DNA from: Chthonomonas calidirosea T49
Lineage (GTDB): Bacteria; Armatimonadota; Chthonomonadetes; Chthonomonadales; Chthonomonadaceae
Length of the DNA: 64,000 bases
Reading direction: 5' to 3'
NCBI RefSeq assembly: GCF_000427095.1
Contig: NC_021487.1
Coordinates: 372,001 to 436,000, forward strand
The notes below the pieces were generated by a model that was given only the letters and a program-made list of their open reading frames with translations, was not told the DNA's origin and searched no databases. Below are positions 1-64,000 of the stretch, in pieces (positions within the stretch are counted from its first letter, which is position 1; each line of letters begins with the position of its first letter). The position numbers and the translations under genes were made by a program.

Positions 1-153
1 GCGACGGGAGGATGGGATGATTTCCGTTCAATGGCGCTAGAGGGGCATCTGCACCTGCAGGCTGGTGTCGTTACCTTGAAGGTAATACCCATAACGATGC
101 CTCATGGAGCAGTGATGAATCTGCGTGCTATAGAGCTGATCCCTCAGTCTTAA
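1..153 (+). CDS. C-terminal end of a protein with a carbohydrate-binding-like tail (partial)
   Basis: An open frame enters from the left edge and ends with TAA at 151-153, leaving 50 residues. The tail reads as a beta-strand pattern around AGVVTLKVIP and GAVMNLRAIEL. This resembles the last strands of galactose-binding-fold modules found at the ends of secreted glycosidases and sulfatases, where 'aG.h.l.v.p....g.avMnLr.i.L' is common. That is family recollection rather than proof. The catalytic part lies outside the window, so the function of the whole protein cannot be stated. Confidence 0.6.
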   Translation, partial: ATGGWDDFRSMALEGHLHLQAGVVTLKVIPITMPHGAVMNLRAIELIPQS

Positions 154-251
154 GCCTCTACAAGCCGTAGCCGATAATCAGGAGACACATCTTGAGAGGG
201 TTGGGAGGCCGTAACGGTTTGTGTGAGGTGTGCGAAGGAGAAGAGAGATTT

Positions 252-770
252 ATGTCGGCAGAAAGAATCCCACGGATGACCGATTCAGGGCAGCCTAGCA
301 GCAGCGCAGCGTCGTTTGTCCATCGGTTTCGGAACGGACTATATGAACTTCAGTTAAGCCCAGGGATATTTCGGCGTATTGAAGGGTTGCTAGAAGAGTT
401 TGCACAATCGCATCCGAATCTGCGCGGTTCCTATCTTTCCCATGAGGTAGATCCGAGCTATTTCAGCGACGGGTCGTATGGATGGGAGGCGGTGCATCGT
501 CCACACTTACAAGGGTTGGCAATAGAGGGAGAGACGCTTTTCGAGTTTTTAGCCTTTGCAAACGGTTTTCGCATGCACTCCACCCCTCTAGAGAGTATTG
601 TGAACATTGAGGAGCTGTGGATGGAACTGGCTTCTGATAAGCCTTTCATTTTGCGAGTTTGCATTTACCACAGCTTTCCGGCAGCAACCCTGCTCTATGC
701 ACCCACTGGCGAGACGCAAGAGGCTGCGGCCGCTTTTGTATCTCGTCTGAAGTACTTACGAGGATTTTAG
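252..770 (+). CDS. hypothetical protein, about 172 aa
   Basis: I do not recognise this protein. The frame is open from a TTG at 192, but ATG 252 is preferred because a purine-rich AAGGAGAAGAGAG lies just upstream. It has no signal peptide or membrane segment. It is soluble, fairly acidic and mixed alpha/beta, with aromatic stretches around the middle (SYGWEAVHRPH) and a C-terminal helix ending in LKYLRGF. The next gene begins 2 nt after its stop, so the two are probably co-transcribed. Confidence 0.6.
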   Translation: MSAERIPRMTDSGQPSSSAASFVHRFRNGLYELQLSPGIFRRIEGLLEEFAQSHPNLRGSYLSHEVDPSYFSDGSYGWEAVHRPHLQGLAIEGETLFEFLAFANGFRMHSTPLESIVNIEELWMELASDKPFILRVCIYHSFPAATLLYAPTGETQEAAAAFVSRLKYLRGF

Positions 771-772
771 GC

Positions 773-1042
773 ATGCCAAAACCAATGGCGCCTCTCCGCA
801 ACGGGCTCGTTGTGCCGAATTGGCGTCCTTATTCCTCTACAAGTGCTGCGGAGAGTGAAAAGGCCTCTTTAGAGGCGTTATTGCAGGAGAATGAGCGGTT
901 GCGGGCTGAAAACGAACGTCTGCGCGCCATGCGCCGGTTATCGAAACCGTTGTGGGAGTCGCATCTTCTGGCATGGGGCGCGATTCTGCTGTGTTTGGCC
1001 GCGCTCGCTTTTGCTGGGCTAGCTCTCTATCTTCGTGGCTAA
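773..1042 (+). CDS. small coiled-coil, single-pass membrane protein
   Basis: This is an 89-residue protein starting at ATG 773, 2 nt downstream of the previous stop. Residues about 26-50 form a heptad-rich segment (ENERLRAENERLRAM), typical of a short parallel coiled coil. A hydrophobic segment near the C-terminus (WGAILLCLAALAFAGLALYL) should span the membrane, leaving almost nothing behind it. The layout is that of a small tail-anchored scaffold with a cytoplasmic coiled coil. No family was recognised. Coupling to the upstream orphan suggests that they act together. Confidence 0.6.
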   Translation: MPKPMAPLRNGLVVPNWRPYSSTSAAESEKASLEALLQENERLRAENERLRAMRRLSKPLWESHLLAWGAILLCLAALAFAGLALYLRG

Positions 1043-1117
1043 GTAGAGACAAAACGGTAGAGCGCTCGATGTGTTATACTTCCCTAAACTACGTATAGCA
1101 GATAGGGATGGGCGCCT

Positions 1118-2305
1118 ATGAAAATCGGGATGTACACCACCGTTGGCGATCGCTGTGGCATCGCAGCCTATACACAAGCTTTGGTCAATGCGTTGCGTTT
1201 GTTGCCTGAAACGGAAGTAGAAATTGTGCCCATTACCGAGGGAAAGCAGTCGAGGGGGCACTATTTAGCGATTGCGGAGCGGCTTAACGCGGACGATATT
1301 GATGTGGTACATGTGCAGCACGAGCACAGTTTTTGGGGCGGGATTTTGCCTGGGCATTCGGCATATTGGGAGTTTCGGTATCTCATCACGAAGCCGATCG
1401 TGCTGACGGCCCATACGACCTACACTGCAGAGGAGATGCTGCGTTACCGCACGGAGCGGCGCCTATTGAAAAAGCTGGCGAAGTGGGTTCTACTACGTAA
1501 TCATGCATGGGTAGATAGTGTACAGGTAGCCCCCTTTGTCACAGCGGTTACCATCGTTCACACGGAAGAGGCCAAGCAGCAGCTAGTGGGGCGAGGGGCC
1601 GATCCGAAGTTCATACACGTCTTGCCGGCAGGTGTGCCGGAAGTTGTTGCGGCCACTACGGGTGGCGAAGCTTTTCGACGCCGTTTTGGGCTGGAGGGCT
1701 ATCGTTTGATCACCATTTTTGGTTATACAGCTCCTAATAAGGGCTATGAGTTGACATTAAAGCTGCTCCCCTCTTTACCGGAGGACGTTAAGCTTGTTAT
1801 TGCCGGTGGGCCTCGAAACGCTGCGATGGAACCCTATTTCGCCCAGTTGGTAAGGGCTATAGAGTCATCGGGGGAACGGCATAGGGTGATCGTAACAGGT
1901 TATCTACCGGATGAGGAAGTGGCTGAGGCGATGGCAGCAAGCACGGTGGTGCTGGCTCCTCATACCGAAGCAACCGGTTCTTACTCCGTCACAATTCCGT
2001 TGGCTTACGGAAAGGCCGTGTTAGCGTCGGATTTGGCCTGTTTTCGAGAGATCGTGGGCCGTATTGCCTGTTTAGAGCTATTTCGCTCAGGAGATGTGGA
2101 GGACTGCCGCAGGCATCTGCACCGGTTGTTGAACGATGAATCGAGGAGGGCAACTTTAGAGCGGTTGGCAAAGGAGTATGCAGAGCGTTACTCTTGGCCG
2201 CGTATTGCCCAACAGACGCGGTGCATCTACGAGGAGGCAATACAGGTTTATGCGCCTGTTTATCGAAGGCCATACACCCTGGTAGGTAAGAGGGGCCCCT
2301 CTTAG
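1118..2305 (+). CDS. GT4-family glycosyltransferase
   Basis: A 395-residue GT-B fold glycosyltransferase. The N-terminal half starts MKIGMYTTVGDRCGIAAYT, the usual first strand and glycine loop. The C-terminal nucleotide-sugar half shows the typical FGYTAPNKGYEL segment (about 205), VIAGG, a VTGYLPDEEVAEAM helix (about 265), and an acidic donor-binding loop HTEATGS before IPLAYGKAVLASDL (about 290-310). Such enzymes transfer a sugar from an activated donor to a lipid, glycan or small acceptor at the cytoplasmic membrane. The acceptor cannot be read from the sequence. It overlaps the convergent downstream gene by 4 nt. Confidence 0.85.
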   Translation: MKIGMYTTVGDRCGIAAYTQALVNALRLLPETEVEIVPITEGKQSRGHYLAIAERLNADDIDVVHVQHEHSFWGGILPGHSAYWEFRYLITKPIVLTAHTTYTAEEMLRYRTERRLLKKLAKWVLLRNHAWVDSVQVAPFVTAVTIVHTEEAKQQLVGRGADPKFIHVLPAGVPEVVAATTGGEAFRRRFGLEGYRLITIFGYTAPNKGYELTLKLLPSLPEDVKLVIAGGPRNAAMEPYFAQLVRAIESSGERHRVIVTGYLPDEEVAEAMAASTVVLAPHTEATGSYSVTIPLAYGKAVLASDLACFREIVGRIACLELFRSGDVEDCRRHLHRLLNDESRRATLERLAKEYAERYSWPRIAQQTRCIYEEAIQVYAPVYRRPYTLVGKRGPS

Positions 2306-2781
2306 TGATAGCTGAGCATGAGGTTATTGAGGAGCAAGAGCGCTAGAAGGAGCACGAATATGCCCATGCAGCCTGAGGAAGCTACTGGTAGCGGAACAGG
2401 CAGACCGGAGAGACGTTTAGCGAGCGACTGCTCGTCGGCGATGGGGGTCTGATGAGAGCGTTCATAGACAGCCCAGCCGAAGCGACGAGCGATGTTAAAA
2501 GCGAACTCTGCAAGGGGTTCTATCAGAGAATTGGGTGGGTCATTGGGAATGCGGATGAGAATTGCATTACATTGCTGATAGGGGTTGGGGCCGGGGTGGA
2601 AGCTTTCCCCATCGAGATTTCCTATTTGCACAACAACATAGAGGCCCTGTTCCTCATCGCAGAAGACAAAATCATCTCCTTCAGGTACCGCGTTTGGCAA
2701 ACCGCTTAAATAGGCTTTCAGGTCTTGATAGGATTGTCCTTCGGATGTAGTTGCTTTGTGCAGAATGAGTTCAATGGGCAT
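2302..2781 (-). CDS. hypothetical protein with C-terminal membrane anchor
   Basis: A 159-residue protein I do not recognise. The N-terminal 130 residues look like a compact alpha/beta domain (MPIELILHKATT, then DFVFCDEEQGLYVVVQIG), and Asn/Pro-rich turns precede an AFNIARRFGWAVYE helix. The C-terminus is a hydrophobic segment (GIFVLLLALLLLNNLML) with a few trailing residues, as in a tail-anchored protein with its domain in the cytoplasm. A good ribosome site (GAGGAGAG) lies upstream of the start. It is convergent with the glycosyltransferase. Confidence 0.6.
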   Translation of the reverse strand: MPIELILHKATTSEGQSYQDLKAYLSGLPNAVPEGDDFVFCDEEQGLYVVVQIGNLDGESFHPGPNPYQQCNAILIRIPNDPPNSLIEPLAEFAFNIARRFGWAVYERSHQTPIADEQSLAKRLSGLPVPLPVASSGCMGIFVLLLALLLLNNLMLSYH

Positions 2782-2867
2782 GCTGCTCTCCTCATGATTT
2801 GATGTTGGTTTGCCGCCAGAGTCAAAAAGGCGCCGCAGTATATACGTAATTCAACGGTGCATATCTC

Positions 2868-3785
2868 TCAGGTTTCCAACGCGCTCGAGTCACGAGCTCC
2901 CAGATTTGCGTAGATTTCACGTGTGGCGGAAGACTGATTTAGGGTGTAGAAGTGGATGCCTCGCACGTGGTTGTCAAGGAGATCACGACACTGCTCTGTT
3001 GCCCACTGAATCCCCACACGGCGCACATACTCTTCATTGTCTCCGCAACGACGGACGGCACGGAGCAGCCCGGCGGGAATGCGGGAGCCACGAGCGAGCT
3101 CTGCGATGCGCTCCATATTACTAATGGAGGTTATAGGCATAATGCCGGCGATGATCGGAACATGAATACCTGCTAGCTCACAACGTTCACGAAAATCGTA
3201 GAAATCACGATTGTCGAAGAAGAGTTGGGTTACTATATAGTTAGCGCCCGCATCCACTTTAGCCTTCAGGTAGTCCATCTCTTTAAGGCGATTTGGGGTA
3301 TCGGGGTGTCCTTCTGGATAGCCTGCAACGCCGATGCCGAAGCCACGCGGATCTGGGTGGAGGCCACTTTCGTTAAATTTTCGAATGAAACGAACAAGTT
3401 CAGCAGCGTAACGAAAGGCATCTTTAGTGCGGTCGTGATGAGGCTTATCACGGGGGATATCCCCCGAGAGCGCCATGATATTGGAGATGCCGTGTGCGGC
3501 ATAGCGTTGGAGGATCGCGTGTATCTCTTCTTCCGTATGACAAACGCAGGTAAGATGCGGTATAGGTTCGCAGCCGATTTGCTCTTTAATACGCACCACC
3601 AGTTCGTGGGTTTTTTCTCGGGTAGACCCACCTGCTCCGTAGGTAACCGAAACAAAAGAGGGACGCAGGGGCATTAGGTCTTCGATTGTTTTGAAAAGCT
3701 GCTCCCAACCTTTTGGGGTATGCGGTGGAAAGAACTCAAAACTAAAGGTTGTGCGATGTGCGGCAAAGATGTCGCAGATGTGCAT
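2868..3785 (-). CDS. metF: 5,10-methylenetetrahydrofolate reductase
   Basis: MetF reduces methylenetetrahydrofolate to 5-methyltetrahydrofolate using FAD, feeding methionine synthesis. The protein begins MHICDIFAAHRTTFSFEFFPP, containing the family's FEFFPP motif. It carries FVSVTYGAGGSTR, HLTCVCHT, NIMALSGDIP, and a later FGIGVAGYPEGHP plus GANYIVTQLFFDN. ATG 3785 is chosen because a strong GAGGAGA site precedes it; the frame also opens from an upstream TTG. The length (305 aa) fits bacterial MetF. It is divergent from lepA. Confidence 0.95.
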   Translation of the reverse strand: MHICDIFAAHRTTFSFEFFPPHTPKGWEQLFKTIEDLMPLRPSFVSVTYGAGGSTREKTHELVVRIKEQIGCEPIPHLTCVCHTEEEIHAILQRYAAHGISNIMALSGDIPRDKPHHDRTKDAFRYAAELVRFIRKFNESGLHPDPRGFGIGVAGYPEGHPDTPNRLKEMDYLKAKVDAGANYIVTQLFFDNRDFYDFRERCELAGIHVPIIAGIMPITSISNMERIAELARGSRIPAGLLRAVRRCGDNEEYVRRVGIQWATEQCRDLLDNHVRGIHFYTLNQSSATREIYANLGARDSSALET

Positions 3786-3836
3786 TTCGTGTCTCCTCAA
3801 TGTTTATGATACCTCAGCATTCGAGAGACGGCATGC

Positions 3837-3842
3837 TATAAT
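3837..3842 (+). promoter_or_regulatory. -10 element upstream of lepA
   Basis: A consensus TATAAT sits 43 nt upstream of the lepA start codon, in the divergent metF-lepA spacer. No convincing -35 hexamer is visible 16-18 nt upstream, so this is only a likely promoter. Confidence 0.4.
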
Positions 3843-3884
3843 AAGACCGTAGATAATCGAATCCTCGGTAGCAAATAGGACTCT

Positions 3885-5684
3885 ATGGATCAAAGTCATA
3901 TTCGTAACTTTTGTATTATTGCGCATGTTGACCACGGCAAATCCACCTTGGCGGATCGCATTCTCGAGGCGACCGGTGCGGTGAGCCCACGAGAGATGCA
4001 GGAGCAGTTGCTTGACACCATGGAGTTGGAGCGGGAGCGAGGCATCACCATCAAGATGACCGCGGTCCGGCTGTATTATAAGGCAAAGGATGGGCAGGTT
4101 TATCAGTTCAATCTCATTGATACTCCTGGGCATGTGGACTTTACGTATGAAGTTTCACGTTCGCTAGCGGCTTGTGAGGGGGCCTTGCTTGTCGTGGATG
4201 CAGCCCAAGGAGTGGAGGCGCAAACTTTGGCGAATGTAAACCTTGCTTATCAAAATAACTTGGAGATCGTGCCCATTATTAATAAGATCGACCTGCCCGC
4301 GGCCGATCCAGAGCGTGTGAAAGAGGAGATCGAAAACGTTCTGGCTATAGATGCTTCTGAGGCAATTTTGGCGAGCGCCAAGACCGGAGTGGGGATAGAG
4401 CAGATTATGGAGGCGATAGTCCAGCGGATTCCTCCGCCCTCAGGCGACCCTAACGCGCCTCTACGTGCTCTTATTTTCGACAGCAAGTTCGATACTTATC
4501 TTGGCGTCATCTGTTATGTGCGCGTTGTGGACGGGCAGATCAAGCCAGGGCAGCGCATACGTTTCATGTCTACTGGCAAGGAGTTTGAGGTTTTGGAGGT
4601 AGGGACTTTTACTCCAGAGCGGCAGCCCGGAGAGATGCTGGCAACGGGTGAGGTCGGCTATTTAGCGGCAGGTATTAAGACCATTGGAGATGCTCGCGTC
4701 GGGGACACCATAACCGATGCCACACGACCCGCCCAGGAGCCTCTGCCAGGGTATCGAACGGCGAAACCGATGGTTTTCTGTGGGCTTTATCCTGTAGATG
4801 GGGCAGACTACACTGACCTGAGAGATGCTCTGGCCAAGCTTCAATTGAACGATGCCGCACTCTCTTTTGAGCCAGAAACTTCTGCAGCGCTTGGTTTTGG
4901 ATTTCGGTGTGGTTTTTTAGGGTTGCTGCACATGGATGTGGTGCAGGAGCGGTTGGAGCGTGAATTTAACCTTAATCTCATTGCGACCTCCCCGTCGGTA
5001 GTTTATAAGGTCTATCGAACGGACGGAACCGTAGTGGATGTAGATAACCCGGCTCATATGCCTCCACCGACGACGATCGATCATATCGAAGAGCCCTATG
5101 TCGCGGCCACTATTTTGACGCCGAAGGAGTATGTGGGACCTATTATGGAGTTGTGTCGGGAGCGGCGGGGCGAGTTTGTGCACATGGAGTATCCGGCCCC
5201 AGATAGGGTGCTGTTGAAGTACGATATTCCCCTTGGCGAGATTTTGATGGATTTCTTTGACCAGCTCAAATCGCGCACGCGGGGGTATGCGAGTTTCGAT
5301 TATGAGCTGGCGGGCTATCGCGAATCGAAATTGGTAAAGATTGATATTCTGATGAACGGAGACCCCGTAGATGCCTTATCGTTCATAACGCATCGAGACA
5401 AAGCTTACGAGCGCGCACGTCAGATTGTGGAAAAATTAAAGGAGGTCGTGCCGCGCCAGCAGTTTGAGGTGCGCATCCAAGCGGCAATTGGGGGCAAGAT
5501 CATCGCGGCTGAGTCGGTGAAACCGCTGCGTAAGAACGTGACAGCGAAGTGTTATGGTGGTGACATCACACGAAAGCGCAAACTTCTGGAGAAGCAGAAA
5601 GAGGGTAAGAAACGTATGAAGCAGGTGGGCAGCATCGAGTTGCCGCAAGAAGCCTTCTTGAGCGTTCTAAAGATCGGGGATTAG
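3885..5684 (+). CDS. lepA: elongation factor 4 (LepA) GTPase
   Basis: LepA is a ribosome-associated translational GTPase linked to back-translocation or initiation fidelity. The full 599-residue family length is present. G1 is AHVDHGKST near residue 13, followed by [17 protein letters not shown] (G3) and NKIDLP (G4). The C-terminal LepA-specific domain contains [11 protein letters not shown] and the basic [22 protein letters not shown] segment, here shown only in part: [14 protein letters not shown]. The start follows a TATAAT box. A HEAT-repeat gene follows 55 nt downstream. Confidence 0.97.
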
Positions 5685-5739
5685 ATGAGGAGGATGGGAG
5701 CGACCGCAACACGTTCTGCATAACTCGGATGGAGCGTAC

Positions 5740-6405
5740 ATGTTGAGGCTAGAGGAGTTTCTTCTACAGTTTGCTTGTGGTGTATTCCTATCCTTCAGTG
5801 TTCTTACGCTGGGGTTTTTAGGAATAGATTTTGTTGGGAGAGACCTTTTTGCTTGGTTACAAAGGCGGAGATGTTGGCGACAGCCCTGCAGCGCTCTCGT
5901 GCACGAATTGGCCCCTCTATTGCTCTCGGAAGATAGTCGTGTTGCCATTGACGCTGCAATGCGTTTGGCCGATGCGGGGGATTGCAGCGCGGTGCCTCAC
6001 CTTGTTCATGCGCTGCGAGTCACCGTAGAGATGCAGCATCCAGGCTGGCGGGAACGGGGCGAGGTATTTACTGAGGCGCTGGCCAAGCTAGGCGATGGGC
6101 GTGCGCTCCCTCTGCTGCGTGAGCTTGAGGATGTACGCGGTATCGGATTTATACCCTCGATACGGCGAGCTATCCTCTATTTAGAGCCTCGTTCCTTGCT
6201 GTTGCGGGCTGGCACCTTGCCCTCCGATCCACCTGCACTTTTGTTACAGCCCGTTGGTAGGCACGTAGAGGAGTTAAAGACGCTTCTTCATATTCTTCCA
6301 AAAGACAGAGGCGTGCCATATGAGCGATTCTCAATGCATTTTGGTGAGGAGGAGAACGTTTCTCTGTTATCGAATGAACGGGCAGAACCCCCTCAAGGAG
6401 ACTAA
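5740..6405 (+). CDS. membrane-anchored HEAT-repeat protein
   Basis: A 221-residue protein. An N-terminal hydrophobic segment (CGVFLSFSVLTLGFLGIDFV, about residues 13-32) is followed by basic residues, so the rest is probably cytoplasmic. The body resembles PBS-lyase HEAT-like repeats: SRVAIDAAMRLADAGDCSAVPHL, then EVFTEALAKLGDGRALPLLRELED. Such repeats act as protein-binding scaffolds. The last 50 residues are not repeat-like. GGATGGAG lies about 6 nt before the ATG. The dioxygenase gene begins 1 nt after the stop. Confidence 0.6.
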   Translation: MLRLEEFLLQFACGVFLSFSVLTLGFLGIDFVGRDLFAWLQRRRCWRQPCSALVHELAPLLLSEDSRVAIDAAMRLADAGDCSAVPHLVHALRVTVEMQHPGWRERGEVFTEALAKLGDGRALPLLRELEDVRGIGFIPSIRRAILYLEPRSLLLRAGTLPSDPPALLLQPVGRHVEELKTLLHILPKDRGVPYERFSMHFGEEENVSLLSNERAEPPQGD

Positions 6406-6406
6406 A

Positions 6407-7261
6407 ATGGAATGGGAAGCGCTTTTGCCGTCCGCTGAGGATGTGGCTTTCTACCGTGAGAACGGCTATTGGTTGGCACCGTGTATCCTTTCGGACACGG
6501 AGTTGGAGACGTTGCGCGAGCACCATGCGCGTGTGGTAGCAGGGTGCTATGAAACGACGCGTAGCCCTTGGTCTCACGACCCACCACCAGGACAGCCCAT
6601 TGACCGTATTGTGAAGATAGATAATTCTCACTGGGCTGACGCCACCATGGCCAAGTTGGCGCTACATCCGCTGATTGGGGCGATGGCATGTCGCTTGACA
6701 GGTGCTAGTGCCATAAGGCTTTGGCATGACCAGCTCTTGTTAAAGCCCCCGGACAGCGGTACAAAGGGCAACGTGGGATGGCACCAGGACTATCATTATT
6801 GGCAGTGCACCGACCCTCCGGAGTTGTTGACAGCTTGGGTAGCTCTTGACGATGTGACCGAGGAGAATGGATGTATGCAAGTGGTTCCGGGTAGTCATAA
6901 GTGGGGACTACTGCCGGAAGGTGACTTTTTTGCCAAAGATCTCGATGCATTGCGGGCACGAATTGAGGCGGTAAGTGGTCGGAGTTTTCGTACGGTCTCA
7001 TGCATTTTACCGGCTGGGGCGCTCAGTTTTCACCACTGTCTAACTATTCACGGCAGCGGCCCGAACCGCAGTTCTCGACCACGCCGTTCTCTTGTGGTGC
7101 ATCTTATGCCAGAAGGAACGCGGTATCGTGCTGGTACACCCGGCGATGGACATATGAATGTGCGCTTGCTAAGCGGTAAGGATGGCGACTATTTCGCTGG
7201 CCCCTACTTTCCGGTGCTCTATCGTGAGGGAACAGGTGAAAACTCTTGGCGTGTTTGGTAA
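6407..7261 (+). CDS. phytanoyl-CoA dioxygenase (PhyH) family protein
   Basis: A 284-residue Fe(II)/2-oxoglutarate dioxygenase of the PhyH family. The iron-binding facial triad is visible: WHQDYHYW supplies the H-x-D pair near residue 125 and the distal histidine is in LTIHGSGPNRS. The basic residues that bind 2-oxoglutarate follow in SRPRRSLVVH. GCMQVVPGSHKWG is a family hallmark before the last part of the jelly roll. ATG 6407 is preferred over upstream frame extensions because AAGGAG sits 6 nt before it. The substrate is unknown. It probably shares a transcript with the upstream HEAT gene. Confidence 0.85.
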   Translation: MEWEALLPSAEDVAFYRENGYWLAPCILSDTELETLREHHARVVAGCYETTRSPWSHDPPPGQPIDRIVKIDNSHWADATMAKLALHPLIGAMACRLTGASAIRLWHDQLLLKPPDSGTKGNVGWHQDYHYWQCTDPPELLTAWVALDDVTEENGCMQVVPGSHKWGLLPEGDFFAKDLDALRARIEAVSGRSFRTVSCILPAGALSFHHCLTIHGSGPNRSSRPRRSLVVHLMPEGTRYRAGTPGDGHMNVRLLSGKDGDYFAGPYFPVLYREGTGENSWRVW

Positions 7262-7308
7262 CCCTCACGTTGTCGGGAGCTTCCGAGAAGCAAGTGCCAG
7301 AAGGGATC

Positions 7309-9132
7309 TTAGCGTTTCTCCATCGCGGTGAGGAAGGCAGCATATTTTTCTGCCACAAATCGGCGTTTGACTTTGAGGGTGGGTGTGAGTTCTCCTCCTT
7401 CGATGGAAAAAGCGTTGGGCACAAGTTGAAAGCTACGCACTTTCTCAAAGTCGGCTAGGTCGGTGGTATAGGCATCTATTTCGTTGCGGTAGAGTTTTTG
7501 GACTTCCGGGCTCTTCAGTAAGGTTTCACGATTATCGGTAGGGAGGCCTGTTTCGTTGGCCCAGGCTTCCAGCCTCTCAAAGTCTGGCACAATCAGAGCG
7601 GATACAAGAGATTGTTGATCACCGAAGAGCACCGCCTCAGCAATAAAGCGGCTTTGCTTTAGCAGAGCTTCTATGCTTTGGGGGGCTACCTTTTTACCGT
7701 TGCTGAGTACAAGGATATCCTTTTTGCGGTCGGTAATTTTAAGATAGCCATCGGCAGAAAGCTCGCCAATGTCGCCAGTATGGAGCCAGCCTTCCTCATC
7801 AATGGTCTCTTGGGTATCTTGTGGCTTATTATAGTAGCCCTTCATACAACCAGGGCTACGTACAAGAATTTCGCCATCTTGAGAGAGTTTGAGTTCGACG
7901 TGAGGGAGTCGTGTGCCCACCGTTCCGATGCGCTGTTGACCAGGACGATTGATGGTGATCACTCCTGCTTCTGAAAGTCCATAGCCCTCCATGATGGGCA
8001 CTCCCAGCCCTAGAAAGATTTCAGCGAGGTGGGGAGCCAAAGGCGCACCTCCGGAAACACAGTAGCGAAGCCTTCCTCCAGTTACCCGCTCTCGAATTTT
8101 ACGAAGCACCAGGCGCTCTGCGATAGCGTACTGCAATGCTAGCAAGGGGTCAAGATGTTGGAAGCCTTCAGCGCCATAGCGTTTACGAGCTACCTTTCGC
8201 GCGATAGCAAGTGCCCACTCAGCTACACGACGTTTTTGGGGCGGGGTTTTTTTGATGGTATCCTCAACTTTTTCGTAGATGGCCTCCCAAAGTCGAGGCA
8301 CACAGAGCAAAGCGGTCGGCCGGACCAGCCTTTGAAGTTCATCTATGAAGGTCATTAGCCCTAAAGAGTAGACGATGCAAGCGCCGACTCGGAGAGGAAG
8401 GTAGTAGCCTCCAACACGTTCAGTGATGTGGCTGAGTGGAAGGAAAGAGAGGAAGACATCTCCGGGGCCGAGCTGAGCGATCGGCTCTTCTACGACAGCA
8501 TCGGGAGTATGAAGGAGGCTGGCGTGGGTAAGCATGGCACCTTTTGGCTCTCCGGTAGTCCCCGAGGTATAGATGAGGGTTGCCAGATCATCCGGTTGTA
8601 CCTGAGCGCTCAGGGCGTCGAGTTCAGCCTCCGACTTCCCCGTTCGAATACCGAGGGCCTTCACCTCATTAAAGGCTAAAGCTTCTGCCGATTCTAGATC
8701 CGCTTGGGTCTCTGTCATGCTAACTAAGAACTCAAGCGAGGGCAATTCGGCACGATGGGCTTGAATTTTCTGGCGCTGCTTCTGATCAGCCACGATGGCC
8801 ATACGCGCTCCAGAATCCCGTAGGTAGTAGGCCACCTGGGTAGCGGTAAGCGTGCCGTAGATAGGCACGGTAACAATGCCGAGAGATTGAGCGGCCAGGT
8901 CGGCAATAGCCCACTCCACGCGATTTTCGTGGGACATAAGGGCGAGGCGATCGCCTTTGCGAAGTCCTAAGGCGTCAAGCCCACGTCGAAAAGCGCGGAC
9001 CTCGGCATCGAGCTGTTGGTAGGTCCAAAAAGTGTAGTCCTGGTTGCGTGAGGAGCGAAATCCTACTGCGTTAGCGTTGGGGTAGGTTTGTACCGTCTGT
9101 TGGAACATGGTGTAGAGACTGCGGGGTTGCAT
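7309..9132 (-). CDS. long-chain acyl-CoA synthetase (AMP-forming)
   Basis: A 607-residue ANL-superfamily enzyme that activates fatty acids to acyl-CoA through an acyl-adenylate. The P-loop-like LIYTSGTTGEPKGAML lies at about 190, YGLSEAG (adenine-binding) at about 380, TGDIGELSADGYLKITDRKKD at about 445-465, and the catalytic-lysine region NGKKVAPQ follows. The length and the IMEGYGLSEAG-type core match FadD15/long-chain forms rather than acetyl-CoA synthetase. AAGGA precedes the ATG. It is convergent with the PhyH gene. Chain-length specificity cannot be read. Confidence 0.9.
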   Translation of the reverse strand: MQPRSLYTMFQQTVQTYPNANAVGFRSSRNQDYTFWTYQQLDAEVRAFRRGLDALGLRKGDRLALMSHENRVEWAIADLAAQSLGIVTVPIYGTLTATQVAYYLRDSGARMAIVADQKQRQKIQAHRAELPSLEFLVSMTETQADLESAEALAFNEVKALGIRTGKSEAELDALSAQVQPDDLATLIYTSGTTGEPKGAMLTHASLLHTPDAVVEEPIAQLGPGDVFLSFLPLSHITERVGGYYLPLRVGACIVYSLGLMTFIDELQRLVRPTALLCVPRLWEAIYEKVEDTIKKTPPQKRRVAEWALAIARKVARKRYGAEGFQHLDPLLALQYAIAERLVLRKIRERVTGGRLRYCVSGGAPLAPHLAEIFLGLGVPIMEGYGLSEAGVITINRPGQQRIGTVGTRLPHVELKLSQDGEILVRSPGCMKGYYNKPQDTQETIDEEGWLHTGDIGELSADGYLKITDRKKDILVLSNGKKVAPQSIEALLKQSRFIAEAVLFGDQQSLVSALIVPDFERLEAWANETGLPTDNRETLLKSPEVQKLYRNEIDAYTTDLADFEKVRSFQLVPNAFSIEGGELTPTLKVKRRFVAEKYAAFLTAMEKR

Positions 9133-9211
9133 AGCGCTGTCCTTCTTTTTATAAATTATAGATTTGGGAGCACAAAACCAGAAACCTGGGAATTCAGAAT
9201 GCTACGCAAAC

Positions 9212-9240
9212 ATTATACCGCATAAAATATAGCAAATACA
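9212..9240 (-). promoter_or_regulatory. probable promoter of the acyl-CoA synthetase gene
   Basis: On the minus strand a consensus TATAAT (9217-9212) is preceded 17 nt upstream by a weak TGTATT -35. The 5' leader would be about 70 nt. The -35 is poor, so confidence is modest. Confidence 0.4.
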
Positions 9241-9302
9241 GTAATCATTAGACATCTTAACAAGCGCCCCTAAAGCCATTTGGGACGTACTGGCGGGTCG
9301 GT

Positions 9303-10100
9303 TCATGGAGAAGCATAGATCTGCAGTGGCCTGAGTTGCGCGATAAGTCCATGTTCAACGCACTTTCTTTGAAAGGTTTTTAGTCCTTCGAGCTGGTCAT
9401 CGGTAAGATCGTAATTCATGACGCAGTGCAGATAGTCCCAACAGCGGTCGAAGGGGATATGCATCTTTTGAGACCACTTGATGGCGAGCTGGTCGAGATG
9501 TTGAATCCCCCAATTCTTTGCCTGTTGGAGAAGGGAGAGCATTTGAGCCGAGACACGTTTTTGGGGAGCGATCCAACAGGCATAGACGAAGGGAAGTCCT
9601 GTGAGCTCAAGCCAGCCACTGCCCAGATCGTAGACGAAGGTGTCGGGTAGCAGCTCGAAGAGGCGAAGGTCACCAATGATTAAGGCGGCATCGTACTGCA
9701 CCAACATGGTTCTGAGATCTGGGGCATGGGGAGCAAAGGACGGGTGTACGCCAAACTGCTCGGCCAGCAGGATGCGGGTAAGAGCCGAAGAGGTAAGTGA
9801 GGAGGAATCCAAGGCCACGCTAGCCAGCTTGTGAAGAGGCTTTTTGGCAAACAGTCGAACGCTTTTAACAGCACCGTAGGCCGAGATGGAGATGTTAGGT
9901 AGGATCGTTAAATCGGGATTGCGTAAGGCCTCAAAGACCGAGACGTTAGCCACGTCTAGGATGCCGTTTTCCAGCATCGTGGCAAGAGCAGAGGGTACGG
10001 CGTAGACGATCTCGACATCGACGCGACAGTCTGGGCTATGGAACCAGTCTACAAGCGGTTTCGCATTGAGATAGGGCACACTACCGATTCGCAACGTCAT
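9303..10100 (-). CDS. mqnA: chorismate dehydratase MqnA (futalosine menaquinone pathway)
   Basis: MqnA converts chorismate to 3-enolpyruvylbenzoate, the first committed step of the futalosine route to menaquinone. The 265-residue protein has a periplasmic-binding-protein-like fold without a signal peptide and begins LRIGSVPYLNAKPLVDWF, the diagnostic MqnA start. Further family features are DVANVSVFEALRNPDLTI, the SVALDSSSLTSSALTRILL segment and the AALIIGDLRLF segment. No other mqn gene lies in the window. It implies that this organism respires with menaquinone made by the alternative pathway. Confidence 0.9.
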   Translation of the reverse strand: MTLRIGSVPYLNAKPLVDWFHSPDCRVDVEIVYAVPSALATMLENGILDVANVSVFEALRNPDLTILPNISISAYGAVKSVRLFAKKPLHKLASVALDSSSLTSSALTRILLAEQFGVHPSFAPHAPDLRTMLVQYDAALIIGDLRLFELLPDTFVYDLGSGWLELTGLPFVYACWIAPQKRVSAQMLSLLQQAKNWGIQHLDQLAIKWSQKMHIPFDRCWDYLHCVMNYDLTDDQLEGLKTFQRKCVEHGLIAQLRPLQIYASP

Positions 10101-10188
10101 GTTGGAGTTTGTCCTCTAAATGAAATACGTTCCACATTAGCACGATATAGCGGTAGAAAGTACCGGCTTAGGTAACGAGGGCGGTGAG

Positions 10189-10755
10189 TTAGGATGAGAG
10201 AGATTTTACCATCCAGACTATTGAGTCGGCGCCTGTAGAGGGACGCACAATGGCATCAATTTCGAAGCCATGTCGGCGATAGAGGGCGATGTTTTTCGGC
10301 AGGCTAAGTCGAGTCCCTAGACGGAGCTGAGGTCTGTCTAGTAGACGGGCAATATACTCCATGTAATTGAGAACGGCGGAAGCGATACCGCGCCCGCGGC
10401 AGGTAGGGAGTACCGAAAGCCGTCCAATATAGAGATGATCGGGTCGTACGCGGAATTGGGCAGAAGCGACTGGCTGTTTCTCAATGCGGCCGAGCACCGC
10501 CCCGCCTTCCTGTATCGTTTTTTGCACATCCTGCAGAGTAGCCAGTGTGGCACCGGAAGGAGGATCGAGCTTCCCGGTGTATTCTGCAAATGCGATACGC
10601 ATAATGTCGTACACGATGGGAATCTCTTCTGGGGTGGCGATGGCCACGCAAAGTTGAGCGTCGGGTTTGCGAATAGGGTAGGCGATAGGCTTAGCTTCCT
10701 TGATGCGTTCGAGTAGACGTGACCTCTCCGCCAACCAGGGGTCTTCCGCGATCAT
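10189..10755 (-). CDS. GNAT-family N-acetyltransferase
   Basis: A 188-residue acetyltransferase. The acetyl-CoA-binding motif A is clear: IGRLSVLPTCRGRGIASAVLNYME, with the R-G-R-G-I-A pyrophosphate loop, followed by motif B (LRLGTRLSLPKNIALYRRHGFEI). The N-terminal strand AIATPEEIPIVYDIMRIAF matches the usual donor-domain start. The substrate is unknown. ATG 10755 is preferred to an in-frame GTG at 10788; a TATAAT box ends only 6 nt before this ATG, which would leave the mRNA nearly leaderless. Confidence 0.8.
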   Translation of the reverse strand: MIAEDPWLAERSRLLERIKEAKPIAYPIRKPDAQLCVAIATPEEIPIVYDIMRIAFAEYTGKLDPPSGATLATLQDVQKTIQEGGAVLGRIEKQPVASAQFRVRPDHLYIGRLSVLPTCRGRGIASAVLNYMEYIARLLDRPQLRLGTRLSLPKNIALYRRHGFEIDAIVRPSTGADSIVWMVKSLSS

Positions 10756-10761
10756 AGATTT

Positions 10762-10767
10762 ATTATA
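10762..10767 (-). promoter_or_regulatory. -10 box placed for a leaderless GNAT mRNA
   Basis: A consensus TATAAT on the minus strand ends 6 nt before ATG 10755, where no Shine-Dalgarno is present. Transcription would start at or next to the initiation codon. No clear -35 is visible. Confidence 0.35.
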
Positions 10768-10807
10768 CCTGCGTAGAAGGGATGGCACTTCTAATGAGGG
10801 TGACCGC

Positions 10808-11686
10808 TTAGCCTCGAGGGGCTTTCAGAAGGCAGAGCATGCAGCATTGCCATATGGAGGAGCGCAGGCGGCATGCAGGGTCTAAGGGGATAATCGCATT
10901 TCCTGTTGGGCTAGCAACTTGTAGGCTGAGAAGATGCAGATAAGTAGTAAGGTGATGTTGGCAAGAGATATCTACCCTCACATCCTTCGGAGTCAGTACA
11001 TAGGGTTGTCCGATTGGGGAATAGTTAAAAGCTGCTCGTGGTGGGAGATGGGTAACGATGTCGAGACGGTTGACAATGCGGAAGGTGTTAGGCACTTTTG
11101 CGTCATAGGTTTTTGCGAACTGCGAATTACCTACATAGGGGCTTGCAAAGGTATAGACCACAGTACACGAAGGCAACACGCTATTGCCCACGGCATCGAG
11201 TGCAAAAAGAGATGCAACAGCTGCACCTAAGCTGTGGCCGCAGACGATAATGCTTGTGTCGGAGACGCGGTCACCTAAAAGGGACGGGATAGAATCGACA
11301 AGCCGCTGTGAGGGAGCGGTGGGATTCGTACAGAGAGACGCGTAGACATCGGTAAAGCCGTCGTCTGTTTCTCCTGCGTTGGACACAAAGCCATAGGGAG
11401 TTGTAAGAAACTCAGCATCATGAATCCACTCCCAAATCGTCTCAGTACCTCGAAACGCAATAACCACATGCGAATCAGAACACGCTATGAATCCGAATGG
11501 GACGTAGTTTTGTCTTTGCATCAGGTCCGTAGAGAGCTCTTTCGCATAAATAGTGGCGATAACAGAAAAAGTCGCGTTGTTAATCGTTAGCTTACGGCCA
11601 TTGAAGCCATCTGTAGACGGCATCGCTTCGGCTTCCCTTGTCAGTAGTCCAGCGAGAATCGCCTCACGAAGATTGATATTTGTCAT
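10808..11686 (-). CDS. class 3 lipase family alpha/beta hydrolase
   Basis: A 292-residue lipase of the class 3 (fungal-lipase-like) family. The nucleophile elbow is CGHSLGAAVASLF (serine near 160), with AFRGTETIWEWIHDAEF upstream as the typical oxyanion and lid region. The catalytic Asp is likely in NRLDIVTHLPP. A histidine is found in the SCQHHLTTYL region. No signal peptide is seen, so the enzyme may be cytoplasmic or released otherwise. ATG 11686 is preferred: an upstream GTG/ATG extension lacks a ribosome site, whereas AAAGAG precedes this one. The C-terminal 25 residues look unrelated to the fold. Confidence 0.8.
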   Translation of the reverse strand: MTNINLREAILAGLLTREAEAMPSTDGFNGRKLTINNATFSVIATIYAKELSTDLMQRQNYVPFGFIACSDSHVVIAFRGTETIWEWIHDAEFLTTPYGFVSNAGETDDGFTDVYASLCTNPTAPSQRLVDSIPSLLGDRVSDTSIIVCGHSLGAAVASLFALDAVGNSVLPSCTVVYTFASPYVGNSQFAKTYDAKVPNTFRIVNRLDIVTHLPPRAAFNYSPIGQPYVLTPKDVRVDISCQHHLTTYLHLLSLQVASPTGNAIIPLDPACRLRSSIWQCCMLCLLKAPRG

Positions 11687-11883
11687 GATCGTCAGCTCTT
11701 TATTGTATGAGATTGGGAGGTTAATGATTGGGCATCGAGCACACCGTACCTTACTATTCAAATTTACTTATTATAGCATAATATATTCCCAAATGTGTTT
11801 CTCGAGCCGTAGTTGAATGCAATGAAGGAAGCGATTGAGTGTTTGGAGGGGGGTGTTCAGGAACTATGTGTTAAGATAGGCGT

Positions 11884-11913
11884 CGGGCTGCAACAGACAA
11901 CTGTTGCAGCCCG
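11884..11913 (-). terminator. perfect 13-bp hairpin after the pseudopilin gene
   Basis: The arms CGGGCTGCAACAG and CTGTTGCAGCCCG are exact complements around a 4-nt ACAA loop. The hairpin begins 14 nt after the stop of the upstream pseudopilin gene (transcribed leftward). No U-tract follows on the minus strand, so it may stabilise the 3' end or terminate weakly rather than act as a classic intrinsic terminator. Confidence 0.6.
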
Positions 11914-11927
11914 ATGATTTTCATATT

Positions 11928-12737
11928 TTAAGGACGGGTAGCGATCCACTGATAATCTTGTGTCCCGCCGGTATAGAGACCATTTTGAAGGGCGCGTCGC
12001 TGCCAATGTGCGTGGCCGTCTGTGAGGACGTAAACAAAACCTTCTGAGTGACGCGGGTATCCATCTTGAGCAGCACCGTTCACTTGGAGGTAGCGGTTGT
12101 CTCGATGGCCGAGTTGCCAACCGATCTCATGACGATTATGGGCGATATCGTTAGGATTTTGCGTAGCCCCGCGCGAGACATCTTCTTCACCTGTATCACC
12201 GGATGCAGGGACATTGTCGGTTATGAGGATGGTATCGGATGGGTAGGTGATTGCGGCGAGAGGATGGCCTGCTACGCCGATATGAGCACAGGCGGGACTA
12301 TCTGGGCCGCCGCTACCATTTGGAGTGCAGGCATCTGAGCTGTCCAGAATGTCATTGATCGCATAGTTATACGACCACTCTTCGCTATAGCCTGTTGCGG
12401 ATTTGAACTTCAGGGGTGAACTGGCACTAGGGCATACGAGCATCTGCCAGTTTTTGAGGTAAGGCTGGAGCATGTCGCCCCAGTAGTACTCGTGGGCATC
12501 GTCTATATCGCCGCCGAGTTCGGTATGAACGATATTCTCATCATAGTCTTGGGCATACATTTGTACCGCTAAGCCAACTTGTCGAAGATTAGAAAGGCAG
12601 GCTGCTTGCCTAGCCTTCTCGCGGGCTTGAGCAAAGACCGGGAAAAGAATCGCCGCCAATATCGCTATTATCGCGATCACGACAAGCAACTCTATGAGGG
12701 TGAATCCTTTATTGGAATGTTGTGTATGGTGTTTCAT
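11928..12737 (-). CDS. DUF1559 pseudopilin-like protein (first of three)
   Basis: A 269-residue protein with a type IV prepilin leader: [20 protein letters not shown] begins at about residue 11, so a prepilin peptidase would cut after the glycine. The [10 protein letters not shown] that follows is typical of Armatimonadota DUF1559 proteins. The C-terminal H-X9-DG motif is intact ([12 protein letters not shown]). Such proteins are thought to be pseudopilins or surface proteins exported by a type II/IV machinery; their function is unknown. The gene is monocistronic by context, with two promoters upstream and a hairpin behind. Confidence 0.9.
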
Positions 12738-12776
12738 GTTGGAACTCCTTTGGACTAAGAGGTTTTAAGTTTTTTG

Positions 12777-12814
12777 ACCGCCAACATGCGTAAATACCGC
12801 CAACATGCGTAAAT
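12777..12814 (-). repeat. 19-bp perfect tandem repeat in a 5' leader
   Basis: Two adjacent identical copies of accgccaacatgcgtaaat lie at 12777-12795 and 12796-12814. They fall within the predicted 5' untranslated region of the pseudopilin gene, about 40-77 nt before its start codon. Confidence 0.9.
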
Positions 12815-12833
12815 GAGGCGAGTCTCAAACGTG

Positions 12834-12889
12834 AATCTACCACTAAAAAACTTACAAGTCAAGATATAGTCAAAAAAAATATTTGTCAA
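12834..12889 (-). promoter_or_regulatory. two overlapping sigma70-type promoters for the pseudopilin gene
   Basis: On the minus strand, promoter 1 has TTGACA (12889-12884), a 17-nt spacer and TATCTT (12866-12861). Promoter 2 has TTGACT (12862-12857), a 17-nt spacer and TAGATT (12839-12834). The -10 of the first overlaps the -35 of the second, so polymerases would exclude each other. The region is very AT-rich and contains three TTGAC copies. Confidence 0.65.
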
Positions 12890-12998
12890 GTCTAAAAATA
12901 CAAGAATATCCAAATAGAACTAAGAGTCGAAAATTTTGTTTTGAAGGAATTCTTTTGGATGTTTCGGAGGTAAAATAGAGTAAGAGGAGATAATTGAG

Positions 12999-13766
12999 AT
13001 GGCCAGCAAGGAAGTGAGGGAGGTTACCTTAAGGGTACCTGCCAGCTGTCGTCCGGCAGCAAGAGACAGGGCACGTCAGGAGTTAACCGAGAGTATTGAA
13101 GAGTATACGGAGGGCATTTACCGCCTCCAAGAGGAGCTAGATGTGGTGAGCACAGGGGACATCGCGCGATATATGTGTGTTTCCCCTGCGTCAGTAACCA
13201 CTATGTTGAAACGCCTTGTGGAGTTAGGGCTTGCAGAGCATACGCCGTACCATGGCGTTCGGCTTACGTCTCAGGGTGAGGAGCTTTCGCTAAAACTTTT
13301 GCGCAAGCATCGGCTGGTGGAGTGCATGTTGGTGGATTTCTTGGAGTTGCCCTGGGATGATGTGCATGAGCTTGCCTGTAAGCTGGAGCACTATCTCAGT
13401 GAGGAGGTAGCCGATAGGATCGAGCACGCCATGGGCTATCCGAAAACCTGTCCGCACGGCAACCCAATAGATGCGCGCGTACGGGATGGTTCCGTGCGAC
13501 TTTCAACATGTCTCACCGGGGATAAGCTATGTGTGGTGCGCATTACAGATGAAAGGGCGGAGTTTTTGGCGTATCTACTGGAGATCGGTCTCGTTCCGCG
13601 CACAAAAATAGAGGTTATGAACCGGACTCCGTTCGGCGATGTGATGACTTTACATGTAGAGGGGCGCGAAATGCCCGTAGCTGTGGGACGTGAGGTGGCA
13701 GATAGTGTATGGGTTTGTCGGCAAGAGGAGATTCAAAGTTCTCCTACGACGACGGACTCCCAATGA
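12999..13766 (+). CDS. DtxR/MntR-family metal-dependent transcriptional repressor
   Basis: A 255-residue iron- or manganese-sensing repressor. After about 28 extra N-terminal residues comes the winged helix: ESIEEYTEGIYRLQEE, STGDIARYMCVSPASVTTMLKRL (recognition helix), then GVRLTSQGEE. The dimerisation and metal-binding domain includes RKHRLVECMLVDFL, VHELACKLEHYLS and YPKTCPHGNPI, with Glu/Cys/His ligands. The last 70 residues form the FeoA/SH3-like third domain. GAGGAG precedes ATG 12999. It lies directly upstream of feoAB and probably represses them in the presence of metal; no operator was identified. Confidence 0.9.
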   Translation: MASKEVREVTLRVPASCRPAARDRARQELTESIEEYTEGIYRLQEELDVVSTGDIARYMCVSPASVTTMLKRLVELGLAEHTPYHGVRLTSQGEELSLKLLRKHRLVECMLVDFLELPWDDVHELACKLEHYLSEEVADRIEHAMGYPKTCPHGNPIDARVRDGSVRLSTCLTGDKLCVVRITDERAEFLAYLLEIGLVPRTKIEVMNRTPFGDVMTLHVEGREMPVAVGREVADSVWVCRQEEIQSSPTTTDSQ

Positions 13767-13821
13767 AACTTTATGCTAAGTGTTGCGTCAGAGTGAGTAC
13801 GTAGGTATGGAATAAACAAGG

Positions 13822-14205
13822 GTGGAGCAACGAAAAAGAATGAGGGCAGACCCACATCGTCATAAGGGAAAAAAGCCAGGATGCTGGTTTTCTCGGTGGC
13901 TTTATCGCATGCAGGAGGCGCAAGGGGCTCTGGAACGCGCAGAGGCTTTTCAAGATGGAAAAGGGCCTCGTAGTTTGGCAGATCTGCGTCCTGGGGAGTG
14001 TGCGGATGTGCTGTTTTTGACCGGGACGGCGCGTGAGCGCTTGCGGTTGATGGAGATGGGCCTAACGCCTGGAGTACATGTAAAGGTCTTGCGTGTGGCC
14101 GCATTTGGTGGGCCTTTAGATGTGCTCGTTCGTGGTTATCAGCTATCTTTACGAAGGGAAGAGGCAGCAGCAGTGCTGTTAGCCGATTTCGAGGAAGGGT
14201 CATGA
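13822..14205 (+). CDS. feoA: FeoA, ferrous iron transport accessory protein
   Basis: The SH3-like FeoA domain occupies the C-terminal 80 residues: SLADLRPGECADVLFLTG, RERLRLMEMGLTPGVHVKVLRVA, then DVLVRGYQLSLRREEAAAV. The N-terminal 45 residues are basic and low in complexity, which is long for FeoA. The start could be GTG 13822 or ATG 13840; no ribosome site decides between them. The stop overlaps the feoB start by 4 nt (ATGA), so the two are translationally coupled. FeoA assists the FeoB pore at the inner membrane. Confidence 0.85.
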   Translation: MEQRKRMRADPHRHKGKKPGCWFSRWLYRMQEAQGALERAEAFQDGKGPRSLADLRPGECADVLFLTGTARERLRLMEMGLTPGVHVKVLRVAAFGGPLDVLVRGYQLSLRREEAAAVLLADFEEGS

Positions 14206-16361
14206 GCTCTCTGTCGGTGGAGACGCGCCTAACAGGAGCGCGAATCTTTACCGTTGCTATTATTGGCAACCCGAATAGTGGGAAGACAACGTTGTTCAAC
14301 GCGCTTACCGGCTTGCGTCAAAAGGTAGGCAACTATCCGGGCGTGACCGTAGAACGTAAAGAGGGGCGTGTTACCTTGGAGGATGGAACGCAGCTTGTAC
14401 TTTTTGACCTTCCTGGCCTCTACTCCCTCACGCCACATTCTCCTGATGAACTTATCGCCCGTGAGGTGCTTCTGGGCCTTCGAGCCGATACTCCACCTCC
14501 TGACGTCGTTCTTAACGTGGTAGATGCCTCTAATTTAGAGCGCAACCTCTACCTTACCAGTCAGCTCTTGGATCTAGGTGTGCCCGTAGTCATCGCCCTC
14601 ACCATGACCGATATGGTGCGAAAGGAGGGCAAGCAGTTAGATACCGACGCCTTGGAACGTGCTACTGGTGTGCCGGTAGTTGCTGTGGTAGCTGCTAAAA
14701 AAGAGGGCTTACCACAACTTTTAGAGGCCTTGAAGCAGAGTGCCGGAATGCCAGCACCTTCTTTAGCGTGGGAAGTACCTGAGGAGATTCGGCAGGGAAT
14801 CTCTGGTCTGCAGGAGGCTCTACAACAAGAGCATGCTTTAGATGCACGAAAGGCGTTCGCCGAGGCCGTAACCCTCTTGATGCAGGAGAGCGACTTAGTC
14901 CCCATGGAGAAGATGAGGCCGTCGGTACGGCAGCGCATACGTTCCACGCGAGAGCAGCTAGCCAAGGAGGGAATAGACTTTGCCACCCAGGTTATTGAGG
15001 CACGATATCGCTGGATCGCAGGAGTTTGCGACAAGGTTTTATTGGTTCCGAAGAGTGTCGCCCAGCATAGTCCCCTCTCTTTCAACGAGCGCATAGATAA
15101 GGTGCTGATGCATCCGTTTTGGGGGTATGTTATTTTCTTTGGCCTTATGGCGGTAGTTTTTCAGCTTATCTTTGCTTTAGGGCAGGCGCCTGCCGACGCG
15201 ATAAAGGATGGTATCGCCAAACTCGGTAGCTTGCTCACACGGTATGTGCCTGCAGGAGATCTGCGTGATCTGTTAAATGATGGCGTTTTGGGTGGGGTGG
15301 GCACAACACTCTCTTTCCTACCGCAGATTTTGCTGCTGTTCTTCTTCATTAGTTTGCTGGAAGATACAGGCTACATGGCACGTGCCGCCTTTTTAATGGA
15401 TCGACTGATGAGCCGTGTAGGGCTTCATGGGAAGTCGTTTATCCCTTTACTATCCTCCTTTGCTTGTGCTATTCCAGGAATTCTCGCCACACGTACCATT
15501 GGGGATCGAAAGGCACGACTGATCACCATCCTTGTTGCGCCTTTAATGTCATGTTCAGCACGCTTGCCGGTATATCTATTGATGACAAGCGCTTTCATTC
15601 CCAATCGGCGTGTGTTCGGCATTGGATCTGTCACGCTCTTAACCCTGCCGGCAGCAACATTTATCGCTCTCTACTTTTTGGGGATGGCGGCAGCTTTTGG
15701 CATGGCTTGGCTGTTTCATAAAACCCTTTTGAAGGGGGTATCGCCCACCTTCCTCATGGAGTTACCACCCTATCGCCTGCCGAGCGTAAAAGCAGCTGTC
15801 ATCCAAATGGTGGAACGCGCAGGGCTGTTCGTACGCAGGGCAGGCACGGTGATACTTTCCGTAGCGATCGTGGTTTGGTTCCTTTCAAGCTATCCTAAGT
15901 ACCCACATCTCACACCGGATCAGGCGCTTCAAAAAAGTTATCTGGGGCAACTTGGCCGTCTGATCGAGCCGACGATACGACCTCTAGGTTTCAATTGGAA
16001 GATGGGGGCTGGCATCGTCTCCTCGTTTATCGCACGAGAGGTGTTTGTTTCGACGATGGGCACCATCTACAACGTGGCCGACACGGATTCAAGGGCAGGA
16101 CAGGCCGATCTTGGAAAACGCATGCAGGCCGATATTGACCCCGCAACGGGCCAACACGTTTTTACCCCGTTGGTGGCGGTGTGTTTGATGATCTACTATG
16201 TGCTCGCAATGCAGTGCATGTCTACGGTTGCAGTTGTAAGGAAGGAAACAAACGGCTGGAAATGGCCTCTCTTCCAAATCGCTTATATGACAGCATTGGC
16301 ATGGATAGTTACGTTTGCTGTATACCATGTAGGGTTGTTGTTCGGTTGGGGGATGCATTAG
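14202..16361 (+). CDS. feoB: FeoB, ferrous iron transporter
   Basis: FeoB is the GTP-dependent inner-membrane Fe(II) transporter. The N-terminal G domain has GNPNSGKTTLFNALTG (G1), GNYPGVTVE (G2 region) and DLPGLYSLTPHSPDE (G3), and LTMTDMVRKEG supplies the base-recognition part. After a helical linker come the gate and transport segments, including GYMARAAFLMD and SFACAIPGILATRTI (the Cys-containing permeation motif), and SSFIAREVFVSTMGT. The length of 719 aa is full. It sits between feoA and a Cys-rich partner, with a DtxR regulator upstream. Confidence 0.96.
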   Translation: MSSLSVETRLTGARIFTVAIIGNPNSGKTTLFNALTGLRQKVGNYPGVTVERKEGRVTLEDGTQLVLFDLPGLYSLTPHSPDELIAREVLLGLRADTPPPDVVLNVVDASNLERNLYLTSQLLDLGVPVVIALTMTDMVRKEGKQLDTDALERATGVPVVAVVAAKKEGLPQLLEALKQSAGMPAPSLAWEVPEEIRQGISGLQEALQQEHALDARKAFAEAVTLLMQESDLVPMEKMRPSVRQRIRSTREQLAKEGIDFATQVIEARYRWIAGVCDKVLLVPKSVAQHSPLSFNERIDKVLMHPFWGYVIFFGLMAVVFQLIFALGQAPADAIKDGIAKLGSLLTRYVPAGDLRDLLNDGVLGGVGTTLSFLPQILLLFFFISLLEDTGYMARAAFLMDRLMSRVGLHGKSFIPLLSSFACAIPGILATRTIGDRKARLITILVAPLMSCSARLPVYLLMTSAFIPNRRVFGIGSVTLLTLPAATFIALYFLGMAAAFGMAWLFHKTLLKGVSPTFLMELPPYRLPSVKAAVIQMVERAGLFVRRAGTVILSVAIVVWFLSSYPKYPHLTPDQALQKSYLGQLGRLIEPTIRPLGFNWKMGAGIVSSFIAREVFVSTMGTIYNVADTDSRAGQADLGKRMQADIDPATGQHVFTPLVAVCLMIYYVLAMQCMSTVAVVRKETNGWKWPLFQIAYMTALAWIVTFAVYHVGLLFGWGMH

Positions 16362-16631
16362 ATGAATTGGCAACAGATTACTACATTTGGGATGGTTGGA
16401 GCCGCAGCACTCTATCTAGTCTGCTATATCTGGCGCATGGTGCAGTCTTTTTGGAGAGAGGGGAGTATCTGCAAGGTTTGTCAAGGATGCGCGCTCGTCA
16501 AGTTAAAGCAGGCAGCCGATAAGAAGCAAAAGCGAGTTAGTTCGATCCGACCTAATGAGATAGTTCCTATCTCTACTATTTACACTTACTCGCGCCCAGC
16601 GAAGAGAGAGGATAGACAAGGGTTAGACTAG
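16362..16631 (+). CDS. FeoB-associated Cys-rich membrane protein
   Basis: An 89-residue protein starting directly after the feoB stop. A single membrane helix (MVGAAALYLVCYIWRMVQSF) is followed by a cluster of three cysteines, CKVCQGC (C-x2-C-x2-C), then a basic, Pro-rich tail. Short membrane proteins with a Cys cluster behind feoB are known as FeoB-associated Cys-rich proteins, a proposed FeoC-like role. The tail beyond residue 55 is longer than usual. It overlaps the convergent DUF1573 gene by 4 nt. Confidence 0.75.
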   Translation: MNWQQITTFGMVGAAALYLVCYIWRMVQSFWREGSICKVCQGCALVKLKQAADKKQKRVSSIRPNEIVPISTIYTYSRPAKREDRQGLD

Positions 16632-17773
16632 TTGCGGTTTTTTGGCATAACGTTGACGTAGACAGGAATGTCCATCTGCTCCCGATCGATCGCTTGTACG
16701 AAAACGTGAAGAGTAAGCGCTCCGGCGGGTGCGCTAGGGGTTAGTTGAACCTGCAGAATGCGTGTTAACGATGAATTGGATGAAGCGACGGTCGTTGGAG
16801 CGGGCAGAAGAAAAGCTTTAAGGTAGGGAGCGGAGGTACGGATGGTAAGGTCGTGCCATAGATCTGGGCGAGTAGTTTTTAAGGTGACTCTATCGTAAGC
16901 CGTACGTCCCTGAAAGACGGAACCTAACACGAGGACATGCGGATCGCATTGGAAGGCGCCAACGACGTTGGCTTTGAAGTAGGCTATATCATGTGCTATG
17001 GTATTTGACGGATAGGGGACAGTGGGGTAGAGGGTTCCCTGAAGCGGTCCTAGGGGCGCAAAAGGCTCTAGGGTCACTTGGTAGGCCGCTTCAATGGCGG
17101 TGCGTGAATGCCATTGAACCGTATGCGGTTTTGAGATTAAAACGGTTTTGATAAATGGTAAACTCCGTTGTCGATCCGAAGGCTGGGGAGCGGACAAAGG
17201 TGTCATGCCTAGCCGTAGCGGTTGGTGGAAGTTTTTCAGTAAACGAGCGTCTATGCGAACCTTGAGCATTTGGGAATGAGACTGCCCAAAAGGAACCGTG
17301 CCGAAATCCACCACCTGTGGATCGAATTCGATAAGAGGCAACACCGTACCCTTCATCTCCAAAGACACTGCCGGGGACAGATCGCCTTTCGTGAACACAT
17401 AGATGTATTTGGTGAAATCGCCTGGTTTGAGGTGGTCTACTTGGATGTCGGCATCAAGCGTAACGGTTTCGTTCGGGGCGATGATCGTCTGCCCGTTGGA
17501 CTCTATAGAGGGGGAGAGAAGGAGGGAAGTGCAGCCGCAGGAGGGTTGAATCTGTTCGATGGTAATGGGGTTGGTCGTATTGTTGTGCAGGTGAAAACTA
17601 CATTTCAGCGTTTTGGTCTGGAGTGGGTCTACGATACCAAAGTCATATACTGAGACACTAGCGGGAGGATGTTTGGAAGATAGCACAACGAGACCGGACG
17701 GTTGAGCTAATGCGATGGAAGCCGACGTTATGAGGAGGAATGTCAATAGCGGAGAGACTTGTAAGAGGCGCAT
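16628..17773 (-). CDS. secreted DUF1573 protein
   Basis: A 381-residue protein with a signal peptide (LLTFLLITSASIALAQ). The DUF1573 domain is visible at about residues 40-140: an Ig-like strand pattern VYDFGIVDPLQTKTLKCSF, then ITIEQIQPSCGCTS, the diagnostic Cys-Gly-Cys motif, and an FDPQVVDFGTVPFGQS second unit. DUF1573 domains are ASH/MSP-like beta-sandwiches of unknown role. The start codon shares one base with the stop of the upstream HAF-redoxin gene (TAATG), so they are coupled. This makes it the last gene of the pqq transcript. Confidence 0.8.
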   Translation of the reverse strand: MRLLQVSPLLTFLLITSASIALAQPSGLVVLSSKHPPASVSVYDFGIVDPLQTKTLKCSFHLHNNTTNPITIEQIQPSCGCTSLLLSPSIESNGQTIIAPNETVTLDADIQVDHLKPGDFTKYIYVFTKGDLSPAVSLEMKGTVLPLIEFDPQVVDFGTVPFGQSHSQMLKVRIDARLLKNFHQPLRLGMTPLSAPQPSDRQRSLPFIKTVLISKPHTVQWHSRTAIEAAYQVTLEPFAPLGPLQGTLYPTVPYPSNTIAHDIAYFKANVVGAFQCDPHVLVLGSVFQGRTAYDRVTLKTTRPDLWHDLTIRTSAPYLKAFLLPAPTTVASSNSSLTRILQVQLTPSAPAGALTLHVFVQAIDREQMDIPVYVNVMPKNRN

Positions 17774-19305
17774 TAGTGGGTCTCCGATGTTTTATTGGTT
17801 AACTGCTGAATTGCCTGGACGGCATTTAATGTAATTGTTATGCCTGTGGCTTTTTGAGGGGCATCGGCAGCATGATCGTTGGTGTAGATGATCTGTTGTT
17901 CCGTATTGAGAATAAAAACACGCGGGCATACCGGTGTTTTGTAGAGTAAGGCCACCCGCATGGACGGATCGGACAAGAGTAGGGTGTTTTTGATGTCGAG
18001 TTGCGTTTCCTGAAGGAATGTTTTTGCATCGTTTGCCGAACCGGTGAAGACGATAAGGGTAAGGCAGGTAGATGGTAACTTCCCGCTTTGTTGAACGGCC
18101 GCCCACGCGCGTGCACATTCTTGGCACCATGGACATCCACAAAAGAAGAAAAGCGCTAAAGGACGGTGAATATAGTCGCGTAGAGTGTGTAAACGGCCTT
18201 GCGTGTCCTTGAGCTGAAAGTTGGGAGCTGGGTCGGCTTTAGTGTCGGTGGTAAGCGGAGTCAACAAAAAGACATGGGTTTCTCCATCCAAGCGCCCGAT
18301 ACCAACGATCTGTCCGCGATTATTAATGCGAAAAGCGCGTTGGAGTATCCAACCGGAGTTTGAGGGGATGCAATGGTTTAGGTCTTCCATGTGCCCATTT
18401 TCCCATAGGAAAGCATGTTGGTGCTGATAACGGTCGGCGGAGGAGCCTACGATCTGCCCTTGTGCATTGATGCCCCATGCTGTAGAGGGAGAGTCACCAA
18501 GAGTTCCAAGGTCAACAATTTTATGATTTTTCCAAAGACAGGCATGGATATCTCCGTCTGCTGTGTTGGCCCAACCGACAACCACCCCTGCGTCGTTGAT
18601 AGCATGGGCGTGGCTAAAAGAGCCACCCGGAAGCAGACCAAGATCACTCATCTTTCCTTGGACATATACAAAGGCTCGGCTTACCGCTTTCGGGGCATTA
18701 TTAGATATCCCCACAACGGCATCCTTGTTGTTGATCCCCTCGGCAATGCTAAAATCCCCGTTGGGCAGGGTACCGAGATCGCGTATCTTACCATTATGAT
18801 AGAGAAAGGCATGTGTGAAACCGGAGGCAAGCTGGCTAAACCCGACGATATCCCCCTGTGCGTTGATGTCCAAAGCGGCACCAAACGAACCGCCTAGCCC
18901 GCCCAGGTCGTGCATAGATTCCTTTTCCCATAGAAAGGGATGCATAAAACGGACATCTTGGGCAGAGCGGGCGATACCTACAACCTGCAGTTTGTCGTTG
19001 AGCGCCGTCGCGTAAGTATCGGGATAGTTGGGCAGTCCATGCAATATTTTAAGCTGCCCTTCATGCCAAAGCCAGGCAGTGGGGTGCTCATTAAGTTTAG
19101 CAGGATGCCAACCGGTTACTGCTCCCTCTTGATTGATTGCTGGACCGATGTTGTCTGTTGGTGTTGAGATAAGACCTAAATCGGCCACGCGGTAGCGTAT
19201 CTTATTAGTCAAATTATGGGGAGGGGTTTCGATGCCTTCCTGTGGCTCTTGAAAAACCAGTAGGATGGGAAGGAAGAGAATGAGTAGCACTTTTGAACGC
19301 AGCAT
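17773..19305 (-). CDS. HAF-repeat protein fused to a redoxin domain
   Basis: A 510-residue protein, probably exported (N-terminal hydrophobic LLILFLPILLVFQ). Residues about 40-350 contain some seven HAF-type repeats: 'DLGxLxGxxSxAxxINxxGxVVGxS...HAFLWExG', for example DLGTLPNGDFSIAEGINN and DLGTLGDSPSTAWGINAQG. Residues about 365-500 are a peroxiredoxin/TlpA-like domain: APNFQLKDTQGRLHTL, then FFFCGCPWCQECARAW, which contains a CPWC redox pair, and KTPVCPRVFIL with the cis-proline region. The repeats plausibly form a propeller. I know of no described HAF-redoxin fusion. It follows pqqE by 15 nt. Confidence 0.75.
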   Translation of the reverse strand: MLRSKVLLILFLPILLVFQEPQEGIETPPHNLTNKIRYRVADLGLISTPTDNIGPAINQEGAVTGWHPAKLNEHPTAWLWHEGQLKILHGLPNYPDTYATALNDKLQVVGIARSAQDVRFMHPFLWEKESMHDLGGLGGSFGAALDINAQGDIVGFSQLASGFTHAFLYHNGKIRDLGTLPNGDFSIAEGINNKDAVVGISNNAPKAVSRAFVYVQGKMSDLGLLPGGSFSHAHAINDAGVVVGWANTADGDIHACLWKNHKIVDLGTLGDSPSTAWGINAQGQIVGSSADRYQHQHAFLWENGHMEDLNHCIPSNSGWILQRAFRINNRGQIVGIGRLDGETHVFLLTPLTTDTKADPAPNFQLKDTQGRLHTLRDYIHRPLALFFFCGCPWCQECARAWAAVQQSGKLPSTCLTLIVFTGSANDAKTFLQETQLDIKNTLLLSDPSMRVALLYKTPVCPRVFILNTEQQIIYTNDHAADAPQKATGITITLNAVQAIQQLTNKTSETH

Positions 19306-19320
19306 GGGTTTCTCTTTGGA

Positions 19321-20415
19321 CTAGGAGTAGGTGCGATAACTTATTATATTCTTCATTTCATCTTGGGGCAATAGCGACTGACGAGACTCTTGCAGCTGTC
19401 GTTCAAGAAGAGGATGATGGGGAGAGAGAACACAGACGGGATCGGTTACCGAGGGATCGCCTGTGAGTAGCGCGGCTTGGCAACGACACCCTCCGAAGTC
19501 TATCTCTTTATAGGGGCAGCTACTGCAAGGCTCTTGCATCCATTCGGTGCCTCGGAAGCGGTTGAATGCCTCAGAGTGTTCCCAGATCCACTGCAGGGAG
19601 CGCTCTCGTACGCTGTCAAAAGTTAGATTAGGTATTTCATAAGCTGTAGGGCATGGGAGAACATCACCTATAGGATTTACGCAGAGATAGCGTCGTCCCC
19701 AGCCGTTCATGCAGGGTTTTGGACGCAGACTGTGGTAATCGGAAAGGACATAGAGTATCTCGATGCGATTTTTGTATGTTTTTCGCGCTTCTGCCACCGC
19801 TTTCGCGGCGTCCTCGATCTGTTGAGCGGAAGGCAACAAGGCTCTCCTATTTTTGAAAGCCCAACCGTAGTATTGCGTATTTGCCAGCTCTAAGCGTTTG
19901 GCTTTGAGGTTAACGGCAAATTCGATGATTTGAGGGATACGATGAATGTTGAAACGGTGAATCACCACATTTATGGTTAGTGGAAGGTTTATTTCTTGAA
20001 CAGCTTGAACTGCTAGGAGTTTTGAACGAAAGGCATTTGTACCGGCGATACTAAGGGCGAGAGCCGGCTCGTCGGCCTGGAAGCTAATTTGAACGCTATC
20101 AAGCCCTGCCTTTTTAAGGCGTTTTGCACGGGAGAGAGTAAGTCCTACTCCACTCGTGATAAGATTGGTGTAGAGACCAGCATCGTGGGCCGCTTCAATG
20201 AGCATCTCGATGTCTTTACGTTGTAGGGGCTCCCCTCCGGAGAGTAGGGCATGAAGAACGCCGAGATCGGCAGCTTGTCGGAAGACATGTGTCCATTCGT
20301 CCGTATTTAGCTCAGCATGCCCTTGCGGATAGCGCACAGGATTAGAGCAGTAAAGACAGCGGAGAGGGCATCGGTAGGTAAGTTCGGCTAGAAGACCAAA
20401 GGGACGGGTGTTCAT
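19321..20415 (-). CDS. pqqE: PqqE, radical SAM enzyme of PQQ synthesis
   Basis: PqqE forms the first Glu-Tyr carbon-carbon bond in the PqqA peptide. The radical SAM cluster motif is RCPLRCLYC (C16, C20, C23), followed by ALLSGGEPLQRKD. The C-terminal SPASM region has C-rich segments: KPCMNGWGRRYLCVNPIGDVLPC and CSSCPYKEIDFGGCRCQA. Its 364 aa fits the family. The start overlaps the pqqD stop by 4 nt. PqqD is encoded separately and would deliver PqqA to this enzyme. Confidence 0.96.
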   Translation of the reverse strand: MNTRPFGLLAELTYRCPLRCLYCSNPVRYPQGHAELNTDEWTHVFRQAADLGVLHALLSGGEPLQRKDIEMLIEAAHDAGLYTNLITSGVGLTLSRAKRLKKAGLDSVQISFQADEPALALSIAGTNAFRSKLLAVQAVQEINLPLTINVVIHRFNIHRIPQIIEFAVNLKAKRLELANTQYYGWAFKNRRALLPSAQQIEDAAKAVAEARKTYKNRIEILYVLSDYHSLRPKPCMNGWGRRYLCVNPIGDVLPCPTAYEIPNLTFDSVRERSLQWIWEHSEAFNRFRGTEWMQEPCSSCPYKEIDFGGCRCQAALLTGDPSVTDPVCVLSPHHPLLERQLQESRQSLLPQDEMKNIISYRTYS

Positions 20416-20732
20416 TGTCGGTTTTGATCGGACGATGGAGGTTCGTCTTCGAAAATAATAAGATTGCGTTGGTGAAGGCGATGGAGATAGGCCTGCACGT
20501 CAGCGATAAGGCTTTCGGCAGAGGCAGAGTACTGCTCACATAGCTTTGAGCAGATCGTGGCCAGATCGGTATAGCCGTCGCAGAGTTTGAGAACAGCGGA
20601 AGCTGTCTCGTTTAAAAGAAGCACACCTTCTGGGTACACAAGGACCATTTTGCCAGTGACCCGATCTTGTTGGAGACGGGCGTAAGAAGAGAGGATAGGA
20701 ATAGCATTTAGAGGTAGGGAGTTAGAACTCAT
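20412..20732 (-). CDS. pqqD: PqqD, peptide chaperone for PqqA
   Basis: A 106-residue RiPP recognition element. The family pattern is clear: LQQDRVTGKMVLVYPEGVLLLNETASAVLKLCDG, shown here as the two parts KMVLVYPEG and LNETASAVLKLCDG, followed by LATICSKLCEQY. These bind the PqqA leader and present it to PqqE. ATG 20732 is chosen because it overlaps the pqqC stop as TAATG, which couples translation. It overlaps pqqE by 4 nt at its other end. Confidence 0.95.
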   Translation of the reverse strand: MSSNSLPLNAIPILSSYARLQQDRVTGKMVLVYPEGVLLLNETASAVLKLCDGYTDLATICSKLCEQYSASAESLIADVQAYLHRLHQRNLIIFEDEPPSSDQNRQ

Positions 20733-21454
20733 TATTTTGTTTCCTCTTTTGACGGTTGTGTTGCGCCGCCATAGGCGAGTTGAATAGCATCTAACATAGC
20801 CCAGAGCAGATCGCATTTGAATGCGAGGGCCTCGACGGCCTTTTCTTGCAATTCACGTGTGTTACAATAGGTAAGCGTTAGCTCGAGACCTTCGTTCGAG
20901 TCACGCCGGGCTTGCATAAGTCGCGCACGGAAATACTGCAGCCCGTCTGGAACGATCCAGGTATAGTGTTTCTCAAAGGCAGCAAGTCGCTCGCGCATAA
21001 GGTCGGGAGCGAAAAGCTCTGTAAGAGAGGCTGCAATGGCGATAGGCCAAGGCTGTGTACGGCAGAAGTTGACGTAGGCATCCACGGCGAAACGCACCCC
21101 TGGCAAGAGGTAGCGATGGCTCCAAACATCATCACGTGATAGACCGGCTGCTTCAGCCAGTCGAAGCCAGGCTTCAATACCCCCTTCTCCTTGAGCTTGA
21201 CCATCGTGATCGAGAATTCGGTGAATCCAGATGCGACGAACTTCCGGCCGTGGGCAGTTGGAAAGAATGGCAGCATCCTTTATAGGAATGTTCTGTTGAT
21301 AGTAGAAGCGGTTGGCTATCCAGCCGCGAATCTGATTTTGAGAGAGTCGTCCGGCGTTCATCGCGATATGAAAAGGATGAAGATGGTGATAGCGATCCTT
21401 GCCAACGTCGCGTAAGCGCTGTAGAAATGTTTCTCTATCCCAGATTTCTGTCAT
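20732..21454 (-). CDS. pqqC: PqqC, PQQ synthase
   Basis: PqqC catalyses the last ring closure and eight-electron oxidation to PQQ. The 240-residue all-helical heme-oxygenase-like protein shows [20 protein letters not shown], the typical N-terminal region with substrate-binding histidines, then [23 protein letters not shown], here noted as [15 protein letters not shown], and [29 protein letters not shown] lies before the start, 18 nt after pqqB. The C-terminal 20 residues run into the pqqD start. Confidence 0.95.
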
Positions 21455-21472
21455 TCTTTTTTCCTTTCTCGT

Positions 21473-22387
21473 TTAGAGAACGAACTCCATACCATCTTCT
21501 CCTACAAGGCATCCAGCCGTTTCGACGATTCGGCGTTGATAGGAGTCGGGTATAAGGATAGGGTTGGTGTTGTTGATATGCACGTAGACTTTGCAACAGG
21601 TGCGAATAGCCATGAGATGGGACAGACTGCCGTTATGACCTGAAATAGGAAGATGGCCGATTTGTGTCGCGGTGCGGTTACTGAAGCCGAGTGCAATCAT
21701 CTCCTGTTCTTCCCAGAAAGTTCCATCTATGAGTAGAAGATCGCAACGAGCACACTCTGCCGTTAATGAGTCAGGCCAACACGGAAGGTCTGGGAGATAG
21801 AGGAGGCTTTTACCGGTTTTGGCATCGGTTAGAGAGAGGGCAACGATATGCTCCGTCGAAGCGTCTCTTGATTGAAGCCTATAGCGAGGGGGATTTCCAG
21901 GTAGGTCGATGGCTTGGACAAGCAGACCGGATGGCGACTCGTCTGCTAGCAGAAGCGGCTGCGGTATGTGAGGAAGAAGACGCCATATGAGCTGGGTGTA
22001 GGGACTAAGGATACGTTCTATGCCGAGCCCTTCGATGAGTGTCTGGCGCGTGGTTGGGGTGGTGTAGAGAACGAGCGGTGAGTGCTCGCGCAGCAGGAAG
22101 AGACCTAGGGCATGGTCGAGATCGGCATTCGTGATCAACACAGCTTGAATAGGAGTATGCCTCGCCGGATGGGGGTGAAGCCTTGGGAAGGCTTCGATCT
22201 GGAGAGTGATATCCGGCGAAGCATTCAAAATGAACCAGTTCTGTCCATCAGCGCTTACAACCACTGAAGATTGTGTTCGTGGCTTGACGGTATTCGGATC
22301 GGAACGAGCCTTAGAGCAGCAGAGACAGGCACAGTTCCATTGTGGGAAACCGCCACCTGCTGCGGTCCCTAATAGGCGTACGTACAT
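21473..22387 (-). CDS. pqqB: PqqB, metallo-beta-lactamase-fold hydroxylase of PQQ synthesis
   Basis: A 304-residue PqqB. The protein opens VRLLGTAAGGGFPQWNCACLCC, containing the family's CxCxxC zinc site near residues 19-24. The active-site region NADLDHALGLFLLREH matches the DHxxGL segment of PqqB rather than a classic HxHxDH hydrolase. LLIDGTFWEEQEM and IGHLPISGHNGSL follow, with the metal-binding His residues. PqqB hydroxylates the tyrosine moiety of the crosslinked precursor. It lies 82 nt downstream of pqqA. Confidence 0.95.
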   Translation of the reverse strand: MYVRLLGTAAGGGFPQWNCACLCCSKARSDPNTVKPRTQSSVVVSADGQNWFILNASPDITLQIEAFPRLHPHPARHTPIQAVLITNADLDHALGLFLLREHSPLVLYTTPTTRQTLIEGLGIERILSPYTQLIWRLLPHIPQPLLLADESPSGLLVQAIDLPGNPPRYRLQSRDASTEHIVALSLTDAKTGKSLLYLPDLPCWPDSLTAECARCDLLLIDGTFWEEQEMIALGFSNRTATQIGHLPISGHNGSLSHLMAIRTCCKVYVHINNTNPILIPDSYQRRIVETAGCLVGEDGMEFVL

Positions 22388-22469
22388 GGTTTTTATAGGT
22401 GTGAGTAGGGGCAGATAAGGAAGCGGTAGTTACTTGAAAGTACCCTGCTTCCTCGTACGCAACAAGACG

Positions 22470-22553
22470 CTAATTCTCGTCACACAGTACGTAGGCTGAG
22501 CACTCTGCGTTGACGCTGATCTCTTCAAAGTCAGGAGTCGTCCACTCTTGCAT
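22470..22553 (-). CDS. pqqA: PqqA, 27-residue PQQ precursor peptide
   Basis: A 27-codon gene, easily missed by length cutoffs. Read on the minus strand it starts MQEWTTPDFEEISVNAEC and ends AYVLCDEN. The Glu and Tyr that become PQQ are E17 and Y21, separated by three residues as required (E-C-S-A-Y). The N-terminal W-T-x-P-x-F-E pattern is the family leader. AAGGAGGTAAC (22570-22560) is a near-perfect Shine-Dalgarno. Unusual are two cysteines, one within the Glu-Tyr spacer. It lies 47 nt downstream of the large secreted protein and upstream of pqqB. Confidence 0.96.
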   Translation of the reverse strand: MQEWTTPDFEEISVNAECSAYVLCDEN

Positions 22554-22600
22554 CTTTTTGTTACCTCCTTGATGAGCTATAGATTTATGGAGTGTGGTTT

Positions 22601-25600
22601 TTATGGAACGGTATAGGTCCAGGTGAGTATCTCCTGGGTAGCAGTAAGTCCGCCGGTTCCTCCAGTAAAGCCGACATAGCCTATAGGGCTTCCGATGGTG
22701 TTAGGAATGTCTATTTGATAAGACTGTGTAGCCGTTGCAGAAGTTTGGGTGTCGCGTATGGTAACCTGGAGGGTAGTGCCATCGTAGACCATATCTACGG
22801 CGAAGATATGGCCACTATGGAGATCAATCCCAGTGTTGGAGAGGTCAATGGCAGGGACGGTAGGGGGTGCTCCATTCGTATAGAGGCCTGTAGAGTCGGT
22901 GCCTTCCCCGCTATTGTTGTACAGATCGAACTTTATGGCGACGCTGTTATTAATGCCTTCATAGCCCAGCGACCCGCCGGCAGCACCTAGCGCCGTCGGC
23001 CCATCACTTTGGATGGTGAAGGTAAAGCCGTCGGCTTGTGCATTTTGGATTTGGAAAGTGAAGTGGTTGTGGAACTTTCGTACGTCTACGAGATATTTAA
23101 AGAAGGCGCTGCTCGCTTCAAAGTAGGTGGCACTGTTGGTGAGTTGCAGACGGGTATCGTCGAAAGTGGCACCGCCATTCAGCACGATATTGCCTGAGCT
23201 GCTGAAGCCCGAGGGGTAGTTCGGTAGTATTTTTGGAAGCGGCGTTGCGCTCGCCTCGTTGGAAAGCACACTTTGACCAAAGCTGTTGACGGCAGCAACT
23301 CGATAATAGTAAGTTGAATTTGCTTGCACGCCTGTATCGGAGAAAGAAGGTGAGGTGATACCGGTTTTGTAGAGAGTTTCAGCTCCTGAGGCGGTGGCAC
23401 GATAGATGTTGTAGCTAGAGGCTCCTCCGATGGGGTCCCATTGGAGGTTGACTTGCAAGATATCGGGGTTGGCTACCAGCTCGGTTGGTGCCGCCGGAGG
23501 ACCGCCGGGGCTACAGACAGTGAGAAACGGTGGGTGGACACCAGCTTCACGGGAGTAGAAATTGGTCATAACATCCTTAAGCCCACGATAGGGTGTGAGA
23601 GCGACGGAAAACTGTTTATTTGTAGTGGCTATCTGTTTTAGGAAGTAGAGACTAACATCCCAGCGATAGTATTGATCGTTTGGTGAGATTCGTGTATTTG
23701 CAAAGGGATAGAGCAGCGACGGCATGTTATTCCAAGTTATTGTTCTCTCATCCCATGTACTGTTCGACACGGCTTGTGCAGTTACTAGAGTTACGCGGCC
23801 GTTTTGACTAGAGCCGAAGAGAGCGAGAAAGGCCCCACTCAGCGGAGATGATAGTCCAGAGAGGTCGAATTTGAGAAATGTATAGCAGGTATCATTTAGA
23901 GAGTCGTTGCTGACTCTCAAATTTTGAGCCGCGCCAAAATTCTGATTCGCATAGATTCCTGCACAAGTATAGGCGTCGGAAGTAGGGGAGAGAGTTTTAG
24001 TGCCCCCACGTCCGAGCTGTGGACTTGCAGCCACTTCGTTAGAAGGGGGGCTTTCGCCTCCGTTATTCTGTGCGGTAACACGATAATAGTAGATAATTCC
24101 GTCTTGGAGGCCGGTATCGGTGAAGTAGTTTTGAGAGACATTTTGTTTATACAATGTCTCCTGCCCACTTATCGTTCCTCGGTAGATGTTGTAGCTATCG
24201 GCATTGGAGACGGGTGTCCACGAGAGGGCAACTTGCTGATCGCCTACGGAAGCAGTTAAGGAGGATGGAGCGGTGGGGCGGACGGAATCGAGCAGGCCAT
24301 AGACAACAAGTTGTCCAGCTCCGATGGGGTCATTAGGCGCACCGAAGCTAGCCATATAGACTTTGCCGTTAGCGATTGTGGGGCAACAAAACTTAGCAAA
24401 TTTGCCAATATCATCTCGGCTGACGTTCATCCTACTATTCCACAGCTCTTTAAGACGAGGGATACCTTGGCTATCCACCGAAATGCTGTTGGCATCGAAA
24501 GCCTGAAGAATACCCGGTACCACGGCATTATTGGCGTTACCTTGATAGGGATGAGATGCCCAAATAATCGCAGTACCTGGCTTTTGGCCGTTTGCAGAGA
24601 TGGAAAGCATGGCTCCAGGCATGCCATCGGGAACCCTGTTGGGACTATATGCGATGGGAGTTGCGTTGAAGTAGGTGCCTTTAAATGCAAAGACTTTCAG
24701 ATAGTCCTCTTCAGACCAGACATAGATGCAAGGGCCATTCACCGGGCTATTATAGTAGACGGGAGAGCCGTGTATGTGCCCGTTGCCTGCTTGGAAGCTC
24801 TGTACGATTTGGGTATCTCCACCTGGATTAAAGTGGCCAAGGTTATGGATATTTAATAGGTAAAAGACGCCTTGTTTTCCTCCACCGATGATATAAGGGG
24901 TATTGGGGATAACGAGTACGCCGGAGGAACCTAGGTCCAGATCGGCCGCATTGAGACTGTCCACGTTGTAGGGCGTAAACCAGTCAAGTACTTTAAGGCC
25001 ACCCTGATTAGGGATAGCGGGGCTAAGCTTTATGAAGCTACAGCCTAGGTCAGGGCCGCCCGTGTTCGCATCGAATGTGCCATTGCCCGTCATGATATAG
25101 ATATTGCCATCTTGCCCAACAGTGGGTCCCTCACCGGACTGCCATATGCCCCCTTCTGTTCCATTGAGGGTATCGCAATAAGTGGCAATTTGGTGCAGAT
25201 TCGAGGCATCGTAAGCAACGATCCATCCATGATAGGGGCCGCAATCGTTATGAGATGCCCACGAAATGTAGACGGCGCCACGATAGAGGAGGAGAGCTGG
25301 ACGCTGGTTTTGAATCTTTGGATCGAAGGTTAGATTGCCATAGGAGGCGGTGATCTCGACCGGCCCGTTTAGCCGTTCTTGGCCGGTGGTGATATCAAGT
25401 GCATGCAGCCATTGATGATAGGTACCATCCGGGTTTTTATTACGACTAACTAAGTACATCAGATTAGTACTTGGATCGATGACGGGTGTGCTGAGAATGC
25501 CGACGCGGACAGAGATATCGGTGCAGCAGCACTGAACATCGGAGGCCGGAACAGGAGGGCCGAAATTATCTTGCCAAAGTGGTGCTGACTGGTTGGGGTC

Positions 25601-25933
25601 GTCCGCGTCGAAGGCATAGACGCTGTTATTCATTGTTGCGACAAAAACAACATTATGGATGCCTTTTCCTGGAACGAGTAGATGGGGCACATAGAGCGGT
25701 TGTGCATAGATTTCAGCGTCTACGTGACGGGTGAAGAGCTTACCAAATTTCTGAACGTTTACATTGGAAGTATTAAGGATGGTCTCGTTTAGGTTTGCGC
25801 CGGAACGATAGATATCGTTATGTTGGGTAAGTACAGAGACCTGAGCGGACAGGGGCAGTGCTAGAACGAGCCAGACAATGAGGCCAATAACTGCAGTGCG
25901 TATCGAGCAGGTGCGATCACGAAGCCGGCGCAT
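22601..25933 (-). CDS. large secreted PQQ-like propeller, Fn3, DNRLRE and lectin-domain protein
   Basis: An 1110-residue exported protein. Domains in order: signal peptide (1-31); a quinoprotein-like beta-propeller (about 33-548; blades with NNSVYAFDADD, NGKVYMASFG); Fn3 (about 555-640); a DNRLRE-type domain (about 645-808; TSDAYTCAGIYANQNFG, then YTFLKFDLSGL); Fn3 (about 812-898); and a legume-type lectin domain (about 905-1110; FTFQIQNAQADGFTFTIQ). The two Fn3 copies share YNIYR-x-T-x-SG-x-ETLYK. Vicinal cysteines occur at 135-137 and 516-517. AAAGGAGAAG precedes the ATG. It is the first gene of the pqq run. Whether the propeller binds PQQ is not shown. Confidence 0.85.
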   Translation of the reverse strand: MRRLRDRTCSIRTAVIGLIVWLVLALPLSAQVSVLTQHNDIYRSGANLNETILNTSNVNVQKFGKLFTRHVDAEIYAQPLYVPHLLVPGKGIHNVVFVATMNNSVYAFDADDPNQSAPLWQDNFGPPVPASDVQCCCTDISVRVGILSTPVIDPSTNLMYLVSRNKNPDGTYHQWLHALDITTGQERLNGPVEITASYGNLTFDPKIQNQRPALLLYRGAVYISWASHNDCGPYHGWIVAYDASNLHQIATYCDTLNGTEGGIWQSGEGPTVGQDGNIYIMTGNGTFDANTGGPDLGCSFIKLSPAIPNQGGLKVLDWFTPYNVDSLNAADLDLGSSGVLVIPNTPYIIGGGKQGVFYLLNIHNLGHFNPGGDTQIVQSFQAGNGHIHGSPVYYNSPVNGPCIYVWSEEDYLKVFAFKGTYFNATPIAYSPNRVPDGMPGAMLSISANGQKPGTAIIWASHPYQGNANNAVVPGILQAFDANSISVDSQGIPRLKELWNSRMNVSRDDIGKFAKFCCPTIANGKVYMASFGAPNDPIGAGQLVVYGLLDSVRPTAPSSLTASVGDQQVALSWTPVSNADSYNIYRGTISGQETLYKQNVSQNYFTDTGLQDGIIYYYRVTAQNNGGESPPSNEVAASPQLGRGGTKTLSPTSDAYTCAGIYANQNFGAAQNLRVSNDSLNDTCYTFLKFDLSGLSSPLSGAFLALFGSSQNGRVTLVTAQAVSNSTWDERTITWNNMPSLLYPFANTRISPNDQYYRWDVSLYFLKQIATTNKQFSVALTPYRGLKDVMTNFYSREAGVHPPFLTVCSPGGPPAAPTELVANPDILQVNLQWDPIGGASSYNIYRATASGAETLYKTGITSPSFSDTGVQANSTYYYRVAAVNSFGQSVLSNEASATPLPKILPNYPSGFSSSGNIVLNGGATFDDTRLQLTNSATYFEASSAFFKYLVDVRKFHNHFTFQIQNAQADGFTFTIQSDGPTALGAAGGSLGYEGINNSVAIKFDLYNNSGEGTDSTGLYTNGAPPTVPAIDLSNTGIDLHSGHIFAVDMVYDGTTLQVTIRDTQTSATATQSYQIDIPNTIGSPIGYVGFTGGTGGLTATQEILTWTYTVP

Positions 25934-26021
25934 AGTATCTTCTCCTTTGAATAAAAGTCGCTAGTCACCTTGGGCTACCGTAGTCAGGGCCATGGTATGA
26001 TATGGGCATTTTTATAATAAG

Positions 26022-26053
26022 AACACAGGAACTCACTAAAAAGTTCCTGTGTT
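26022..26053 (-). terminator. 12-bp hairpin after the secA-redoxin operon
   Basis: AACACAGGAACT (26022-26033) and AGTTCCTGTGTT (26042-26053) pair perfectly around an 8-nt loop, 56 nt beyond the redoxin stop. A T-rich CTTATTATAAAA follows on the minus strand. It separates this operon from the propeller/pqq operon and probably terminates secA transcripts. Confidence 0.7.
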
Positions 26054-26108
26054 TTCAATCGTGATAGAAGATAACCTACACCCCAGACCTAGGGCGGCGC
26101 TTGGAACC

Positions 26109-26633
26109 TCAGCCGGGTTTTATGGAGGGGGCGTCGTCTTCTGGAAGAACAACGGGAGTATAGGGTTTATTTGTCGCTTCGGCAGCACGTTTTGCGATCT
26201 CATTAAAGCCGGTCTGATTAAAGTGACCAGGAATTGCATAAAGGATAGTTTCCTGGCTACCTAAAAGATAGAGATCGGGCACTCCGATGAGGTTATACCA
26301 CTCAGCAACGTCGAGATTGCTGTCGAGGACAATGGGAAAAGTGAGATTTCCATACTCCTTTGCAAAAGCTTCGGTAGCCGCTGCGTCGTCTTGGGAAACG
26401 CCGAGAACGGTGAATTTACCGTCGGAGCCTTCTGCATATTGGCGATGTAGCCTCTGAATGAAAGGAGCAGAGTATTTGCAGGTACCGCAACCAACTTTAA
26501 AGATAAAGAGGAGCAGCAGACCTTTCTTTCTTAGCTCGGCCGTGGAGTAGAGCCGTCCATGGGCATCTTGCAGTTCGAAGTCTATAATCTTATCTCCTGT
26601 TTGTAGCGGTTGGGGCATCGCATCTGCGCTCAT
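26109..26633 (-). CDS. redoxin / AhpC-TSA-like thioredoxin-fold protein
   Basis: A 174-residue peroxiredoxin-like protein: KIIDFELQDAHGRLYSTAEL, then LFIFKVGCGTCKYSAPFIQRLH with a CGTC redox pair at about residue 53, and IGVPDLYLLG with the cis-proline. It resembles TlpA/ResA or BCP-type oxidoreductases but has no signal peptide, so it is probably cytoplasmic. The gene starts 14 nt after secA stops and shares its transcript. Its last 20 residues are Pro/Asp-rich. Confidence 0.85.
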   Translation of the reverse strand: MSADAMPQPLQTGDKIIDFELQDAHGRLYSTAELRKKGLLLLFIFKVGCGTCKYSAPFIQRLHRQYAEGSDGKFTVLGVSQDDAAATEAFAKEYGNLTFPIVLDSNLDVAEWYNLIGVPDLYLLGSQETILYAIPGHFNQTGFNEIAKRAAEATNKPYTPVVLPEDDAPSIKPG

Positions 26634-26647
26634 TTTTGTCCTTCCTC

Positions 26648-29600
26648 CTAAGCGTTTTTACCGTGGCATTTTTTGTATTTTAGGCCGCTTCCGCACCAGC
26701 AGGGGTCATTTCGTCCGCCCTTCCAACCTGGTGGTGGCGTGTCTTTCGTAGCACGGAGGTTTCCGTTGCTCCCCGTGACATTGTCTGCGATGTTGGTGAT
26801 GCCGCTGTATTTAGGCTTTGGAAGCTCTTCTGGCAGGGGAATAATGGGTACAACGGGAGCGAAAGTTGGCTGCTGGGGTTCGACGACCACTTGGATACGA
26901 AGGATATTGCGGACGATGTCGTCTTGAATGGCCTGCTGCATTCGCTCGAACTCCTCAAAAGCCTCTTTCTGATAGATAAGGAGAGGATCGATCTGTTCGT
27001 AGCCTCGAAGTCCGATGCCTTCACGGAGGTAATCCATATTCGCGAGGTGCTCCATCCAGCGATCGTTGATGGCTCGCAGCGCGAGGAAGCGTTCAAGTTG
27101 ACGCATGGCGTTCGGGTCGCCCTGAAGTTCGGCCAACTCTTTTTCACGAGCCTCGTACACGCCGACGACGTGATTATAGATCAGCTCAATGATCTCGTCC
27201 TGTCGTTTCCCACGAAGCTGTTCTTCCGTAATTTCCGGATAGAGCATGAAATATTCGTTCAGCTCGTTATAGAGAGTTTCAATGTCCCACTCTTGGGCAG
27301 GGGCCTCTGGCGAGCAGTAGGCATATACGGCATCTTCAATATTGGTGCGGATATAGTGGAGAATGGTCTCTTTTAGATCGACCCCCTCAAGGATGCGGCG
27401 ACGCTCCTTGTAGATAACGTCGCGCTGTCGGTTCATGACATCGTCGTAGTTCAGCGTGTTCTTACGAATCTCGAAATAGTGCTCCTCGACCTTCTTTTGT
27501 GTACGCTCAATGAGTTTCGAGAAGACCTTTGCATCCATCGGAAGATGCTCTTCCCACCCGCGGAGGAGGGGCGAATTGAAGCGATCGCCAAAGAGGCGCC
27601 AGAGTTCATCTTCGAGGGAGACATAGAAGCGACTTTCACCTGGGTCTCCTTGGCGTCCGGCGCGGCCACGCAGCTGGTTGTCTATTCGCCGGCTCTCATG
27701 GCGTTCTGTGCCGAGTATGAACAGGCCACCTAAGGCGCGTACCTCATCGGCGGCACGTTTATGCTCCTCATCAGTAAGCGCACCCGTAGTCACCGCTTCA
27801 AGGACGGCTGGCTTTCCATATCGGCGATAGCTTTGCTCCCCTTCTGTGGCTTCCGAAGTCTCCGTTGGTTGTTCTGAATCGGCCAGCTTGTCGGCCTGTG
27901 TGAGCGATCGGAGGCTGCCATCTACGGTGGGGAGAGGTTGATGGATATGCTTACCACCCAGTAGGATGTCCACCCCACGCCCTGCCATATTCGTGGCGAT
28001 AGTGACGGCACCTTTGCGTCCGGCCTCTGCGATGATGAGGGCCTCTTTTTCGTGATATTTTGCGTTCAGGATGTTGTGGCCGATGCCATGTGTCAGCGCT
28101 TCTTCTAGGCGTTCAAGGCCTGAATCCTCGATTTGAAAGAGTCTGGCGATGGTATTCATATTTTCTGGTGTGAGAGGATCTTCGTTAATTCCCAGCTCTT
28201 TCAAGAGAGGTTTAAGGCGCGCCATGGAAAGCTGGGGGAGGGGAGTATTGAGTAGGGCGACATAGCTGCGCTTTTTCTCGGCATCTATTGTCTTGTTCTT
28301 TTCAAGCGCCTCACGAGCCACCTCGATCATGCAAAGTATGGAGAGGCTGGATGGGCTTATACGCTGACTGACACGCTCGCTCATCTCAATGGAGCGTGTA
28401 CCGACCAGAATGGGCTGTTGTTTGCAGTAGACCCGTAAGATCTCTGCGGCAATGCCACGTAACTTATGTTCCTCAGTCTTATAGATGACATCGGGATGGT
28501 CTATACGGATCATGGGGCGATTTGTGGGGACGACGACCACGTCGAGACCGTAGACCTTGCGGAACTCCTCTTCCTCTGTTTTGGCGGTGCCCGTCATTCC
28601 GGCAAGTTTGGAGTAGAGGCGGAAGTAGTTTTGGAAGGTGATGGTAGCTAAGGTTTGACTCTCGCTTTTTACCTTCACACCCTCTTTGGCCTCAATGGCC
28701 TGATGGAGCCCATCGGAATAGCGGCGTCCGAACATAAGACGACCCGTGTTTTCATCCACGATGATGATTTCAGGGCCATCCTCTTCGTTGATGGTTTTCA
28801 CCACATAGTCAACATCTCTTCGGAAGACGCCATGGGCTTTCAGTGCCGCCTGAAGATAGTGCATGATCTCGTGATGTTCGGAGAGGTTTTTAATTCCAAG
28901 CTCGCGCTCAACAAAGGCGACACCGGCATCTGTAAGGGTTGCCGTTTTTTGCTTTTCGTCTACAACGTAATGGATATTGGGATTGTGCTTATCGGCATTT
29001 GGGTTATCCTTATCGCGTTTGGGGTCATCAATACCGCGATTCATTTTGCGCACAATGCTATCTATCTTGTAGTACATTTCGGTTGGTTGCTGAACCATAC
29101 CCGAAATGATCAGAGGGGTGCGCGCCTCATCAATCAGGATAGAGTCGACCTCATCCACGATAGCATAGTGAAGCTCTCGTTGACGCAGTTCCTCCTTGCT
29201 AAATGCCATATTATCGCGGAGGTAGTCGAAGCCGAACTCGTTGTTGGTTCCGTAGGTGATATCGCAAAGATAGGCTTCAGCGCGGGTTATAGGTCGGCAG
29301 TACTTATAGCGCGGATCGGGGTCATCGTAATCGGGGTCGTAGAGAAACGAGCCGCCCTCTTCACCGGTTTCGGGAGATTGCCCTTGAATAATGCCGACGC
29401 TTAGGCCTAGGAGATGATAGATAGGGCCATTCCAAACGGCATCTCGCCGGGAGAGATAGTCGTTTACGGTAACGAGATGGACGCCCTTACCGAGCAGAGC
29501 ATTCAGAGTAAGGGGAAGAGTAGCAACAAGTGTTTTTCCCTCCCCTGTTTTCATTTCCGCGATACGACCGTCGTGAAGCACCATTCCCCCAATCAGCTGG

Positions 29601-29944
29601 ACATCGAAGTGGCGCATGCCGAGAGTTCGCTTAGAGGCCTCACGTACGATGGCAAAAACATCGGGGAGTATCTCGTCGAGAATCGGATCGTAGATTTTCC
29701 GATCGGCTTCACGAATCTGCTGGTCGGTAAGGTTTCGCCAGCTAGGCTCGGCTGCAGCGCGTTTCTTTCGATACTCTTCTTGAACCTGTTGACGGAACTC
29801 GTCAATTTTGGCGCGAAGCTCTTCATTCGTGTATTTCTCATAGACAGGTTCGAGAGCGTTTATCTGTTCAACGACTTTCCAATAGCGTGCAATCTCACGC
29901 TCGTTATTATCTATTAATCTTTTCAGAAAACCAGGCAATGCCAT
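26648..29944 (-). CDS. secA: SecA preprotein translocase ATPase
   Basis: SecA drives post-translational export through SecYEG. Walker A is MKTGEGKTLVATLP (about 130), with DEVDSILIDEARTPLIISG as Walker B. The helicase C region contains ATNMAGRGVDILLGG and LRGRAGRQGDPGESRFYVSLED. The C-terminal zinc tail DPCWCGSGLKYKKCHG is intact. At 1098 aa it is about 200 residues longer than E. coli SecA. One insert of about 90 residues lies between TRSIEMSERVS and HNILNAKYHEKEA, and another, Glu/Thr-rich, follows ILLGGKHIHQ. Both loops are frequent in Cyanobacteria, Chloroflexi and Armatimonadota. Confidence 0.97.
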   Translation of the reverse strand: MALPGFLKRLIDNNEREIARYWKVVEQINALEPVYEKYTNEELRAKIDEFRQQVQEEYRKKRAAAEPSWRNLTDQQIREADRKIYDPILDEILPDVFAIVREASKRTLGMRHFDVQLIGGMVLHDGRIAEMKTGEGKTLVATLPLTLNALLGKGVHLVTVNDYLSRRDAVWNGPIYHLLGLSVGIIQGQSPETGEEGGSFLYDPDYDDPDPRYKYCRPITRAEAYLCDITYGTNNEFGFDYLRDNMAFSKEELRQRELHYAIVDEVDSILIDEARTPLIISGMVQQPTEMYYKIDSIVRKMNRGIDDPKRDKDNPNADKHNPNIHYVVDEKQKTATLTDAGVAFVERELGIKNLSEHHEIMHYLQAALKAHGVFRRDVDYVVKTINEEDGPEIIIVDENTGRLMFGRRYSDGLHQAIEAKEGVKVKSESQTLATITFQNYFRLYSKLAGMTGTAKTEEEEFRKVYGLDVVVVPTNRPMIRIDHPDVIYKTEEHKLRGIAAEILRVYCKQQPILVGTRSIEMSERVSQRISPSSLSILCMIEVAREALEKNKTIDAEKKRSYVALLNTPLPQLSMARLKPLLKELGINEDPLTPENMNTIARLFQIEDSGLERLEEALTHGIGHNILNAKYHEKEALIIAEAGRKGAVTIATNMAGRGVDILLGGKHIHQPLPTVDGSLRSLTQADKLADSEQPTETSEATEGEQSYRRYGKPAVLEAVTTGALTDEEHKRAADEVRALGGLFILGTERHESRRIDNQLRGRAGRQGDPGESRFYVSLEDELWRLFGDRFNSPLLRGWEEHLPMDAKVFSKLIERTQKKVEEHYFEIRKNTLNYDDVMNRQRDVIYKERRRILEGVDLKETILHYIRTNIEDAVYAYCSPEAPAQEWDIETLYNELNEYFMLYPEITEEQLRGKRQDEIIELIYNHVVGVYEAREKELAELQGDPNAMRQLERFLALRAINDRWMEHLANMDYLREGIGLRGYEQIDPLLIYQKEAFEEFERMQQAIQDDIVRNILRIQVVVEPQQPTFAPVVPIIPLPEELPKPKYSGITNIADNVTGSNGNLRATKDTPPPGWKGGRNDPCWCGSGLKYKKCHGKNA

Positions 29945-30145
29945 TGTTTTGCTATTTCCTCACAAGGGTAGATTGATGGGGTGGGGCACACCGCGTTGTT
30001 TCCGCGTTCGACCTCACGGTACGATGCCACGTGGTTAATGGAAAACGAGATGTAGTTGACGGGCATAACACGGTATAATCAACTTTCTAGTATACCCTAT
30101 ACGTGATTCGGCGATCTAAGGTGCCATTCTCTCTAGAATAAGGGC

Positions 30146-31336
30146 TCATGAAGATAGAGGAAGATTCTTTTCGATGCGTGGGAGCACATGCCAGAAATCG
30201 CGCAGCTGTTGATAGTTTTGTAGGGCCGCCTGACGGTGAACATGAGGCGAGCGAACAGCGCGGATGAGAAGATTTTTGGGTGTATGTTCGGTTTCGATGA
30301 ACTCTAGAAGCTGCACGGCATACCCTGCAGCTTCTAGGCGTGCTGCGCGCAAAACGTCGGTTACCAGACTAGTGAGGCGTTCCCGAATCACACCATAACG
30401 CAGCATGGCCTGCAGCGCTTCGGCGTTAAGCTGTTGGTAGAGTTCCTTTTGACAACAGGGAGCGGCGAGAATGACCTTTGCATTCCACTGCACCGCTTTA
30501 GCGATGGCGTCGTCTGTGGCGGTATCACAGGCATGAAGGCTAACGGCAAGGTCTATGGGAGAGTCCAGCTTAAACGCTTCTATGGAACTACAAACGAACG
30601 ATAGTCCTGTCCACTGCAGCTTTTCGGCGAGTTGTTGGCAGAAAGCAACCAAGTCAGACTTTTGTTCAACACCGTATAAACGCACTTCACGCCCTAAGAC
30701 CGAATGAAAATAGTGATAGAGGGCAAAAGAAAGATAGGCCTTTCCTGCCCCAAAATCCACGATATGGAGCGGCCCTTGTTTAGGGAGGTGTTTGACGATA
30801 TCGTGGACGATTTCGAGAAAGCGATTGATTTGACGGAATTTGTCGTAGCGAGAGGGTACCACCTGCCCGGTCTGGGTCATGATGCCAAGTGCATGGAGAA
30901 ACGGCAGATATTGGCCCTCTTGTAGGATATAGTTTTTGACGCGGTCATGCGTTAACGGGGCCGGGCGACGCTTTGTTGGGCGCGTAGTGAGCTTTAGGGT
31001 GCCATTCGGAAGGAGTACAACCTGCTCGTCACTTTGCGTGGTACGAATATTCAGCCGACCATTTGAGGCATGAAGCAGTTCAATGAGGTGCTCAACTGCG
31101 TCAAATAGGGGCAGATTACGATGGGTTACTTTTTGAAAGTTATGATAGGCGAATTGGAAGTACTTTTGAGCTTTAATCCGCACCGGGTGGATGAGGACGG
31201 AGCCGTTTGGGTCGGTGACGTTGGTACCGTCTTTCCCTCTGAGCGTAGCTGCAACAAAGAGGGCATCGTCTTCAAGCAGATTTGTGAGGTAGGTTCTGAA
31301 CTCTGAGAGGGATAAGGTACGTGTGTTAGGAGGCAT
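30146..31336 (-). CDS. SAM-dependent methyltransferase, METTL25/GSTCD-like
   Basis: A 396-residue methyltransferase. The SAM-binding motif I is [17 protein letters not shown] at about residue 195. A cysteine-containing [15 protein letters not shown] and [13 protein letters not shown] follow, which are characteristic of the Methyltransf_32/GSTCD group. The N-terminal 180 residues contain a separate domain ([20 protein letters not shown], then [15 protein letters not shown]). The substrate is unknown, possibly an RNA. ATG 31336 is chosen because AAAGGATAAAG precedes it; it overlaps the PPK2 stop by 11 nt. Confidence 0.8.
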
Positions 31337-32162
31337 CTTTATCCTTTCGGAGGGCCTTAATTTGAGCAAGTTCCTCTTTCCCTCGTGCTTCTAGCTGTTT
31401 TAACCATTCCTGGCGTAGAGGGCGCAACGTTTCCACCAATATTTCGGCAATCGCTAGATTGCGAAACCACTTATGATTAGAAGGCACGACGTACCAAGGG
31501 GCGAAGGGGGTTGCGCAGTGGTTTAGGGCATCTTCAAACGCTTTTTGGTAATCGTCCCAAAGTTCCCTCTCCTTCCAATCGGCTACGGAGAGCTTCCATG
31601 CCTTTGTGGGATCTTTTTCTCGCTCGCGCAGACGTTGTTCTTGTTCTTCTTTGCTGATGTGGAGAAGGAATTTGAGAATAAGCGTGCCATTTGTAGCAAG
31701 AAGTTGTTCGAAGGCGTTTATCTGCTCATAGCGTGCACGCCATACGGTTTCCGGCACAAGCTTATGGACTCGAACGACAAGCACGTCTTCGTAGTGGGAA
31801 CGATTAAAAATAACCATTGAACCTTTTGCTGGCGTCTGTTTATGAATTCGCCATAGAAAATCGTGGGCTGCCTCTTCAGGCGTCGGTACTTTGAAGGAGG
31901 CAACACGACAGCTTTGGGGGCTAACGCTTGAGAAGACGTGACGGATGGTTCCATCTTTTCCTGCGGTGTCTATCCCTTGTAATACGATGAGCACTGCGTG
32001 CGTGCTGGCGGCATAGAGCAGTTCTTGGAGTTCAGCGAGTTCTGCAAGCAGTTCGGCCGAGCGTTTTTCCCCCTCCTCTTTATCCAGTCCAGCATGGTAG
32101 GAAGGGTCTATGTCATGCAGTTGAATCTTTTTTGTTCCGTCAAGCGGTTTTAGGTAGGTCAT
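31326..32162 (-). CDS. polyphosphate kinase 2 family protein
   Basis: A 278-residue PPK2. Walker A is [15 protein letters not shown] and the lid/Walker B region is [18 protein letters not shown], both diagnostic. [19 protein letters not shown] lies at the C-terminal part of the P-loop kinase fold. PPK2 enzymes transfer phosphate between polyphosphate and AMP, ADP or nucleoside diphosphates. Class I to III cannot be assigned by eye, although the single domain and the [11 protein letters not shown]-terminus resemble class III. It overlaps the HAD gene by 4 nt. Confidence 0.92.
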
Positions 32163-32980
32163 GTGTTGTTCTCCTTTATCTGAAAGATCTCATTGAGAGC
32201 GACGGCCACACCGTCTTCATCGCAGGAGGGTACGGTGCGTTTTGCTACCGCTTTCACTTCTGGTTTCGCGTTGTCAACGGCGACTCCAAGTCCAGCCCAC
32301 TGTAACATAGAGATGTCGTTCCAGCTGTCCCCGATAGCGATCGTCTCTTCGGCGGGGATCTGGAAGCGCTCGGCTACGATGGCGAGAGCTTTTCCTTTGC
32401 TTGCATTGAGTGGTAAAAACTCGAGATATTCGACGTTGCTGCGCATAACGGTGAGGCGCCCTTGGTAACGTTGCTGCATAATAGGTAGCAGCTCTTGAAC
32501 GGTGGCGGGGTGGGTCACGATGATCAGTTTAGTGGGAGCGGTTCCTTTGAGTCTCTCGTAGAAGTCCGGAAGAATCTCGAAGTGGGCACCTGTTCGTTGT
32601 TGGTACAGCTCCATCCAAGGGGTATGTTCGGCCGAATAGATATGGTCGTCAAGATAGTAGTTTAGTTGAAAACGGTTTTCCCTTGCAAATGCCCGTATTT
32701 CGTCGGCGAGTTCGGGGGGGACGGTTTCATTAAGCCAGGTCTCACCGGTAATAGGATTTCGAATCATGGCTCCATTGTAGCTAATAACCGGCGTTTGTAG
32801 TCCTAGAGCCTGAACAGTTGGCAAGGTGGTTTCGTGCATTCGTCCAGAAGCGATTATGACGATAACCCCCATTTGTGCGACTTTCTGTACCACCTTTCGA
32901 TTTGCATCGGACAAGACGTGGTGTGAATTCAGAAGAGTATCATCGAGGTCTATAGCGCAGAGCCGGTAGGTTGTGTTCAA
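32159..32980 (-). CDS. HAD-superfamily Cof-type phosphatase
   Basis: A 273-residue hydrolase. Motif I is [11 protein letters not shown], with the nucleophilic Asp; motif II is IIASGRM; the Lys of motif III is in [12 protein letters not shown], and motif IV is [16 protein letters not shown]. The C2-type cap in the middle identifies the Cof/YidA branch, which dephosphorylates sugar phosphates and flavin-like substrates. It overlaps its neighbours on both sides by 4 nt, so it is translated within the mnmE-distal operon. Confidence 0.9.
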
Positions 32981-33915
32981 AGGGTACTCCTTTCGGATGG
33001 ATTAGGTAATGGAAAAAGTGGTCGTAGCAGGTCGGCCTGATGAGCCTTTGAGGCTCGTAGTAGGGAGGCTTGAGCAAATTGTTCTTCATCTATAGGGCGA
33101 AGCAGCACGAACGGATCGGACTCTTGTGAGTTAAGAAAGCGAATGAGGTTCTGCGCATCTTCGCGGACGGGACTAGAGGGATCCCGCGCAATGGGGTAGA
33201 GCGCGTTGATCGCGTGAGCCAGTCTTAAGAGCTTTAGCCCAAACATAGCGGTAAGCTGCACTGCGGGATTTGGGTGAAGAAGGCAGTTGATAAAGACTTG
33301 CATAGCCTGTTCTTTCGTGGTTGAGCCAATGAGGAGCGTTGCAGAATCTCTTCGAACAAGGCTGATGTGTTCCAGATTCGGTTCACATACTTCCTCTAAA
33401 ATTAAGCGGACGACAGATAGATTTTCGCCTCCGATAGCACGCACCAAGAGCGCACGGTTTAGGAGAGGAAGTGGCAGCTCCGAGCGCAGGAATAGAAGGA
33501 TTTGTGCATTGTGATGAAAGTGAGCAAGCGGTCGAGGAAGATCGGGGCGCTGTTCTAGCTGTGCGAGAGCTGAGGCCAGTTTTTGAAGGAAAGGCACAGG
33601 ACTAACTGTTTTCAAGACGGCATGACGAAGCAGGGGGGCGCAACTGCCTTCACGACTAGAGGGACGATCAATAAGACGTACAAGCTGTTGGCCGCCTTCC
33701 GGATACCCAAGTTGATGGAGAAGAAGTGCTGCATAGATAGCACGAGGGCTAGGTGTTGTTGCGGATGCAGCTGTTATCAGCAAGGGGTAGGCTAGATGGT
33801 CGGCATGTTGTAGCACGTCGGTAGCCCAGGTATGAGCATGCCAGTTCTCACTTCCGAGTAGGCGAATTGCGGTTTTAAGCTTACGTGGTGTTATTGGCAT
33901 CATAGAACCCAACAT
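32977..33915 (-). CDS. HEAT-like helical repeat protein
   Basis: A 312-residue, almost entirely helical protein, without signal peptide. Pieces such as AVQLTAMFGLKLLRLAHAINALYPIARD and SSPVREDAQNLIRFL have the HEAT pattern of paired helices with a conserved Pro and Asp; most others are too divergent to call. Its function is unknown and a scaffold role is likely. The start is uncertain: ATG 33915 is used, while GTG 33939 or ATG 33903 are also possible. The stop overlaps the HAD start by 4 nt. Confidence 0.6.
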   Translation of the reverse strand: MLGSMMPITPRKLKTAIRLLGSENWHAHTWATDVLQHADHLAYPLLITAASATTPSPRAIYAALLLHQLGYPEGGQQLVRLIDRPSSREGSCAPLLRHAVLKTVSPVPFLQKLASALAQLEQRPDLPRPLAHFHHNAQILLFLRSELPLPLLNRALLVRAIGGENLSVVRLILEEVCEPNLEHISLVRRDSATLLIGSTTKEQAMQVFINCLLHPNPAVQLTAMFGLKLLRLAHAINALYPIARDPSSPVREDAQNLIRFLNSQESDPFVLLRPIDEEQFAQASLLRASKAHQADLLRPLFPLPNPSERSTL

Positions 33916-33979
33916 CCCTTTGATATGGGGTGATAACACTGTACCGCATGGTGGTCAAGAAAGCCAATAGAGAGTCAAT

Positions 33980-35374
33980 CTATTTGCCGACACAGAAGTC
34001 TTGGAAAATACGATGGATGATCTCATCATCTACTGTTTCTCCAGTGATTTTGCCAAGAGCGTGAAGAGCCTCACGCAGGTCTAGGGCAATGAAATCGCCT
34101 GGAAGTCGTTGTCGTGTGGTAGCAAGGGCTTCTTGTAAGTGATGAACAGCCTCTTGAATCGCTTGAGAATGGCGAGCTGACGTGATCAAGACACCTTCTA
34201 TGTCGGCACTCGCGGTTGTTAACTGTAGCAGTTTATCTCGAAGCAGCCCAATGTTCTCCCCTGTGAGTGCGGAGATTGAGATAATATCGGTGCAATGGGG
34301 AAACCGTTGGCGCACCTGGCTGGCAGCTTGTTCGAGGGCTTGGTTGGTAATAAGGTCTTTTTTGTTGAGGATAAAGAGAGTCGGCCGGCCTGTATGCTCC
34401 ATGACGGGCAGCGGCGAGAGGGTATCGAGGGAAGAGAGATCGGAAGCATCCACGATAAAAAGCAGCAGATCAGCATGTTCTGCGGTTTTTAAGGTAAGGT
34501 CTACTCCAATGCGTTCTACAGGGTCGGCTGTAACTCGAAGGCCGGCTGTGTCGGTAAGCACAATAGGGATGCCGTTAATGGATAGCGATTCCTCTATGAG
34601 GTCTCGCGTTGTGCCAGGAATGGGAGTTACAATGGCGCGTTCCGTTTGGAGCAGTTGGTTTAAGAGAGAAGATTTTCCTGCATTCGGAGGGCCGATGAGG
34701 GCTACGCGCATGCCTTCCCGCAGAATACGCCCGAAGCGTGCGGTGTTGGCAAGGCAGATAGCTTGTTGGCAGATAGGGGCTAAACGACTCTCAAGTTCAT
34801 GATAGTTGAGCTCTCCTACCTCATCACTGTAGTCAATGGTTACCTCAACGGCCGCTAAAGCACCGATGATGTCGGAACGCAAACCATGAATGACTTCAGA
34901 CAGCCTGCCTTCGAGTTGATTTAGGGCTACACGACGCGCACGTTCCGTTTTCGCCTTCACGAGATCGGCAACGGCCTCTGCTTGGGCTAAATCTAATTTG
35001 CCATTAAGGAAGGCTCGCTGGGTAAATTCTCCTGGTTCTGCCAAGCGTGCACCATGCTGAGTTAGAGTTTCTAGGATGCGACTAACAATGGCACGTCCAC
35101 CATGGCAAGACAGTTCCACCATATCCTCGCCCGTATAGGAGTGGGGAGCACGGAAGAGAGTCAACAGTCCCTGGTCTATGGTCTCATCTTGCGGATCAAC
35201 GAAGCGTCCAAAGCGAACTGTATAGCCCGGAAGTAGAGTAATATCCTCCTTCCTCTTTCCGCGAAAAACTTTCTGCGCAATAGGTAGGGCTGTAGGTCCA
35301 GACAGGCGAACAACGGCGATGGCCGATTCGCCGATCGCTGTGGCAACAGCTACGATAGTGTCTTCTCGGTTCAT
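33980..35374 (-). CDS. mnmE: MnmE, tRNA modification GTPase
   Basis: MnmE works with MnmG to place the 5-carboxymethylaminomethyl group on U34 of certain tRNAs. The N-terminal tetrahydrofolate-binding domain starts EDTIVAVATAIGESAIAVVRLSG. A central helical part follows (FTQRAFLNGKLDLAQAEAVADL). The inserted G domain has LIGPPNAGKSSLLNQLL, PGTTRDLIEES, LTDTAGLR and LNKKDL. The C-terminus ends DFCVGK, the diagnostic FCVGK. The length is 464 aa. The HEAT gene starts 64 nt downstream. It is divergent from the SMP-30 gene. Confidence 0.97.
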   Translation of the reverse strand: MNREDTIVAVATAIGESAIAVVRLSGPTALPIAQKVFRGKRKEDITLLPGYTVRFGRFVDPQDETIDQGLLTLFRAPHSYTGEDMVELSCHGGRAIVSRILETLTQHGARLAEPGEFTQRAFLNGKLDLAQAEAVADLVKAKTERARRVALNQLEGRLSEVIHGLRSDIIGALAAVEVTIDYSDEVGELNYHELESRLAPICQQAICLANTARFGRILREGMRVALIGPPNAGKSSLLNQLLQTERAIVTPIPGTTRDLIEESLSINGIPIVLTDTAGLRVTADPVERIGVDLTLKTAEHADLLLFIVDASDLSSLDTLSPLPVMEHTGRPTLFILNKKDLITNQALEQAASQVRQRFPHCTDIISISALTGENIGLLRDKLLQLTTASADIEGVLITSARHSQAIQEAVHHLQEALATTRQRLPGDFIALDLREALHALGKITGETVDDEIIHRIFQDFCVGK

Positions 35375-35457
35375 TGAGAGCTTGTAACTTGTGGTTTGCA
35401 GGAATATTTACGGCTCGTGCTGAAATATAAATACGTTTTTGAGGAAGGAAGTGCATC

Positions 35458-36471
35458 ATGCTCATTGCGCGAGGTAAGAGAGGGGTTCGTAGATTCTGGC
35501 TGATAACGTGCCTCAGTGTGTTTTTCACTCCTTCTTTCAAGAAATTGGATGTTCAGGAGACCGCTGCTGCTGATCCAGAATTAGTGTTGGTGGCATCGGG
35601 GTTCAAGTTTCCCGAGGGACCCGCTTACGATGGACAAGGAAATATCTACTGTTCAAACTGTGCGGCGGATTATATCACCAAAGTAGGCCCAGATGGGCGA
35701 GTTGAGATCGCCTATAGGGCAAACCGCACGGGTGATAAGCCTTTCACATTTCTCAAGACGAACGGTATGACGTTTTATAGAGACGGCTCTCTTTTTGTGT
35801 GTGATTTTGAAAGAAATGCAATTATACGCATCTATCCTGACGGACACCAGGTACTCGTCGTAGATCGGTGTGATGGACAGCCTTTTCGAGGGCCGAACGA
35901 TCTAGCTTTTGATTCAAAGGGCTATCTTTACTTTACAGACCCTACCGGTTCTGACGCTGCGCATCGCATCGGGGCTATCTATAGAGTGGATATTGTTGCC
36001 CGAAAGGCGATAAAAGTAGCAGATGGGTTGGCTTTCCCTAACGGTTTGGCGTTTAGTGGCGATGGCAAATGGCTTTATGTTTGTGAGGATAACTTAAACC
36101 GAATTATTCGTTTTCGGGTTCTCAAGGATGGCCATCTCAGTTTACCGGAAGTGTTCATTGTACTCGACGCAGATGGGCCTGGACATCCCGATGGGTTAGC
36201 TATAGATAGGCAGGGGCACCTATGGATCGCTCACTATGGGCAGCATCGGGTATTAGAGGTTGATGGGAATGGACAGATTGTTCGTCGAGTTCAGTTGCCG
36301 ATAAATCAGGGAGAGGAGGCTGCGGGACCGACGAATCTAGAGTTTGCGGGCAGCGATATGCGGACGCTTTATATAACCGATCCGGGCACCAATTCCCTTT
36401 ACAAAATCCGTGTGAAAGTGCCTGGGTTAACGCTTTTTTGTGCGCCACCACATAGAGCAAAGGGAGGTTGA
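35458..36471 (+). CDS. SMP-30/gluconolactonase-like protein
   Basis: A 337-residue protein with an N-terminal hydrophobic stretch (FWLITCLSVFFTPSF), probably a signal peptide. The six-bladed propeller of the SMP-30/gluconolactonase family is visible: FPEGPAYDGQGNIYCSN, FRGPNDLAFDSKGYLYFTD, FPNGLAFSGDGKWLYVCED, and HPDGLAIDRQGHLWIAHYG. The conserved Glu, Asn and Asp that bind divalent metal are present. Members hydrolyse sugar lactones. AGGAAGGAAG precedes the ATG. A sugar-isomerase-like gene follows 5 nt downstream, indicating a small sugar-acid operon. Confidence 0.85.
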   Translation: MLIARGKRGVRRFWLITCLSVFFTPSFKKLDVQETAAADPELVLVASGFKFPEGPAYDGQGNIYCSNCAADYITKVGPDGRVEIAYRANRTGDKPFTFLKTNGMTFYRDGSLFVCDFERNAIIRIYPDGHQVLVVDRCDGQPFRGPNDLAFDSKGYLYFTDPTGSDAAHRIGAIYRVDIVARKAIKVADGLAFPNGLAFSGDGKWLYVCEDNLNRIIRFRVLKDGHLSLPEVFIVLDADGPGHPDGLAIDRQGHLWIAHYGQHRVLEVDGNGQIVRRVQLPINQGEEAAGPTNLEFAGSDMRTLYITDPGTNSLYKIRVKVPGLTLFCAPPHRAKGG

Positions 36472-36476
36472 GAGAG

Positions 36477-37340
36477 ATGTTTACCTGTTTGTCACCGGGG
36501 GCTATCGGAGTTCGGGTTACCAATTTAAAAGAAGCCATTGAAGCCGCTCGGATCGGTGGCTTTGAGGGGGTTGAATTTAACCCCTTCGAGGTGGCCGATC
36601 TTGAGGAAAAGCAGGGGGTGGATTACGTAAATAGCCTATTTGCCCACGCAGCTATCCGCCCCGGCGCGTTTGGGTTGCCGGTAGACTGGCGAGGTGAGGA
36701 GGCGAAATGGCGTGAAGGTTTAGCGCAGCTACCGCGCTTAGCACGAGCTGCTGCTGCGATTGGCTGCTATCGTACTGCGACATGGGTGCCTCCTGCATCG
36801 AACGAGCTAACATTTGTAGAGAACTGGCGATTTCATGTGGAGCGCTTCAAACCCATTGCCCAGATCTTGGCCGATGTAGGATGTTCTTTAGGGTTAGAGT
36901 TTATTGGTCCGGCAACTTCACGGAGAAATTACCTTTATCCCTTCATTTACACCATGGAGAAGATGCTTGAGTTGGCCGAAGCCATTGGGCCGAATGTGGG
37001 GCTGCTATTAGATAGTTGGCATTGGTATACCTCTGGTGGAACTGTTGAGGGGATACTTAAGCTGCGCAAAAAAGATGTCGTCTATGTTCACATTAACGAT
37101 GCCCCCGATGGAATACCTCGTGAGAAACAAATTGATAACCGACGTGCGCTGCCTGGAGAGACAGGGGTTATTGACATTGCCAACTTTCTGCGTGCACTGC
37201 GGCATATTGGATATGACGGACCGGTAACCCCAGAGCCTTTCAAAGCCGAGTTGGCGTACCTTGCTTCGGATGAGGAGCGATTACGTACGGTTGGCGCTGC
37301 TACACGCAGCGTGATGCATCGGGCGTTCGGTGAGGAATAG
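36477..37340 (+). CDS. xylose-isomerase-like TIM-barrel sugar isomerase/epimerase
   Basis: A 287-residue AP-endonuclease-2-type TIM barrel. Metal ligands are in the expected places: LGLEFIGP (Glu), LLLDSWHWYTSGG (Asp and His), VYVHINDAP (His/Asp) and VTPEPF (final Glu). These suit sugar isomerases, epimerases or hydroxypyruvate isomerase-like enzymes. ATG 36477 is chosen over an upstream TTG because GGGAGG lies just ahead. The function is likely coupled to the upstream lactonase-like gene; the substrate is unknown. Confidence 0.85.
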   Translation: MFTCLSPGAIGVRVTNLKEAIEAARIGGFEGVEFNPFEVADLEEKQGVDYVNSLFAHAAIRPGAFGLPVDWRGEEAKWREGLAQLPRLARAAAAIGCYRTATWVPPASNELTFVENWRFHVERFKPIAQILADVGCSLGLEFIGPATSRRNYLYPFIYTMEKMLELAEAIGPNVGLLLDSWHWYTSGGTVEGILKLRKKDVVYVHINDAPDGIPREKQIDNRRALPGETGVIDIANFLRALRHIGYDGPVTPEPFKAELAYLASDEERLRTVGAATRSVMHRAFGEE

Positions 37341-37349
37341 GTGCTTGGG

Positions 37350-38396
37350 CTAGCATTTGGCGGAGCATGCCCAATGATGATAAGTGGTCTGGGGGATAGA
37401 ATGGTCAGAAGGATAGATCAGATAGACCGTTTTGTGGGAGTGGTTCCAAGCTCGTAGAAAGTTGATGCGTGGAAAAACCCGCCGGCACGTTTCGCCATGC
37501 TCTGGGCGATAGTAGGGGTCGTTAAAGACTGGGTCTCCTGTTTTCGTAAAGCCGATGCATACCATAAGATGGCCGGCATCGTGGGCTTCTGCTTTGCCTT
37601 TAAGCAGATCATAGGAGACGGAAACAATTGGAGGAACGCCTGCCAGAATCCATTGTTCAAGTTCATAGATATCATGTTCAAGTTCATAGATATCACTAAA
37701 GCGAGTTACATAAGCACGGATACCAGCATGCGCCCCGGCGAAGGCGGTATTAAACGACCAGTTGCCGGTGCCGTTCCATGTTGGGTCGTAGACAGCTGCG
37801 GCTACTTCCGGCACATCGTAGGTGAGATCGGAGCGGTGCAGCTTTTTGGCCCAATAGGCTAACACCATTGCTGTACTCGTTGGACTGCACCATCCCGTGC
37901 CGCCTTCCCAACCAAGCTGTGTTTTTTCGGGTACGACCAGTTCACGGCCCCAGGCTTTTGCACAAGGTGGAAGCTCATCAAAGGAAGCCTGCGTATCAGT
38001 GGCACAAAGCGCGAGGAATGTCCATTGAGGGGGGATTACTCCCCGGTAGGTAAGGCGAAGTTGAGCTTTTGATGCCGGTTTATGCAGTCTAAGAATGTCC
38101 GTATCCATCATTCCATCGTTGTCTTGTTGACCGGCAACGCTCTGGCGAGGAAAGTATTGCGGGCTGGGTGACCAATGAGCTGCAGTGTAATAGGATGTCC
38201 AACGGTCGTGGCAGAAGGCTCGTATTTCTAGGGTTATACCTGTTTGCTGCGATATAATAGCATTCCAAGAGAGGATAAGCTGATCAGCAAGAATGGGAAG
38301 TTGTATCTGCGGTGAGACCCAACTGTTCGGTCCTGAAAGAGTAAGTTGCTGTCTCTCTACCTCAACGAAGACGGTGCCACGATATTCAGGGCTCAT
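37350..38396 (-). CDS. C39-like cysteine peptidase-fold protein
   Basis: A 348-residue protein. The C-terminal half is a peptidase C39-like domain: GWCSPTSTAMVLAYWAKK (catalytic Cys), HDAGHLMVCIGF (His) and VFNDPYY (Asp/Asn), as in Peptidase_C39_2. The N-terminal 150 residues look like a beta-sandwich (ADQLILSWNAIISQQTG). There is no signal peptide. A 21-bp tandem duplication adds seven residues, giving DIYELEHDIYELEQ, just before the peptidase His region. It is the last gene of a zincin-pyrK-C39 run. Confidence 0.75.
   Translation of the reverse strand: MSPEYRGTVFVEVERQQLTLSGPNSWVSPQIQLPILADQLILSWNAIISQQTGITLEIRAFCHDRWTSYYTAAHWSPSPQYFPRQSVAGQQDNDGMMDTDILRLHKPASKAQLRLTYRGVIPPQWTFLALCATDTQASFDELPPCAKAWGRELVVPEKTQLGWEGGTGWCSPTSTAMVLAYWAKKLHRSDLTYDVPEVAAAVYDPTWNGTGNWSFNTAFAGAHAGIRAYVTRFSDIYELEHDIYELEQWILAGVPPIVSVSYDLLKGKAEAHDAGHLMVCIGFTKTGDPVFNDPYYRPEHGETCRRVFPRINFLRAWNHSHKTVYLIYPSDHSIPQTTYHHWACSAKC
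37655..37696 (-). repeat. 21-bp in-frame tandem duplication in the C39 gene
   Basis: Units at 37655-37675 and 37676-37696 differ only in their last base. They encode DIYELEH and DIYELEQ, so the reading frame is kept. Confidence 0.9.
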
Positions 38397-38435
38397 GTTT
38401 TTACATTATTCTCCAGCATCTTAAGAGTAGATAGA

Positions 38436-39284
38436 CTACCACACCAGTGTGTTTGCGTCGAAGACAGGGCCTTCCCAGCATGCACGTACATAGTGAGTCC
38501 CCTGGGGTGTGTTTTGTGCGACAACGCAGCCGTTGCAGAACCCGATGCCGCATGGCATCGAAGTTTCGACGGATACCTGACAGGGAACCCTGAATTCGTT
38601 TGCGATGGTGGCAACGGTTTTCAGCATAGGGTTGGGGCCGCAAGCGTAGAGAGTACGCGGTAGGTGACAGGGCTGTTCGAGAAGGAAGCGCAACCTGTCG
38701 GTAACGAGCCCTTTTTCCCCGTGGGTTCCATCGTCGGTCATCGTATAAAGGTGAACATTAAGACGGCTAAATTCGACAATTCCGATCAGAAGGCTACGGG
38801 TACGGGCACCATTTAGCACAACAATATCGCCAACATCACGATAGGCGCGTGCGTTATGCAGCGTTTCGGCTAGAAAGTAGAGAGGAGGGGCTCCGATACC
38901 ACCGGCCACAAGAATATGTTGTCTGGGTTGAACAGTATCCCACTGAAACGGGCGACCTAACGGGCCGATGATGGAGATAAAGCTACCCCTACGTTTTTGA
39001 GAAAGTCCGGAGGTAAAAGAGCCACGGGCAAGAAAAAGAATGCTAAAGGTCTCTTGAGCGCGGTCGACTCGGTAGATGCTGAAAGGTCTTCTAAGAAGCG
39101 GGGCGTAGTCTTGACCGTAGAGGATTTCGACATATTGCCCAGCTTGTGCCGTATGAGCGATCGAAGGGGCGTGGAATACCATTTCAAAAACGTTCTGCGC
39201 GATACGTCGCTTCGTCACAATCTTGGCCATGATCTCTTGCCGTGCGAGAGGGGGCACTATCGCTGATTCTTGAGTAGAGTACAT
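38436..39284 (-). CDS. pyrK: PyrK-like ferredoxin-reductase subunit of dihydroorotate dehydrogenase
   Basis: A 282-residue protein of the ferredoxin reductase fold. The FAD-binding motif is RRPFSIYRV. The nucleotide-binding part is ILVAGGIGAPPLYFLAETL. The C-terminal 2Fe-2S cluster site is MPCGIGFCNGCVVAQ, with a later ACWEGPVFD, exactly as in PyrK. PyrK passes electrons from NADH-linked FAD to PyrD. No pyrD lies nearby, so it may serve a distant PyrD or another partner. The start may alternatively be ATG 39230. It follows the zincin gene by 9 nt. Confidence 0.88.
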   Translation of the reverse strand: MYSTQESAIVPPLARQEIMAKIVTKRRIAQNVFEMVFHAPSIAHTAQAGQYVEILYGQDYAPLLRRPFSIYRVDRAQETFSILFLARGSFTSGLSQKRRGSFISIIGPLGRPFQWDTVQPRQHILVAGGIGAPPLYFLAETLHNARAYRDVGDIVVLNGARTRSLLIGIVEFSRLNVHLYTMTDDGTHGEKGLVTDRLRFLLEQPCHLPRTLYACGPNPMLKTVATIANEFRVPCQVSVETSMPCGIGFCNGCVVAQNTPQGTHYVRACWEGPVFDANTLVW

Positions 39285-39293
39285 GCGTTTAGT

Positions 39294-40472
39294 TTACCTT
39301 GATGGGAGCGTGCGAGTCAGCGTAATTAGAGAGGGCAATGTCGTAAAGTGAATCGCGTACCAACCCGATTGCGGAACAAAGAGAGTATGATTTTTGATGA
39401 CCAGCTTGTCATTGACGACTTGCCAAGCTATATTACTCGGTATGTGCCAGAGGCCTGACGGAAGATAGAGGAGCAGGCGATGTAAGGGATGGGGGATTAG
39501 GGGTATTGAAAGGGTGATAGATGAGAGATTCTGCATGGCTTTGTAAAAGCCGTTCAGGAAGTCTGGCGCGGTGACTAACGGACTATTCGAGGAGGGTTCG
39601 GTAAAGGCCATCGCTTCAAGGAGAGTATGGCTGCCGTAGATGTCATCAATGTAGAGACAGATAGCCGTGTAGTTGTCCATACCGACGGCGTCCTGACGAG
39701 AGAGCCAGGATGAGGAAAAGCGTTGGGCGAGCGCAATGCGAGAGATAAGGGGAAAAATTTGAAGGTTGAGATACGCTTCGAGGTCCGCAGGAGTACAGAA
39801 CGGAAGACTCGAGGCAGGAATTGTACCGTCTGTTACATCATGAGAAAGCCAGTAAAGGAAGAGGCGTTCACCGAGGACGCCATTCGCCCATGGCTCTGGG
39901 GCTGTGTAGCCGGTTACCCCAGGGAGAATATAGTGGCCGTATTCATGAGCAAGCTCACGGCACCATTCAATAGAAGAGCGTTTGGCATAGATATTGTAAA
40001 TGTAAATTTGGTCTCGGAACTGTTCCCCTCCAACATCGGCATTTGTATAGTTGGTTGGTGAGAGCCAAACGGAAATCGGTTGCTGAGCTGGATGATCGAG
40101 ATGGAGGTGTTTGTGGATTTCATGGTAGAGAAGTAAATAAAAAAGCCCTACTTTTTCCGCAAGTTCAGCATCAGAGCGTTCGGGAGCATAGATGCGAAAG
40201 CGAAGTGAACTATCTTCAGAGGGGGCGACATAGCCGAGAAGTTCAACATGGTACATCTGCCGATCATGGGGGTTAAAAATAGATATAGGTTTGTCGAGAG
40301 AAACTAATTTCCCAAAATCTTTTACTGTCAGTGTTTTGTCTGTTTGAAGCGAAGCACTACAGATGGAACGGTTCATGAGGCTATGGGTTGAGGAAATGGG
40401 CGGGACAGATTGTGCGTGCGTAGGTTGGGTGAGTAGAAAACAGAACCCAAGTTTAAGTAAAAATAGTCTCAT
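39294..40472 (-). CDS. secreted zincin-like metallopeptidase domain protein
   Basis: A 392-residue protein with a signal peptide (FLLKLGFCFLLTQPTHAQS). The HExxH zinc motif is ELAHEYGHYILP at about residue 183, and a downstream GERLF could supply the third ligand, a Glu. The rest is a low-conservation beta/alpha body with a C-terminal region in which strands dominate (PSNIAWQVVNDKLVIKNHTLF). I cannot assign a peptidase family. ATG 40472 is chosen because it opens the signal peptide; longer in-frame extensions run into the divergent HDOD gene. No ribosome site is evident. Confidence 0.65.
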   Translation of the reverse strand: MRLFLLKLGFCFLLTQPTHAQSVPPISSTHSLMNRSICSASLQTDKTLTVKDFGKLVSLDKPISIFNPHDRQMYHVELLGYVAPSEDSSLRFRIYAPERSDAELAEKVGLFYLLLYHEIHKHLHLDHPAQQPISVWLSPTNYTNADVGGEQFRDQIYIYNIYAKRSSIEWCRELAHEYGHYILPGVTGYTAPEPWANGVLGERLFLYWLSHDVTDGTIPASSLPFCTPADLEAYLNLQIFPLISRIALAQRFSSSWLSRQDAVGMDNYTAICLYIDDIYGSHTLLEAMAFTEPSSNSPLVTAPDFLNGFYKAMQNLSSITLSIPLIPHPLHRLLLYLPSGLWHIPSNIAWQVVNDKLVIKNHTLFVPQSGWYAIHFTTLPSLITLTRTLPSR

Positions 40473-40527
40473 TTGATGACGAAAGGATGCCGAAAATAGA
40501 GTATGAAATCGAGATAAGGTTTGAACC

Positions 40528-41367
40528 ATGGAGCTTTCCCAACTCGAAATACGGATTGCGCGAACGCCATCCTTTCCCTTGCTGTCGAGCGCAGCAACTG
40601 AGATCATGGGATTGGCAGATCACTATAAAAATATTCGCGAGTACGAACGCATTATCCTACGTGATCCGGCTTTAGCGGCAAATATTCTCCGTGCGGCGAA
40701 TTCTGCGTATTATGGGGGTGATGGAAGCCTAACCAACCTGTCGCAGGCTATCGCTCGGCTTGGAATTAACACAGTACGCTCCATATGTATTACAGCCGCC
40801 TTCCATAGTTCCCTAAATGGCAAACGCCTTCATAAACTCTTCAATCCGCAATCGTTTTGGCAGCACTCACTGGCAGTTGCTTGTAGCTGCAAAGTGCTTG
40901 CTGCGATGATTCACTATTCCGATCCGGAACTAGCTTTCATCGCGGGGCTGTTACATGATATTGGGAAACCGGCTCTCTATATGTTTTTTCCTTTACAGAT
41001 GAATCTGGTTCATGAGACGGTGCAATCGGAGATCCTAACCCAATTTCAGGCAGAGTATTCCATTATGCAGTTTACGCATCAAGAATGTGGGCGGTTGGTT
41101 GCAAGCCGTTGGCAATTACCTACTGTATATCATGAAGCGATAGGGAATCACCATAACCCACTGTCCTCTGCTCATGAGCCTGATATGCTTGCCTTACTTG
41201 TGCATGTAGGCAACGCCTTAGCGCACCGTGCCGGGATAACCTGCATTCTTGGCGAACCCGACTCAGGGTACGATGAAGCGGTAGTGGCCGAACTAGATCT
41301 AGATGTAGAACAGTTCGACGCACTAGCAAGAATCATAGCGACGGAGGTTGCGAAGCTGAGCTTTTAA
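40528..41367 (+). CDS. HDOD-domain signalling protein
   Basis: A 279-residue HDOD domain protein. The N-terminus ELSQLEIRIARTPSFPLLSSAA leads into helices resembling the HD-related fold; AANILRAANSAYYGGDGSLTNLSQAIARLG is the usual core, here cut into AANILRAANSAYYG and NLSQAIARLG. Next come AFIAGLLHDIGKPALY and THQECGRLVASRW. The catalytic HD pair of true HD-GYP proteins is partly present as LLHDIGKP, but the GYP loop is absent, so a catalytic role is doubtful. HDOD proteins act in regulation linked to motility or second messengers. AAGG lies before the ATG. Confidence 0.85.
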   Translation: MELSQLEIRIARTPSFPLLSSAATEIMGLADHYKNIREYERIILRDPALAANILRAANSAYYGGDGSLTNLSQAIARLGINTVRSICITAAFHSSLNGKRLHKLFNPQSFWQHSLAVACSCKVLAAMIHYSDPELAFIAGLLHDIGKPALYMFFPLQMNLVHETVQSEILTQFQAEYSIMQFTHQECGRLVASRWQLPTVYHEAIGNHHNPLSSAHEPDMLALLVHVGNALAHRAGITCILGEPDSGYDEAVVAELDLDVEQFDALARIIATEVAKLSF

Positions 41368-41403
41368 TGGTAGAGCTATCGGTTTACATTTAAGCATCAC
41401 ATC

Positions 41404-41423
41404 AGTATACATGAGTATACATG
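41404..41423. repeat. 10-bp tandem duplication between convergent genes
   Basis: agtatacatg occurs twice in immediate succession at 41404-41413 and 41414-41423, between the HDOD stop and the BMP lipoprotein stop. The unit contains the palindrome gtatac. Confidence 0.85.
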
Positions 41424-41448
41424 TCAGATGTTGGTGGAAGAAAAAGCT

Positions 41449-42483
41449 CTAAGGGATATGAGGAGGACGAAAGGTTTTCAGCTGTGCGAGGGAGGTTGGT
41501 GGAACGATTTTGCCTTCGATAATCATCTGTTGTATGATCGCTAGTTTTTTGAGCACGCCTGGTGGAATAAGCTGTTTGGTATATCGCATTTCGCTAAGGC
41601 CAACACCACCCTCTTTCAGGCCATAAATATGCTCTCCGGGTGTGAAGCGGTTTGCTACCACGCGTTGTATGGTGTCACACACGGCTCGATCGACATGTTT
41701 GACCATGCTAGTAAGGACACGGCCAGGAGCAAGATAGTCTTGGTCTTGATCAACTCCAATGGCGAAGTAGCCTGGCCCTCGCGCTTTAGCAGCCTCAATA
41801 ACACCTAGTCCAGCTTTTCCTGCGGCGTGATAGATAATATCGTCACCAGCAGCAAACTGCTGCTCGGCTTGGCTACGTCCTTTGAGAACATCGTTCCAAT
41901 CACCTGTATAGGTTGCGGTAACTTTCACCGAGGGGTCTGCAGTTTCTGCGCCTGCGCGGTAGCCTGCCTCGAACTTCTCGATGAGCGGGATCTGTTGTCC
42001 CCCTACAAATCCGATTTTCTTCGTTCTACTGACAGATGCAGCGAGAAAGCCGGCAAGGAATGAGCCTTCTTGTTCTTTGAAAACGAGGCCGGCACAGTTC
42101 GGAAGATGAGGGCCAGGGTCATCTATGATGGCAAATTTCGTGTTAGGAAACTGGGGAGCCACCTGTTTTAGGGCGTCTTCCATGGCGTAGCCCACGGCAA
42201 AAACCACTTTATAGCCTTGCCGGGCCATGTTGGTAAGATTGGTCTGGTAGTCAGAAGGGCTGTGAGATTCGACCCATTTCAGAGAATCTGGAGAGAGATG
42301 CAGCTTTTGTTGAGCGCATTTAAGACCGTTAATAGCGCTCTGGTTGAAGGAGCGATCATCAGGGCCACCAACATCAAGAACCAAGGCCGCGATTTTGGGG
42401 GCAGTTGGGCTATTTGCACATCCTATACCGAGAAGGGTGCCAAGGAGGAGGAGACCGGTAAAAAGGAGATGACGATGTTGCAT
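41449..42483 (-). CDS. BMP-family substrate-binding lipoprotein
   Basis: A 344-residue lipoprotein. The lipobox is LGIGC at about residues 18-22. The Bmp/PnrA-like core is visible: ALVLDVGGPDDRSFNQSAINGL, VVFAVGYAMEDALKQVA, IGFVGGQQIPLIEKFEAGYRAGAE (the ligand hinge), then GDDIIYHAAGKAGLGVIEAAK. Members bind purine nucleosides for an ABC transporter, but no permease or ATPase gene lies in the window. It begins 4 nt after lpd ends and should share that transcript. Confidence 0.9.
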   Translation of the reverse strand: MQHRHLLFTGLLLLGTLLGIGCANSPTAPKIAALVLDVGGPDDRSFNQSAINGLKCAQQKLHLSPDSLKWVESHSPSDYQTNLTNMARQGYKVVFAVGYAMEDALKQVAPQFPNTKFAIIDDPGPHLPNCAGLVFKEQEGSFLAGFLAASVSRTKKIGFVGGQQIPLIEKFEAGYRAGAETADPSVKVTATYTGDWNDVLKGRSQAEQQFAAGDDIIYHAAGKAGLGVIEAAKARGPGYFAIGVDQDQDYLAPGRVLTSMVKHVDRAVCDTIQRVVANRFTPGEHIYGLKEGGVGLSEMRYTKQLIPPGVLKKLAIIQQMIIEGKIVPPTSLAQLKTFRPPHIP

Positions 42484-42487
42484 CGGA

Positions 42488-43960
42488 CTATGGCCTCAAT
42501 TTATGAATGGCAATGCCCTGTGTATCTAGAGCAGCTTCGCCCATGGCTTCGGAAAGCGTCGGGTGGGCATGGATGGTTGACATCAGCTCCTCGACTGTAG
42601 ACTCTAGCTTGATGGCGACTACGGCCTCGTGAATAAGCTCCGTGGCATACGGGCCAACGATGTGTACACCAAGCACCTCTCCATATCTTCTCTCCGAGAC
42701 CACTTTGATCATGCCTTCTTGTTCATTAATGGCCATTGCGCGGCCGAGGGGACGAAACGGAAAACGACCGGTTACCACATCATATCCTTTGTTACGTGCC
42801 TCTTCTTCAGTGAGACCGACAGAGGCCACTTCGGGTGAGGTAAAAATGGGGGCGGGCACGGCGCGATAGTCCATTTTAACCTTATGTCCCATTGCGTTTT
42901 CGGCTGCAACGATGCCCATATGCGATGCAAGATGAGCGAGTAGCTGCTTGCCTGTTACATCACCGATGGCGTATACATGAGGAACATTGGTCTGTAAGTA
43001 CTCATCTACTACGATGCCACGCTGTGAGAGAGGGCCGTCGGTTACCGTTTGAACACCGATGGCTTCAAGGCCGATATCGGCTATACGGGGGCGTCGCCCG
43101 GTGCCAACGAGAACGACATCGGTTTCTATTTCGGTTTGCTTGCCATTTGCATCCTCAATGGTGACCATTCTGGAGGAGCGCTGATGATGCACCTGAGTTA
43201 CTTTTGAATTGATGAAGAAAGCAATACCTTGTCGCGACAAGGCTTTTCGAAGTTCCGCCGCGATCTCCCTATCACCGGTAGGAAGTATCTCTGGAGCAAT
43301 TTCTACCACAGTGACCTCGGCTCCCAAACCACGGAAGGTATAGGCAAACTCAAGCCCAACAGCACCGGCACCAAGAATGACCATGCGTTTTGGGCATTCT
43401 TTGGCGGAAACCGCCTCATCGCTTGTCCAGATGCCGTTACTGCTTTCCCCGCGTTTGTCTTTAGGATTCCGTTCAAGGCCAGGAATAGGAGGGAAGATCG
43501 GTTCTGAGCCGGTAGCGATAATCGTATTTTGGGTAGTAATGACCTCCGTAGAGCCGTCGGGCTTGGTAATTTCAATTGTATGGGCATCCTTGAAACGACC
43601 GGTTCCGATGATGCTTCGCACGTGATTGCTTTTGAGAAGAGATTGCACACCTTTACGGAGCGTGGTAACGACCTTCTGTTTGCGCTGCATCATCACATTG
43701 AAATCGAAGGTGATAGGCCCTTGAATCTGAACACCCATGACGTCGGCCTGTTTAACGTGATGTAGGCGCTCGACGCTAGCGATCATGGTTTTGGTGGGGA
43801 TGCAGCCCCAGTTGAGACAGGTTCCACCCCATTCGGTGTCTTCTTTTTCTATACAAACGGTGCGGGCACCGAGTTGAGCGGCGCGAATGGCGCAAACGTA
43901 GCCACCTGGGCCGGAGCCGATCACGACTACGTCGGCATCAAAGGAGGATTGCGACGTCAT
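42488..43960 (-). CDS. lpdA: dihydrolipoyl dehydrogenase
   Basis: A 490-residue E3 subunit that reoxidises dihydrolipoamide using FAD and NAD. The N-terminal FAD motif is VVIGSGPGGYVCAIRAAQLG. The redox disulfide is WGGTCLNWGCIPTK (C-x4-C). The NAD domain has ILGAGAVGLEFAYTFRGLG, and the second FAD contact is VYAIGDVTG. The C-terminal dimer interface AHPTLSEAMGEA includes the catalytic His-Glu. No E1 or E2 subunit genes are in the window. It sits behind a good promoter at 44075-44104. Confidence 0.95.
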   Translation of the reverse strand: MTSQSSFDADVVVIGSGPGGYVCAIRAAQLGARTVCIEKEDTEWGGTCLNWGCIPTKTMIASVERLHHVKQADVMGVQIQGPITFDFNVMMQRKQKVVTTLRKGVQSLLKSNHVRSIIGTGRFKDAHTIEITKPDGSTEVITTQNTIIATGSEPIFPPIPGLERNPKDKRGESSNGIWTSDEAVSAKECPKRMVILGAGAVGLEFAYTFRGLGAEVTVVEIAPEILPTGDREIAAELRKALSRQGIAFFINSKVTQVHHQRSSRMVTIEDANGKQTEIETDVVLVGTGRRPRIADIGLEAIGVQTVTDGPLSQRGIVVDEYLQTNVPHVYAIGDVTGKQLLAHLASHMGIVAAENAMGHKVKMDYRAVPAPIFTSPEVASVGLTEEEARNKGYDVVTGRFPFRPLGRAMAINEQEGMIKVVSERRYGEVLGVHIVGPYATELIHEAVVAIKLESTVEELMSTIHAHPTLSEAMGEAALDTQGIAIHKLRP

Positions 43961-44074
43961 AAGCTATTTGTTCTCCGAAGATTGTTTTTCTGAAAGCGGT
44001 GTGCAAAGGAAGTGGAAGAGTCGGTTATAAGAGCGAAGAGGGTCACTATAGGAACACGTTAGCCTCATGTAGGA

Positions 44075-44104
44075 AGTATAGCACACCGGGTCTAGTAAGG
44101 TCAA
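44075..44104 (-). promoter_or_regulatory. promoter of the lpd-BMP transcript
   Basis: On the minus strand TTGACC (44104-44099) and TATACT (44080-44075) are separated by 18 nt. The leader before the lpd ATG would be about 108 nt. Confidence 0.65.
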
Positions 44105-44141
44105 CGTTGGGGGAAGGGGAAAACGTTTGCTGTTTATGGCA

Positions 44142-45242
44142 TCAGCTAGCGGCTTGTAGGATCGGTTCTACTTCGCGAATGTGGGTAACACGATTGCGGC
44201 CGTTCTGCTTGGAGTGATAGAGCGCCCGATCCGCTTTTTCTATGAGCTCTGCACGGCATTGAATTTCAGGTGTAAGGGAGGCCGCACCAATGCTTATAGT
44301 GATAGGTCGCAAAGACCAATTCTCCGAAGCAATGGTCGTTCGATATCTTTCCGCAAGCGCCAAGGCTCCATCGGCCGGAGTGTTAGGGAGAATGACAGCG
44401 AACTCCTCACCCCCATATCGGCAGACGAAATCGGTCTGTCGCGCTACCAAAGTTAACAGGCGAGCAACATGCTGCAGGACTTCATCTCCGGCGAGGTGGC
44501 CGTAGGTATCGTTATAAAGTTTGAAGTGATCAACATCGAGCATCAGTAAGGAGAGCGGCAGTTGGTAGCGACGTGCGCGGCGGAACTCGATTTCAAGCTG
44601 TTCCTGAAAGGCGCGATGGTTTTTCAATCCGGTAAGTCCATCTATAGTGGCAAGTGTAGAAAGACGCGCGTTCGCGCGCTCGAGTTCGCGCTTTTGTCGA
44701 GTTAGCTCTTTACGGCTGGCATTAAGTTTAGCCAGCAGATTTTCGCGTTCGGTGACATCACGAGAGGCACAAAGGATAGCCACTGGACGTCCCTCGTCAT
44801 CCAAAAGAAGTGTAGCCTTTGTTTCGAGGTAGAGGAAGTGGCCGGTCTTATGCCGACATCGCCACAGGATCGTACGCGTTTTATGGTGGTTCTGCTGCAT
44901 CAGTGCCAGAGGGCGCAGACGTTTAGTGTCAGACGGGTGTGTTAAGTCAGTAATGGAACTGTAGATCAGTTCGGCAGGTGTATAGCCCAAAACTTTTTGT
45001 ACCGAAGGACTGACGAACAGAAAGGCGCCATTGAGTGTATGCAGGCTCACAACGTCGTCTATTGCGGTAGCGACTAGCTCATAGATATCGGCGATATTGG
45101 CGAAGTGTGGCGTAGGCGTACTAGGTTTCTCTGCGGACGTGATCATTTGTAGCACCGGTTCACCGGTGTTTCCGGCGTTTTTCTTCATTATTTTAGTTGG
45201 CTCTGTATCCCCGAAAGGGTTCTGTTTGTAGACTGCGGTCAC
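44142..45242 (-). CDS. PAS-GGDEF diguanylate cyclase
   Basis: A 366-residue signalling protein. Residues about 50-175 form a PAS domain (ELVATAIDDVVSLHTLNGAFLFVSPSVQKVLG begins it; here noted as LFVSPSVQKVLGYTPAE) with its PAC end (GHFLYLETKATLLLDDEGRP). A short coiled linker (RKELTRQKRELERANARL) leads to the GGDEF domain: DVDHFKLYNDTYGHLAGDEVL and CRYGGEEFAVIL, with the intact GGEEF active-site loop. It should make c-di-GMP. No transmembrane segment is seen, so the sensor is cytoplasmic. GTG 45242 or ATG 45188 could be the start. Confidence 0.9.
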   Translation of the reverse strand: MTAVYKQNPFGDTEPTKIMKKNAGNTGEPVLQMITSAEKPSTPTPHFANIADIYELVATAIDDVVSLHTLNGAFLFVSPSVQKVLGYTPAELIYSSITDLTHPSDTKRLRPLALMQQNHHKTRTILWRCRHKTGHFLYLETKATLLLDDEGRPVAILCASRDVTERENLLAKLNASRKELTRQKRELERANARLSTLATIDGLTGLKNHRAFQEQLEIEFRRARRYQLPLSLLMLDVDHFKLYNDTYGHLAGDEVLQHVARLLTLVARQTDFVCRYGGEEFAVILPNTPADGALALAERYRTTIASENWSLRPITISIGAASLTPEIQCRAELIEKADRALYHSKQNGRNRVTHIREVEPILQAAS

Positions 45243-45278
45243 CGAAGCTATTCCTATTAACCGAAGCTATTCCTATTA
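45241..45278. repeat. 19-bp perfect tandem duplication beside the cyclase start
   Basis: accgaagctattcctatta occurs twice in succession, at 45241-45259 and 45260-45278. It overlaps the GTG 45242 start codon of the cyclase gene. It has the same unit length as the 12777 repeat but a different sequence. Confidence 0.9.
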
Positions 45279-45360
45279 GAGGTCACTCTACAGATATTGA
45301 CCGATTCAAAGCCCGATAAGTTCAGTGAGGCATCCTAAGTTCTATACGGCCAAGGAAACC

Positions 45361-46284
45361 CTATTTTCGCACAATACTTTGCAAGGCAAACCAGAGGTTG
45401 GCTGGGCGTTCGGCCAGACGGCGCATGGTGTAGGGGTACCAATGATCACCAAAGGGGGTATAGATGCGGATGTTATAGCCTTCCTTAGCGATTTGCTGCT
45501 GGAGAGGGCGTCGAACTCCGTAGAGCATTTGAAATTCGAAACGATCTTTAGAGATGTTATGCTCGTTAGCAAAGAGTTTTGCCGCGTTAATCAGCTGAAG
45601 GTCGTGTGTTGCAAGGGCCGGGTAGTTTCCTTCTAATAAGAGGCGTTGCATGAGTTTGAGGTAGTTAGCGCGAATATCGTCCGGTTTCTGAAAAGCAATA
45701 GAGGGAGGCTCTTTATAGGCTCCTTTGCACAATCTGACACGCGCTTTCAGGCGGATCAGCTCCTCAATATCGGCCTCACTGCGGTAGAGGTAGGCCTGAA
45801 TAACCACGCCAAGGTGATTTCGGTATTCCGGTCGTTTTTTGAGGATCGTGTAGAAAATATCGAGGGTTGTTTGCGTATAGGCCGAGCCTTCCATATCTAT
45901 ACGAATGAAGATATCTGGCAAGGCTACCTCTACAAGGTGCTCGAGATTCTGTTGGGCAAGTTTGGGGTCCATGTCGAGGCCAAGCGACGTGAGCTTTAAG
46001 GAGATGCTCGCTTTCAACTGTTCGCGACGGATAAGGCTCATGAGATCAAGGTAGGTTATAACCATCCGTTCCATATCTTTTGCGGAGGTAAGGCTCTCGC
46101 CAAGGTAATTAAGCGTAACGGTCATACCGGCCTGATTGAGCATACGAACAGGTGTTACGATCTCTTCAAGGGTTTCACCGGCGATGAAGCGTCGAGCAAG
46201 GCGAGCCGCAAGGGAGTTTTTGCGGGCGAAGGTTTCGAGGCTACGATTTTGTGCCATTTGCAATAGAAGGGTACGGGTCAACAT
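45361..46284 (-). CDS. proline dehydrogenase
   Basis: A 307-residue monofunctional proline dehydrogenase with a TIM-barrel fold and FAD. Family markers are the VTLNYLGESLTSAKDMER N-terminal segment, ISLKLTSLGLDMD, IRIDMEGSAYTQTTLDIFY, QAYLYRSEADIEEL, RLCKGAYKEPPSIAF, and the C-terminal FEFQMLYGVRR and TPFGDHWYPYTMRRLAERP. It oxidises proline to pyrroline-5-carboxylate; a matching P5C dehydrogenase is not in the window. GAGGAGAG precedes the ATG. Confidence 0.95.
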   Translation of the reverse strand: MLTRTLLLQMAQNRSLETFARKNSLAARLARRFIAGETLEEIVTPVRMLNQAGMTVTLNYLGESLTSAKDMERMVITYLDLMSLIRREQLKASISLKLTSLGLDMDPKLAQQNLEHLVEVALPDIFIRIDMEGSAYTQTTLDIFYTILKKRPEYRNHLGVVIQAYLYRSEADIEELIRLKARVRLCKGAYKEPPSIAFQKPDDIRANYLKLMQRLLLEGNYPALATHDLQLINAAKLFANEHNISKDRFEFQMLYGVRRPLQQQIAKEGYNIRIYTPFGDHWYPYTMRRLAERPANLWFALQSIVRK

Positions 46285-46457
46285 AGGAAACTCTCCTCAT
46301 TGAGAAGTTTCGGCAAAGCAGTTGTTAATCTTAAGCATAAGGTGTCATTTGAACCCCTTCATTTCGGTTTACGTATGGAGACACCTAGGAGGTTTCAAAG
46401 AAGGAGATACGGATAGAATGGAGAAATTAAACCAAAAATGTTGTCAGGAAGTGGCAG

Positions 46458-47546
46458 GTGAAATATCACGCACTTGATACGCCGGCACTGCTTGTTGACC
46501 GAGATCGGTTGGAAGCCAACCTCCATAACATGGCGGAGCTAACCCGCTGTCATGGTAAGATGTTGCGACCTCATGCAAAGACCCATAAGACGCCAGAGAT
46601 CGCGCAGATGCAGCTTGCCGCTGGTGCGGTAGGCTTGACTGTTGCGAAGTTAGGTGAGGCAGAGGTTTTTGCTGAAGCTGGATGCACGGATATATTTATT
46701 GCGAACCAGATTGTAGGAGAGCAGAAGTTAGAACGCCTGGTAAGACTTGCACGCCAATGTACGTTGAGGGTTGGGGTAGATAGTCTGGAGGTAGCTGTCC
46801 CTTTGAGCGAGGCAGCTAGGCGTGCTGGAGTAAGAGTCGGTGTGCGGTTGGAGGTGGACACAGGGCTGCACCGTGCCGGTGTGCGCACGAAGGAGGAGGC
46901 GATAGCGTTGGCACATGCCCTCGCTAAACTGCCGAATCTGGAGTTGGACGGAATTTTCACCTATGAGGGGCATCTTTATCAGGCCAACAGCGATCAGGAG
47001 CGTGCGATAGCGATCGCTAGGATGTCAGAGACATTGGCCGATTTGAGGGAAAGCCTCGTAAGGCAGGGGTTTGCGATTTCTGTTACAAGCGTTGGGTCTA
47101 CGCCGGGGGCACGCTTTACTGCACCGGTTCCAGGGCTTGACGAGTTACGTTGTGGGGTCTACGTTTTCAACGATCGCATGCAGGTAGCGCGGGGTGCGCC
47201 CAAGGAGAGCTGTGCTTTAACGGTGCTTACCACGGTGATAAGCGTGCGACCGGACGGCCGTGTTATTGTGGATGCTGGCACCAAAGCCTTAGCTAGCGAC
47301 AAGCCATTCGCAGACCAGACGATGGGTGAGGTTTTGGAAGACACCTCTCTACGTTTTGTGGCAGCCAGTGAGGAACATGGACATTTGCAGGCTGAGGGAG
47401 GCACTCGGTTACGTGTTGGAGATAAAGTGAGAATCGTGCCGAATCATGCTTGCACCTGCGTGAACCTGCATGAGCGCATGTATGTAGTGAAGGGAGAAGA
47501 GGTGGAGGATGTTTGGGAGATCCGAGCGAGAGGGAAGTTTCTGTAG
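46458..47546 (+). CDS. D-threonine aldolase / D-serine dehydratase-like PLP enzyme
   Basis: A 362-residue fold-type III PLP enzyme. The N-terminal alanine racemase-type barrel starts LDTPALLVDRDRLEANL, and LRPHAKTHKTPEIA carries the PLP-binding Lys. The phosphate loop is SVGSTPGARFT. The C-terminal domain has EEHGHLQ and VPNHACTCVNL, the His and Cys that bind divalent metal in this family. It cleaves D-threonine or eliminates water from D-serine; which one is open. The start is GTG 46458, preceded by AGGAAG. Confidence 0.88.
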   Translation: MKYHALDTPALLVDRDRLEANLHNMAELTRCHGKMLRPHAKTHKTPEIAQMQLAAGAVGLTVAKLGEAEVFAEAGCTDIFIANQIVGEQKLERLVRLARQCTLRVGVDSLEVAVPLSEAARRAGVRVGVRLEVDTGLHRAGVRTKEEAIALAHALAKLPNLELDGIFTYEGHLYQANSDQERAIAIARMSETLADLRESLVRQGFAISVTSVGSTPGARFTAPVPGLDELRCGVYVFNDRMQVARGAPKESCALTVLTTVISVRPDGRVIVDAGTKALASDKPFADQTMGEVLEDTSLRFVAASEEHGHLQAEGGTRLRVGDKVRIVPNHACTCVNLHERMYVVKGEEVEDVWEIRARGKFL

Positions 47547-47595
47547 AGAGCGAAAAGAAGGTTACCTTTGAAAAAACTAGCAAGGGATGAAAGCA

Positions 47596-48156
47596 ATGAA
47601 AAACTTTTCAGCTACTCTCATGACGATCTATTTCGGCATGCTTTGTGGGGGTGTCGTAGCAAGCGCTAACCCGACGAAGCATTCCTATACGGGAAGGGCA
47701 AACCAAGCAATAGTTGTAAAGGTCGTAACAGCGAAAGCTCTGCGTGAAGAGCTACGCGCGCTACGTGGGCATGTGGTGTTGATCAACTTCTGGGCTACGT
47801 GGTGTGGGCCGTGCGTCGCCGAGTTCCCGGAGCTTGTGACGCTCGCCAAGAAGTATGCGCCTTACGGGCTTCGCTTCATTACGGTATCGGTGGATGTGCC
47901 TACCGAAAAGAGGCAGGTTGTTACCTTCTTAAAAAAGCACGATGCACCGATGCCAGCCTATATCACTTCAACTAACGACGCACTTCAATTTTTAAAACCC
48001 TATGATCCGAAGATGGATGGCGCCATACCTCGGACGTATGTTTTTGACAAAAATGGAAAACTAAGAGCACGCATTGTGGGGCAAATTGACCCTGATAAGC
48101 TTGACTCAGAGATACGCGATTTATTAGGCGTGAGGAGCCGCCAATCAAAGAAGTAG
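47596..48156 (+). CDS. TlpA-like exported thioredoxin
   Basis: A 186-residue thioredoxin-fold protein. The N-terminus (LMTIYFGMLCGGVVASA) is a signal peptide or membrane anchor. The domain reads VLINFWATWCGPCVAEFPELVTLAKKY, shown here as NFWATWCGPCVAEFPE, with the CGPC redox pair, a GLRFITVSVDVP strand, and GAIPRTYVFDKNGK with the cis-proline. TlpA/ResA proteins reduce extracytoplasmic disulfides, often for cytochrome assembly. ATG 47596 is preferred because AAGGG lies about 10 nt upstream; ATG 47587 is directly against that site. A DUF58 gene follows 18 nt later. Confidence 0.88.
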   Translation: MKNFSATLMTIYFGMLCGGVVASANPTKHSYTGRANQAIVVKVVTAKALREELRALRGHVVLINFWATWCGPCVAEFPELVTLAKKYAPYGLRFITVSVDVPTEKRQVVTFLKKHDAPMPAYITSTNDALQFLKPYDPKMDGAIPRTYVFDKNGKLRARIVGQIDPDKLDSEIRDLLGVRSRQSKK

Positions 48157-48174
48157 ATGTAAGAGGATAAAGTT

Positions 48175-49059
48175 ATGCCAACAGGAGTCCAACTTCTCGA
48201 CCCCGCCTTTCTCAGAAAGCTTGAGCGACTATCGTTGGTGTGTAGGAAGCCGTTTCCAGGCCAAATGAAGGGTGAAAAGCGTTCCACACGCCGTGGAAGC
48301 AGTGTCGAGTTCACTGATTATCGCGAGTATATACCCGGTGACGATTTGCGTTACGTGGATTGGAATATGGCGGCTAGAAGCGAGCGTTTCTATCTTAAGT
48401 TATTTGTGGAAGAGGAAGACCTTTTCTTAGCATTACTGGTGGATAGTAGCCGTTCGATGGGATTTGGTGAGCCGCGTAAAATAGACTGTGCGATACGGCT
48501 AGCAGCAGCAGTAGGGTATATCGGACTTGTCAATTACGACAGAGTGATGGTGCAGCCCTACTCATCCTCACTGCGGAAACCTTTGCCAGTTCAGCGAGGA
48601 AGAGTTGGCATCGCACCTTTCTTTGCCTATCTGCAGCAGTTAGAACCTGCGGAGCGCACTGATTTTGCGGTAGCGCTCCATCGTTTTGCGGCTGGGGCGC
48701 AAAGTAGGGGGCTTGCCATGGTCATTTCTGACTTCTTCGATCCAAATTGGCAAGAGGGCTTAAAAGCGCTGTTTGCCCGGGGGTTTCAAGTAACGGTGCT
48801 CCACCTATTGGCGCCCGACGAAATGGAACCTACATTAAGAGGTGATCTGAGAATTATTGACAGCGAAACCAGTGAGAACCGCGAACTGAGTATAACGCCT
48901 CAGCTCTTGCAACGTTACCGACAAACGTTGGAGGGGTTTTGTAACGAGATTGCGACTTACTGCCGTCGGTATGGTGCAGACTATCTGCGCGTCTCTTCCG
49001 ACCTGTCGTTGGAGGAAGTTGCTTTACGTTCCTTGCGGAAGATGGGGTTGTTGCGTTAA
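48175..49059 (+). CDS. DUF58 protein (vWA-like)
   Basis: A 294-residue DUF58 protein. The diagnostic segment is STRRGSSVEFTDYREYIPGDDLRYVDWNMAAR, here noted as EFTDYREYIPGDDLRYVDWN. A von Willebrand A-like fold begins at LFLALLVDSSRSMGFGEP with an intact DxSxS metal-dependent adhesion site. DUF58 proteins usually accompany MoxR ATPases and transglutaminase genes, none of which are seen here. No membrane segment is present, as in the soluble form. AGAGGATAAAGTT precedes the ATG. Its role is unknown. Confidence 0.9.
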   Translation: MPTGVQLLDPAFLRKLERLSLVCRKPFPGQMKGEKRSTRRGSSVEFTDYREYIPGDDLRYVDWNMAARSERFYLKLFVEEEDLFLALLVDSSRSMGFGEPRKIDCAIRLAAAVGYIGLVNYDRVMVQPYSSSLRKPLPVQRGRVGIAPFFAYLQQLEPAERTDFAVALHRFAAGAQSRGLAMVISDFFDPNWQEGLKALFARGFQVTVLHLLAPDEMEPTLRGDLRIIDSETSENRELSITPQLLQRYRQTLEGFCNEIATYCRRYGADYLRVSSDLSLEEVALRSLRKMGLLR

Positions 49060-49115
49060 TCGCGTGTATGAGAGAAGGATATAATGCAGTACGGGTATAA
49101 ATTTTTGGAAACGAC

Positions 49116-49144
49116 TTGCAAAATAAAATGCGATCTGGTATACT
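49116..49144 (+). promoter_or_regulatory. promoter of the marR-like gene
   Basis: TTGCAA (49116-49121) and TATACT (49139-49144) are separated by 17 nt. Transcription would start near 49151, immediately before the 10-bp inverted repeat. Confidence 0.65.
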
Positions 49145-49153
49145 AGAAAAGAA

Positions 49154-49188
49154 CTCAAACGAACAGGTATATGATAGTTTCGTTTGAG
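49154..49188 (+). promoter_or_regulatory. 10-bp perfect inverted repeat, candidate MarR operator
   Basis: CTCAAACGAA (49154-49163) and TTCGTTTGAG (49179-49188) are exact complements with a 15-nt centre. They lie just downstream of the -10 box, about 75 nt before the start codon. It could be the site of autoregulation or a leader hairpin. Confidence 0.5.
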
Positions 49189-49259
49189 GAATAAAAGGCA
49201 TGGAAGTTGGAACCCATGCGAAACATATTTAAACTCGTTTATAGGTAGGTACCTGGATC

Positions 49260-49847
49260 ATGTCTCGAATTAAACATTTCGCGGGCGACCTAGAGGAGTG
49301 GGAGCGCTCGCCGGTAACGACGCAGGAACTGTCTGCATTAACTCCTCAAAGTGATGATCTTTCGTTACGGGAACAGGCGGAGCGATTAGAGGAGCTTCTA
49401 CCCTATTTCGTGCGCTGGCTTTATGCGCTATCTCTAGACCATCCTACCAGCGAGATGCCACTAGCTCAGCTACGGATGTGTACGCTTTTGCAGTACGGTC
49501 CGAGGAATCTATCTTCACTGAGCGAGGAGATGGGCATTACGGTTAGTGCCGTTACACAGCTCGCGGACCGCTTGGAGCAGGCTGGTCTTGTTGTTCGGAT
49601 GGTAGGCAACCAGGACAAGCGCACACGCATGCTGCAGCTTTCTGAAAAAGGACGCCAATTAATGGAGGAGCGAAAGGCTCTGCGAGTACAGCGTGCTGAG
49701 GCTGCTCTCGCGCAACTGCCTCAGGCGAGACGTCGGGCCCTTTTACAGTCGCTGCAGATGCTTTTGCGGACGGCGCCGACAGTGCCAGACTGGTATATGC
49801 CCGCTCATCGCTACGGAGCGCGACGAAAGGGCGGGCCGATCAGCTAG
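49260..49847 (+). CDS. MarR-family transcriptional regulator
   Basis: A 195-residue regulator. After a 45-residue acidic N-terminal extension comes the winged helix-turn-helix: LAQLRMCTLLQYGPRNLSSLSEEMGITVSAVTQLADRLE (recognition helix in VSAVTQLADRLEQAGLV), then the wing NQDKRTRMLQLSEKG. The dimerisation helices lie at both ends. Ligand and targets are unknown. It is flanked by its own promoter, inverted repeat and terminator, so it forms a single-gene unit; the adjacent GH2 gene is a possible target. Confidence 0.9.
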   Translation: MSRIKHFAGDLEEWERSPVTTQELSALTPQSDDLSLREQAERLEELLPYFVRWLYALSLDHPTSEMPLAQLRMCTLLQYGPRNLSSLSEEMGITVSAVTQLADRLEQAGLVVRMVGNQDKRTRMLQLSEKGRQLMEERKALRVQRAEAALAQLPQARRRALLQSLQMLLRTAPTVPDWYMPAHRYGARRKGGPIS

Positions 49848-49951
49848 AGGGCTTCTCCGCATAAACGCCTTTAGAGACGATTAGGATGTGCGATAGACAC
49901 GAGGTAGCGGTAGCCTACGCACGTCGCTGAGAAGGTAGTACCGCTTTAGCC

Positions 49952-49990
49952 GGTCGTTCCTTGCATTTGTGGGACGACCTTTTGTTTTTG
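49952..49990 (+). terminator. intrinsic terminator of the marR-like gene
   Basis: GGTCGTTCC (49952-49960) pairs with GGGACGACC (49971-49979), one G-T wobble, around a 10-nt loop, and is followed by TTTTGTTTTTG. This is a standard Rho-independent terminator. Confidence 0.85.
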
Positions 49991-49991
49991 G

Positions 49992-49997
49992 TATAAT
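49992..49997 (+). promoter_or_regulatory. -10 box of the GH2 gene
   Basis: TATAAT sits just behind the marR terminator, 70 nt before the GTG start at 50068. No good -35 is visible 16-18 nt upstream, where the terminator stem lies; the gene may need an activator. Confidence 0.45.
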
Positions 49998-50067
49998 TTG
50001 GTGGGGGTCTACAGAGTATTCTCCCTCTATGCCTTGTGAGCCTAAGATAATTGAAAAGGAGGGGAGC

Positions 50068-52656
50068 GTGCCTTTTTCAGAAACTGTTGTAGGAGTACAT
50101 CGGCGCTCACTGGCTACCGGAGCAGGAGCAGTATGGCGTTTTCGTGAGGTTCCCCGCCAGAATATCTCTCCATCCTCCCAGCTTGATTGGATGCCGGCGT
50201 CGGTGCCGGGGTTTGTGCATCTTGACCTGTTGCGACAGAAGGCTATACCGCATCCCTACACCGATCTTCAAGAACGCAGTGTGCGGTGGGTGGATGAGCG
50301 CGATTGGGAGTATGAGGGCGTATTCTATCTAGAATGCCTTCCAGATGGAATGGCCTATCTTTGTTTTGAAGGACTCGATACGGTCGCCGAAATCGAGCTG
50401 AACGGCCAGCCCTTAGGGGCGGTAGATAATATGTTTAGTCCCCATGAATTCGAAGTGAGAGAGCTTTTGAACTGTGGGACCGGTGAGATAGGGCGGAACG
50501 TGTTGCGTGTTCGCTTCTACTCTGCCCTACGGGTTGGCCGTGAGCGTTTGCGCGCGTGGGGCGAGTCCGGTAATGTTACCCTACCGGAACATTGGTTTCT
50601 TTGGGGGCCACGAGCCTTTGTGCGTAAAGCACAATACATGTTTGGTTGGGATTGGGGCCCTGAGTTGGTCTCTTGTGGAATTTGGAAAGATGTGAGACTA
50701 CTGTTTGTGCCGATAGCGCGTCTATTGCATCTGCAATACCAGGTGCTCTCCTTATCGGAAGAGCGTGCTGTAGTACGCTTCCGAGCAGAGGTCGAGCGTA
50801 ATCCGCAGCAGAGTCCGCATTCTCTGACGCTAAAGGTAAAAATGATTGGAAAGAATGGAACGATCGTTGGCCAAACAGAGGTTCCATCGGGTCCACGATA
50901 TGTGCAGGCTAGTCTAGACTTGACGGTTGAGAACCCTCAATTGTGGTGGCCGAATGGGTGTGCTGATGATCGGGAAAGGGGGACAAGCTATAGAACAGAA
51001 TGGATGCTGGAGTGCGATGGGCAAACGGTGGACGTTGCTTGCTGCCAAACAGGTTTACGAAAGATAGAGCTTGTACGTCAGTCGGACGAATATGGTGAGA
51101 GCTTTGAATTTCTAATCAACGGTAGGAAGCTATTCGTTAAGGGAGCAAACTGGATTCCGGCAAGTTCTTTTCCTGAACATCTGCCCTCCGTCAATTCCAG
51201 TGCAAAATCTAACAAGGTGTACAGCGACAAGGTGTACAACCTTTTACGTCAAGCGGCCGATGCCGGTGTAAATATGTTACGAGTATGGGGTGGTGGGCTT
51301 TACGAGTCCGAGCAGTTTTACTCATTGTGTGACCAGTTTGGCATTCTGGTGTGGCAAGATTTTCCTTATGCCTGTTCCTACTATCCAGATACCGGAGAGT
51401 ACGAGGTAAAAGCTATCGCCGAAGCGCGAGCGGCCGTTCGGCGTTTACGCTTACATCCCTCTCTGGCTTTGTGGTGTGGGAATAACGAGAACCAGCAGAT
51501 GCATCATGATGGCTGGGTTGGAAGATCAAATCTGCCTGTCCGATTTTTGGGTGAGAGGCTTTACGAAGAGATACTTCCCAAGATTGTGGCGGAGGAGGAC
51601 CCCGATCGGCCTTACTGGCCTGGCTCTCCTTATGGGGGGGAGAACCCCAACAGCGAAGAGATGGGTGACCGACATAATTGGAACGTATGGCATGGTGCTG
51701 GTGACTGGGTGCACTATCGCGAGGATAAAGGCCGCTTTATTTCCGAGTTTGGATTCGCTTCTTCTTGTAGCTTAACTTGTTGGGAGCGGTGGCTTTCTTC
51801 CGAAATGCGCTGGGCGCATTCCCCTGCAGTGCGTTGGCATGATAAGACTCGGAAAGGATACGAGACCTATTTAGGACTTATTGCCCTGCATTTTCCGTAC
51901 CCGCGTCAGTTAGAGGAGCTTGTCTACTATTCGCAACTGAATCAAGCAGAGGCGTTGCGATGCGGCATTGAGCACTGGCGGCGAAGTAAGCAGCGATGCC
52001 GTGGTACTCTCTTTTGGCAATGGAACGATTGTTGGCCTGTGCAGTCTTGGTCTGTGATAGATTATGAGGGCGTGCCGAAAGCGGCCTACTATGCCATCAA
52101 GCGTGCCTACGCCCCACTTGTGATATCCTTATTTTTAGAAGATAATGTCCTTGTGGCCTGGATCGTTCAGGACTCTGCAAAACCCCTACAGGGTGTTTTA
52201 AATGTGGAGATCTGTAATTTTAGTGGACAGGTTCTTCTACAGAGGTCGTACGAAGTACGCGTAGCTGCCGATGATGCCATGGAGGTGGGTCGCTTTGCTT
52301 TGGATTTGTCTGAAGCCGCTCGTCGAGAAAGTTTTGCGTGGGGTTATTTCGAGGGAACTGATGGTGAGCATTCTGAAGCTCTCATCCTCCTTTGCGAGCC
52401 AAAGGATATCGTTCGCGCCGATCCCGGACTAGAGTGGGAGCTTGCCGGGAGTGATAATCTATGGACTCTTGCACTTCGTTCTCAGCGCTTTGCCCCCTAT
52501 GTCTGGCTGCGTTTGGGAAATGGAGCCCATGGGAGATTCAGCGATAACTTTTTCTGTTTACGTCCTGGTGAGCAAAAGCAGGTTTCGCTCGAGCTGGAGG
52601 GAGTGCCGGTTTCGGAGGAAGTCATTCGTCAATTACTACACATTCGAACGTTTTAA
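50068..52656 (+). CDS. GH2 beta-mannosidase-like glycoside hydrolase
   Basis: An 862-residue GH2 enzyme. The N-terminal sandwich has WMPASVPGFVHLDLLRQKAIPHPY, noted as PASVPGFVHLDLLRQ, and YLCFEGLDTVAEIELNG, typical of beta-mannosidases. The TIM barrel contains FVKGANWIPASSF and MLRVWGGGLYESEQFY. The acid/base Glu is in LWCGNNENQQ (about residue 475), and the nucleophile is in FISEFGFASS (about 560). FWQWNDCWP follows. It lacks a signal peptide, so it is likely intracellular. GTG 50068 is chosen because AAAGGAGGGG lies just upstream; upstream frame extensions have no ribosome site and overlap the terminator. Confidence 0.92.
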   Translation: MPFSETVVGVHRRSLATGAGAVWRFREVPRQNISPSSQLDWMPASVPGFVHLDLLRQKAIPHPYTDLQERSVRWVDERDWEYEGVFYLECLPDGMAYLCFEGLDTVAEIELNGQPLGAVDNMFSPHEFEVRELLNCGTGEIGRNVLRVRFYSALRVGRERLRAWGESGNVTLPEHWFLWGPRAFVRKAQYMFGWDWGPELVSCGIWKDVRLLFVPIARLLHLQYQVLSLSEERAVVRFRAEVERNPQQSPHSLTLKVKMIGKNGTIVGQTEVPSGPRYVQASLDLTVENPQLWWPNGCADDRERGTSYRTEWMLECDGQTVDVACCQTGLRKIELVRQSDEYGESFEFLINGRKLFVKGANWIPASSFPEHLPSVNSSAKSNKVYSDKVYNLLRQAADAGVNMLRVWGGGLYESEQFYSLCDQFGILVWQDFPYACSYYPDTGEYEVKAIAEARAAVRRLRLHPSLALWCGNNENQQMHHDGWVGRSNLPVRFLGERLYEEILPKIVAEEDPDRPYWPGSPYGGENPNSEEMGDRHNWNVWHGAGDWVHYREDKGRFISEFGFASSCSLTCWERWLSSEMRWAHSPAVRWHDKTRKGYETYLGLIALHFPYPRQLEELVYYSQLNQAEALRCGIEHWRRSKQRCRGTLFWQWNDCWPVQSWSVIDYEGVPKAAYYAIKRAYAPLVISLFLEDNVLVAWIVQDSAKPLQGVLNVEICNFSGQVLLQRSYEVRVAADDAMEVGRFALDLSEAARRESFAWGYFEGTDGEHSEALILLCEPKDIVRADPGLEWELAGSDNLWTLALRSQRFAPYVWLRLGNGAHGRFSDNFFCLRPGEQKQVSLELEGVPVSEEVIRQLLHIRTF
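51212..51238 (+). repeat. short tandem duplication in the GH2 gene
   Basis: acaaggtgtaca occurs at 51212-51223 and again at 51227-51238 (period 15), encoding NKVYSDKVYN. The frame is preserved. The segment lies in a loop that looks inserted between FPEHLPSVNSS and NLLRQAADAG. Confidence 0.75.
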
Positions 52657-52680
52657 TATATGGGATGAGAAAGGGTAGAT

Positions 52681-54141
52681 GTGTTTATGAGAGAGTATGA
52701 GGCATGCATCGGCATGGAATGCCATGCTGAGCTGCTAACAGAGAGCAAGATGTTTTGCGGCTGTAAGAACGAATTCGGTGGAGAGCCGAACACGCGTTGC
52801 TGCCCGGTATGTGCAGGGATGCCGGGAAGTTTGCCTGTGGCAAACAGACAGGCGGTGGAGCATGTAATTCGGGCGGCGCTTGCTCTCAACTGTGAAATCA
52901 ATCCGAAGGCCAAGTTCGACCGTAAAAACTATTTCTATCCCGATTTGCCGAAAGGTTACCAAATCAGCGAATATGATGAGCCGATTGGCCGTAACGGGTA
53001 TTTGGATATTGAGGTCAACGGAGAGATTAAGCGCGTACGCATTCGTAGGGTTCATTTAGAGGAGGATACCGGCAAGCTGTTTCATATGGCCGGAAACGAG
53101 AGCTACATTGACCTGAATCGTAGCGGTGTTCCTCTGATGGAGATCGTAACCGATTTTCCACCTGATATCCATACGCCTGAGGAGGCGAGGGCTTACTTGG
53201 TAAAGCTACGTGCTATTCTGACCTACATCGGGGTATGCGACGGCAAAATGGAGCAGGGGTCTCTACGTTGTGAGCCAAACGTTTCCGTGCGGGTGAAGGG
53301 AACTGAGGAGTACGGCACAAAGACCGAGATAAAGAACTTGAACTCTTTCCGCTCTGTCCAGAAGGGAATAGAGTATGAGATCGCACGCCAGATCGCGTTG
53401 CTTGAACGAGGCGAAAGAGTCGTGCAAGAGACTCGTGGGTGGAACGAGGCGCGACAGGCCACTTTTCCTCAGCGATCTAAAGAGGTCGAACAAGAGTATC
53501 GTTATTTCCCTGAACCAGATCTTGTGCCGCTGCAGATCACCCCGGAATGGATTGAGGCGATAAAGGCCACGATGCCAGAACTTCCTGATGCAAAGAAGGC
53601 ACGTTTCATGAGTGAGTATGGACTTTCAGATTATGATGCCTCTTATCTGACGGAAACAAGAGCGCTTGCCGACTATTTTGAGGAGACCGCCAAGCATGCA
53701 GGAGACGCCAAAGCTGCTGCAAACTGGATTATGGGCGATTTGAGTCGGCTTTTAAATGCGGAAGGGAAAGAGATAGATGCCTGCCCCATAACGCCGCGTC
53801 AGCTCGGGAGCATGATTCGGATGATTGCCGATGGTACTATCAGTGGCAAGATCGCAAAAATGCTTATTGAGCACATGTATCAGAGTGGAGAAGACCCTGA
53901 CAAAATTGCTGCGCGTGAAGGGCTTGTCACATTGCGTGACGAATCGGCAATCAGGCAGATGGTTCAGCAGGTGTTTGCTGAGAACCCGAAAATCGTTGCC
54001 GATATCTTGGAAAAAGGTCTCGTACAGAAAAAAGGCTTTCTTGTAGGACAAGTGATGAAGCTCTCCCAAGGCAAGGCCGATCCAACAAAGGTGAACCGCT
54101 TAATAGATGAGATGTTGGCAGAAGAGCAAAAAGTTCGTTAA
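52681..54141 (+). CDS. gatB: GatB, aspartyl/glutamyl-tRNA amidotransferase subunit B
   Basis: GatB of the GatCAB amidotransferase turns Glu-tRNA(Gln) or Asp-tRNA(Asn) into the amidated form. Features are [20 protein letters not shown] and [16 protein letters not shown] (zinc cysteines), [42 protein letters not shown] and [18 protein letters not shown]. The C-terminal tail is the GatB/YqeY helical domain. It has the normal 486 aa. GTG 52681 and ATG 52687 are both possible; AAAGGG lies 5 and 11 nt upstream respectively. gatA and gatC are not in the window. Confidence 0.96.
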
Positions 54142-55363
54142 ACCTATTTTCCTCAGAAACGCTTGCAAGGCGTTGAAGGGGCTATGGGGCGTTTGCCTCT
54201 TGGCGATTGCTCTTTGGGCAACGGAAGCCAAAGCCGATCGGACAGACGATTTGATACGGGCGCTCGCTTCGCCGCAGGTCTCGCAGCGTGTGGATGCTGC
54301 GCAATCGTTAGCCGTGTTAAAAGATCCGCGTACAATCCCCGCTCTGCTGAAGGCCATGGGTGATCCCGTAGCCTCCGTCCGTGCCAATGCCTTACGCGGA
54401 CTAGCAAATATTCTAAAACCAAAAGATGTGCCGATACTTATACCCTATCTTAAAGACAAGGACGTATACCGTCGTGCAGGAGCGGCAGAACTTCTAGGTA
54501 TTCTAGGTGATCGAAGGGCACTACCTGCTCTTGAATCCGCCATGGATGATGCTTCCACTCTCGTTCGAGTGGAAGTTGTAACAGCACTTGGAGAGATCGG
54601 TGATCCTGCAGCAGCAAAGGTCTTATGGAGACGGCTAACGGATGTCAGCCCGCGGGTAAGGTTGGAGACGGCTGTGGCCTTGGGGCGATTACGTGACCCC
54701 ACATCCGCCGACAAACTATTGTCTCTTCTACAAGATTCCAACGAAAACGTGAGAATCGCTGCCGCAGTTTCTATTGCCCAGATCGGCAATCGTAGTGTGG
54801 TACCTGCTTTACTGCGGCGGATGCAGATGACAACCACCGATTCAGATTTGAAGTATTATGCTGCCTATGCTTTAGGGCGCTTAGGGGATAGGCGGGCAGA
54901 GGCCACCCTCATAAATGCGCTGAAGGATGGCAAGAATCGCTATTTGCGAGCACAAGCCGCAGCCGCGCTAGGTGGGTTGGGCCAAAAAAGTGCGGTGCCG
55001 GCATTGATCTTAGGCCTGCACGATCGCTTTGTGCTGGTGCGATTCGCTTCTGCTCAAGCGTTAGGACGGTTGCGCGACAGGTTAGCGGTTCCTGCGCTAA
55101 TACGTTCTTTACACGACTCTAATGAGGATGTGCGGGAGCAGAGTGCCAAGGCGTTAGGGCTTATTGGAGACAGAACTGCTGTGCCTGCATTGATCTATGC
55201 TGCATTTCATGATACAGACGACGCGATTCCAAAGGCGGCAGCGCTCGCGCTTGGGCGTATAAAGGATAGACGCGCATTGCCGGCTCTCAAGAAACTCTCT
55301 CGAAATTCGGACCCTACCGTTCGTGAGGCGGCAAAATGGGCACTAACCCAATTTGGGAGGTAG
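54107..55363 (+). CDS. exported HEAT-repeat protein
   Basis: A 418-residue protein with about ten PBS-lyase-type HEAT repeats of about 31 residues, such as [32 protein letters not shown], here abbreviated to [16 protein letters not shown] and [15 protein letters not shown] hydrophobic segment ([17 protein letters not shown], about residues 28-44) looks like a signal peptide. Likely a binding scaffold outside the cytoplasm. The start ATG 54107 lies inside the gatB coding region (35-nt overlap), which implies translational coupling; a TTG further in is an alternative. Function unknown. Confidence 0.75.
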
Positions 55364-55405
55364 CCCATTCTTATGGGGAAATCATAGTAGACAAAAATAG
55401 AGTTA

Positions 55406-55433
55406 TTGGAACGTGTTAATTTTACCGTATACT
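55406..55433 (+). promoter_or_regulatory. promoter of the TPR-protein gene
   Basis: TTGGAA (55406-55411) and TATACT (55428-55433) are separated by 16 nt. Transcription would begin near 55440, so upstream in-frame starts at 55406 cannot be used. Confidence 0.6.
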
Positions 55434-55486
55434 TAGTTTGGATGGATTTCGCGGCCATGCAAGATTTTAACAGGGATGTACAGGCT

Positions 55487-56206
55487 ATGTACCAGAAGCG
55501 AATCGAGCGATTAAGAAGTATTGTCAGACAATATAGTGGTTGGATAATGATGCTTATGCTACCTGTCTTTATGACAGGAGCGGCAATGGCGGATGGGCCT
55601 ACAGGGAATAAAAAACCGCACCCGGTCTCCTTTTCAAACGCCAAAACGCCAGAGCAGGTAGATTCTCCTGGTAGCAACATATTAAGAGACGTTGCTGCCG
55701 AACCAGCTACAGCAGATGCCATCACTGCAGAGGTGTTACGCTATCTATATGAACAAGCCGACTCGCATTTCGATGCGGGCGAGTATAATCACTGTATCAA
55801 CCTCAACCAGATTGTAGCACAGGGTGACCCTCATAATGTCGAAACCTATGCTAACAATGCGTGGCTTTTATGGTCTACCGATCGAGCACAAGAGGGGATC
55901 GCGACTCTGAAACGGGGTATTGAGGCGAATCCTGATACCTACTATATGTATGATGAGATGGGAGATTTCTACTGGCTTTATTTGAAGGATCCAAAGTCGG
56001 CCATTCCCTATTACGAAAAAGCCGTTCAGTTTAAGTGTCCTTGGTTTACGTGGCATAATCTCGCGCACTGTTACGAACAGTTAGGGGAGTGGAGCAAAGC
56101 CGAAGCGGCCTGGGAGCATGCTGCTCAGTATCCAGACGACCCTATTGCGAGCATTCATTTAAAGCGAATAAAAGAGAAGCTCGTTCAACAACGTTCAGGA
56201 GGGTAG
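55487..56206 (+). CDS. exported TPR-repeat protein
   Basis: A 239-residue protein. The N-terminus has positive residues and a hydrophobic run (GWIMMLMLPVFMTGAAMA), a signal peptide. Residues about 85-220 resemble TPR units: LYEQADSHFDAGEYNHCINLNQI, noted as YNHCINLNQIVAQGDPHN, then AIPYYEKAVQFKCPWFTWHNLA and EWSKAEAAWEHAAQYPDDP. Probably a protein-protein interaction module. Start candidates are ATG 55442, 55457 or 55487; the last is used because it gives a compact signal peptide. YggT follows 4 nt later. Confidence 0.7.
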   Translation: MYQKRIERLRSIVRQYSGWIMMLMLPVFMTGAAMADGPTGNKKPHPVSFSNAKTPEQVDSPGSNILRDVAAEPATADAITAEVLRYLYEQADSHFDAGEYNHCINLNQIVAQGDPHNVETYANNAWLLWSTDRAQEGIATLKRGIEANPDTYYMYDEMGDFYWLYLKDPKSAIPYYEKAVQFKCPWFTWHNLAHCYEQLGEWSKAEAAWEHAAQYPDDPIASIHLKRIKEKLVQQRSGG

Positions 56207-56210
56207 AAGA

Positions 56211-56504
56211 ATGTATTTCGGGGAACCCGTTGGTATCGGCGGAATCATTTTGTGGCTGTTGAACCTATTGAACTTTCTGCTGCTGGTCTATGTAATTATC
56301 TCATGGCTGCAAGTTTTTCGCGTGGATCTAGGGCCATTTCGTTCAGTGGCACGTTTTTTAGATTCGATTTTTGAACCGATGCTGGCACCTATACGTCGCC
56401 TCGTTCCACCTGAGAAGCTGGGTGGTATAGACATATCCCCTCTGATTTTGATCATTGCGGTGCAAGTTGTTGCCCAGTTTGTAGCTCATCAGATCGGCCC
56501 CTAG
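56211..56504 (+). CDS. YggT-family membrane protein
   Basis: A 97-residue YggT protein with two membrane segments (ILWLLNLLNFLLLVYVIISWL and ISPLILIIAVQVVAQFVAH). The intervening loop contains FLDSIFEPMLAPIRRLVPP, the family signature 'P.l.P.R..iP'. YggT proteins are linked to osmotic tolerance or cell division placement; the role is not settled. It follows the TPR gene by 4 nt and ends before a bidirectional terminator. Confidence 0.88.
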   Translation: MYFGEPVGIGGIILWLLNLLNFLLLVYVIISWLQVFRVDLGPFRSVARFLDSIFEPMLAPIRRLVPPEKLGGIDISPLILIIAVQVVAQFVAHQIGP

Positions 56505-56547
56505 AACGACGCGAGGCATAGATAATTTCCCTAAATCTCTATAAAAA

Positions 56548-56577
56548 AACCGCCCCGGAGCTGCTAACGGGGCGGTT
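56548..56577. terminator. bidirectional terminator between YggT and lipoprotein genes
   Basis: AACCGCCCCG (56548-56557) pairs perfectly with CGGGGCGGTT (56568-56577) around a 10-nt loop. An A-run (ATAAAAAAA) precedes it and reads as U-run on the minus strand, and TTGCTC follows. It lies between convergent genes. Confidence 0.85.
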
Positions 56578-56594
56578 TGCTCAGGAGTGAGCAA

Positions 56595-56840
56595 TTAAGG
56601 ATGAGTTGGAGCTGCTTGCTGTTGTGTTTGGTTCAACATTTTCTGTCGGGCCTCTTCGTTGAGTTTTTGAATCATTTTCAGTGCTTCTGGGGGTGGTCCT
56701 CCGGGAGGTGGCTTAGTTTCCATACGCTTTATGTCCTCAGGCGACATGGTATTATCCACATTGCAACCCGTGAAGCTAACCAACCCAGCTAGCACCACTA
56801 GCAGACCAAGGGCGATCCGTGTATATCGGGTTTTAGGCAT
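56595..56840 (-). CDS. small lipoprotein, hypothetical
   Basis: An 81-residue lipoprotein. The N-terminus is basic then hydrophobic (IALGLLVVLAGLVSFTGC), with a lipobox LVSFTGC at residue 26. The mature part is short, Pro/Gly/Gln-rich and includes KPPPGGPPPEALKMIQKLNEEARQKML, noted as GGPPPEALKMIQKLNEEA, which may be one helix. I do not recognise a family. It is 42 nt downstream of the pseudopilin stop and may be in its transcript; AAAGGT precedes the ATG. Confidence 0.6.
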   Translation of the reverse strand: MPKTRYTRIALGLLVVLAGLVSFTGCNVDNTMSPEDIKRMETKPPPGGPPPEALKMIQKLNEEARQKMLNQTQQQAAPTHP

Positions 56841-56882
56841 TTTTATCTCAGACCTTTCTTTGAGTTAGTGGTGGTACTGAAC

Positions 56883-57680
56883 TTACTGCCGAGTTGCGTC
56901 CCACATATTATTCTGCGGTTGATTAACCGGATCGGGATTAGTAGCTGTTGGCGTCATGGCTTTTACGTGACCATCTGCGAAGGCAAAGTTGGCCTTTTGG
57001 GCGTGGACCGCCGTCACGGCACCGTTTGGTCCATTTGGATCGTAAGGATTGGTCACAGAAGTAGCCGGTATAGTTCCATTAGGAATCTCACCGGGTGAGA
57101 AACTATCCCACCAGTTTACTCCAGTGAACATGCAGCCGGGGCCGAAATCGAGCAGGTTCCCCGGAATCGTGTTGATATTAGGTTGCAGAGCGTCCTTTTC
57201 TGTAAAGAGAATAGTTTCAGCAGGGCGTCCGATACGAGCTTGTGAAGTGGTGGTCGTGCCCATCCAGCTTTGCGACATACCCATGACACCAAAAACGCTC
57301 CAGTTGGAACCGTCCCATTTCATATAGCCATTGGAAGCGTAGGAGAGGCGGATGCCGCCCCAAGGTTGGGTCCAGGAGGGGGGAGTTCCAATAGGATCGT
57401 CGGGGCAGCGAAAGACCTGCAAGTTTTGCACGTAAGGTTGCACAAGAACGTACCACGTGTTTGCGTACCAGCTTTGCTGCAGACCGGTGGGGAAAACCTC
57501 ATCATAGTCTTGGGTATACATCAGGATCGAGGTTGCAAGCTGCTTCTCGTTAGAGACGCAGGAGATTGCCCTTGCTTTTTCGCGTGCCTGTGCGAACACA
57601 GGGAAGAGAATGGCTGCCAGAATCGCTATAATCGCGATCACGACAAGCAGTTCGATGAGTGTAAAAGCTTTTCGTTGCAT
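56883..57680 (-). CDS. DUF1559 pseudopilin-like protein (second of three)
   Basis: A 265-residue protein with the same plan as the 11928 gene. The prepilin leader is [20 protein letters not shown], so the cleavage site has Ala instead of Gly before Phe. [14 protein letters not shown] follows. The H-X9-DG motif is [12 protein letters not shown] near residue 233, then HVKAM. The body has the usual Trp/Gly-rich beta region. It has a near-perfect promoter 150 nt upstream and a lipoprotein gene downstream. Function unknown; surface pseudopilin is a guess from the family. Confidence 0.9.
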
Positions 57681-57815
57681 TTACATATCTCCCAGTAGGT
57701 TGTGTAACATCAGTCGAGTTTAGTTCAAAGTGTGGAGAACAAGAGCCAATGATTGAAAGGGTTCGATGGCTGAATTATCGTTTCATTCACCTTAAAGTCA
57801 GGCTCTCATTCCATT

Positions 57816-57833
57816 AATCGAACTGTTTCGATT
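57816..57833. promoter_or_regulatory. 7-bp palindrome over the transcription start
   Basis: AATCGAA and TTCGATT frame a 4-nt centre (CTGT). The palindrome overlaps the last bases of the -10 box and the predicted start of the pseudopilin promoter, so it is a candidate operator. Confidence 0.5.
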
Positions 57834-57860
57834 ATACACCATTCACGGTCGGCTTGTCAA
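57831..57860 (-). promoter_or_regulatory. consensus sigma70 promoter for the second pseudopilin
   Basis: TTGACA (57860-57855) and TATAAT (57836-57831) on the minus strand are both exact consensus, with an 18-nt spacer. The 5' leader would be about 140 nt. The rest of the 57681-58027 gap holds nothing else I can recognise, apart from the palindrome at 57816. Confidence 0.8.
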
Positions 57861-58027
57861 TAGACATTCTACTAGTTTTATTCTGTCGCTAGGGATATGC
57901 GCGGAGTACAGGGAATTCAGATTAGATTTTCAGGCTTTGTGGGCTCAAGCTATAGAGGGGGAATAACAGGAGATCATGCATTAAGTGTCGAAGTTAAGCA
58001 TCAAACTGTCTATAGAAAGGGGTTTTG

Positions 58028-59131
58028 ATGGAAAGGCCTGTACGTATCGGCATTATCGGTTGTGGGCAGATCGCCCAGATTCATCTTCAGAACTACTCAC
58101 GCATTTCAGGGGTCGAGATTGTGGCCTGTGCCGACATTGATGCTGCAGCGGCGGATAGCACTGCGGCGATATTTTCTATCCCCAACGTATATTATCGGAC
58201 GCAAGAGCTACTTCAACGAGACGACCTTGATGCTGTAGATGTGTGTCTTCATAACAATCTCCACATGCCTGCAACCGTGGCTGCTTTGGAGCGGGGCTTC
58301 CATGTCTATTGTGAAAAGCCGATGGCTGGTTCCTACCGCGATGCAGTAACTATGCTAGAGTGCGCACGCGAGAAGGGGAAGATGCTCCATATCCAACTCG
58401 GTTTTCTCTACTCCGATGAGACGCGCGCAGCTAAAGAGCTCATTGATAGTGGTTTGCTAGGTGAAATATATCATGCACGTTCTACTGGTTTTCGCAGAAG
58501 AGGAAGGCCCTATGTGGATGGCTACGGGAAAGCGCCCTTTGTACAAAAAGCCATCGCAGGTGGGGGAGCGCTCTATGATATGGGGGTGTACCATATCTCA
58601 CAACTCCTTTATCTGCTCGGCAACCCGAAGGTAGAGCGTATTACCGGCAAGACCTATCAGAAGCTGCCGATGGATGAGGAGCGACGACGGACGGCTGGTT
58701 ACAGCGTGGAAGAGCTGGCTATGGGGTTTGTGCGATTTGAAGGAGATTTGACAATGGATATCATTGAGGCTTGGGCGATTGAGTTAGATGGCTTTGAGGG
58801 TTCATCGCTGGTTGGGACCAAAGGTGGTATACGGCTACAGCCATTCGGATACTATCATAGTGTAGGCGATCTTGACCTAAACGCAACCGCGAATTTGAGT
58901 GGAGCTCGATTTCGCTGGAATAGCTTGCGCGGAGAAGGTGAGCTGTTTGGCAGCTCACAGCAGCACTGGATAGCTGCTTTACAGGGGCGCGTTTCGCTGT
59001 TGCCTACGGCAGAGATCGCCTTAAATACTATGCTGATTTCAGAAGGTATCTATCTTTCGGCAGAGCGTGGCGAAGAGGTAACGGCGGAAGAGGTAAAGGC
59101 GTTGTCTAAATCTACGGCCCTCCCGCTGTAG
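58028..59131 (+). CDS. Gfo/Idh/MocA-family oxidoreductase
   Basis: A 367-residue NAD(P)-dependent dehydrogenase. The Rossmann motif is GIIGCGQIAQIHLQNYSRI, with ACADID following. The catalytic-lysine motif EKPMAGS lies at about residue 98. The C-terminal alpha/beta domain contains GGGALYDMGVYHISQLLYLLGNPKVE, noted as GGGALYDMGVYHISQL, with the active-site DMGVYH typical of sugar oxidoreductases. The substrate is unknown. ATG 58028 is used, AAAGGGG precedes it. It is convergent with the SSS symporter gene. Confidence 0.9.
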   Translation: MERPVRIGIIGCGQIAQIHLQNYSRISGVEIVACADIDAAAADSTAAIFSIPNVYYRTQELLQRDDLDAVDVCLHNNLHMPATVAALERGFHVYCEKPMAGSYRDAVTMLECAREKGKMLHIQLGFLYSDETRAAKELIDSGLLGEIYHARSTGFRRRGRPYVDGYGKAPFVQKAIAGGGALYDMGVYHISQLLYLLGNPKVERITGKTYQKLPMDEERRRTAGYSVEELAMGFVRFEGDLTMDIIEAWAIELDGFEGSSLVGTKGGIRLQPFGYYHSVGDLDLNATANLSGARFRWNSLRGEGELFGSSQQHWIAALQGRVSLLPTAEIALNTMLISEGIYLSAERGEEVTAEEVKALSKSTALPL

Positions 59132-59132
59132 G

Positions 59133-60554
59133 CTAGATGTTTTGCATTTTTGCCGTTTGCTTGATGCCGAGGAGATAAAAGCTGCCACTTACTAGTAGCC
59201 CAGGTATCAGGGGTGGAAGGCCCCAGAGATCTCGGTAATTGCCGTGGTAGTAATACCAACCAAGCCCGAGATCTAAGAAGGCAACAAGGGAGCCATAGAG
59301 CATCGCCCGAAAGGCGTAACGGGCTGGGATTTTCCATTTTGGAGGACAGAGGTATGCCCCGACTAATGGCAGTAGTAGACCTGATACGATGAGATTTCCA
59401 AAAAGGTACCACTGTTCTACAACAGAGCGTACCATCAAAGCGATACCGATAGAGATAGAGGACGTAAGTACCAGTCCGATGCGAGTATAGCGAGGCACAT
59501 TCTGAGGCCCGTTTTCGTTCCGAAGGCGCCATATAAAATCTCGCCCAATGGTCATGGCTGAGATAAAAGTATAGGAAACAGTCGCGGCCATGATGGGGGC
59601 TAGCATCCCGACGTAGAAAAAGCCACGAAGGCCGTGCGGCAAAACCTTGGCAGCAATAGTTGGAAAAGCTAAGGTAGGATCGCTTAGATTGGGAAAAAGA
59701 ACACGTGTGAACAGCCCAGTGAGAAAAGTAAGGGAGTCAAAAGTGAACCAGCAGACAACAGCAACGAGAATGCCTAGGGAAGCGACGTACGGAGTTTTCG
59801 CGGCGTAGCATCGCTGATGAAACCCTGGATCGGTAAATGTTTGGAGTGCGATGACACTCCATGCCAGAAGCCATAGCACGTTATGGGTACCAAGCACAGT
59901 GAAGTAACGCGGTGGGAGGTGATCGGCATGAAGAAGCTGCCGGACACCACCGAATTTCGCTAAGCAAAAGGCCACCGTTAAAATAAAACCAGAAAACATT
60001 AACAGAAACTGTAACGTATTAACGCGTACATCGGCAAGAAAACCGCCCATAAGCGCATAGATGATCGAGAAGAGCGTTCCGATTAGCATCGCCAGCCAGA
60101 GCGGCCATCCAAAGAGGAGTTGCAGGAGAATTCCGAGCATCAGCACATACTGCGATGGGGTAGCGTAAAGAAAGGCAAGAAAGGCCCCTAGCAGGGCTGT
60201 TTTCCTGTCGTACTCTATTTCCAATCGATCGGGAATGGTATAGAGGTTCGTGCCCGCTTGACGAACGCGTTTTGCTAAGAAGAGCGCGAAGAGGATGGCG
60301 AACAGATAGTAGGGTACGCCGTTCGCCATCCACGCCGCAAGGCCGTCGGTATAGACGAACTCCCCAGCACCCAAGATTCCACCGTACCATGTAGCCACGA
60401 GAGTGGCAACGAATATGGGCAAGCTAAGGTTGCGGTCTGCGATTAAGTAGCTTTCAGTAGTAATGTGGTTTCTCCGTAGCCCAACCCATAGCAGAAAAGC
60501 CAAGTAGACAATTAAAAACAACCAGTCGTATAGGGAAAAATGAGGATTGGTCAT
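59133..60554 (-). CDS. sodium:solute symporter (SSS family)
   Basis: A 473-residue protein with about 13 membrane segments. The N-terminus LFLIVYLAFLLWVGLRRN and ATWYGGILGAGEFVYTDG match the first helices of the SSS fold, and LIFV-type helices follow (FYVGMLAPIMAATVSYTFISAMTIGRD, noted as MLAPIMAATVSYTFISA). The Na+-site Ser/Thr region is in AATVSYTFIS. It starts 4 nt inside the thiamine pyrophosphokinase gene and so lies in the TPP-riboswitch operon. A thiamine or precursor substrate is therefore plausible but unproven. Confidence 0.88.
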   Translation of the reverse strand: MTNPHFSLYDWLFLIVYLAFLLWVGLRRNHITTESYLIADRNLSLPIFVATLVATWYGGILGAGEFVYTDGLAAWMANGVPYYLFAILFALFLAKRVRQAGTNLYTIPDRLEIEYDRKTALLGAFLAFLYATPSQYVLMLGILLQLLFGWPLWLAMLIGTLFSIIYALMGGFLADVRVNTLQFLLMFSGFILTVAFCLAKFGGVRQLLHADHLPPRYFTVLGTHNVLWLLAWSVIALQTFTDPGFHQRCYAAKTPYVASLGILVAVVCWFTFDSLTFLTGLFTRVLFPNLSDPTLAFPTIAAKVLPHGLRGFFYVGMLAPIMAATVSYTFISAMTIGRDFIWRLRNENGPQNVPRYTRIGLVLTSSISIGIALMVRSVVEQWYLFGNLIVSGLLLPLVGAYLCPPKWKIPARYAFRAMLYGSLVAFLDLGLGWYYYHGNYRDLWGLPPLIPGLLVSGSFYLLGIKQTAKMQNI

Positions 60555-61210
60555 GGGGCTGGTGTTTCCCTGATGGAGGAGCTTAGTAAGCAGAGAAAAA
60601 CCGTACCCTGCACTAACTCGATTTCTACATTCCGTCCGAGCGCTTTATTGCTCACCGCCCGCGTGCCAGGTTGCAACAATAGGTGATCTGCCTCCCACTG
60701 CACCCCATGAATAGAAAGGATAGCAGGTTCAATTGCGATAACGGAGATGATATCGTCTGGCTGAGTGGGCAGTATGCGTTTGCTCGGGGAGTTCCTGTTC
60801 GCAGAGAGGCACCACAAGAAGGTGTTTGCTTCCTGAATACATAGAGTCATTGTTCGATGCCAGGATAGTAAGAGAGCGAGATTTGCAAGCGTGTGATCGA
60901 GCCTGCCACCTGTAGCTCCCAACACAGTGACTTGAGTCGCACCGCGATCTCTGGCCAGTTGAAGCGACTTTTCTAAGTCTGCGTAGTCCTGATTGGGTGC
61001 GACGACGATTTCTGCTGCTGGAAACAGTTGACTCGCGTGAGCTTTATCTATAGAATCGAAATCGCCACAAATAAGATGAGGCTGAAGTCCAAGATCATAC
61101 GCTTTCATAGCAGCGCCATCGGTAGCGATAATCAGATCGGCTGTAGCAGCAACACGTTGAGCTAGATCGCGAGGGGGTGGCGAGCCGTTAGCAAGGATCA
61201 GTACGTGCAT
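60551..61210 (-). CDS. thiN: thiamine pyrophosphokinase
   Basis: A 219-residue enzyme that makes TPP from thiamine and ATP. The N-terminal part reads LILANGSPPPRDLAQRV, then LIIATDGAAMKAYDLGLQPHLICGDFDSID, noted as ATDGAAMKAYDLGLQPHLI and CGDFDSID, with the DFDS metal site. DYADLEKSLQLARDRG and ATGGRLDHTLANLALL are the family's ATP-binding segments. ATG 61210 is used: the frame upstream lies inside the pseudopilin gene. The pseudopilin stop ends 4 nt before, so the two are closely coupled; the SSS gene overlaps by 4 nt. Confidence 0.93.
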   Translation of the reverse strand: MHVLILANGSPPPRDLAQRVAATADLIIATDGAAMKAYDLGLQPHLICGDFDSIDKAHASQLFPAAEIVVAPNQDYADLEKSLQLARDRGATQVTVLGATGGRLDHTLANLALLLSWHRTMTLCIQEANTFLWCLSANRNSPSKRILPTQPDDIISVIAIEPAILSIHGVQWEADHLLLQPGTRAVSNKALGRNVEIELVQGTVFLCLLSSSIRETPAP

Positions 61211-61214
61211 GTTC

Positions 61215-62018
61215 TTAATCGCAGAGCCAATAGTAAGTAGGTGGGTTTCCAGGATTGCCGTCGGTGGCTGCATTGGGGTCGAGTTGTCCGCTGCGCTCAC
61301 CTCCTGGGCACACGACTTCATTGTCGAAGGCTGCACTTGAGACGATGAACTTGCCGTGTCCATCTGCGAACACGATTCCTCCTCCGCGCGGATGCCACTG
61401 TTGAAAATAGCCGGGAATGTAGCCATAGCTTGGATTTGTTCCAAACCAAGGCATCATCTCATCTCGCATGAGGCGTGTTTCTGCTGGCAGTGCTAGTGAG
61501 GCTAAAGTGACCACTTGTGTCGTGGTATAGAGAATGTTATCTTGGCTCGATTCATTTGCGATGGTGGTAAAGATGCCGTGATCGAAGCGATAGCTTGAAC
61601 CATAGCAGTCAAAATAGGTGTTTGTATTTGGGCAGCCGTCATTTTGATAGGTAGTATAGAGTGAGGGGCCGCCCTGATCATCCGGACACTTGAAAATAAG
61701 ATGATTTTTGACGTAAGGCATCAACTCAACTTCTACCCCTTTGTGAGCGGGTGTTCCAGAAGGCGCGGGGACATTGTGGATAGGGTCCCAGGTATTGTAG
61801 GCATAGAAGATGGGAAACGTTTCATCGTAATCCTGAAGGTACATCTGCACCGCCATGCTTAGCTGTCGGACATTCGAAGTACAGACGGCTTGGCGGGCTT
61901 GCTCACGTGCTTGAGCAAAAACAGGAAAGAGGATAGCTGCAAGAACAGCTATTATCGCGATAACTACTAGAAGCTCAATGAGCGTAAATGCTTTTTTGAG
62001 GTAGATTGGTAGAACCAT
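61215..62018 (-). CDS. DUF1559 pseudopilin-like protein in the thiamine operon (third of three)
   Basis: A 267-residue pseudopilin: [20 protein letters not shown], then VFAQAREQARQAVC, with H-X9-DG as H-PRGGGIVFA-DG at about residue 222. ATG 62018 is chosen because AAGGAGAAAGTA precedes it; an in-frame upstream start would lie within the riboswitch terminator. It is the first gene after the TPP riboswitch, with the thiamine pyrophosphokinase gene 4 nt behind. A role in thiamine capture is inference from position only; nothing in the protein itself shows it. Confidence 0.9.
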   Translation of the reverse strand: MVLPIYLKKAFTLIELLVVIAIIAVLAAILFPVFAQAREQARQAVCTSNVRQLSMAVQMYLQDYDETFPIFYAYNTWDPIHNVPAPSGTPAHKGVEVELMPYVKNHLIFKCPDDQGGPSLYTTYQNDGCPNTNTYFDCYGSSYRFDHGIFTTIANESSQDNILYTTTQVVTLASLALPAETRLMRDEMMPWFGTNPSYGYIPGYFQQWHPRGGGIVFADGHGKFIVSSAAFDNEVVCPGGERSGQLDPNAATDGNPGNPPTYYWLCD

Positions 62019-62071
62019 TACTTTCTCCTTGTGGTCCAACGCGGTGTCGTTCCAAAAGTCAAATCGTGGGC

Positions 62072-62114
62072 GAAAAGCAGAAAGCCACCGCTCCGAGCTT
62101 TGGGAGCGATGGCT
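62072..62114 (-). terminator. intrinsic terminator of the TPP riboswitch
   Basis: On the minus strand AGCCATCGCTCC and GGAGCGGTGGCT (62114-62103 and 62094-62083) form a 12-bp stem with one G-U pair and an 8-nt loop, followed by a U-rich TTCTGCTTTT. It lies 20 nt behind the aptamer and 54 nt before the pseudopilin start. Control is therefore by premature termination. Confidence 0.85.
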
Positions 62115-62133
62115 GCATAAATGAGTCATTGCT

Positions 62134-62210
62134 TCCCTCCGTCGGCATTACCCGAATCAGGTTCATAGGGTTGGGCTAGGTAGCCCTCTCAGCTTTACAG
62201 CACCCCTAGC
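62134..62210 (-). promoter_or_regulatory. TPP riboswitch (THI element)
   Basis: The minus strand contains the conserved TPP core in order: GGGGTGC, GCTGAGAG, ACCC-TATGAACCTGAT, CGGGTAATGCC and GACGGAGGGA. Spacing matches the class: GGGGTGC opens the aptamer and GGAGGGAAGC closes it. It senses TPP and switches off the downstream operon through the following terminator. Confidence 0.95.
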
Positions 62211-62231
62211 ATAGAATGAGGATATAGTCAG

Positions 62232-62261
62232 ACTCTACCTGCATTTGGAAGCATTTGTCAA
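62232..62261 (-). promoter_or_regulatory. promoter of the TPP-riboswitch operon
   Basis: TTGACA (62261-62256) and TAGAGT (62237-62232) on the minus strand have an 18-nt spacer. Transcription would start about 15 nt upstream of the aptamer. Confidence 0.6.
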
Positions 62262-62294
62262 CTTACTTACGTTAGAGTTCATGACAACATGGCT

Positions 62295-63653
62295 TTACTC
62301 AGCCATGACATAGGCAGACTCGCCGTGCTGGGTAAGGTCGAGACCTATGTTTTCATCTTCCACGTTGACGCGCAGGCCCATGGTGGCGCTAAGAATTTTC
62401 GTAAGTATCCAAGTGCCTATAGCTGCATATGCAACAGCGCTGGCAACGGCAATAGTCTGTTTGATGAACAGAGTAAGGCCGCCACCGTAGAAAAGGCCGT
62501 TACTTCCGGAGCCGTTCACGAGGACGGAAGCGAAGAGGCCTGTTGCGAGCGCTCCCCATATCCCTCCCATACCGTGCACTCCAAACACGTCGAGAGCGTC
62601 ATCGTAGTGAAATCGGTGTTTAAGTTTGATAGCATAGAAGGAGATGAAGGCCACTCCAACGCCGATGAGCAAAGCCGGAATGGGGCCGACATAGCCTGAG
62701 GCCGGTGTAATGGCTACAAGACCTGCGACCGCACCCGTGGCAAAGCCTAGCGCTGTAGGTTTTTTGTAGATACTCCATTCAATGAGTATCCATGTAAGTC
62801 CGGCGATAGACGCAGCTATGTGGGTGGCGACGAAGGCGGAGGAGGCAAGTCCGCCTGAGGCCAAGGCACTGCCGGCATTAAAGCCGAACCATCCGAACCA
62901 CAGTAATGCGGTTCCTACCAGGGTCATAGTGAGGTTATGGGGACGCATCTCTTCTCCGGTATGTAGCGTATCTGTGTAGCGTCTGCCAAGTGCGATAGCG
63001 AGGACCAGCGCCGAAACCCCGCTGCTGATGTGCACAACAGTACCACCTGCAAAATCCAGTGCTCCGAGGCTATTGAGCCAACCGTTGTGTCCCCAAACCC
63101 AGTGGGCAAGTGGACAGTAGATGAAGGTGCTCCAGAGGGTAATAAAGACCACATAGGTCGAAAATTTCATGCGTTCGGCGATCGCCCCGCTGATGAGCGC
63201 TGGGGTGATGATGGCGAACATCAGTTGGTAGATCATGTAAACCTGGTGCGGGACGGTAGGAGCGTAGTAAGGGGAAGGGGTTTCACCTACATGGTTAAGT
63301 CCAAACCATTGCAGACTACCTATGAAAGGGTTCCCTGGCGCAAAAGCGAGGGAGTAGCCCCAGAGAAGCCATACAAAGGTCACGATGCCGAGCGCCACGA
63401 AGCTTTGCATAAGCATATTAAGTACATTTTTAGAACGCACCATACCGCCGTAGAAGAAAGCGAGGCCTGGCGTCATTAGCATCACGAAGGCAGCAGCGAC
63501 GAGCATCCAGGCGGTGTCACCCGTGTTAATAGCAGGAGAAGAGGGTGTGGGGGGCTGGGCACAGGCGTTTGCATTGGCAAGCAGAATGATAAGAAGCGTT
63601 GTTGCTGCGGTTAGAGCTATTTGGGTGTTCGATTTGATAAATTTGTGAAACAT
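62295..63653 (-). CDS. amt: ammonium transporter Amt
   Basis: A 452-residue Amt/MEP/Rh transporter. Eleven membrane segments follow a cleaved or uncleaved signal sequence (LTAATTLLIILLANANACA). Family hallmarks are MLMTPGLAFFYGGMVRSKNVLNMLMQS, shown as TPGLAFFYGGMVRSKNVLN, with DFAGGTVVHISSGVSALVLA (twin-His region, here GGTVVHISSG) and FGVHGMGGIWGALATGLFA (HGMGG). The 5' leader is long and structured. No glnB/glnK regulator follows; the next item leftward is the TPP operon. AGGAGGAACCT (63672-63662) is the ribosome site, 13 nt from the ATG. Confidence 0.96.
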   Translation of the reverse strand: MFHKFIKSNTQIALTAATTLLIILLANANACAQPPTPSSPAINTGDTAWMLVAAAFVMLMTPGLAFFYGGMVRSKNVLNMLMQSFVALGIVTFVWLLWGYSLAFAPGNPFIGSLQWFGLNHVGETPSPYYAPTVPHQVYMIYQLMFAIITPALISGAIAERMKFSTYVVFITLWSTFIYCPLAHWVWGHNGWLNSLGALDFAGGTVVHISSGVSALVLAIALGRRYTDTLHTGEEMRPHNLTMTLVGTALLWFGWFGFNAGSALASGGLASSAFVATHIAASIAGLTWILIEWSIYKKPTALGFATGAVAGLVAITPASGYVGPIPALLIGVGVAFISFYAIKLKHRFHYDDALDVFGVHGMGGIWGALATGLFASVLVNGSGSNGLFYGGGLTLFIKQTIAVASAVAYAAIGTWILTKILSATMGLRVNVEDENIGLDLTQHGESAYVMAE

Positions 63654-63661
63654 GCTTTGTT

Positions 63662-63672
63662 AGGTTCCTCCT
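63662..63672 (-). promoter_or_regulatory. amt ribosome binding site, complementary to a leader segment
   Basis: The SD region AGGAGGAACCT (minus strand) is the exact complement of the leader segment at 63751-63741 (AGGTTCCTCCT). Pairing the two over 11 bp would block initiation. Confidence 0.6.
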
Positions 63673-63716
63673 GTGGTAGATAGGCTGCATTGCGGATAGA
63701 TTCAAACACTGAGTGA

Positions 63717-63770
63717 ACGTAAAAGAACGCCACCGCCTGAAGGAGGAACCTCGTTCCTCAGACAGACGGC
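63717..63770 (-). promoter_or_regulatory. hairpin with U-rich tail in the amt leader
   Basis: On the minus strand CCGTCTG pairs with CAGGCGG (one G-U) and encloses the exact GAGGAAC/GTTCCTC stem with a 3-nt loop. A U-rich TTCTTTTACG follows. It resembles an intrinsic terminator, and its inner arm includes the anti-SD segment. Confidence 0.5.
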
Positions 63771-63779
63771 TAGCCGAGA

Positions 63780-63930
63780 CACATCCTTGTCGTGGGCAGC
63801 CTGCCCTCTTGTGATAAGGTTTGATGGTCCTTATGACTAGGACTGCTCGGCCACTAGGCGGCTCTAATGCCGACTGCGCCGTCGGTCTGATAAGAGGATC
63901 ATGAGACGCTCACAGCTGTGTGAGCGTGAT
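63780..63930 (-). ncRNA. structured leader RNA upstream of amt, class unknown
   Basis: Several helices can be drawn on the minus strand. The stem AAGAGG/CCTCTT (63892-63897 with 63805-63810) could enclose a hairpin CCGAC/GTCGG (63870-63874 with 63881-63885) and another ATAAGG/CCTTAT (63814-63819 with 63829-63834). A separate 9-bp perfect stem (63906-63914 with 63919-63927, 4-nt loop) lies at the 5' side. The sequence does not match TPP, SAM, cobalamin, glnA/glutamine, T-box or ydaO consensus as I remember them. A leader RNA or independent RNA gene is possible. Confidence 0.45.
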
Positions 63931-64000
63931 AATTCCATTTTGGCACGCGTTGCGGTCGCGAGTCAATATCAAAGAATGAGTGAGGTCAGAGGAATAGAGG

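Follow-up and report, generated by a model that had tools for sequence, protein, structure and literature searches.

A HAF-repeat propeller fused to a four-cysteine redoxin and accompanied by a DUF1573 protein in Chthonomonas calidirosea T49: a candidate exported redox pair

A protein combining a HAF-repeat β-propeller with a thioredoxin-fold domain (hereafter the redoxin), followed by an overlapping gene for a DUF1573 protein, is encoded in the window, a stretch of 64,000 nucleotides of the Chthonomonas calidirosea T49 genome (NC_021487.1, positions 372,001 to 436,000; Table 1). The redoxin belongs to a family marked by four invariant cysteines and one invariant proline, and its usual companion is a DUF1573 domain. 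The best explanation, which we hold with moderate confidence, is that the four-cysteine redoxin and the CGC motif of DUF1573 constitute an exported thiol redox pair that the HAF propeller would tether to a client protein. Four points are established at the level of sequence: the architecture, the invariance of the five residues, the association with DUF1573, and the fact that the fusion occurs together with cysteines in the loops of another propeller protein.

Table 1. Features of the HAF–redoxin locus, with positions numbered from the first letter of the window.
Feature	Position	Strand	Basis
DUF1573 gene, 381 aa, signal peptide-like N-terminus	16628..17773	(-)	PF07610
CGC motif of the DUF1573 protein, aa 79-81	17531..17539	(-)	alignment
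HAF-propeller + redoxin gene, 510 aa	17773..19305	(-)	ORF list, Pfam and NCBIfam matches
Thioredoxin-fold domain, aa 356-505	17791..18240	(-)	PF00578, fold neighbours
C460-P461, Cys directly before the cis-proline position	17923..17928	(-)	invariant 24/24
CGCPWC, aa 389-394, comprising the extra C389 and the CxxC C391/C394	18124..18141	(-)	invariant 24/24
HAF-repeat beta-propeller domain, aa 38-350	18256..19194	(-)	TIGR02913, AlphaFold model
pqqE, operon context	19321..20415	(-)	TIGR02109, 509.1 bits
pqqD, operon context, start uncertain	20412..20816	(-)	TIGR03859, 71.9 bits
pqqC, operon context	20732..21454	(-)	TIGR02111, 336.5 bits
pqqB, operon context	21473..22387	(-)	TIGR02108, 356.4 bits
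pqqA-like peptide gene, 27 aa, MQEWTTPDFEEISVNAECSAYVLCDEN, behind AAGGAGG	22470..22553	(-)	by eye
Propeller-fn3-CBM96-lectin protein, 1110 aa, possible client	22601..25933	(-)	ORF list, Pfam matches

The HAF–redoxin gene begins with ATG and runs without internal stops. Its N-terminal domain is a clear member of the HAF-repeat proteins (NCBIfam HAF_rpt TIGR02913, 212 bits with a cut-off of 22.65, E 5e-64, in five stretches). The AlphaFold model of the protein has a mean pLDDT of 90.1, with block means of 82-98 across residues 41-350, and folds residues 38-350 into 27 strands that make up about seven blades; the top listed fold neighbour of this domain is CylK (7fh7, Z 28.9, rmsd 3.3, 291 residues aligned). 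The initial annotation had counted about seven HAF units, a figure that holds for the blades of the model, whereas five regular units are visible in the sequence. The C-terminal domain scores above the cut-offs of Pfam AhpC-TSA (PF00578, residues 358-474, E 1.4e-10, 41.6 bits with a cut-off of 26) and Redoxin (PF08534, 33.2 bits with a cut-off of 26.6). Its nearest listed fold neighbour is Bcp1 (3drn, Z 20.4, rmsd 1.7, 143 aligned), and ResA also resembles it closely (2f9s, Z 18.8, rmsd 2.0, 136 aligned). As for the signal peptide that had been suggested as a check, the N-terminus does carry a hydrophobic stretch, MLRSKVLLILFLPILLVF, but no clear AxA cleavage site; the product is apparently exported.

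That such a two-domain protein could be an artefact of gene calling or of an overlooked frameshift, two genes having been joined in error, is practically inconceivable. The two domains lie in a single open frame, and at least four more genomes have the same domain order, again with the domains joined within a single frame. Among the matches listed by a search of 291 genomes of the phylum, those spanning both domains come from the genome of the window and from four genomes (G039-G042) that all belong to a single further genus of the family and whose proteins are 40-46% identical to the HAF–redoxin. In these four, HAF, redoxin and DUF1573 are parts of one open frame of 793-925 codons (that of G039 begins within the HAF part), whereas in the window organism the three are split over two genes, the stop of the first and the start of the second sharing the overlap TAATG. 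Yet another arrangement is found in G054, of the same family, where a stand-alone HAF gene lies about 0.5 kb downstream of a fused redoxin–DUF1573 gene on the same strand. Through these variants of fusion, fission and neighbourhood, HAF, redoxin and DUF1573 appear as parts that belong together. The membership of DUF1573 in this unit had escaped the initial annotation.

In the redoxin, the CPWC of the window protein corresponds to C391-C394, both cysteines of which are aligned by the family profile with those of the WCEPC of ResA, and the cis-proline position is occupied by P461, with C460 immediately before it. In the AlphaFold model, C391 and C394 stand at the start of the helix 392-407 and P461 lies ahead of the strand 462-466, the arrangement that characterizes thioredoxin-fold CxxC oxidoreductases. 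Both the placement of the CPWC and the cis-proline region proposed at the outset are thus borne out. An alignment of eleven relatives contained an invariant CGCxxC and an invariant CPR; when 24 complete members were aligned, the sole invariant columns were C389, C391, C394, C460 and P461 (CxCxxC ... CP). C397, which gives the window protein an apparent WCxxC, is not conserved. C389 and C460, overlooked in the initial annotation, are as invariant as the CxxC itself.

The equivalents of C389 and C460 are present together in all 24 members, and both are missing from all ten other complete matches to the profile (E <= 0.01; some weak). These ten were found with the very profile that found the 24, a profile first built from 11 sequences that all had the four cysteines, so that its matches lean toward the four-cysteine form; two of the ten (L099 at 1341 and L103 at 2716) are devoid of normal thioredoxin motifs. 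Left out of both sets were partial redoxins with the first three cysteines (L031 and L066 at 422), L073, whose match came in two pieces, and L036 at 8545, a spurious piece of 25 residues.

The DUF1573 gene of the window matches PF07610 with 49.1 bits (cut-off 26.1). A DUF1573 part accompanies 20 of the 24 redoxins, in the same open frame for 11 of them and in the adjacent one for nine; the redoxin comes first in 15 of the 20 pairs and DUF1573 in five. In the stretches read around the remaining four redoxins (G044, G209, G210 and G211), no DUF1573 was found. PF07610 was matched at E <= 0.001 by 17 of 28 rows, and 19 rows of the alignment hold a DUF1573 part, two of them below that threshold and identified by a local profile alone. 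The DUF1573 part of G054 (L036) obtains 18.6 bits with PF07610 (cut-off 26.1) and 92 bits with the local profile. A CxC motif is present in all 19 rows, as CGC in 16 and as CSC in three. Among the 17 genomes of the family, eight of the 11 DUF1573 matches lie at a redoxin locus, and the other three are in G044.

The reverse association does not hold. DUF1573 occurs in 170 of the 291 genomes of the phylum, and the redoxin profile at E <= 1e-10 in 33, a number that includes weaker matches without the extra cysteines; moreover, none of eight other DUF1573 loci had a redoxin of the four-cysteine kind. The redoxin therefore mostly has DUF1573 and not the other way round, and the far commoner DUF1573 must have a wider general role. 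DUF1573 selenoproteins with UGC (UxC) are tabulated in parts of PMC9312934, PMC13188914 and PMC2398784, and because of these selenocysteine forms the CxC motif is likely a redox centre elsewhere.

The HAF part is a less constant component. It was sought around 30 loci of the redoxin match list, five weak rows of that list being left out (G004 twice, G088, G074 and G162), and for 14 of the 20 redoxin–DUF1573 pairs the sequence read contains no HAF part. Reciprocally, a scan of four other HAF proteins from outside the fusion genomes revealed no redoxin family. A contig scan aimed beyond the phylum returned a single locus, in a Capsulimonas MAG, and a plasmid search with the redoxin–DUF1573 part of G042 gave zero matches at E 1e-3. 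A structural model of redoxin and DUF1573 together reached a pTM of only 0.68; in a fold search with this model the matches were mainly to the redoxin part, the DUF1573 part being barely covered.

Taken together, the pairing with DUF1573 points to an undescribed redox pair, whose operation could be envisaged as follows. The C-terminal domain of the HAF–redoxin would be an oxidoreductase of the thioredoxin fold, akin to ResA and TlpA, whose active site comprises four cysteines: the CxxC C391/C394, C389 two residues earlier and C460 directly before the cis-proline. Its usual redox partner would be the neighbouring DUF1573 protein, acting through the CGC motif, and the two cysteine centres would exchange electrons or disulfides directly. 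As a rigid docking module, the HAF propeller may hold the pair close to a client outside the cell, for which the cysteine-containing propeller/lectin protein of the same locus is the likeliest candidate. Since the genome has matches to reducing (DsbD_TM) as well as oxidising (VKOR, DsbA) families, electrons could flow in either direction.

Other functions have to be weighed against such a redox pair. The Pfam name AhpC-TSA evokes a peroxiredoxin or thiol peroxidase, as do the two Pfam matches above cut-off and Bcp1, which heads the fold neighbours listed for the redoxin. Peroxiredoxins are recognized by the motif PxxxT/SxxC, which on inspection is missing from the window protein. They moreover carry arginine at the cis-proline position, according to a passage of PMC2757866, where all 24 members have proline; on these two grounds we reject membership of the peroxiredoxins, and a peroxidase activity is most improbable. 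A tetrathiolate site for mononuclear iron, a [2Fe-2S] cluster or zinc, which would turn the domain into an electron carrier or a metal-handling protein, deserves more attention although we consider it unlikely. All four cysteines are kept as a unit. In E. coli thioredoxin, I75 immediately precedes cis-Pro76 and W28 lies four residues before Cys32, positions close to those of C460 and C389. A passage of PMC6210436 describes an E. coli thioredoxin in which W28C and I75C, together with the two active-site cysteines, bind a mononuclear [FeS4] centre, as well as CACC and CACA variants that form cluster-bridged dimers through CxC. These parallels are weakened by the cis-proline, which is invariant in 24 of 24 members and which, in the words of a cited title, precludes metal binding; by the position of C389 two, not four, residues before C391, any metal geometry being hypothetical; and by the oxidising envelope, in which tetrathiolate sites would be less usual. 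An extended version of this proposal, with a natural tetrathiolate thioredoxin (Fe, Fe-S or Zn) and the DUF1573 CGC as an electron-transfer pair of the envelope, docked to a client by HAF, appears improbable to the same degree. If metal binding were true, the family would provide a natural counterpart of the designed [FeS4] thioredoxin.

The genes around the fusion suggest two further functions. On the minus strand, the order is propeller–lectin, pqqA, pqqB, pqqC, pqqD, pqqE, HAF–redoxin and DUF1573, the pqqA-like gene being too short for the ORF list. The initial annotation suggested that the fusion could deliver or remove disulfides for the Cys-rich propeller of this gene run. As a specific activity, namely making, removing or shuffling disulfides in the propeller/lectin protein, this is conceivable but doubtful; a link of some kind between the fusion and the cysteine-containing propeller is plausible. 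The propeller/lectin protein has cysteines at residues 135-137 (CCC), C231 and C298. Its ortholog in G042, 49% identical over the full protein, keeps QCCCTD, HNDC and GCSF, and its gene lies directly upstream of the HAF–redoxin–DUF1573 gene. HAF genes adjoin propellers at seven of the best 43 loci (of 57 match rows), namely in the window and in G042 and, without a redoxin, in G015, G021 (three times) and G024. In a tree of 39 propellers of at least 420 residues, those of G000 (the genome of the window), G042, G040, G041 and G039 form a group with support 99/98, and only these five of the 39 rows have, as judged by eye, cysteines in all three propeller loops, the five genomes being those found with the fusion. 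Since they make up one clade, this co-occurrence amounts to one evolutionary event. It is further qualified by G039-G041, where some of the loop cysteines occupy other columns than in the window and G042, and by the propellers of L133 and L150, two of whose three loops contain cysteines. In G039-G041, no propeller was observed next to the fusion; the redoxin occurs at only two of the best 43 propeller loci, and the 14 redoxin–DUF1573 pairs for which the sequence read shows no HAF also speak against a dedicated propeller client. DUF1573, found with 20 of the 24 redoxins, is the more regular partner. A part in the biosynthesis of PQQ or in the assembly of PQQ enzymes is suggested by the start of the HAF–redoxin gene 15 bases past pqqE on the same strand. 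The initial annotation had noted the place of the gene after pqqE, and the pqq genes and the HAF–redoxin may be co-transcribed in the window genome. A promoter scan returned 6 sites vs 9.5 in shuffles. The position after pqqE is probably incidental, because PqqC is rare (above cut-off in two of the 291 genomes, with weaker matches in ten more, vs 33 for the redoxin profile), because pqqC and pqqE of G054 are on a different contig from the redoxin, and because G042 has no pqq genes between the propeller and the fusion gene. A dependence on pqq is accordingly rejected, and a function in PQQ metabolism seems highly unlikely.

Pfam still labels DUF1573 as a protein of unknown function, and passages of the open-access literature on DUF1573 name no redoxin partner. 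Nor did the parts of that literature consulted yield a description of the four-cysteine site, of the DUF1573 pairing or of the HAF fusion. A recurrent four-cysteine redoxin partner offers a concrete and testable redox hypothesis for DUF1573, and the fused homologs, in which both cysteine centres are carried by one chain, are usable for biochemistry.

Each domain of the system is already known, and it is the four-cysteine site, the DUF1573 pairing and the HAF fusion that, judging from sequence, would be its new parts. The redoxin shares with the periplasmic thiol-disulfide oxidoreductases ResA, TlpA and DsbE the thioredoxin fold, the position of the CxxC and the cis-proline; at E <= 0.01, the ResA model of NCBIfam is matched by 18 of the 24 family members. 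The window redoxin differs from these oxidoreductases by the extra invariant C389 and C460, by its DUF1573 partner and by the HAF fusion, and it stays below the cut-offs of ResA (NF002854, 19.1 vs 170 bits) and of the SelL-related family (NF040769, 26.1 vs 120 bits). Its partner is a DUF1573 protein by its score and by its CGC; unlike the UGC selenoproteins of this family it has cysteine in place of selenocysteine, and it falls short of the cut-off for the OS_HP2 (seleno)protein (NF041425, 33.1 vs 100 bits). The N-terminal domain resembles other HAF-repeat proteins of TIGR02913, but differs from the four others scanned by being fused to a redoxin. Unlike the engineered thioredoxin, the redoxin is natural and has its upstream cysteine two rather than four residues before the CxxC. 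It has in common with that W28C/I75C thioredoxin (Benson, 1998, as cited in a passage of PMC6210436) the combination of a CxxC, a cysteine just before the cis-proline and a further cysteine upstream.

The redoxin encoded separately near the gene of the propeller-fn3-CBM96-lectin protein carries a VGCGTCK motif, with V before the cis-Pro, and has none of the extra Cys of the four-Cys family. The pqqA-like gene is too short to appear among the listed ORFs. Elsewhere in the phylum set, a propeller gene and a stand-alone HAF-repeat gene form a recurrent pair in both orders (G021:C1, G015:C29, G024:C134), and redoxin is absent from these pairs.

Features of the window and DUF1573 loci of other genomes
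Feature	Position	Strand	Remarks
pqqA-like gene	22470-22553	-	27 aa; preceded by AAGGAGG
Separate ResA/TlpA-like redoxin	26109-26633	-	upstream of propeller gene
Terminator-like hairpin	26053-26022		13 pairs; between this redoxin and propeller gene
DUF1573, then PCGC/CxxCH protein	L170 (G150), L171 (G118), L173 (G145)

In the T49 genome itself, adjoining VKOR and DsbA matches (G000:C1:130566-131786), each assigned a 430-aa open frame, probably represent one VKOR-DsbA fusion.

Three four-Cys redoxins (L094, L095, L099) have a membrane-anchor-like N-terminus, and DUF1573, the usual partner, was not found within the stretch read; two adjoin proteins judged by eye to be TPR-like and FG-GAP-like. 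A DUF1573 match also lies within a 7707-codon open frame (G021:C1:1688411-1688605). After the DUF1573 gene, three of the eight DUF1573 loci read encode a UshA-like PCGC protein with several CxxCH haem motifs; with its CGC motif, it is possibly another redox partner of DUF1573.

Follow-up and report, generated by a model that had tools for sequence, protein, structure and literature searches.

Ammonium uptake is usually under the control of transcription factors and P-II proteins, and at the RNA level the main known means of controlling ammonium transporter genes (amt) are glutamine riboswitches of the glnA type. Such RNAs sit before nitrogen genes, ammonium transporters included, which gives RNA control of amt a precedent (PMC2864571). 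The leader described here likewise precedes an ammonium transporter gene. However, the two glutamine riboswitch families, the glnA RNA (RF01739) and the Downstream-peptide RNA (RF01704), have their listed occurrences in cyanobacteria and marine samples, whereas this leader belongs to a member of the Armatimonadota and matches neither model up to E = 10. Among the papers searched, none names Armatimonadota together with riboswitches.

Translational switches and attenuators that sequester the SD offer a further comparison. Like them, the amt leader has an anti-SD and a hairpin that excludes it (an anti-anti-SD), and its modelled layout resembles that of a translational riboswitch or attenuator. 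It differs from these systems in that the searches found no homologues, and in that neither of its two short ORFs has a convincing ribosome site that would mark it as a leader peptide. With the TPP riboswitch (RF00059), a true example of which lies about 1.5 kb away, it shares the position of an aptamer-like domain upstream of a putative expression platform, but it matches that family in neither sequence nor structure.

The amt locus and its leader transcript

Chthonomonas calidirosea is a thermophile of the Armatimonadota with a growth optimum near 68 °C. Strain T49 has a genome of one contig with 3,437,861 bases, equal to its published size (PMC4959169). Strains P488, WRG1.2 and TKA4.10 diverge by about 1% (PMC4959169). 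Known cis-regulatory RNAs, TPP and M-box, are used in the T49 genome. The window, a stretch of 64,000 nucleotides from this genome, carries amt on the minus strand with its ATG at 63653, separated by about 500 bases from the divergent rph gene (Table 1). Because a promoter-like site in this intergenic stretch would put the RNA start near 63930, the leader is predicted to be about 277 nt long; the consensus scan that placed it saw one such site where 0.6 would be expected by chance. The SD-ATG spacing of amt is at the long edge of the range in the T49 genome. Unlike the second amt of T49, a distant gene (L002, G000:C1:1942473-1945289) that adjoins a P-II gene, the amt of the window has no P-II neighbour; the genome holds three P-II genes.

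Just past amt, on the minus strand at 62117-62217, lies the TPP riboswitch (79 bits), which precedes a DUF1559/prepilin-type ORF, with no thiamine gene directly downstream. This ORF is followed by genes for thiamine pyrophosphokinase (60551-61444) and for a sodium:solute symporter (59133-60554), so the prepilin-like gene may lie inside a thiamine operon.

Table 1. Positions in the window of the amt gene, its neighbour and the elements of its leader
Feature	Position	Strand	Remark
amt, ammonium transporter, 452 aa	62295..63653	-	PF00909, 436 bits; TIGR00836, 477 bits
SD region AGGAGGAACCU	63662..63672	-	AGGAGG end 13 nt from ATG
U-rich tail, UGGCG + UUCUUUU, 3' of switch hairpin	63721..63732	-	no recognised terminator
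Switch hairpin (outer stem, 3x3 internal loop, inner stem)	63733..63769	-	
Anti-SD AGGUUCCUCCU	63741..63751	-	exact complement of SD region; overlaps 3' arm of inner hairpin
Branched, aptamer-like domain closed by P1, with P2-P5	63758..63890	-	predicted fold
P1 helix	63890-63885/63763-63758 and 63883-63878/63770-63765	-	
P2	63875-63856	-	
P3	63853-63844/63781-63771, continued 63843-63835/63791-63783	-	
P4	63834-63829/63819-63814	-	
P5	63806-63802/63798-63794	-	
5' hairpin ACGCUCACA-CAGC-UGUGAGCGU, 9 bp, perfect (63927-63919/63914-63906)	63906..63927	-	pair probability 0.95-0.97
Promoter-like site TTGACT-18-CAAAAT, TG ahead of second hexamer	63937..63966	-	consensus scan
rph, RNase PH, divergent neighbour upstream of amt	start 64151		

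Predicted folds and their chance expectation

The initial annotation described several long helices in the upstream part of the leader, a perfect one of 9 bp among them, and folding bore this out. At 37 °C the helices of the branched domain have probabilities of 0.85-1.0, and the fold is retained in the model at 60 and 68 °C, with P2, P3 and P4 at about 0.66-0.78 at 68 °C. Taken from 63757 to 63891, the domain has a z of -5.2 (0 of 300 dinucleotide shuffles were equally stable); the opposite strand gives -3.9. The helix probabilities and this z together point to a structured domain in the 5' leader of amt.

The 3' part of the leader can adopt alternative pairings. Its 11-nt anti-SD is, as annotated, the perfect complement of the SD region (100%, by direct reading and by a repeat search), and the modelled probability of the pairing is 0.97 at 37 °C and 0.94 at 68 °C. 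The SD helix thus holds in the model at the higher temperature, which makes an RNA thermometer unlikely. In the rival hairpin, the inner stem of 7 bp joins GAGGAAC (63759-63753) to GUUCCUC (63749-63743) across the loop GAG, and the outer stem, also of 7 bp, joins CCGUCUG (63769-63763) to CAGGCGG (63739-63733). The G-U pair that the outer stem was said to gain on the minus strand was found at 63770/63732. CCGUCUG overlaps the 3' strand of P1, and these common bases make P1 and the outer stem mutually exclusive. The inner hairpin and the SD pairing likewise exclude each other, as originally proposed. As computed, these pairings would constitute an expression platform with mutually exclusive states.

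Chance was gauged on a null sample drawn from 20 stretches of the T49 genome, each of 20 kb and together supplying 277 genes. The anti-SD of amt is the longest in this sample (rank 1); one of at least 7 nt occurs in 18 of the 277 genes, and in just one of these 18, amt itself, does it also take part in a rival hairpin of at least 6 bp. Of 5000 dinucleotide shuffles, one yielded an 11-nt match, which puts the local chance at about 2e-4; at that rate per leader, with about 2,900 genes, one such match would be unsurprising genome-wide. Among the 129 genes whose upstream region measures 150 nt or more, the amt leader ranks 4th by fold z, and the genuine TPP riboswitch leader of the window, measured alike, ranks 10th; about 3% of the sampled T49 leaders fold as unusually as that of amt. 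Taken alone, the 3' platform has ordinary fold stability (z -1.1). Direct repeats between the promoter and the leader end were set aside as chance (p about 0.1-0.2).

Fold z was lower still at three other sites in the sampled genome stretches (upstream of L151 ~4208, L138 ~15623 and L142 ~3011), where there is no Rfam riboswitch match. These sites are possibly further structured leaders or mis-called genes.

Searches for related leaders

No Rfam 15 covariance model matched the leader (63640-63960), whether at the gathering score or at E up to 10, in keeping with the earlier remark that it fits no known class. Rfam matched only the TPP riboswitch nearby and, below threshold, a stretch inside that riboswitch, taken as chance. 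BLASTN of the leader in 17 genomes of the family found itself alone above chance. A covariance model of the single sequence, which as such has limited power, also found the window alone above chance in the order and in 291 Armatimonadota genomes, with one genome in the genus; its matches with E of 0.036 and 0.146 fall within or next to unrelated genes and were attributed to chance.

The proteins of the closest amt genes share about 72% identity with that of the window, and the leaders of these genes differ from the one described here; an amt search of genome contigs gave nothing closer (best 60% identity). In a comparison of about 20 related amt leaders, that of G019 (L006) was found to have a 7-nt anti-SD and a weak collinear similarity near the platform, around GUCUGUCU...AGG (p 0.015 before correction, about 20 tests). 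It has no P1 equivalent and was not accepted as a homologue. RNA structure is usually proved by covariation, and because no homologous leader was found for such a comparison, the term riboswitch was lowered to riboswitch-like leader. The first reading is partly supported: support extends to a structured leader on the amt strand with a promoter-like site close by, to the mutually exclusive pairings and to the lack of a matching Rfam class, and not to ligand binding, a nitrogen ligand, transcription attenuation or conservation of the stems.

Some of the other amt leaders have motifs of their own. In tandem amt genes (L004, L031 and L007; G007, G006), the leader motif GCCCGUCCCCRGUGUUCAYCG...GCGGAGYGACAGGCG is common to both copies, and CCCCA/UGGGG in one copy is CCCCG/CGGGG in the other, possibly a covarying anti-SD pair. 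Three genomes of one genus (L011, L012 and L014) have a conserved hairpin, UGAUUAUACACCYCUAAUCAUC, shortly 3' of a -10-like box and followed by a divergent structured stretch.

Proposed mechanism and rival readings

Model energies were tracked along the growing 3' end of the RNA. For 3' ends from 63730 to 63673, the P1 state and the state with outer and inner stems lie within about 4 kcal/mol of each other at 37 °C and about 2 kcal/mol at 60-68 °C. With the SD added to the transcript, the combination of P1 and SD pairing is favoured, at 37 °C by about 8.5 kcal/mol and at 68 °C by 3.5 kcal/mol. With the 5' strand of P1 made unavailable, no more than about 1.6 kcal/mol separates the 14-bp hairpin from the SD pairing. 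Because of these energies, the leader can be coherently read as a co-transcriptional translation switch that would be off while P1 persists and on once it gives way. A domain closed by P1 would keep CCGUCUG occupied, and the anti-SD, left with a weak 7-bp hairpin, would be captured by the SD, turning translation off. Were P1 opened, or not formed during transcription, CCGUCUG would pair with CAGGCGG and lock the anti-SD in the 14-bp hairpin, so that the SD would be free and translation on. Both switching in vivo and this polarity are what we infer for the leader.

The evidence favours a cis-regulatory RNA for amt that is restricted to its lineage, and we give roughly even odds that it is a cis-acting RNA controlling amt translation. 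Its signal might be a metabolite, a protein, an sRNA or the rate of transcription. The exact anti-SD with its rival hairpin, the very stable domain, the overlap of P1 with the outer stem, the computed energies, the promoter-like site at a fitting distance from the leader and the use of TPP and M-box RNAs in the same genome speak for such a role. Against it stand the predicted stability of P1, great enough for the off state to prevail at equilibrium, the searches that found no leader homologue and hence no covariation, the 13-nt SD spacing and the chance figures at genome scale. As a special case, the leader might be a metabolite riboswitch of an undescribed class found in the Chthonomonas lineage only. 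A ligand reporting nitrogen status (glutamine, 2-oxoglutarate or ammonium) would then stabilise P1, turning amt off when nitrogen is plentiful, and amt translation would be set by exchange among P1, the switch hairpin and the anti-SD:SD pairing. The layout of aptamer plus platform, the precedent of glnA-type RNAs before ammonium transporters (PMC2864571) and the fact that no Rfam class fits are in keeping with this idea. Yet most riboswitch classes recur, whereas 291 genomes gave no second example; P1 is very stable in the model without ligand, and the ligand is hypothetical. We therefore regard a metabolite riboswitch as unlikely.

A somewhat less doubtful alternative, though still an unlikely one, is that the leader, as a stable 5' UTR, serves only stability or spacing and that its anti-SD match is coincidental. 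A leader seen in a single genome, with no homologue found, would fit this, as would an anti-SD match that is not extreme genome-wide and an unremarkable platform, but the anti-SD, its rival hairpin, the overlap with P1 and the stability of the domain would then have to coincide in one leader. Transcription attenuation, with the outer and inner stems plus UUCUUUU as terminator and P1 as antiterminator, seems quite improbable. In its favour are the 14-bp G+C-rich hairpin, the U-rich stretch that follows and the mutual exclusion of P1 and hairpin. The annotation had called this hairpin terminator-like; its nested stems stand, but the U-rich tail begins 5 nt past the outer stem and is interrupted by a C. 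A terminator scan found no intrinsic terminator, which leaves that label weak, and read-through would fold into SD sequestration, making both states off. It is very improbable that the inverted repeats act at the DNA level instead, as operators of a nitrogen transcription factor. There is a 22-bp dyad at the predicted start site, and the halves of P1 form a 13-nt inverted repeat; however, the dyad does not recur, having just one other place in the genome, with 3 mismatches, and the greater stability of the domain on the amt strand argues for RNA. If the leader works as a translation switch in the way modelled here, it would provide a defined, easily tested switch and possibly a new aptamer.
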